From positions 31,693-59,962 of the forward strand of contig JAHBMJ010003854.1 of assembly GCA_018398765.1 (NCBI GenBank): a stretch of 28,270 nt of DNA. Direction: 5' to 3'. Position numbers and translations under genes: made by a program. This document shows positions 1 through 28,270 of this stretch, piece after piece; position 1 is the stretch's first letter, and the number at the start of each line of letters is the position of its first letter. The stretch is from Chromera velia (taxonomy: Eukaryota; Sar; Chromeraceae). The notes under the pieces are model-generated. The model saw only the letters and a list, made by a program, of their open reading frames with translations. It was not told the DNA's origin and did no database searches.

Positions 1-204
1 ACACACACACACATACACACACACACATATACACACACACATACACACACACACACGCATACCCATGCACACCCATGCACACCCATGTACACCCACGCGC
101 ACCCACATATACCCACGCATACCCACGCACACCCATACATACCCACGCACACCCACGCACATATACACGTACACACACACACGCGCGTGCACACACATAT
201 GCAT
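1..204. repeat. CA-rich microsatellite
   Basis: Nearly uninterrupted (CA)n with interspersed CACCCATG and CACCCACG variants from the left edge. The two short open frames across it translate to His/Thr-rich repeats and are products of the repeat. It resembles no telomere repeat I recognise. Confidence 0.9.
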
Positions 205-548
205 ATCAGTATCGGGATCCCACTTGCAAGCTGCTGGATGAGAGAGAAACTGACCATAATCCGTGTGACAGAAGTGTGATAGACTTTGAGATCTTCTGCT
301 CTCCCCTGAGGCTCAGAAAAGTATAGGTTCTGTTGGCTAGCCCTCTCAGCTGTTCGGTGCACCTGTGCCAGCATTTCTTGTTGTTGGAGGCCGATAACAG
401 GCTTCTTCTCATATCTCCTGTCAACTGGGGGCGGCACATGCAAACCTCCATCGCTTGTGTTGAATGGTACTTGCCAACTTCCCCCGTCTCCCTGGAGCGC
501 AGCATTGCAAGCTCCGTCGTAACGGTTTTTGTATTGAAAGCGTCGACT
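205..548. other. no gene seen
   Basis: Non-repetitive sequence of mixed composition between two repeat blocks. Short open frames exist on both strands, but none has a recognisable motif or a convincing splice-site pair. Possibly intron or intergenic. Confidence 0.5.
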
Positions 549-656
549 AGACATGTCCCCCCCCTGGAAAGTTTGGTCCGTCCAGTAATCTGTATGTTGA
601 CCAGACATGTCCCCCTTCTGGAAAGTTTGGTCCGTCCAGTGATCTGTATGTTGGTG
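549..656. repeat. two-copy 54-bp tandem repeat
   Basis: Two adjacent units start AGACATGTCCCCC at 549 and 603, exactly 54 bp apart, and differ at only a few bases (length of the C run, TAATC versus TGATC). Confidence 0.85.
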
Positions 657-657
657 T

Positions 658-901
658 AAAAAAAAACAGTCCAGGAACAACAAAAAAGAACACAAAAGAA
701 TTAAGACGCATCAGAAAGAGAAAACAGACTGACAAGTGAAGAAAGAGAGCAAGAGAAAGAGAGAAAGAGCGAAAGCGAAAAAGAGACAAAAAAAAAAGAG
801 AGGGACAAGAAGAGAGAGAAAGAGGGAGAGAAAGAGGAGCAGAAAATGAGGGAAAGAGAAAAAGGGAGGGAACAAGACAGAGAGAGTCTCAGAGAAAGAG
901 G

Positions 902-949
<48 letters not shown>

Positions 950-986
950 AAGAGAGTGAGAGAGAAAAAGAGAGAGAAGGAAAGAA
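658..986. repeat. GA-rich low-complexity tract
   Basis: Purine-only or nearly purine-only sequence (GAGA, GAAA) after a short A-run. The minus-strand frame translates to Ser/Leu/Phe repeats. In this window, purine-rich plus-strand tracts accompany introns of minus-strand genes, so this may be intronic to a minus-strand transcript. Confidence 0.8.
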
Positions 987-1858
987 AGAGAGAGATAAAA
1001 TGTCAAATGAGAGATATAGAGGCATACAAACATATACTTCTGAACACTTTGGTTGATCTGAGCTTACATCTTTGGACATCAGACGCTGGTTTATATGTAT
1101 TTATCAGTACTTAAAGGAAGAACTGACCACAATCCCAGGTACTGAGGTTAAGAAAATTTGGGGTCTTCTGTCATTTCCCTCGGTTCTGGGAAGAGTCTGT
1201 TTTAGAGTTGTGTGACCTTGACCATTCTCCGCACAAATTCCATCATTTCCTGATGACGGTTTCACCCACGCCCTCCCTCTAAGTATCATCGATGGTTTGA
1301 CCCACGCCCCCCCTTGAAGTTCCATCGATGGTTTGACCCACGCTCTCCCTCCACGTCCCATCGATGGTTTGACCCACGCCCTCCCTTGAAGTCCCATCGA
1401 TGGTTTGACTCACGCCCTCCTTTGAAGTCCTATCGATGGTTTAACCCACGCCCTCCTTTGAAGTCCCATCGATGGTTTGACCTACGCGCTCCCTTGAAGT
1501 TCCATCGATGGTTTAACTCACGCCCTCCCTGGAAGTCCCATCAATAGTTTGACCTACGCCCTCCCTTAAAGTCCCATCGATGGTTTGACCCGTGCACTTC
1601 CTCCAAGTATACAGTTCATATGTATATCTATGTATATTGACCAACTTTGTACCCTTTGACGCATTTTTCCTCTCCCAATCACTCAGGGAAGTATTTAATC
1701 TTTCTTCTGCACGATTGTCACTAAAAGGAATAAACCAAAAATGTGTAATCTTTCAAATTATTACAGGATAGTAGCCAGAGGCGAAAGAAAGCGTGCACAT
1801 AACTTGTTGATTGCTTTTTGGTATCCCTGTCCTTATAGCTGATTTCAAAAGTCCAAGC
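987..1858. repeat. 872-bp direct duplicate, copy A
   Basis: Matches 2088-2959 at a constant offset of 1101 bases, with no difference seen, including every variant unit of the internal minisatellite. Copy A ends immediately before the ambiguous base at 1859. Perfect identity next to a gap suggests an unmerged contig overlap rather than a true genomic duplication. Confidence 0.9.
1248..1606. repeat. 36-bp minisatellite, about 10 units
   Basis: Units of 36 bp contain the core CATCGATGGTTTGACCCACG followed by CCCTCCCTTGAAGTC. Cores start at 1287, 1323, 1359 and 1395 and continue at the same spacing. The unit is 12 codons long, so frames stay open on both strands (on plus, HRWFDPRPPLKS per unit). 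There are no spacers, so this is a tandem repeat and not a CRISPR array. The same array recurs at 2349-2707. Confidence 0.9.
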
Positions 1859-1859
1859 N
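1859..1859. other. assembly gap (single N)
   Basis: The only ambiguous base in the window. It sits between copy A of the 872-bp duplicate and a GA microsatellite that leads into copy B. Confidence 0.95.
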
Positions 1860-1896
<37 letters not shown>

Positions 1897-1897
1897 A

Positions 1898-1966
<69 letters not shown>

Positions 1967-1967
1967 A

Positions 1968-2036
<69 letters not shown>

Positions 2037-2037
2037 A

Positions 2038-2087
<50 letters not shown>
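1860..2087. repeat. GA microsatellite with 70-bp higher-order period
   Basis: Purine tract in which the marker GAAAGAAAAA recurs at 1891, 1961 and 2031, a 70-bp period with about three units. Such tracts are hard to assemble and probably caused the neighbouring gap. Confidence 0.85.
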
Positions 2088-2096
<9 letters not shown>

Positions 2097-2959
2097 TAAA
2101 ATGTCAAATGAGAGATATAGAGGCATACAAACATATACTTCTGAACACTTTGGTTGATCTGAGCTTACATCTTTGGACATCAGACGCTGGTTTATATGTA
2201 TTTATCAGTACTTAAAGGAAGAACTGACCACAATCCCAGGTACTGAGGTTAAGAAAATTTGGGGTCTTCTGTCATTTCCCTCGGTTCTGGGAAGAGTCTG
2301 TTTTAGAGTTGTGTGACCTTGACCATTCTCCGCACAAATTCCATCATTTCCTGATGACGGTTTCACCCACGCCCTCCCTCTAAGTATCATCGATGGTTTG
2401 ACCCACGCCCCCCCTTGAAGTTCCATCGATGGTTTGACCCACGCTCTCCCTCCACGTCCCATCGATGGTTTGACCCACGCCCTCCCTTGAAGTCCCATCG
2501 ATGGTTTGACTCACGCCCTCCTTTGAAGTCCTATCGATGGTTTAACCCACGCCCTCCTTTGAAGTCCCATCGATGGTTTGACCTACGCGCTCCCTTGAAG
2601 TTCCATCGATGGTTTAACTCACGCCCTCCCTGGAAGTCCCATCAATAGTTTGACCTACGCCCTCCCTTAAAGTCCCATCGATGGTTTGACCCGTGCACTT
2701 CCTCCAAGTATACAGTTCATATGTATATCTATGTATATTGACCAACTTTGTACCCTTTGACGCATTTTTCCTCTCCCAATCACTCAGGGAAGTATTTAAT
2801 CTTTCTTCTGCACGATTGTCACTAAAAGGAATAAACCAAAAATGTGTAATCTTTCAAATTATTACAGGATAGTAGCCAGAGGCGAAAGAAAGCGTGCACA
2901 TAACTTGTTGATTGCTTTTTGGTATCCCTGTCCTTATAGCTGATTTCAAAAGTCCAAGC
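2088..2959. repeat. 872-bp direct duplicate, copy B
   Basis: Matches copy A (987-1858) and contains the second 36-bp minisatellite array. Unlike copy A it continues into unique sequence at 2960, where a minus-strand open frame crosses the boundary. Copy B is therefore probably the real genomic context. Confidence 0.9.
2349..2707. repeat. 36-bp minisatellite, second array
   Basis: Same ten or so units in the same order and with the same variants as 1248-1606, shifted by 1101 bases. Confidence 0.9.
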
Positions 2960-3071
2960 CTGGGAGCTTTCGGGTGTAGACGGTGTGACCAGGGTTGTTG
3001 AAGTGGCAGGTGCCAATCTGCGTGCAGGTGCGAATCTTCATACCAACGACCACGCTGATATTCTTGTCTAC
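2945..3071 (-). CDS. possible terminal exon, unrecognised
   Basis: A minus-strand frame after a candidate acceptor (AATGAGTAG at about 3072) reads ISVVVGMKIRTCTQIGTC, then HFNNPGHTVYTRKLPGLDF, and stops at 2945-2947. The mixed composition with Cys, His and Gly looks protein-like rather than random. I do not recognise the family. Its last codons lie inside the duplicated segment, and in copy A this frame would be cut at the N. It could be the 3-prime exon of a gene whose upstream exons are the candidates at 3142-3740 and 3891-4202, but splicing between them is not shown. It may also be a gene remnant. Confidence 0.25.
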
Positions 3072-3141
3072 TCATTTGCCTGCAGTGTACTTGACGCATT
3101 GGAAAGATATTAATAATAAAAAGGTGATGCGTCGTTTCTGA

Positions 3142-3740
3142 TCACTTAATTGAAGTTCTGCTCCTGTGTAAACAATGAATTGACCCCCCCCCACAAGAAA
3201 ACTTTTTCGTCCATGAGAAATTTACGAGAGAAATCACTAAGAGCACATTTTCCCTCAACAACGGGAAAAGAATATTTTTGATCCAATGTCCAGCTTTCTG
3301 ATTCTGCTTGCCTGCTAGCACAGGGAGTATGGTCCGTTGCCGTCTCTCTTCTGCCCACTGGTGTCGGTTCTTTGGCTGGCCGATGGTGTCGTATGGGCCT
3401 CTGACGGCATCGGGGTCCAGGAGGTGCTCGATCAACTGCTTTATCGTTCCGTCCATTGGCAGATCTTCTATGTCACGCTTGTGTTTCAATTCGGCAACTG
3501 TCACGTCCTTTAGTTGCTGATATATATATACTTGGCGGCCTGCCCAGGTTTTCGAAACATGGACATGAGATTGAGGTTTAAACTGCCGATTCTCTGTTTG
3601 AAGAGGGTTGTGACCTCAGGGTCGAGGCCGCAATGCCGAAACCTCTTCGCCTGAAGCTGCAATCGCTTTTCTTCATTTGTCAGCGCAGCAAAACCTCGTG
3701 ATCTCTTTGGTATCTTACGATATCTTATGATTTCATGCAC
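3142..3740 (-). CDS. SAP-motif-like protein fragment (two exon candidates)
   Basis: Two open stretches join in frame: 3740-3615 (encoding a Lys/Arg-rich stretch with EEKRLQLQAKRFRHCGLDPE) and 3516-3142, across a 98-nt intron with donor GTCACA and acceptor TATATCAG. The second begins QLKDVTVAELKHKRDIEDLP, then MDGTIKQLIEHLLD. This has the spacing of a SAP helix-extended-helix motif (leucines, the central Gly, then the LIEHLL helix), a DNA/RNA-binding module of nuclear proteins. No ATG start is evident in the first stretch, so the 5-prime end is missing or upstream. After the SAP-like part the frame becomes less protein-like and may run into an intron before the stop. It may be a decayed copy. 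Confidence 0.33.
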
Positions 3741-3890
3741 TTCTATTTTTGTTTTCTACAGAACCGGTCGACTGCCTTTGGTCAAACGTTGCAAAACTTA
3801 CTTGAGAAGGGGTGTAAAGTGGTAGTAATGTATCAACTAAATACACCTCATGCACTGACTTCCACAAAAGACCATGCATGGAAGTCTCAA

Positions 3891-4202
3891 TTAAAACACC
3901 TCTGACACAAAATTCTGTCGCGTTGACAGTCGCGAGATCTGATGACTCTGACCGATCGTTGCGGTGGCGTCTTGAAATGATCGCACGGAGTTCCAACTGC
4001 ATGCATGTGGGGCACGCAATGCATGTGCGTGGGAGTTCCACCATGTTCCATGCACCTGAGAGGTCACTGCGCGCGTCCGTCGATCGAGCTCGAGTTGTTG
4101 CAGCATTGTTCTGCCGTCTCCAATCTGAAAGTTCAGCATTCCTTGCACTGGGAGCGTCACCGCCAGGCTCTGTGTGTCCTTCTTCCAAACCTTATAGTCC
4201 AA
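3891..4202 (-). CDS. unrecognised open segment, possible exon
   Basis: An open minus-strand frame of about 103 codons includes DYKVWKKDTQSLAVTLPVQG, then MLNFQIGDGRTMLQQLELD. The first 40 residues look like a beta-rich protein, and the later His/Arg/Ser-rich part is less convincing. It has no ATG at the head, so it would be an internal or terminal exon. An overlapping frame (3733-4188) is also open, so which frame is real is uncertain. No family is recognised. It lies upstream, on the same strand, of the SAP-like fragment. Confidence 0.2.
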   Translation of the reverse strand: MDYKVWKKDTQSLAVTLPVQGMLNFQIGDGRTMLQQLELDRRTRAVTSQVHGTWWNSHAHALRAPHACSWNSVRSFQDATATIGQSHQISRLSTRQNFVSEVF

Positions 4203-4504
4203 ATTTTACAGGACCAAATCTGAGTCACACACAGAATATCCGTTGACGTTGATCCTCCCTGGCCCCAGACTGTAGACTGTACACGCAATAGGCAGTCCAA
4301 TCACAAGGACAGTTGATGAGTGTCGATAATCGATCTACCTGTCTTCGCGGCTTCTTTCTCCTGCTTTCCTCTGTTGTGAGCGGATCTCTTGTATCGATCT
4401 CTTGTTTTCTTGTTTACAAGCAAGGCGTCTCTGTGTAGCACATTTCGAGGTTGCATCGCCCGCTGTTTCATACGCGGAAGACCAACTTAGAGCAAGATAC
4501 TCAG

Positions 4505-5481
4505 ATGACTGACTGGAATACTGTGGGAAAGAGCTCCAAGAGAAGAGCGAAATGGACTAAGGGGGGGGGAGGGAACGCTGGGAGAAGTCTGCAACACGAC
4601 AGTAGTCCCTTGGACTTTCTGGACGAGCCTGCGACAAGGCAGAACGTGATCAAGAGGGCAACACAGGTGCTTGACTGCAAGTGAGTCGTATGGTAAGAGC
4701 ATGAAGCGACCACTCCTCTTTCATTGACTGACATGCTAGGAGAGGTGGAGGACCAATATGCATGTTCTACATCTTTCCTTCTCATTGAGGAGATGAGTGT
4801 TGCCAAGAAATTCACTGAAGGGCTCGCAAGTCATTCGGGCAAGCACACCTACCGACTGACCGACCGACCGACGGACTGACAGACTGAAGCCACCAAACCT
4901 ATCTTCTTGTGGAATACTTGCTCGTTTTTCTTTTCCACTTTTTTTCGTGTCTCTTTTCATCCACACACCCTCTTACCATCTCTCGGTGTTAAACCCTCTG
5001 GGCAAAAAATGGAAAACCATCGCGACCTCCCGTTCCCTCTCATCCCCTTCTCGTGCAGGAAAAAGGTCGAGGCATCTCTCTTCTGGAAAGAATTGGAGGG
5101 TGGGTTAATGTGTTAGGTTTAGAAGTCCTAGTAAGCAGGGAATTCGGCGGTCGGGATGTGGGGAAACCATCATTTGAGTTGTGGTTTTTCAGTCTCCTTT
5201 CCCGCACCTCCATTTCTGGTCCTTGCAGTTGTCCATGCTTGATCCACAATTGTGCGGGATTTTTGTTTTCTTTGTCCTCTTGTTCCGCATCCCTTTTCTC
5301 TCCTTTGTCCAGGCGTATTTCTCTGTCTCGTGTCTGTCAGTCTCTCTGCCTGTCTCCGTCTGAGGATTGACGTGTGAATCCAGTGATCAGGTGAAAGTCT
5401 GTCAGGAGGTGTAGAGGCAAGGGGCGCTTAACTCTCACCTTTCACTTCTTTGATTGTTTGTTTTGTTCCTTTGTCTTTGTC

Positions 5482-5516
<35 letters not shown>

Positions 5517-8385
5517 TTCTTTCTCTCTTTTTGTCTGTTGTGTACATGAAGAAAAGGAGGGAGAGAAGAAGCATATAGTCTGTCCGTCTGTCTCTCTGGA
5601 AGAGAAAAATGTAGTCTGTCTCTCTGTCTCTGTCTCTTTTTCGTTCTCTCTTTCGGTCTCTGTCTCTATCCCTGCCTCCTGTTTCTCGTCTTGACTGTCT
5701 TGCCTGTCCGTACTTCTGTCCGTCTATCCCAGCCTGTCCCTTCCGTAGATATTATTCAGCTACTTTTGTCGACAGAAGGCGACACAAATTTGGCTCTAAG
5801 TGTCTCTCTCTTCTTCTGACCACTGCAGAAGCCCTGTTGTCTGCGTGCACGACGGTCGTGGGGCGTTTCCCCTCTCTTCGGAAAAGCAGAGCAAGGGCGG
5901 ACTGGCGAGTCGTCTGTTTGGGCATCGGCTCTCTGGAAAGGTTTGAGGTCTCCAGACACCAACTGGGTCTGGTCCTCTCGATTCTGGACCTTCTGCAAGT
6001 ACGTGCGTGCGTAGGCTTTCTTCGGATATGAGAACGAGAACAAGTAAGAAGGAATGTAAGGAAGAAAGATACAGCAAAAAAAAAGGAAGAAATGAGGGAG
6101 AGAAAGAAGAAACACTGTGATGAGGGAGACTTCTGATCTTCGATCAAACGAACGGACGCTCTGGCATGAGGCGAATACTACGCACGTGGATTTTGAGGAA
6201 AGGAGGCCGGTGCCACCGTTTCGTAGCCCTCTGTGGACTTGCTCTCATGTCTACCTGCCCGCCGGCCCCGCCCCCCCCTGAATTCACATGCGATGCAGAT
6301 TCCAGCTGCCAAGGTCTGGGTGAGTGATCCGGTGATGACTCAGGTGGACAGGGCACTCGGTAAGTATTCATGTGGCGCGGTTGGATCAATCTCCGTGGTG
6401 GACTCGCTTCTTTTCTTTTCTTTTCTCTTCTCCCTCGAAGACTGCTCATTCTCAAACAGTTCTTGCCGAATCTCTTTTCTCATTTTCATGGAAGCAGGGT
6501 GAATAGATCGACGTCAACTGTTTATGTAAGCACGCCAAAGACCATGATCGAATGATGGAGTGAGTGAGTGAGTGAGCAAGCGAGTGAGAAATTCAGCGAG
6601 CGAGTGATTAAATGCGTCGACGAGCAAGTACGTAAGTGAGTGAGTGTTTGAATGAATGGTCGACTGATTGATGCCTTGATCGTGTCTTGCAGTCGAGCAC
6701 CTGGGTATGAATCTGCACCCGTCGGCTCCTCTTTCGTCTTCCCGGCCGGGCACGGCTCCGGGTGACGTTGCTCTAGACGAGGAGACGGAAGACGAGGAAG
6801 GAGATGAAGAAGAAGACGGAGATCCCCGAACAAAGGGAGGAGGAGGAGGAGGTTCGAGTCGTATGATTTCAAGACGACAGACAATAGAGGGCGCTTCGTC
6901 CTCTTCTTCTAGTTCTCCTTCTCCTCCATCTGTTCCTCCCGTCGTCTCTCCACACCGACACGGACACGGACGAGATGGACAGGTAGTGAGGAGCACACAG
7001 ACACGGCCGTCCAGAGAGGAGCAACCGGAGTCCGGCCCTTTCCCTCCAGCGGTGGGGGGCAGAGGAGAGCAGAAAGACGAGGAAAACCGCCCTTCTCACG
7101 ATGACAACCTGGAAGTAATCTTCCGAGAGGCGTTGAGAAGGGAGCAGGACGAAGAAAAAGACATTCAGGAGCTGTTGCAGAAAATTCCCTTTTTGACTTC
7201 CAATGGGCAGGGGCAACCAGAAGGCGGGGGAGGGGGGGAGGGAGCAAAAGAAACAGAGAGGGTTAGGAAGGACGAAGAGAAAGGAAAAGAGACTGGTGAA
7301 GAGGAAGCAGAGGTAGAAGATGACCCATGCCTGTTTTGTTTCATGCCTCACTGTGACAAGGACCTTTTTGGGCGGGCGATTCTGCAATGGGTCTTGAGAG
7401 GATTTGCAGATGTGAGTGAGGTCTACGGTTCTGCTTCTCTTTTGCGGCGCACCTCGCATTTCTTGTCCGTCCATTTGAGCGCAGCCGGCTGTCACCCTTT
7501 TTTCTTCACGCAGAGCCGGCTTGCCTTTTTGTCGTCTTTATTTGTGAACACACACTTCAAACCTACATATTCCAGCGGCCTGGTTGTGTTCAACTGGCTT
7601 TTTCTCTTGCCTCGCTCTTGCTTCCTTTCTGCATAGACGAGGCAAATTCACCGCTCTTTTAATTGTCTTCCTGGACCCTGACTCTCTGCCCCTGCTCTTC
7701 GCCTGATCTCTCTCTGTATGCAGAGAACTGTGCTGCTCGGGAATCTGTTGTCCAAGTATGAGATGCATCCCCTTCTCCATTCGTCTTCTTCTTCGTGCTC
7801 AAAGTCTGTCGTCCGAGCTGTCATTCTTTTTGTCCATTTTGACCACAAAACAATCCATCCAAATGCGCCTCCTTCCGAGGACCTTCAACCATTTAACATT
7901 TGTTCATCAAAGATAGTCGATTACTAGTTGCTCTCGTGTTCGCACAGAGGCAGACTTCATGTCCTCCCAGTAGAATGGACAGTCGCACATTCGTTGTCAC
8001 CGGCAGATAACTCCAGTCAAGAACGAAGAAAGGAAGAAAAGGTTCGCCCGTCTCGCTCTTCTCTCGCCCTATGGTCCATCGCCTTCTTCTCTCCTCTCCA
8101 CCCCTGAAGGGAGTCTCTTTGCCAAGTCAACAGATGTTAAAAATGCACGGCCTACATGCATCCTTGCAGGGAGTCTCTCTATCGTCAAGTCGTCGAAGAG
8201 GTCAGCTCCCCTTCCTTCTTTCTCTCTGTCCCCTTTTCGGTGATGGAATATTTCGTGGCAGTTTCTCTTCTTGGGTCCTACGGAGGATTGCGGAGGCGTG
8301 AAGAGTTATCTGCGTCTCCGTCTGCGCTTGCCTGTGCGTGTGTGTGCGTATGTGCTTGTGTTCGTGCTTGTGTTCGTGCTTGTGT

Positions 8386-8430
<45 letters not shown>

Positions 8431-9164
8431 TGTGTGTGTGTGTGTGTGTGAATATGTGTGAGCGAAAGTGTGTGTTCGTGTGTGTCTGGTCTGGAATTTT
8501 TTCTCTGTGCTCTGATGTCCGTCCCCATTCCGGCCTCCCCCCTGCCTCTGTCTTTCGTTTCTGTGCGTTTCTTTTTGTCTGGTGCAGACGATTCCTTTCG
8601 CGTCGGAAATTTGTGTCGAGGCCCCTTTTTTGGTTCGTTCGTTGGGGTGGTGCGTGGTCTCTGGTGTGTCTGCGTGGGTGGTTGGTCGGTTTAAATTCCT
8701 TGTCGGTACTTTCGTTTTTGGTGACTGAGTAGTTTTTTTTTCGCAGTTGAGCTCTTCCTTCTTCTCTCGGACAGCGTCAGGAGACTTCTGGTGTACATTC
8801 CCCCAATTGTCACATTTGTGTCGTTCTACCCGTTTCTTCTTTCAGATGGGTGCCTGCCCATTGTGGGCTCCTGTGTCTACCTTCCTTTTCCAATGTCGTG
8901 AGCGCAGTTGCGGCAAGCTTGGTGGTTTGCCCTGACTGTCGTGCTGTGTGTCCAGATCGGAATCGGGTTTCGCGCTATGAAGGGGGCGTTTTGGTTGCAT
9001 GTTTATGTGGATTTCTCTAATGGTCCCAAATCCTGCAGGACGCTCTGTCTGCCTTCAATGACATTGGGGCAACGACGTTTGACTCGCGCTTAGCCAGTGG
9101 ACTGCAGGTTCTGTCGAGGATGTCGAGCGAGGGACAGCAAATCGAAGCAGGGGTGCGCTTGTGA
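4505..9164 (+). CDS. SRR1-like domain protein (10 exons)
   Basis: Exons 4505-4680, 5059-5099, 5829-5998, 6299-6359, 6693-7411, 7724-7755, 8170-8200, 8588-8612, 8747-8790 and 9039-9164 join in frame to 474 residues. SRR1 family hallmarks appear in order. The N-terminus MTDWNTVGKSSKRR resembles the usual W-x-x-V-x-x-K/R start. DWRVVCLGIGSL (97-108) is the GiG strand, followed by RHQLGLVLSILDLL. VWVSDPVM (135-142) matches the DP motif and CFMPHCDKDLF (365-375) the MPHC signature. TVLLGNLLSK (391-400) matches the ligN motif, and AFNDIGATTF (438-447) matches the terminal FND motif. Plant SRR1 acts in phytochrome B signalling and clock input; yeast (Ber1) and animal members exist, and the biochemistry is poorly defined. 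Residues about 164-359 are an acidic Ser/Gly/Glu-rich insertion absent from typical members of about 275 residues. Exons 6-9 are only 25-44 nt, and the exon 8 donor (GTGTCG) is weak. Without splicing after 7755 the frame would stop at 7925-7927. The family call is strong; individual micro-exons are less sure. Confidence 0.78.
5482..5525 (+). repeat. (TTTC)n microsatellite in SRR1-like intron 2
   Basis: About ten CTTT units inside the 729-nt intron between exons 2 and 3, surrounded by CT- and GTCT-rich sequence. Confidence 0.85.
6554..6660 (+). repeat. GAGT/GAGC degenerate repeat in SRR1-like intron 4
   Basis: GAGTGAGTGAGTGAGT followed by degenerate GCGAGTGA, AAGTGAGT and GAATG units, upstream of the exon 5 acceptor at 6692. 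Confidence 0.75.
8388..8450 (+). repeat. (TG)n microsatellite in SRR1-like intron 7
   Basis: About 30 TG units with one GAG interruption, preceded by imperfect TGTGTTCGTGCT repeats from 8330, inside the intron between exons 7 and 8. Confidence 0.9.
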
Positions 9165-9366
9165 CCTTTTTCACATCCGGATGCATAGAGATGCATAGAG
9201 CAGTTTTCTTTGGCTGCACTGCCTGCATGCACAATGCAGCCATTGATACTAGAATTAAGAAGGAAATCATTATGTTCGGATAATGTTCCTAGCTATATGT
9301 TCGGTCGCTATAGTTCAATCAATGTCAGGCCCCAGCTCTTTGTATACCTAGGTATATATATTACTA
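9165..9366. other. 3-prime flank of SRR1-like gene
   Basis: Composition shifts from GC/pyrimidine-rich to AT-rich within about 100 bases of the SRR1-like stop codon. It holds the perfect 14-bp palindrome TATACCTAGGTATA (9343-9356) just left of the inverted-repeat element. No coding sequence seen. Confidence 0.6.
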
Positions 9367-9902
9367 CCCTAGGCGACAAAATTATTGAATAAAATTTTGG
9401 AGTTTGGCGAAACTTCATTTTTGGGGACGGTATTGGATTAGTGGTTAGTGGTTGACTGTTAGTGATTAGTGGTGCCCTAGAGCACTGTCACCGTTTTGTC
9501 TTTGATTGATTTTGATTGATTGATTGATATATTCCACCCTAGGGCCTTCCCGCTATGTCTATGTCTTATTAAGCTTTTCCGTTTGAGAGTTTGGGGGCTA
9601 GTGTACTTATCACTATGATTCTAGAGTTATATTGATTGATTGATTGATTGGGTCATCTTTGCCTATATAATCACTATCGAAACTCAGGTGGGTCATTTGG
9701 TACCCCTAGGGTTGTTCACGATATGCAAAAAACACATTTTTTAAAAGTCACTAAGAAATAGGTATAGAATCTTATCAATAGACCAATAAGAAAAAACATC
9801 TTTAGATACAGTTTCACTAAAAGTATTTCTTTTACTTTTCAACCAGTTTTCTGGATTGATTTCTTTGACATGAAGTTTATTCAATAATTTTGTCGTCTAG
9901 GG
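9367..9902. mobile_element. MITE-like element 1 with 27-bp terminal inverted repeats
   Basis: The left end (9367-9393) starts CCCTAGGCGACAAAATTATT. The right end (9876-9902) is its reverse complement with one mismatch in 27 bases. The element is 536 bp, AT-rich and has no substantial open frame, as expected of a non-autonomous DNA transposon. It shares nearly its whole length with element 2 (10879-11273) except for about 132 extra bases at 9439-9570 with TGATTGATTGAT microsatellites. A clear target-site duplication is not seen (TA on the left, TG on the right). CCCTAG termini recall piggyBac ends, but the TTAA target duplication is absent, so the superfamily is unassigned. Confidence 0.78.
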
Positions 9903-10753
9903 TGTGAGGGCAAAAATTGATATTTCTCATGTTTTTACTTTTCGTTTTTCTTTCAATGTCAATTCAAATAGAAAGAAGAACAGTTATAAAGGTACAAATA
10001 GTGGATGTGATACGTCTTGCATTGAACTGTGCCTGCTGCTAAAACAATGCTCTGGTTTGTCTACCTTTTAGACGTAATACAAGGGCTACGGTGCCTTGCA
10101 AGGTATATTGGAACAACAAACTGTATTGACAAGGATGAAGATTAAGAAGCCAGAGAAGGGAGGGGGCGACAGCACACAAAGAAGCGCTATAGTATCACTT
10201 ATTATTCAAATGAAGAGCAATGCTGGAGAGTGAAAGCATTGAGAACTTTTCGAAGGAAGGAAGCTACACTTGTGCATGAGTTGAAGATGACAGTCGAAGC
10301 AAAAAACCAGTTTCCAAACTATAAAATTTTGAGGGTTTGCTTTGTTTTTGAAAAGCTATGGGGCAACCTGTTATAAGAGTTTGATGTGTACGCAAAGATA
10401 ACAGACTGGAATTAGATCAGTTTAGATTAGGCAGCGGGAAAGGGCTACATTAAAGTTACTGATCACCTTCTGTGACTTCGGAGGATAAGAAATGATGGAG
10501 AGAGATAATGAAGATGGAATGTGCAAATCCGGAGAAGTACATGGTGATTGAGAGAGAAAAAGACTTTTTGGCACGGTTGCAGCTTGCTGTATAAAGGGTG
10601 TCTACCAGATCGATTCGTGGCTTGTGCGGTGTGACAAAGAAAAAGTGGTACTCGGTGTTCGACTGTAACTTCGACAGAAAATATAATTAGGTGAGGTTTG
10701 ATTAAAATTATTTGTATGACCTGTGTTAGAGATACATGCAAGGGTCCCACTCA

Positions 10754-10788
<35 letters not shown>

Positions 10789-10878
10789 CATCATACAATA
10801 AATAATTTTTCAAAATTTTAGAAGACTAAAATACTTTGTAGTTTTGTTTTTTTATGTAATAATAAGCATCGTTGCACA
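9903..10878. other. AT-rich non-coding spacer between the two elements
   Basis: Almost 1 kb of AT-rich sequence containing a (TA)n run and no convincing open frame. One minus-strand frame of about 95 codons (10463-10750) has no recognisable features. It could be intergenic DNA or the remains of an older, larger element. Confidence 0.55.
10755..10786. repeat. (TA)n microsatellite
   Basis: About 16 uninterrupted TA units in the AT-rich island. Confidence 0.95.
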
Positions 10879-11273
10879 CCCCAGGCGACAAAATTATTGA
10901 ATAAAATTTTAGAGTTTGGTGAAATTTCATTTTTGGGGACGGTATTGGATCAAGCTTTCCCGTTTGAGAGTTTGGGGGCTAGTGTACTTACTATTATGAT
11001 TCTAGGGTTATATTGAGTCATCTTTGCCTACTAGTATATAATTACTATCGAAACTCAGGTGGGTCATGTGGTACCTCTAGGGTCGTTCACGATATGCAAA
11101 AAACACATTTTTTAAAAGTCACTAAGAAATAGGTATAGATTCTTATCAATAGACCAATAAGAAAAAACATCTTTAGATACAGTTTCACTAAAAGTATTTC
11201 TTTTACTTTTCAGCCAGTTTTCTGGATTGATTTCTTTGACATGAAGTTTATTCAATAATTTTATTGTCTGGGG
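10879..11273. mobile_element. MITE-like element 2, related to element 1
   Basis: The left end (10879-10905) starts CCCCAGGCGACAAAATTATT. The right end (11247-11273) is its imperfect reverse complement. At 395 bp it lies in the same orientation as element 1 and is closely similar along its whole length (for example, the shared block with GATATGCAAAAAACAC through to CTGGATTGATTTC), differing by scattered substitutions and by lacking the 132-bp segment. CA occurs on both sides and could be a 2-bp target duplication, but this is too short to be conclusive. Confidence 0.78.
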
Positions 11274-11520
11274 CAGTATATGTACTATTAATTAAAAGCT
11301 ATTATAGTAGTAGCCTAGTATACCGAAGTTCAACTTGAGGTTCCCGAAAGGGTTATTCACGTCGGGCCATCGTCGGCTTTCCGACAGGTAAACTAACTGG
11401 AAAATTGATCAAAATTTGTCTTTAATTCATCGATAAACCTCATATATATATAACTATTTTTTATATATACCTTTATACAGATTTATATTTATAGCTTATT
11501 ATAGCTATAGTATATTGATT
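11274..11520. other. AT-rich flank upstream of small candidate gene
   Basis: TATA-rich sequence with a small inverted repeat (GTCGG CTTT CCGAC near 11383). It could contain a promoter for the candidate gene at 11521, but no specific element can be assigned. Confidence 0.4.
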
Positions 11521-11906
11521 ATGGAGAAGGTGACCGACCTGCTCTTCAAAAGGGCAAGTTTGTTGCAACGTGGCTATGAGAGCAGACTAAGTATGAAGCT
11601 TAGCAATGGGAGTTTGTTCTGTTTCTTATTTTTCTATTTTCTTTCCTTTTCATCTCCCTTTCCTCTTCTTTTACAGATAAAAGACGCGAGCACAATGGCC
11701 GAACGGTCTTTTTCCGAATTGTTTATCCCTCTGACCCTTCGAACGCCTTCTTCGTACATCCATTCCAATCCTTGTTCTCCCTCTTCACTGGTTTGCTCTG
11801 TCTGCTCTCAGTACCTTGGATTGGTTTGACTGTCGTAGCCTTTTATAGTGAGGGACGGCACTTAAATCGATTAAGCGTCATAATTCTGGCGCTGGGTTTC
11901 AGATAG
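11521..11906 (+). CDS. possible small membrane protein, two exons
   Basis: ATG at 11521 opens exon 11521-11590, and a short intron (donor GTATGA, acceptor TTTTACAG) leads to exon 11677-11906 with stop TAG. Joined, they give 99 residues. The N-terminal third is basic and helical (MEKVTDLLFKRASLLQRG). The middle has a hydrophobic stretch (SLFSLFTGLLCLLSVPWI and onward) that could span a membrane, and the end is short and hydrophobic. The second exon keeps 75 codons open in a frame that has no start of its own. I recognise no family. The gene stands alone in the AT-rich island beside two transposon-like elements, so a chance open frame or a transposon passenger remains possible. Confidence 0.27.
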
Positions 11907-12379
11907 CAGACGGCAGCCCCACCCTGATGAGTGATGCAGGTCTGACGTACGGGCAATACAGCATTATCCTAGACTCATGCATTGCATGATGGCCTATAGA
12001 CCAATCAATAATAATAATGGTGATGATGATGATGATTGGTAGCTTATTTACTGGTTTCTATTGATAATTAGATTGGTAGTATGTAGCTGCATAACAGTGT
12101 TGAGCACATTTCTTTATCGGTCCTTAGTAGTATCGGTCCTTCTTAGCTAATCTTTATACAAGGTTAAATGCTACGTATTTGCACCATTAATTATGTAACA
12201 ATAATCCTCCCTCCATACATTAGATAGCTCTTGATAATTGTTTATATTACTTGATAACAAATGTTGCCGGAGTGCTAGCCGGAGTGTGCGATTACATAGC
12301 TTGCTAAAGCTTGCATGCGCTCCGAATAGAAGCAACGTAGTACGGGAATGATTCCCCCTTACTTGCATTTTTGAGTTCT
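11907..12379. other. AT-rich 3-prime intergenic stretch
   Basis: Between the small candidate gene and the stop codon of the minus-strand SET-AP2 gene. It contains an imperfect (GATGAT)n run near 12020 flanked by CCAATC and GATTGG. It probably includes the 3-prime untranslated region of the SET-AP2 gene at its right side. No coding sequence seen. Confidence 0.5.
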
Positions 12380-12844
12380 TTAGTCACCGTCAACAAATGG
12401 ATGGAGAACGTCGTCAGGCGAGTCCGAAGACGAACCTCCCGCATTCCCGCTGAGGCCAAGCCCCCCCTTGGAAGGATGCGAAGGACCCGAAAGACCGCCG
12501 TGCATGTGCACCCCGGCTCCGGAAAGGATCGGCACCAGGCCCACGTACGTCTGTCCCCCGTTGGGGCTCTGCTGCTTCACGTGCGGAACCTCCATGAACA
12601 TGGAGCCCTCATCTGAGGAGACAGCCTGTCAGATAAAGAAAAAGAGAAATTCAAGCAACAGTTTGTTTTTAGATAGATAGACAGACCGCATGTTTTCTCC
12701 CCCTTTTTCTCGCCCCACGCATTCAAAAGACGAAGGGAGGAAGGAAAAAATGATGAATGAATGAATGAATGCATGAATGAAAGGAAAAAGAAAGAAAGAA
12801 AGAAAAAGAAAGAAAGAAAGAAAAAGAAAGAAAGAAAGAAAGAA

Positions 12845-12880
<36 letters not shown>

Positions 12881-15287
12881 AAAGAAAGAAAGAAAGAAAA
12901 GAAAGAAAGAAGGAAAGAATGAGGGAAGGAAAGAATGAGGGAAGAACAGAGAGACCTACACACAGCTTCTTCTCTGCTCTGTTGCAGACAAACGGACAGC
13001 AGGGAGAGGAAAAGATAGCACACAAAATACAGATTCACGGAAAACGAAAAACGTGCAACAACTTTCAAAACCTTCATCGCCAGAAGAGAGGCACACCCGA
13101 AGTGCTCGCGCACACAGGTACAGAAGAAGAAGGCAGTCTTGCAAGCCCAGACAATTCTCCCCTCTTCCCTCCACGACTGACCACAACATCGTTCCCCTGA
13201 TGTTCCTGTCCAAACTGAACGAAACCCTCCACTTCCCCCAGCCCTGGTGCAGGCACAAGGGGGGGCGGCACGTCAAAACCAACCCCCATGCTCTCTTCTC
13301 CGTTCTCCTCTTTCTTTGTGTGGGGGGAACGGGAAGAAGAAGAAGAGGACTGCCTGGACCGACCCCGCACTCTTCCATTTGAAGAGGAAGACGAGGAGAA
13401 ATCACACAACACCCGGCCGCTGCCAGAGGAACCGCTCGAAGCCGCTGTGGGCATCGCAGAGCGCGTCACACTCCCCCCGTCTCCCTCCCCACCAACCCAG
13501 ACAGGCTGCTCTGTGTCTTCGTCAACGTCCATCCCCTCATCTCCCATCATCTCATCGGGACCACAGCTGCCCCCATCCTCGCTCCGCCCCTCCTCTCCAT
13601 CTCCTCCCATATCAGGCTGCTCCATCTCCCTCTCTTTCTTGCGACGGAAGGCGATGGCAGCACGCCGTGCGCCGTTGAACCCCCCCGCCTCGGCACATGA
13701 GAACGAACGTTTGTTCTGTTTACCATTCTCCATCCACACGGCAACCCACGCCTTCTCAGTGCGCTTGAAGTGAACACCCCTCACTCCCGCGCCCTGTCTG
13801 GGCCCTGTTTTGTTTTCTGTCCCCCCTTCGGAGACGGGGGGCGTGTCGTCCTCCTCTGTTGCTTCATCGTCCTCTTCTTCCCCTGCCCCCCCACGCATCA
13901 CAGTCCCATCATTCGGACCTCCCACTGACTGTCCACCCCCCCCACCCGCCATAGTTGCTCTCAACTCAATAGCCAACTGACGAGCGACTTCCATTCCGTG
14001 AGTCCGGACGGCAAATCGTTTCTTGACCTGCCGCCCAGCCTCACACCAATTAGCGACCCAACCCCCCATGTCAAGGGGATCAGATGCTTTCGGTCTGTTG
14101 AACCAAACCCCTGTCACCCCGCTCTCGGGCTTCACGCTTTTTGCAATCAATCGCTCGGAGAGCTGGGAGGCGAGGCTGCTGCGGTATGGAGCCGGACCCC
14201 CCTGAGCCCCCCCCACCCCAACATTCAGCAGGCGGAGCCTCACGGCGGTCCAAAAGGACCCCTCCATTCCCTCTTTCGCGATCGGAATGCGGCGACGCTC
14301 CTGTCGCCCGTCCGCACACCAATTCGCAACCCAGGCCCCGGTTGTACCGGGCCGGGGGCCATGGTGGAAGTACACACCTGTGAGGCCGCTCTCTGGTCGG
14401 ACCCCCCCGGTGGTGGGGTGCCAGTTGGCGTCCATCTCCTCTAGGGGGATTGGGGGAACCCCCTGTGCCCTCATCTCTTCGTGATCAATGACAAAACTCG
14501 CAGGGGCAGATGAATCCTCAACAGTCTCTACTTCGCCGTCTCCGGGAGGAACAGAGAACTGTCTCGAGGACGACGCTTCGAAGCCCTCCTCTTCCATTTC
14601 TCCTCCCTGGACTTCCTCCCTTCTTCTCTTCTTCTGACTACCTGTTAATTCCTCCCCCCCCTCCCCCCTCTCATCGACAAGCATAGAAGAGGAGGATCTA
14701 GGTTTCGGTCCTCTCTTGTTCCCCCCCTCTTTGGCAGCAGGGGGGGGTTTCTTCTTTGTCTCTGCCATGCTGCTCTTCAGGTCATCAACAAGCCGGAGAT
14801 ACTCCTCCGTCCTCTGACCCCTCAGAAAGCGGGACGCAATGGCAGCCATCCGCGCTCCCTCCTCACCAAATCTGGAAGGGAAGGAGAGAGGGAGGGAGGG
14901 AGGGAAGAGAAGTGAAAAGTACTTGCAGGAGGTACAGACACGAGAGCAAGCAACATGCTGACATCGAGGCGAGAAGACGCAAAAAAGGGGGACAAAAAAA
15001 ACAGACTTCAACCGAGGAGTCATCCACAGAGAAGGAAGGAAACTTGTGCGAGCCACAACGATGATCAGAGGAGACAAAACGAATCCGACAGACACCAAAA
15101 TAAATTAAGGACACCCGTTCACCAACTGACCTCGAGACAGGAAATTTGCGTTTTGTCTTTCGAGTCCCCTCCACCCAATTTGCAACCCACTCTGCATGTT
15201 CCGGCCCCGAGCCGGGAGACAGCCAGACACCTCGCACCTGCACATCCACACACACAGTTGCACATAGAGACAAACAGTTACACACAG

Positions 15288-15372
<85 letters not shown>

Positions 15373-16040
15373 AATCCACACAGCAGTTCTCTTTGGTCGT
15401 CTTTGCACCTGACTCAATCACATATCAGACTGCCTTACAGACTTGCACAAAAGCAGACGAAGGGGAAAGACGAGCGTTCGACAGAAGGCCCCCAGCCCAG
15501 CTGACTCCATCCTGACAGTCACCCACCCCCGAAGTTACTTCCACTGTCTCAACTAAGCCCATGCACGCGCAGACACACAGGCAGACAAGAGACACAGACA
15601 GGCAGACAGACTGACGGACCCTGCGGCCATCTTGTGCCTCTCTGAGGACTGTGGAGAGACTGGCATCGGGCGGCCAGGCGTCATGCTTCACTCCCTGCTG
15701 TTGCTGCTCTTCCTGTTGCTGTTTGAGCAGAGCCCTCGGGTTGATCTTTGACGTTTTTCCAGCTTTCGGGAGAGAGGACAGGAGCGACTTTTCTTTCTGC
15801 TCGAGCTCCTTCAATCTGCTTCTGAGGTCAGAGATCTCTCTCCGAACCTCCGAGACCTCTGCCTCCACTTTCAGTCTCCTCTCTTTCTCTGCATGAGAGA
15901 GAGAGTATTCTGTTTTTTTCCTCTTCAAGCAGCCAGTTGAGTTGGGTCACTCATACGAAGAAGAGAGGGGAAACAAACGGAACATGCAACGATTTGAATG
16001 GCCAAAGAAAGAAAGCCAACGCCAGAGTCTCATTCACACA

Positions 16041-16082
<42 letters not shown>

Positions 16083-18611
16083 TAGAGGTGGGAGAAGAGA
16101 GAGGGAGATAGACCAACCATCGTCTTCCGTTGGAGGTTCTTCCTCTTTTGTCTTCTTCGTTTCCTCAACAGGATCGTCCTTCGGTGCGCACTTCACATAC
16201 CCACGCCCAACAGAACTCCCGTCGCTCGCTTTCTCTCCATCCTCTCCCCCTCCCCCCTTGAGCAGTCCCCTCTCTGCCTCATCTGTAACCTCGGATGCCA
16301 CCGTGTCGCCCCAAGAGGAGGCAAGGAGACGTTGCAGAAGCGCTCGACGAACGAAACGAGACGCACGGTCCCAGACGCCACGTCCTTGGTGTGCCGTTAG
16401 CTCGGTCTGATTGGGGGGAAATAACAAGCCAGCAAAGAAAGAAGAGAAGAAAAGTAAAGAAGGAAAGAGACCGACAAGACACACACATGCTACTGACAAG
16501 AAAGGAACCACCTCCGTATCGGCGCGTCTTCTCCCATTTATGCTCAGACGCATTTTTCACAGATATCTTGCGGCCACTCAAAATCAACGCCTCGTCTCAC
16601 AGAGGAAAACCCCACAATTCTCGTCAACACATGTAAACATGCACATACGCCTAAAAAGACAGACAGAGAGAGACAGAGAGAGAAGAAGGCCGACTGACGG
16701 ACCCCGGGGGGTATGACGGCATCCGGACGCGCCACGAGAAAAACTCGAGGCCAACCGTTGTGCCAAACCTGAAGGAAGGCATACAGGAGGCTTCGCTCTC
16801 AGTTGGTCACTGACAGTCTGATGGATGAAGGAAACCCCCAGTGGAATGGTGCACAGATTTTGTCGAGCCAAAGGTTTCGTCAAGTGACGGCGTGGGAGGG
16901 AGGGAAACGAAGAGAGATACATGACTTGCAACTCTCGACACAAGAAGAGAAATAGGACTGAGGAAAGAATAATAAATGAGAGGGGACAATATCGGTGTAA
17001 GAGAAGGAACACGAGAAGAAGGAGCTTGTAGAGAGGAAGAGCAAGAGCGACTGGGCAACTTTCCCTTCCCTCCTCTTGCAGCACGTTGACCATATACCAG
17101 GTAAAGAAAGAAATCGACCAGACCTGAAGGAAAGCAACTCAAAGCCGGAAGAAGAAGAGACGGGAAGAATGGCTTGACTGACGAGTCGAAATTCACAGTT
17201 TGGTTCTTTCTCTTGCAGCCCCCCCAAGCCCCCCAAGACTCGAGTCAGCCACGCAGGAGGTGAGGGATCCTGTACAAAGCAAAGCCTGCCTAGGCGATGA
17301 CGACAGCGAATGCGGAACCCCTCCTTTCCTTTCGCATGCGGGCCCCCCGCAGGATTTTCTTCTCCCTCATACGGCCCCTTGTTTTCCTGCTCCAACACAA
17401 GGAGGAGCTCCTGTGCAGCCTTAGGAAGAGAAAAGTCTCTCTGCAAACAACAGAAAGGAAGCGGAGGACATTGGAGGCATGCAGGGAAAAAATGAAAAAA
17501 AGAACACCCAAGAGGCAAGCAGCATCGCAACGTCATCTGGCTGCCCGACGCACCTTTTTTTCTAAAACGACAGAAGGAAATGAAGTGGGCGAGCATCTCA
17601 GTCACTGAAAAAGAAAAGCAAGAGGACGATGGGTCCTCCCAACCGAGGGGGCAGAACAGTCTGAATACTTTTGAGCAGGGGTGATTCCGCTCTGCAGACG
17701 GGCTAAAATTTCTTGATGAAGAGAAAGACAGATATGGTCTGACTCGAAGACAGAGGAAGTCAGTCCGTTCGCCTCTCATGCTTCGTTGTTTCTCTCTCTG
17801 TCTCACCTGAAACTCAAGGAGGAAATCTGCCGGCTTCTGCAGCACCTCGTCCTCGTCTCTGTTGTCATGTCCTTCCTTCTCCTCTTCTGCATCCTTCTCT
17901 CTCGCCTCCGATGAATGAAGAAGGTCCCCGGTGTATTCTCCGAGAACCACAGGGATCTCCTGAGGACAGGCAGATATGCACGTTTGTCCACGGTGGCGGT
18001 AAAAAGAATCCGGCTGGGAGAAAAAAAAAACGCTTCGGACGATCACAGATATTAATCCTCTCACAACTGTGTCACACCAACATGTTCAAAAACCAGTCGA
18101 AAAAAAGACAAACAAGCAAATAGTTTGCCCAATTTTTGTAGAGACCCAACCATCCATGAAGGAAAAGAAAAGCACTTGTCGTCTCCCAATTCGCGTTGGG
18201 AGGCTGGAGACGGAAAGCATTGGGCTAAACACAGACAAAGAGACGGAAGGACAGATGCGTGAGACAACTGGTCTTCTTCGTGCGTACCTGCTGCCCGACT
18301 GTCTGCGCATCTGGCGAGAGACGAATTCCGTAGAGCGGGGCCGTGCTCCCTGCCAGAAGCGCTGCTGCCTTTGCTGGGTGGGATGGATCCGTGATTTCGA
18401 ACACTTCGAGAAACTGCTGCCACGGCACAGGTCTCCATCCAATCACGTGCTCCTGAAATTGTTGGGACACCGGAAAATTGGCCGTCACGGACGGAGTAGA
18501 CCAGTCCCAGGCACTGAGTACTCTTTCTGCTACGGAGCCAGGCAAAACATTCTGTTCGTGAACCTCTTTAGCATGCAGGGATTCGAGGGCTTCCTCAAGA
18601 GCCGTCATCAT
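12380..18611 (-). CDS. SET-like domain plus four AP2 domains (9 exons)
   Basis: Exons in transcript order are 18611-18288, 18013-17807, 17440-17183, 16768-16703, 16406-16118, 15888-15620, 15237-15131, 14871-13122 and 12625-12380. All phases match, giving 1171 residues from ATGATG at 18611. Residues about 92-305 resemble a SET methyltransferase domain: LYGIRL, then VVLGEYTGDLL (131-140), a GRLCFVQDP segment, EPNCEFRLVWHNGWPRVFLV (256-275) and IPPGTELT (282-289) ending GRGVWD. Residues about 382-420 are a Glu/Lys-rich coiled coil. AP2 DNA-binding domains lie at about 472-525, 668-723, 757-813 and 867-918; the first three share the core WVANW (the fourth has WVAVW), followed by a basic strand and a helix. 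Linkers are acidic or Ser-rich, and the C-terminus is Gly/Ser/Pro-rich. It is probably a nuclear DNA-binding chromatin or transcription regulator. The usual SET tyrosine after ELT is Gln here. An acceptor at 18699 could add upstream coding exons. Confidence 0.75.
12789..12912 (-). repeat. (GAAA)n microsatellite in last SET-AP2 intron
   Basis: GAAA units with occasional extra A, in the 496-nt intron 13121-12626. On the transcribed strand it is a CTTT polypyrimidine tract. Confidence 0.88.
15290..15368 (-). repeat. (CA)n microsatellite in SET-AP2 intron 6
   Basis: About 39 uninterrupted CA units in the intron just upstream of the exon that starts AP2 domain 1 (acceptor GATGTGCAG ending at 15238). 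Confidence 0.93.
16034..16082 (-). repeat. (CA)n(GA)n compound microsatellite in SET-AP2 intron 5
   Basis: Twelve CA units run directly into about twelve GA units, 35 bases inside the donor at 16117. Confidence 0.92.
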
Positions 18612-19327
18612 TTTCAGGCCCAACAATGAAGAAGCAGAAAATTCACAGTTAACGACAGACGAAGTGGAAAAGCTGCTGCTAACTCTCGACTTCTTGCTGA
18701 AAACATAAGAATCCGATTCTCCGAGCTAAGCAGATTTACCTTTTTCATAGGCACCAGTCCACTGTCTCCCCCCTCCAGTAGGTCTGCTTAGCTAGAAGCT
18801 CAAACTTTAGAACAGAGGTGCTCTAGTTTGTTGGAGACGCTTCTGTAGAGCTTTTTTATTTTTTGGTGTCAAAGATTGTCAAAGCGGTGCCAGGATGTGC
18901 CAGGACCTTGAGGTGCATGTCCCCGTCAAGCATTTGTGTGCTCAGACTGAGGTGTGACCCCGGAAAGTCTCCGACGCTGGTTGAGCGAGTGCGCTTTTCA
19001 TCTTTTTCAGTGGTTCGCACGGAGCTGCATGAGCTTGCTGGGCAGAAATGCAGGTAGTTTTCTTCGGCTCTCTCCTATAGCTTCTGTTCCGACAATCTCC
19101 TTTACTTTCTCTCTGGGAGTCTACTGTCAGAGGTTCCGAAAGGAGAAGAAGCTTGAGACGAACCTTTTTGTCTGCAGTGCCATCTCTCGCCTCGGCAGGC
19201 CCTTCCTGGGATACTTTTCTTTGTTTCTTTCTGTCGTTTTCCTTTTGAGTCCTGAGGATCTTAATTTTCTGTCAAGGCAGATTTCCTTTCCAAACAAACG
19301 AAGCAGAAAACTAAGAAAAGAGCCAAA
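18612..19327. promoter_or_regulatory. divergent intergenic region, probably two promoters
   Basis: 716 bp separate the start codons of the minus-strand SET-AP2 gene and the plus-strand fusion-enzyme gene. It must carry transcription starts and 5-prime untranslated regions for both, unless an upstream exon exists. A TTTTTTATTTTTTGG run lies near 18852. Acceptor-like sites (GTTTTCAG at 18699 on minus; several TTTCAG/TGCAG sites on plus) mean 5-prime introns are possible. No specific factor site is claimed. Confidence 0.5.
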
Positions 19328-21926
19328 ATGGTAAAAACAGCTGATCCCCAGTGCGTTCCTAGGCCCGTTAGCGTGCCTCGTCGTGTGAGTGCGGAAGAGA
19401 TGGACAAGATCAGGAAACAGTACGAAGAATCTGTGGTGCAGCAATACGACACTGATGTGAAGAGAAAGTTCTACTCTGCTGTGATGGGCGATGGGTCAGT
19501 CACTTCCAGAGAGGTTTTCTTGAACGCCGCTCTTTCTCTTTCTTTCCAGTATGGTTATCTTCTTGATTTCTTGCTCTCCCAGTTTGCTTGGGTAGCTTCA
19601 AATGACAGGCTTCCTGAGCTCTTTTTCAGAAGAGAGACTTGTAGCTTTTCTGCTTTTTCACTCCGGTCTGTCTCTGCACGAAATTCCGTCGGTTGGTTTT
19701 TCCCCGCGCTGTACAACTGCTTACGCCTTCCACATGTCTTCATTTGAATCCCTTTGCCTGTGTGCAGCACGGACAATATCCACTTCGGAAAGTGGGAAGG
19801 CGTAGACATGGACAAGGAGGGTGCGTACGGTGAGGCCTCTGCTCGCATGACTGATTGGATGTGGCGTCGTGCCATGCAGATCCATCAGCAGAAGCAGGAC
19901 GGCAAGATCGAGTACGTTGACCTCGGATCGGGCACTGGCGCTGCTGCGCGTCTGATCTGTAGACCCGATCCAAAAGTGTCGTGTACATGTCTCAATTTGT
20001 GTGAGAACCAGAACGAGGAGAACACCAACGCCAACAAAAAGGAGGGAATTGCCTCCCAGGTGGACGTCTGCAAGGGCAGCTACATGGAGCTCCCCGAGGA
20101 GTGGACTGCGAAGTTCGACGGATGCTTCTCGCAGGACGCATTCGTCCACGCCTTCTCCAAGCACATCGCCTTCTCTGAAGCCCTCCGTGTCACCAAGGGG
20201 GGCGGTTGGTTGGTTTTCTCTGACCTCATGAAGGGTGACGCTCCCGGGGTTTCGGAGGACGAGCTCCAGTCGTTCGGCCAAACCAACATGGTTGCAGACT
20301 GGCTGACACCTGCTGAGGTGTGCAGAACGCTCACCGAGGCAGGGTGGCAGGAGGTGTCGTTCGAGGACCTCACCCTCGACATCAAGCGGTCCTTCCAGCT
20401 GATGCTGAGAAAAGTCAACCGTCTCCTCCAAGACCCCAAAGCATGCAGCGGCATCGACCTCGAGCTCCTCGAGACCTACAAGAACAACCTCACCAAGAGG
20501 GTCGGGCAGGTGGACAGAGGGGTGTTCAAGTGGGGCTGTGTTTCGGCACGGAAGCCCTACGTGGTCTCCTTCCTCTCCCACCCCCCCGTGAACCCCCAAC
20601 CCGTTCCCCTGTGCGACTTCCGTGTCGGACCCCCCACCGCCGAGACGGACGTTGTCGCCGTGACCATCAAGGAGCCCATGGACAAGGCCCGCATCCAGGC
20701 TCTTCCCCCCTCCGTCCGCCTGATCGTCTCCCTGTCCTCCGGCCTTGACCACATCGATCAGACTGCCGCTGCAGAGAGAGACATCCAGGTGGTCAACGCC
20801 GGCAAGGACGCGATTGTGAAAGCGTCAGCCGACTACGCGTTGTCGCTCATCGTGTTCTCCCTCAGGGGCGGGTTCGCACACACAGGGACTCAGATCCCTC
20901 GAGAGGGGTGGAGCCTCGGGTGGCACGCCGAGGGCGTGTCCATGGAGGCTGCCTCGATTGGTGTGGTGGGGTTGGGTCGAATTGCTCGGTCACTCATTGA
21001 GCGTTTGCGTTCGATCGAGGACTGGAGAAGCTGTCGCATTCTCTACTGTGTCCCCCCACAGAAGAGAGACCCCATCGCAGAGAAGGAATTGGACATCGAG
21101 TGGATGCCTCTCGAAGAGATGCTCCCTCAAGTCGATATCCTTGTGCCTCTGTGCTCTCTCACGGCAAGCTCCGCGAGAATGATTGGGTTCGATCAGTTGA
21201 GGAGAATGAGGAGAAGTGCGGTATTGCTGAACATGTCCAGGGGTCGTGTGGTCTGCACAGACGCCCTCGTCAAGGCCCTCAAGGAGGGCGTCATCTCCCA
21301 CGCCGTCCTCGACTGCACCGACCCAGAGCCACTCCCCGAAGGGCATTGGCTCCTCTCCCCCTGTGCAAAGTCCAAGGCCACCATCCTCCCCCACTTTGCC
21401 ACGAACACCCTCTATGTGAGGAAGCAAATCGTGCAAGACGTGGGGGGCCAGACTCTCCTGGCTCTCGAAACGACCTCAAACATGAGGGCGGCCAATGACG
21501 AGAGGAAGAAGAGGGAAGACCTCGCGACTGCCCACAACATCACCAGAAAGTTCGGCATGGACGAACTGGTGTGGAACCACATGAGCGCCAGGCTCGAGGA
21601 GGGGGGGTTCCTCATCACCCCTGGTGGTCGCCTCTTCGATGAGATCGCCCCTGAAGATCTTCACAAGGCTTCTTCCGACAACGTCACCGCCGACATCATC
21701 CACGCGGCCGTGTACGAAGCGAGACCCGACGTTCAGGCCATTGTCCATCTTCACACGCCTGCAACAGTAGCGGTGAGTGGGGGGTTGAGGTTTGTTCTGT
21801 GTTGTTCTTGCAAGCGCTCTGCGAGGCCATGTTGCTTCTTTCCTGCTTGTGTGGCTGGTGCAGAACACTCCCTTCTTCCCCCCACCTTTCTCTCTCCCTC
21901 TCTTCCCCAACGTGTGTGTCGGTGTC

Positions 21927-21970
<44 letters not shown>

Positions 21971-22521
21971 AACTTGCGTGAGTGAGTGAGTGAGTGTGGG
22001 TGGGGGGAAACGTTTGTGTGCGTGCTTCGGTTTGTTGTCTTCAGTTGTTTTGCTGTCGTTCACCCATCTTACTGTTACCTCATCCCTTTTTTTATTTGCA
22101 GGTGAGCTGTCTCGAGGATGGCTTCGTGCCCCTTGCCCAGGAGTCTGCGTACTTCTACAACAAAGTCGCCGTGCACGAGTGGGAGGGCATCAGCGACGAT
22201 GTTGACGAGAAGCCCCGACTGATGAAGGCTGTGCAAGGCGGCAAGTCGAACGTCTTGCTGATGCGCAACCACGGGTTCTGTACGATGGCCAAGAGCGTTG
22301 CCGAGGCATGGGTGCTTGCCTACTACTTCGACAAGAGCTGTAGAACCCAGCTGGAGGTCATGAAGGCGAGTGGGGGCAAGCTCCGCCCCCCTCCCGCTGC
22401 AGTGATGGAGCACGCCTCCAAGCAGGCCTACCTCCCTGAGTTCGCCCCCGGAGTGTGCGAGTGGGAGGCCCTCAAACGTCTGGTCGCTCGTGGCAACGAG
22501 GCAAAGACGACAGACGAGTGA
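19328..22521 (+). CDS. methyltransferase / D-2-hydroxyacid dehydrogenase / class II aldolase fusion
   Basis: Exons 19328-19494, 19768-21772 and 22102-22521 join in frame to 863 residues. The start ATG has context AAAATGG. Residues about 25-315 are a SAM-dependent methyltransferase with motif I VDLGSGTG (106-113), FSQDAFVH and a GGGWLVFSD strand; the RKFYSAVMGDG / TDNIHFGKW start resembles sarcosine/dimethylglycine-type N-methyltransferases. Residues about 320-625 are a D-isomer-specific 2-hydroxyacid dehydrogenase with SSGLDHID, the nucleotide-binding motif GVVGLGRIA (454-462), and the Arg547 (SRGR), Glu576 (DPEP), His598 (LPHF) triad. Residues about 636-863 are a class II aldolase/adducin domain with FLITPGGRLFDEI, metal-ligand-like HLH (716-718) and RNHG (His781), but no Glu at the usual catalytic site. 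The second intron falls inside the aldolase domain. Probably a cytosolic multifunctional enzyme; no signal peptide is seen. The substrate is unknown. Confidence 0.88.
21928..21968 (+). repeat. (GT)n microsatellite in fusion-gene intron 2
   Basis: About 20 GT units in the 329-nt intron (21773-22101), followed by GTGAGTGAGTGAGTGAG repeats. Confidence 0.92.
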
Positions 22522-25500
22522 GGCAGTAAGTAAAGGGAAGGCGAGAGGGCAGGTCTGCGGACGGGGACGAAAAAAGAATGGGAGGGAGAGGTGTCTTTCT
22601 CCTGCCCGTCTGTCTGTCCTACTCTGAACAGCCAAACTCATTCAACACACTCACACACTGACCGTGTCTCATGAGGGGTCAGCCCTTTCCCTCACAAGAA
22701 CATCTTTCCTTCTCTCCACTCACACAAAGTCTTGCGTGCACCATTTTGAATGGATACTCCCCTCTCTATCTCCGTCTCTTTCCTCACATGTGTGAATTTA
22801 TGCTTCTCTCTTTTCATGTGCCCCTTTCTTATTGCATTCCTTACCGTTTCGTGCCCGTGTTTTTAATTCGCACACCTTCATGAAAAAGTGAAAGAAGGAA
22901 GACTCCAGCCTACGTTGGCTGGAAAGTGAGACAGAGAAAGAGACTGTTGTCGCCTGCACTATGCGTTCGTGATTCCATTAGGGAAGGGCAGTAGGGGGCA
23001 TTTGCTTGTCCCCGTGTGTTGTCATTGAGGAAAGTACAGGGAGAGTTGCAAGAAAGATGGCTTCCAAAAGGAAGAAAGCATTTTTGAGACCTGCCTGTGT
23101 GAGTGAAAGAGGAGACGCAGAAGGGAAATAGGTCAAAAGCGCAGGGAAAATCGAGACGACAACTTGCCAGTTGTCGTTTTTGTTTTCTTCAATGGCTGCT
23201 TTGTTTGTTTTTTTCCTGCTCTTCCTTCCTGGAAGTACCGAGAAACGGTCGCTTCCGGCAGGTCGGAGCTGGCCCACCGTACGGAGGCTGCAGTCAGGCG
23301 TCTGCATGTAGCCTCAATAGTAAAGTGGTTGCTGTTTTGTCGTCGTCTGGATGGTTGGATGGATGGATGGGCGGTTGTTGTTCTTTCTGCTTTTGGTCTT
23401 TCGACGTGTGGGAGGGAAAGAAGAATCTGAATGGAGTGAGTGAATCAGTGCCTTGCTGACTGGCCGACTGAAAGGCAGAAAGAAAAAATAGGGGTTGGAA
23501 AGTAGTAGGTCGGTCGTGTACAAAAGAGCAGATGAAGGAAGAGCAGATGGATGAATGTCGTGGCATGACAGAAATGAAATGAATGAAAGTATTCAATGAG
23601 TACGTAAGTCAGCTGTCTTTCCTTCTTTCATTTCTTCCTTCCTCCCTCTTACGGCTGTTTCTGTCCGTCCCTTTTGGTATAATCCAGAAGTCAAGTCCTC
23701 TTCTTTTCCTCTGTTGCTTTGGGACCAAGTGTGCAGGTTGTGCTGTTCTGCCTTTGCCATTCTTCCACTTCCACTGGCTTCAGTCTGTCTGTCTGTGTGT
23801 GTGTGTACCTCGACAGTCTGGCAGCGCGTAATCTGTCGCTCCTGTCCTGCCTCCTGCTGCTCGACTGACTTACTGAGGTTGTCAGTCACTGAGCGAGCGA
23901 CGGTTCGACAGACTGAGCGTGCATGAAAAAGCAAGCAAGCAGTCTCATCGTTTTGGTCTCTTGTGAACCTCCCAACGTCGAAAAGAAGCAGAGGAGGGGG
24001 GGGAAAGAATGATACGGACTGTCGAAGGCGGAAGAAAGCGAACTCTCCTCCTTCCAATTTTGTCCCTCTCTTCCTTCGTTGTTTGCTCTCTCCTTTTTCC
24101 TCCTCCTTCCTGACTGAAGTGGAGAGAGAAATGTTGGTGTGAAGAAGTGAACAGTGAAAACAAGCTGCCGGAAGGAGAAGCGGAAAGAGAACACACGCAA
24201 TTCCACGTCTATCCGACAAGACATCCGAAATCGCAACGGAGGTGAAGAAACATGGAGGCAGATGGAAGACGCCAGACACACACAGATGAGACAGCTTGAC
24301 CGCCCAATCGGAGGAAAACAAGAAGAGAAGTAGTAAAGAGGGGAGAAGAGATGGATGAAGACAAAAAGAATTCTAAAAGCGGCCTGCGTTAATCAGATGA
24401 TTGTATCAGGAAGGAAGTTGTTCTTTGCACGAGAGTGCTTACGTGACAGAGCGTGCATGAATGAATCGGAGTGGGGGACTTGCACTGTGGCGCTTTGCGG
24501 ATGGCGCTGTGCGACGATGGGGCAGTTAGGTCCCCTCTCTTCCTCTTCTTCCTTTCTTTTCCTTCTCTCTTTCTTCTTTCTCCTTTGCCTCATTTCTTTG
24601 TTGCTTCTTTTTCGTCCTCTCTCGGTAATTCCTTCTCCTCATTGTCTGCCTGGCAGCGTGTCGGTGGACTCGGGGGTGGTCTTTCCTAGGGAGAAGAGAG
24701 AGGGGGAGGGGGGGCGGAGGTCGGAGCAGGGACATTAACTAACTGCTGCCAGTGCTGGCGGCTGCAGTGTCAAGTTGAGGAGTGGAGAGTCAACTGAGAC
24801 ATGAAGGAAAACAGAAAAAATGAAAAGGAAAGCACATAACAAGAGAATGACGTGTGTACGTGTGTGTAAGCAGGAAAAGAGAAAGAGAGCAAAAGAGGAT
24901 CTGCATGTCCGTGTTGCAGAACGAAATGTTCGCACTCCTCGTATGTATGCGTCTGTCCGTGTGTCTCTGTGTGTCCTTTTCTTTTCGTTCTGTGTGTATC
25001 TTTTGTTCGATTCTTTTTTCCCTGACAGTTTCTGTCTTCCTGCCCTTCGCTTTTCTGCGTGAGAGAGGGAGTTCCCATGGAGGATTCCGCTTGCTGCTCC
25101 CGCAGCGCGTGTTGCTGATCCGATCGGTTCCCCCACCCACTCACTTGTCAAAGGGCGGTGAGTTGAGGAATAAAGGAAGGACCGAGGGATGCGGAGGGAT
25201 CCGTGCCCCCTTTCGTTTCTCCCTCCTGGTTTTGTTTTGCTTTCTTTGATGATCGTCGTCTTGAACCTTTTCGTTCTGTTTGGCGTCCTGTTTGTTTGAC
25301 AGAAGGAAGAGAACAGACAGAAGGAACGACCGAGCGTCGGCCGGCCGGGGCAAGTAGATAAATGCAGGGCAGACGAAGGAGACAGGCATGACTCCAAAGA
25401 GGAGATTTCAGAAGAGATGATTGAAGAACATTGAAAAAGACTGTGGGGAGAGAAAGAGACGGAACTTGGAAGGGCGGAAGACCAAAGGAAAGATAAGAGA

Positions 25501-28080
25501 CGAGCCCGATGTTTGATTGGATGATGATGATGATGCCAAAAGTGAATCAACAATGCATGTGCGTGATGCAATTCCTGTGTTTATGATGGCAAGCGTCCTT
25601 CCCACTCAACTATCACCCTCAATTTACACATTCACACTCAATCACTCACACACTTTCTTCTGGCAAGGCTGGTCACCAGGCACGACTTTCCTTTTCCGAA
25701 AGGGAAGACGATCTCACTCGCGTTTGTTTGCTTGCGTGCTTGCATGGGCCTATGGACTCACTCGCTCGACCTGTCGACATGCATGCATGCAGACAGACCG
25801 CCTCGCTCCAAATTTTGATCAACAGAAATAATACACAACAAGCTGGAGGAGGAGGCATCTTTCCTTCAATTAAAGCACTCATGCAGCTCTCTCTTTCGTC
25901 TTCTTCTCTCACTTGAAGATTTTCTCCTTCTCTCCCCTTTCCCTCAAATAAATGTTCCCAATAGTTCTGCTCTCGCCCCCTCAAAAAATCAATCGTTCGT
26001 CTTACCTCGACTACCTCTCTCTTCCAGCCTTTCCACCCTCACCCCCTCACACATAGTTCTTGTTCTCCCTCCGTTTTCGCTTTCTATCTTTTCTTCGGAC
26101 GGGCTGTCTTGCCCTGTTGTTCCTATTTTTGCTCTCTTTCTGTCTCTCTCTGCGATTTCGCCTCGCTGCGATTTCGCCTCTCTCTGCCTCTCTCTTTTGC
26201 TCACTCACTAGTTCTTTCTCTGTCTCTATTTCTTTCCCTCTACTCACTCTCTCACTCCCCTTTTTGCTCTCTCGTCATTTCTCTAGTTCTTCGTCTCCCT
26301 CTTCTCCCTCCCTCCCTCTCTAGAGCCCAACGCAATTTCGAACCAGCAAAGAGAAGGACAAAAGGAAAACAGAAGTTTTTTTCTGGAATGCAGGCGTGCA
26401 TTGGATGAGGAAAGGTAAAGAGAGAAGAAGAAAAGAGCAGGAAAAAGAAGAGAAGAGAAGAGAAGAGAAGGCTCCTGCCTGACGAAAAGAACAAATGAGG
26501 GAAGGTGAGTTCCCTCTCTTGCCAATCGAGCATCTATCTTCTTTTAGGAAGGCGGTCACCAGCAGACAGGCTCGGGTGGCAGCACTAAGGGTGCCAAATG
26601 GGGGTTGTCTCTGCATCCCCACTTTCTTTTTTGCGGTGGACATGGAGAAGACAATGAAGAATGCGATGCACGGATTGATGGATGGATCTGCGAGCATGAG
26701 GGCATGATGAATTAAAGAATGCAAGAAAGAGACGGAGAATCAGCTGTTTGCGTCGTGCCTTCCTTCCGTTTGCTCTCCCAGTATCTTTTTTTTTTTTCAA
26801 GAGTCCTGTCCGTTTCTGTGTTCGAGAAATTTCTTCTTGAACTTCTTTTGTTTTTCGAATCGACAGAGCCAGCCAGCAGCCTGTAGCAGGCTGTGGGCAG
26901 GGGTGATGCGTAGGTGTAACAGTGTCGCAAGTCGGTCGAGCAAGGCTTGGCTGGCAAGGTAGACGGCTGTATCTTTATTTGGGGGGAACGTTTTTTTCTC
27001 TCTCTGTCGGTGTGGTTTACCATTCTTCTTCGTCCTCCCCTTTTTTTTCTTCCTTTCCTTTTTCTTTCTCTGGGTTCTTTTTTCTCATCTTTACATCTTT
27101 TCCTCCCATTCTCCTCCGCCTACCCTTATTTCCTTCTTCCATTTCTGTTGTTCCTTCTTTTTGGATCTTTATTCGCGCGCGCGAAGAAACGAAGCAAAAA
27201 AAAAAGGACCGATCCATTTTTTTTTTCACTCATCTGTCGTTCCTTGGTTCGGACGGCCGAATGGTCGGTGAAGCTTTCTTTCTTTCTTTCTGTTTGTCTG
27301 TGTGTCTGGCATCACGCCGCAGGCAGCAGGCGAAGAAGCAAGAGTGAGCTTTTTCTCCCTTTCGTTACTCTCTTTCCTTCTTCGACTCTCTCACTTTTTC
27401 TCGTCCTTTCTTTCTTTCTTTCTTTCTTTCTTTTTATCTGTTTAGGGTGAGGGGTCTTTGGGTTTCCGTCTGACTTGACTGACTTGCTGACTCACTTACC
27501 ACCACCTCACTCACTCACTCACTCACTCACTCACTCACTCGATGCCTTCCTTTGCTTACTTCTTGCAGCCGATCATCCGGCCAGATCGTTCATTCCATTT
27601 CTTTCTTCCCTCCTTTCTTCTGTTTACTCTTTCGTCCGTCCTTCCTATTTGTCTGTCTGTGATGAGTCTCCCAGCTCCTCCCCTCCCCCCCGTGTTGTAT
27701 TATCAAGAACCCATCAGACTGTCTGTTCGTCTGTTTTTTCCCGTTGTTCCCGCTTTGGGAGGGGGGGAAAGGGGTGAGTGAGGAAGGCGACATCCTTTCC
27801 TTTCTTTCACTGTTCCGTTACCGCTTCGCATGTTTGTGTGCATGACAATATCATCAATGGTTTCTGTGCTGACTTCGAATGAATCATCTTCATCCCTGGC
27901 TGGACCGAACTTCCCTTAAATGAATAACGAAGAGGGAGAGCTTTAACCGCAGAAAGTAGGGAAGAAAGGAAGAATCGAACAACTGGGGAGAAAAGGCGGG
28001 AGCGATACTTTGAATCGAACTGCCCCGGAACAACGGCACCTTCCTCTTCCTACGAATTGCAGTGCAAGGATAAGACTTAC
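22522..28080. other. long stretch with no supported gene
   Basis: 5.6 kb after the fusion-gene stop. The first few hundred bases are probably its 3-prime untranslated region. The rest alternates CT-rich (about 25,900-26,330 and 27,000-27,800) and AG-rich (about 24,780-25,550, 26,400-26,480) tracts that resemble the introns of this window. Open frames are low-complexity Ser/Leu/Phe or Lys/Glu/Arg strings. Isolated splice-like sites occur, for example TTGCAG at 24919 with GTATGT 21 bases later, but no chain of exons could be built. It may be introns of genes whose exons lie to the right, or intergenic DNA. Confidence 0.55.
27500..27540 (+). repeat. (ACTC)n microsatellite
   Basis: About nine CACT/ACTC units in a pyrimidine-rich region; a (CTTT)n run lies nearby at 27410-27432. 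Confidence 0.85.
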
Positions 28081-28270
28081 TTTCTTTCCCTTTCTTTCGG
28101 TTCCGCCGTGTGGATTGAAAACAGGCTGTGCACCCCCACAAGAAAACGTATCAATCGAACGCGCTACCTGCTTCAGCCCCCTGGAATGCGACACGCTGAT
28201 GGTCTGCCGTGCTGCTGGCTGTCGCAACGAACGAGTCATTCCTTCGGGTGAATTCGTAGCTACGCGAGGG
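28081..28270 (-). CDS. possible partial exon at right edge
   Basis: A minus-strand frame is open from the window edge to a good donor (GTAAGTCT starting at 28080), ending in phase 0. The peptide is basic and includes MTRSLRQPAARQTISVSH and FSCGGAQPVFNPHGG. No family is recognised. The plus-strand frames here are also partly open, so this rests mainly on the donor site and balanced composition. Confidence 0.22.

Follow-up and report, generated by a model that had tools for sequence, protein, structure and literature searches.

The window analysed here, a stretch of 28,270 nucleotides of Chromera velia DNA, carries on its forward strand a gene of three exons (19328-19494, 19768-21772 and 22102-22521) encoding a product of 863 residues, in which a methyltransferase, a D-2-hydroxyacid dehydrogenase and a class II aldolase/adducin fold follow one another in that order. 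Exon 1 supplies the start codon, residues 1 to 55 and two bases of codon 56, belonging to the N-terminal methyltransferase region, and is separated by an intron reading GTCAGT...GTGCAG (19495-19767) from exon 2, which stays open over 2005 nt and holds the methyltransferase core, the whole dehydrogenase and the first part of the aldolase/adducin domain, up to residue 724. A second intron (21773-22101; GTGAGT...TTGCAG), containing a GT microsatellite, precedes exon 3, to which the Pfam match and the translation assign the remainder of the aldolase/adducin domain and the TGA stop codon (22519-22521). A preliminary description of the locus had placed the methyltransferase, the dehydrogenase and the start of the aldolase in a single open frame of 2005 nt; exon 2 is indeed open throughout, but the first 55 residues are encoded in exon 1, so that the methyltransferase part does not lie wholly within it.

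Comparison of the 863-aa product with Pfam recovered all three domains above their cut-offs and in the order previously claimed, with 39.6 bits for Methyltransf_11 (cut-off 21.2), 39.4 bits for 2-Hacid_dh (PF00389; cut-off 24.6), 111.1 bits for 2-Hacid_dh_C (PF02826; cut-off 25.1) and 125.3 bits for Aldolase_II (PF00596; cut-off 22.2). The methyltransferase domain, split by intron 1, spans residues 21-320 (19388-20560) and shows the SAM motif DLGSGTG and D107 (19919-19921). The dehydrogenase domain follows at residues 321-631 (20561-21493), and the aldolase/adducin-fold domain, split by intron 2, at residues 632-863 (21494-22518).

A paralogue on contig C2353 joins a methyltransferase (matching at 81%; PF08241, 42.4 bits) directly to an aldolase domain (82%); its frame is unbroken and has no dehydrogenase between the two. 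In both shared domains dN is 0.14-0.15, while dS is 1.2 in the aldolase domain and near saturation in the methyltransferase; the two domains are under purifying selection and, since dN lies far below dS, the frame is not due to chance. Both splice junctions, including the end of exon 1, are likewise supported on grounds of homology, because the uninterrupted paralogue aligns through each of them without a gap. An artefact of gene model or assembly, with neighbouring genes read as one, might be suspected in a repetitive genome, and this window does contain an N and a duplicated stretch outside the gene; we nevertheless hold it to be scarcely credible, as one open exon takes in the dehydrogenase together with the flanking parts of its two neighbours, the gene contains no N, GC3 is alike in the three domains (0.73, 0.77 and 0.77), and the outer two domains occur fused at a second locus. 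A chance frame or a merge of annotations was rejected on the paralogue and the dN/dS values. Judged on these sequence features, the three-domain fusion is near certain to be real.

Among curated profiles, the methyltransferase came closest to that of sarcosine/dimethylglycine-methyltransferase (SDMT; NF041675), an N-methyltransferase, with 94.1 bits against an equivalog cut-off of 550, and the closest solved structure (2o57) is annotated as a putative SDMT; the domain is SDMT-like, not an SDMT equivalog. Glycine-betaine synthesis through SDMT was discarded on this score, far under the cut-off. An exon-by-exon search of the genome, by which a split gene could not reach 550 bits, gave no match over that SDMT cut-off, nor did any of the 14 control genomes reach it. 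Searching a collection of genome contigs with the methyltransferase returned three remote bacterial loci (25-28% identity), and a sample of Pseudomonadota gave matches in 27 of 398, the best-scoring at 29% identity and 80 bits. Plasmids yielded one weak record and phages none; the pattern matches in viral contigs, for the methyltransferase as for the aldolase, were in no case confirmed. No bacterial operon with all three domains was found by tblastn of these domains on 21 loci, a weak search, as 14 of these loci have flanks of about 1.5 kb or less, and one in which three places were counted twice: the methyltransferase matched in 16 loci, the aldolase in 3 others and nothing in 2, so that two different domains never met in one locus. 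Around two of the bacterial methyltransferase matches (L033 and L036) the frames stay open for 831 and 596 aa, and these too were covered by this search.

In the dehydrogenase, R547 (21239), E576 (21326) and H598 (21392) correspond to the Arg/Glu/His catalytic residues by alignment to 6bii, at the positions which we take to be its catalytic triad, and the dinucleotide motif GLGRIA (20969) is a GxGxxA in which Ala replaces the third Gly. Together with the two Pfam matches, these residues bear out a D-2-hydroxyacid dehydrogenase that looks intact, as had been suggested. The glyoxylate reductase model PRK13243 gave 131.3 bits, short of its equivalog cut-off of 455. The algal reductase and methyltransferase were reportedly found by Summers in 1998 to be D-stereospecific.

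The third domain combines the PF00596 fold of class II aldolases with three predicted metal histidines, H716 (21746), H718 (21752) and H781 (22270), which align with those of the Fe(II) enzyme pyruvic oxime dioxygenase (POD). The catalytic Glu73 of FucA is absent, A697 (21689) standing at its column, which was placed through the published pairing of FucA Phe76 with AfPOD Phe103 (PMC11841055) and the alignment to AfPOD. Glu73 is not conserved in AfPOD either (PMC11841055), where the column holds A100, and Ala is also found in NovR. W751 and E760 align with AfPOD W155 and E164 with no gap between them; the E760 column has Asp in NovR and Glu in 3ocr and adducin 1, so that E760 does not single out the NovR/POD group. 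AfPOD Gln53 aligns with His660 of the fusion. With its three histidines, A697 and a residue equivalent to POD Glu164, the domain would qualify as a candidate of the NovR/POD type. In a profile search of the PDB, 3ocr (no function given) ranked first and two adducins second and third, followed by NovR (65 bits) and POD (59 bits), with the E. coli FucA chains at 27-28 bits; a single-sequence search placed POD (61) above NovR (58). A true sugar-phosphate aldolase was rejected on the loss at the Glu73 column, and the name "aldolase" given to this domain in the preliminary description is probably misleading.

The pathway of dimethylsulfoniopropionate (DMSP) synthesis, as set out in PMC5395565, proceeds through an aminotransferase, an NADPH-linked reductase, a methyltransferase and an oxidative decarboxylase, the last being thought O2-dependent and described as uncharacterised in PMC5557254. 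According to PMC13111500, CloR and NovR employ O2 and an Fe bound by three His to shorten an alpha-hydroxy acid to the acid with one carbon less; this overall change is that from DMSHB to DMSP, which argues for the third domain as a decarboxylase. Three successive steps of DMSP synthesis call for just the classes of enzyme to which the domains of the fusion belong, which favours a role in this pathway, and the host is photosynthetic (58 LHC (PF00504) matches in the genome). We rate at even chances the proposal that the gene specifies one nuclear-encoded enzyme with three functions, covering the final part of the DMSP transamination pathway. For the substrates, metal, O2 use, reaction order and product we infer a scheme in which (i) the dehydrogenase domain would reduce 4-methylthio-2-oxobutyrate (MTOB) to MTHB, (ii) the SDMT-like domain would take the committed step, the SAM-dependent S-methylation of MTHB to DMSHB, and (iii) the aldolase/adducin-fold domain, by means of its three metal histidines and Fe(II) chemistry like that of NovR/CloR, would convert DMSHB to DMSP by O2-dependent oxidative decarboxylation. 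The paralogue would perform steps (ii) and (iii) in one chain, like Gynuella DsyGD, leaving step (i) to a separate reductase; its direct joining of methyltransferase to aldolase domain lends strength to the earlier suggestion that the fused domains may catalyse coupled steps on one metabolite. Somewhat more tentatively, and at slightly less than even odds, a single algal polypeptide would perform the whole conversion of MTOB to DMSP, and its third domain, of class II aldolase/adducin fold, would be the O2-dependent DMSHB decarboxylase that has long been missing in eukaryotes, an Fe(II) enzyme akin to NovR and POD; this domain may do likewise in other algae, fused to TpMMT-like proteins or standing beside them.

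Several observations count against DMSP as the product: (i) the best-scoring bacterial relatives of the methyltransferase are remote, (ii) the dehydrogenase resembles glyoxylate/hydroxypyruvate reductases and has no sequence feature that selects MTOB, (iii) the best relatives of the third domain are 3ocr and the adducins, the latter keeping HxH and NHG, and (iv) bacterial relatives of this domain (36-41% identity) are adjoined by ABC transporters or flavin-type monooxygenases, and by no DMSP genes, in the three neighbourhoods read. The order of the domains in the chain is also not that of the reactions, which tells against it. The parts of the literature searched yielded no published link between DMSP and a class II aldolase, and nothing on this question for Chromera.

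The three domains could instead act in sequence on another 2-oxo or 2-hydroxy acid that contains no sulfur, for example to yield a specialised metabolite or a betaine-like solute methylated on N or O. The sequences do not reveal the substrate, and the proximity of the methyltransferase to SDMT by profile and by solved structure, like that of the dehydrogenase to glyoxylate reductases, fits such a reading; we nevertheless think it less likely than DMSP synthesis, given the low SDMT score. To our knowledge, glycine-betaine synthesis needs neither a 2-hydroxyacid dehydrogenase nor an aldolase-fold enzyme, and we know of no other pathway in which a 2-oxoacid reductase is followed by an SDMT-like methyltransferase and then by an oxidative decarboxylase, both points speaking against a non-sulfur substrate.

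Alternatively, DMSP might be made with the labour divided otherwise, the third domain serving, inactive and like an adducin, as a platform for tetramerisation, or the dehydrogenase oxidising DMSHB to a 2-oxo acid that is then decarboxylated. The rank of the adducins and their retained motifs would suit the former, and the dehydrogenase does lie between the other two domains, not first; we regard this as improbable, as strong purifying selection acts on the third domain even in the paralogue without dehydrogenase, and NovR/CloR act directly on the hydroxy acid. Still less probable, and in our view very unlikely, is a reading in which the third domain acts as a class II aldolase of the classical kind, or as the methionine-salvage enzyme MtnB (methylthioribulose-1-phosphate dehydratase), coupled to methyl-group metabolism. 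PF00596 membership and the match to 4xxf, named fuculose-1-phosphate aldolase (52 bits, not far under POD), favour it, and MtnB has this same fold and acts on the route to MTOB; against it stand the Ala at the Glu73 column and the MtnB model TIGR03328, which gave 27.2 bits against a cut-off of 137. MtnB-like exons lie on contig C569, away from the fusion gene, and MtnB was rejected on this position and on its model score.

Should the proposed synthesis of DMSP hold, the oxygenases with a class II aldolase fold would gain an algal member. DMSP, an osmolyte that gives rise to the climate-active gas DMS, is produced at a rate of petagrams per year; in 2024 its decarboxylase step was still a gap in knowledge, the eukaryotic last step having no known enzyme, and neither of two algal DsyD-like (PF04115) proteins assayed showed activity (PMC11306096). 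The fusion gene offers a concrete, clonable candidate for the missing step, whose partners in the chain match the preceding ones, and a methyltransferase joined to PF00596 provides a marker to seek in other algae.

In 2024 DMSHB decarboxylase activity was known from one enzyme only, the DsyGD found in Gynuella sunshinyii and some Oscillatoriales, which unites a PF08241 methyltransferase with a decarboxylase and whose gene adjoins one for a predicted MTOB reductase (PMC11306096). As in DsyGD, an N-terminal PF08241 methyltransferase is followed by a further domain, the C. velia paralogue also having exactly two, and the reductase gene adjacent in Gynuella has its counterpart in a reductase-family domain within the C. 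velia chain. The likeness is one of domains. DsyGD is bacterial, lacks a fused reductase and ends in PF04115 (ureidoglycolate-lyase family), a decarboxylase fold unrelated to the PF00596 of this eukaryote. DsyD-type PF04115 was absent from the fusion protein by Pfam and had no match in the genome in an exon-wise search in which, of 14 control genomes, only that of E. coli gave a match. In the alga Porphyra umbilicalis, OSX77567 likewise combines a DsyG-like methyltransferase with a domain from a decarboxylase family, in its case the aspartate decarboxylase family (pfam02261); it is one of two DsyG-like proteins inactive in both published assays (PMC11306096), which counts against a role of the C. 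velia fusion in DMSP synthesis. DSYE and TpMMT would share with the fusion the algal S-methyltransferase step proposed for it, but are single-domain MTHB S-methyltransferases. SDMT provides the best curated profile and structure match for the methyltransferase, which attains 94 of the 550 bits required. The bifunctional Fe oxygenases NovR/CloR and POD differ from the third domain in that the profile match is of 59-65 bits only, AfPOD has Gln53 where C. velia has His660, and NovR has Asp at the E760 column; they share with it a class II aldolase-type domain by profile, three metal histidines and, in POD and NovR, Ala at the Glu73 column. Their chemistry is O2-dependent, NovR/CloR oxidatively decarboxylating an alpha-hydroxy acid, and the C. 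velia domain may belong beside them.

Pfam analysis of the 863-residue spliced product of the window gene (19328..22521, + strand; exons at 19328-19494, 19768-21772 and 22102-22521) placed a methyltransferase, a D-2-hydroxyacid dehydrogenase and an Aldolase_II domain, all over cut-off, in exactly the order proposed in the preliminary description. Both the NAD-binding and the catalytic parts of the dehydrogenase were matched, and its catalytic triad and nucleotide motif, likewise described beforehand, are indeed retained (Arg547, Glu576, His598 and a GxGxxA dinucleotide motif).

The whole protein was then used to search the host genome (177.8 Mb in 4,040 contigs, the window lying in contig C3456). 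Nine matches were obtained, of which three represent the window gene itself, two a single close relative on contig C2353, and four remote sequences, namely two dehydrogenases (27-28% identity) and two methyltransferases. The close relative (C2353:38767-40341, - strand) is a single open frame of 575 aa, or 545 aa counted from the first Met, which lacks the dehydrogenase, its methyltransferase being joined straight to the aldolase domain. It shares 81% identity with the window gene in the methyltransferase and 82% in the aldolase domain, and the alignment continues across each of the window gene's splice junctions. Around the site of fusion, the sequence is ...SARKPY / dehydrogenase / NDERKKREDL... 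in the window gene and ...SARKPYNTDEGKKRADL... in the paralogue. By the Nei-Gojobori method, the methyltransferase pair (299 codons) gave a dN of 0.137 and a dS of 2.8, which is near saturation, and the aldolase pair (228 codons) a dN of 0.146 and a dS of 1.17. Since dN is low relative to dS in both shared domains, selection maintains the methyltransferase and aldolase domains as a pair. Two introns split these domains in the window gene, and none does so in the paralogue; the paralogue could have arisen long ago as a retrocopy, or the window gene could have gained its introns.

For the third domain, a two-sequence profile was compared with solved chains. The nearest was 3ocr, a class II aldolase/adducin domain protein of no given function (109 bits), followed by two adducins (104 and 73 bits), the decarboxylase NovR (65 bits), 8iqa and 8il8, both labelled aldolase and identical across the stretch compared (59 bits), 4xxf, named fuculose-1-phosphate aldolase, and TqaM (52 bits each), 2z7b (50 bits) and others; the E. 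coli FucA chains scored 27-28 bits. According to the portion of PMC11841055 consulted, 8IL8 is the pyruvic oxime dioxygenase (POD) of Alcaligenes faecalis, which holds Fe(II) by three histidines on a class II aldolase fold, and 2z7b is the decarboxylase HMPDdc. With the window sequence as sole query, POD (61 bits) ranked above NovR (58 bits). The window gene keeps all three metal histidines (H716, H718 and H781), and W751 and E760 align, gap-free between them, with POD W155 and E164. According to the same portion of that paper, POD does not conserve FucA Glu73, and FucA Phe76 pairs with POD Phe103; three residues before the latter POD has Ala, as do NovR and the window gene (Ala697) at the aligned position. 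This likeness to NovR and POD calls for caution, because adducin 1 and 3ocr share the metal motifs and the Glu at the E760 column, whereas NovR has Asp there. The methionine-salvage enzyme MtnB was ruled out (27 bits against a cut-off of 137); MtnB-like exons lie on contig C569. Elsewhere, C3301:52073-53543 holds two class II aldolase-like domains close together, the first closest to FucA/OtnC profiles and the second lacking HxH in the frame examined. The third domain of the window gene has bacterial relatives in 437 plasmid records (best identity 41%).

The best curated profile for the methyltransferase was sarcosine/dimethylglycine N-methyltransferase (SDMT; 94.1 bits against a required 550), and the best solved structure was 2o57, annotated as a putative SDMT. 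A bacterial contig scan yielded three loci (25-28% identity), and 27 of 398 sampled genomes, from one phylum, gave matches, the highest-scoring of which reached 80 bits with 29% identity, along with weaker short pieces of up to 32% identity. The bacterial relatives found, judged by sequence, are thus remote only.

The genome contains 58 matches to PF00504 (light-harvesting proteins), which makes it very probable that the host is a eukaryote capable of photosynthesis; a search for psbA gave no match, suggesting that the assembly lacks the plastid genome. Elsewhere in the window, a 676-aa open frame (13077-15104, - strand) with two AP2-domain stretches (76.7 bits) is a probable AP2-type DNA-binding protein. 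Identical 552-base copies at 1147-1698 and 2248-2799 (offset 1,101 bases), each including a 36-base tandem repeat, flank a single N at 1859, and 791-1146 matches 1892-2247 at 86%; the pattern resembles sequence duplicated where the assembly has a gap. An AT-rich island (about 9300-11300; 37-38% GC), which received no protein-family assignment, belongs to a dispersed repeat family with at least 116 genome matches (40 of 1,133 candidates scored); on contigs C1563 and C2701, copies of about 1 kb are arranged head to tail.

In the transamination route to dimethylsulfoniopropionate (DMSP), as outlined in the part of PMC5395565 available, methionine is converted via 4-methylthio-2-oxobutyrate (MTOB), MTHB and DMSHB by an aminotransferase, an NADPH-linked reductase, a methyltransferase and an oxidative decarboxylase; the last is thought to be O2-dependent and was described as uncharacterised in the section seen of PMC5557254. 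The dehydrogenase, as a 2-oxoacid reductase, would convert MTOB to MTHB, the SDMT-like domain would methylate MTHB to DMSHB, and the three-histidine metal domain, of the NovR/POD kind, would decarboxylate DMSHB to DMSP; NovR and CloR, according to an excerpt of PMC13111500, use Fe, three histidines and O2 to shorten an alpha-hydroxy acid by one carbon with release of CO2. These domains correspond to the needs of the last three steps. We give a role in DMSP synthesis about an even chance. The strongest rival is that they act on a different hydroxy acid. Against the DMSP role stand the domain order, which is not the reaction order, the absence of DMSP context beside bacterial third-domain relatives in the three neighbourhoods inspected, and the inactivity of some DsyG-like proteins, including a red-algal fusion to another decarboxylase family (PMC11306096).

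Three papers of the open-access literature searched contain both DMSP and class II aldolase, and in the parts seen none connects them. A methionine-salvage paper has DMSP in its reference list only, and another names DMSP as a marine DMS source. PMC12421898, in the sections accessible, describes an Arctic SAR11 island in which a class II aldolase accompanies carnitine- and betaine-use genes (carnitine dehydrogenase, gamma-butyrobetaine dioxygenase and choline dehydrogenase) and treats DMSP in a separate section; the fold therefore also occurs alongside genes for metabolising other onium compounds. In the passage seen, PMC10989797 mentions larger multi-domain TpMMT-like proteins from two diatoms, which it sets aside for want of a known function; these may be relatives. 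A June 2026 review (PMC13360808), in the portion consulted, names DsyGD and DSYE and no eukaryotic decarboxylase.

Among the closest known systems is DsyGD, a bacterial methyltransferase joined to a decarboxylase, whose gene adjoins that of a predicted MTOB reductase for which activity could not be demonstrated (PMC11306096). The decarboxylase parts belong to unrelated families, PF04115 in DsyGD and PF00596 here, where the role is putative; an exon-wise search of the genome returned no PF04115 match. The paralogue has the same two-domain plan as DsyGD, whereas in the window gene the putative reductase, whose predicted counterpart beside DsyGD is encoded by a separate gene, is united with the other two domains in one chain.
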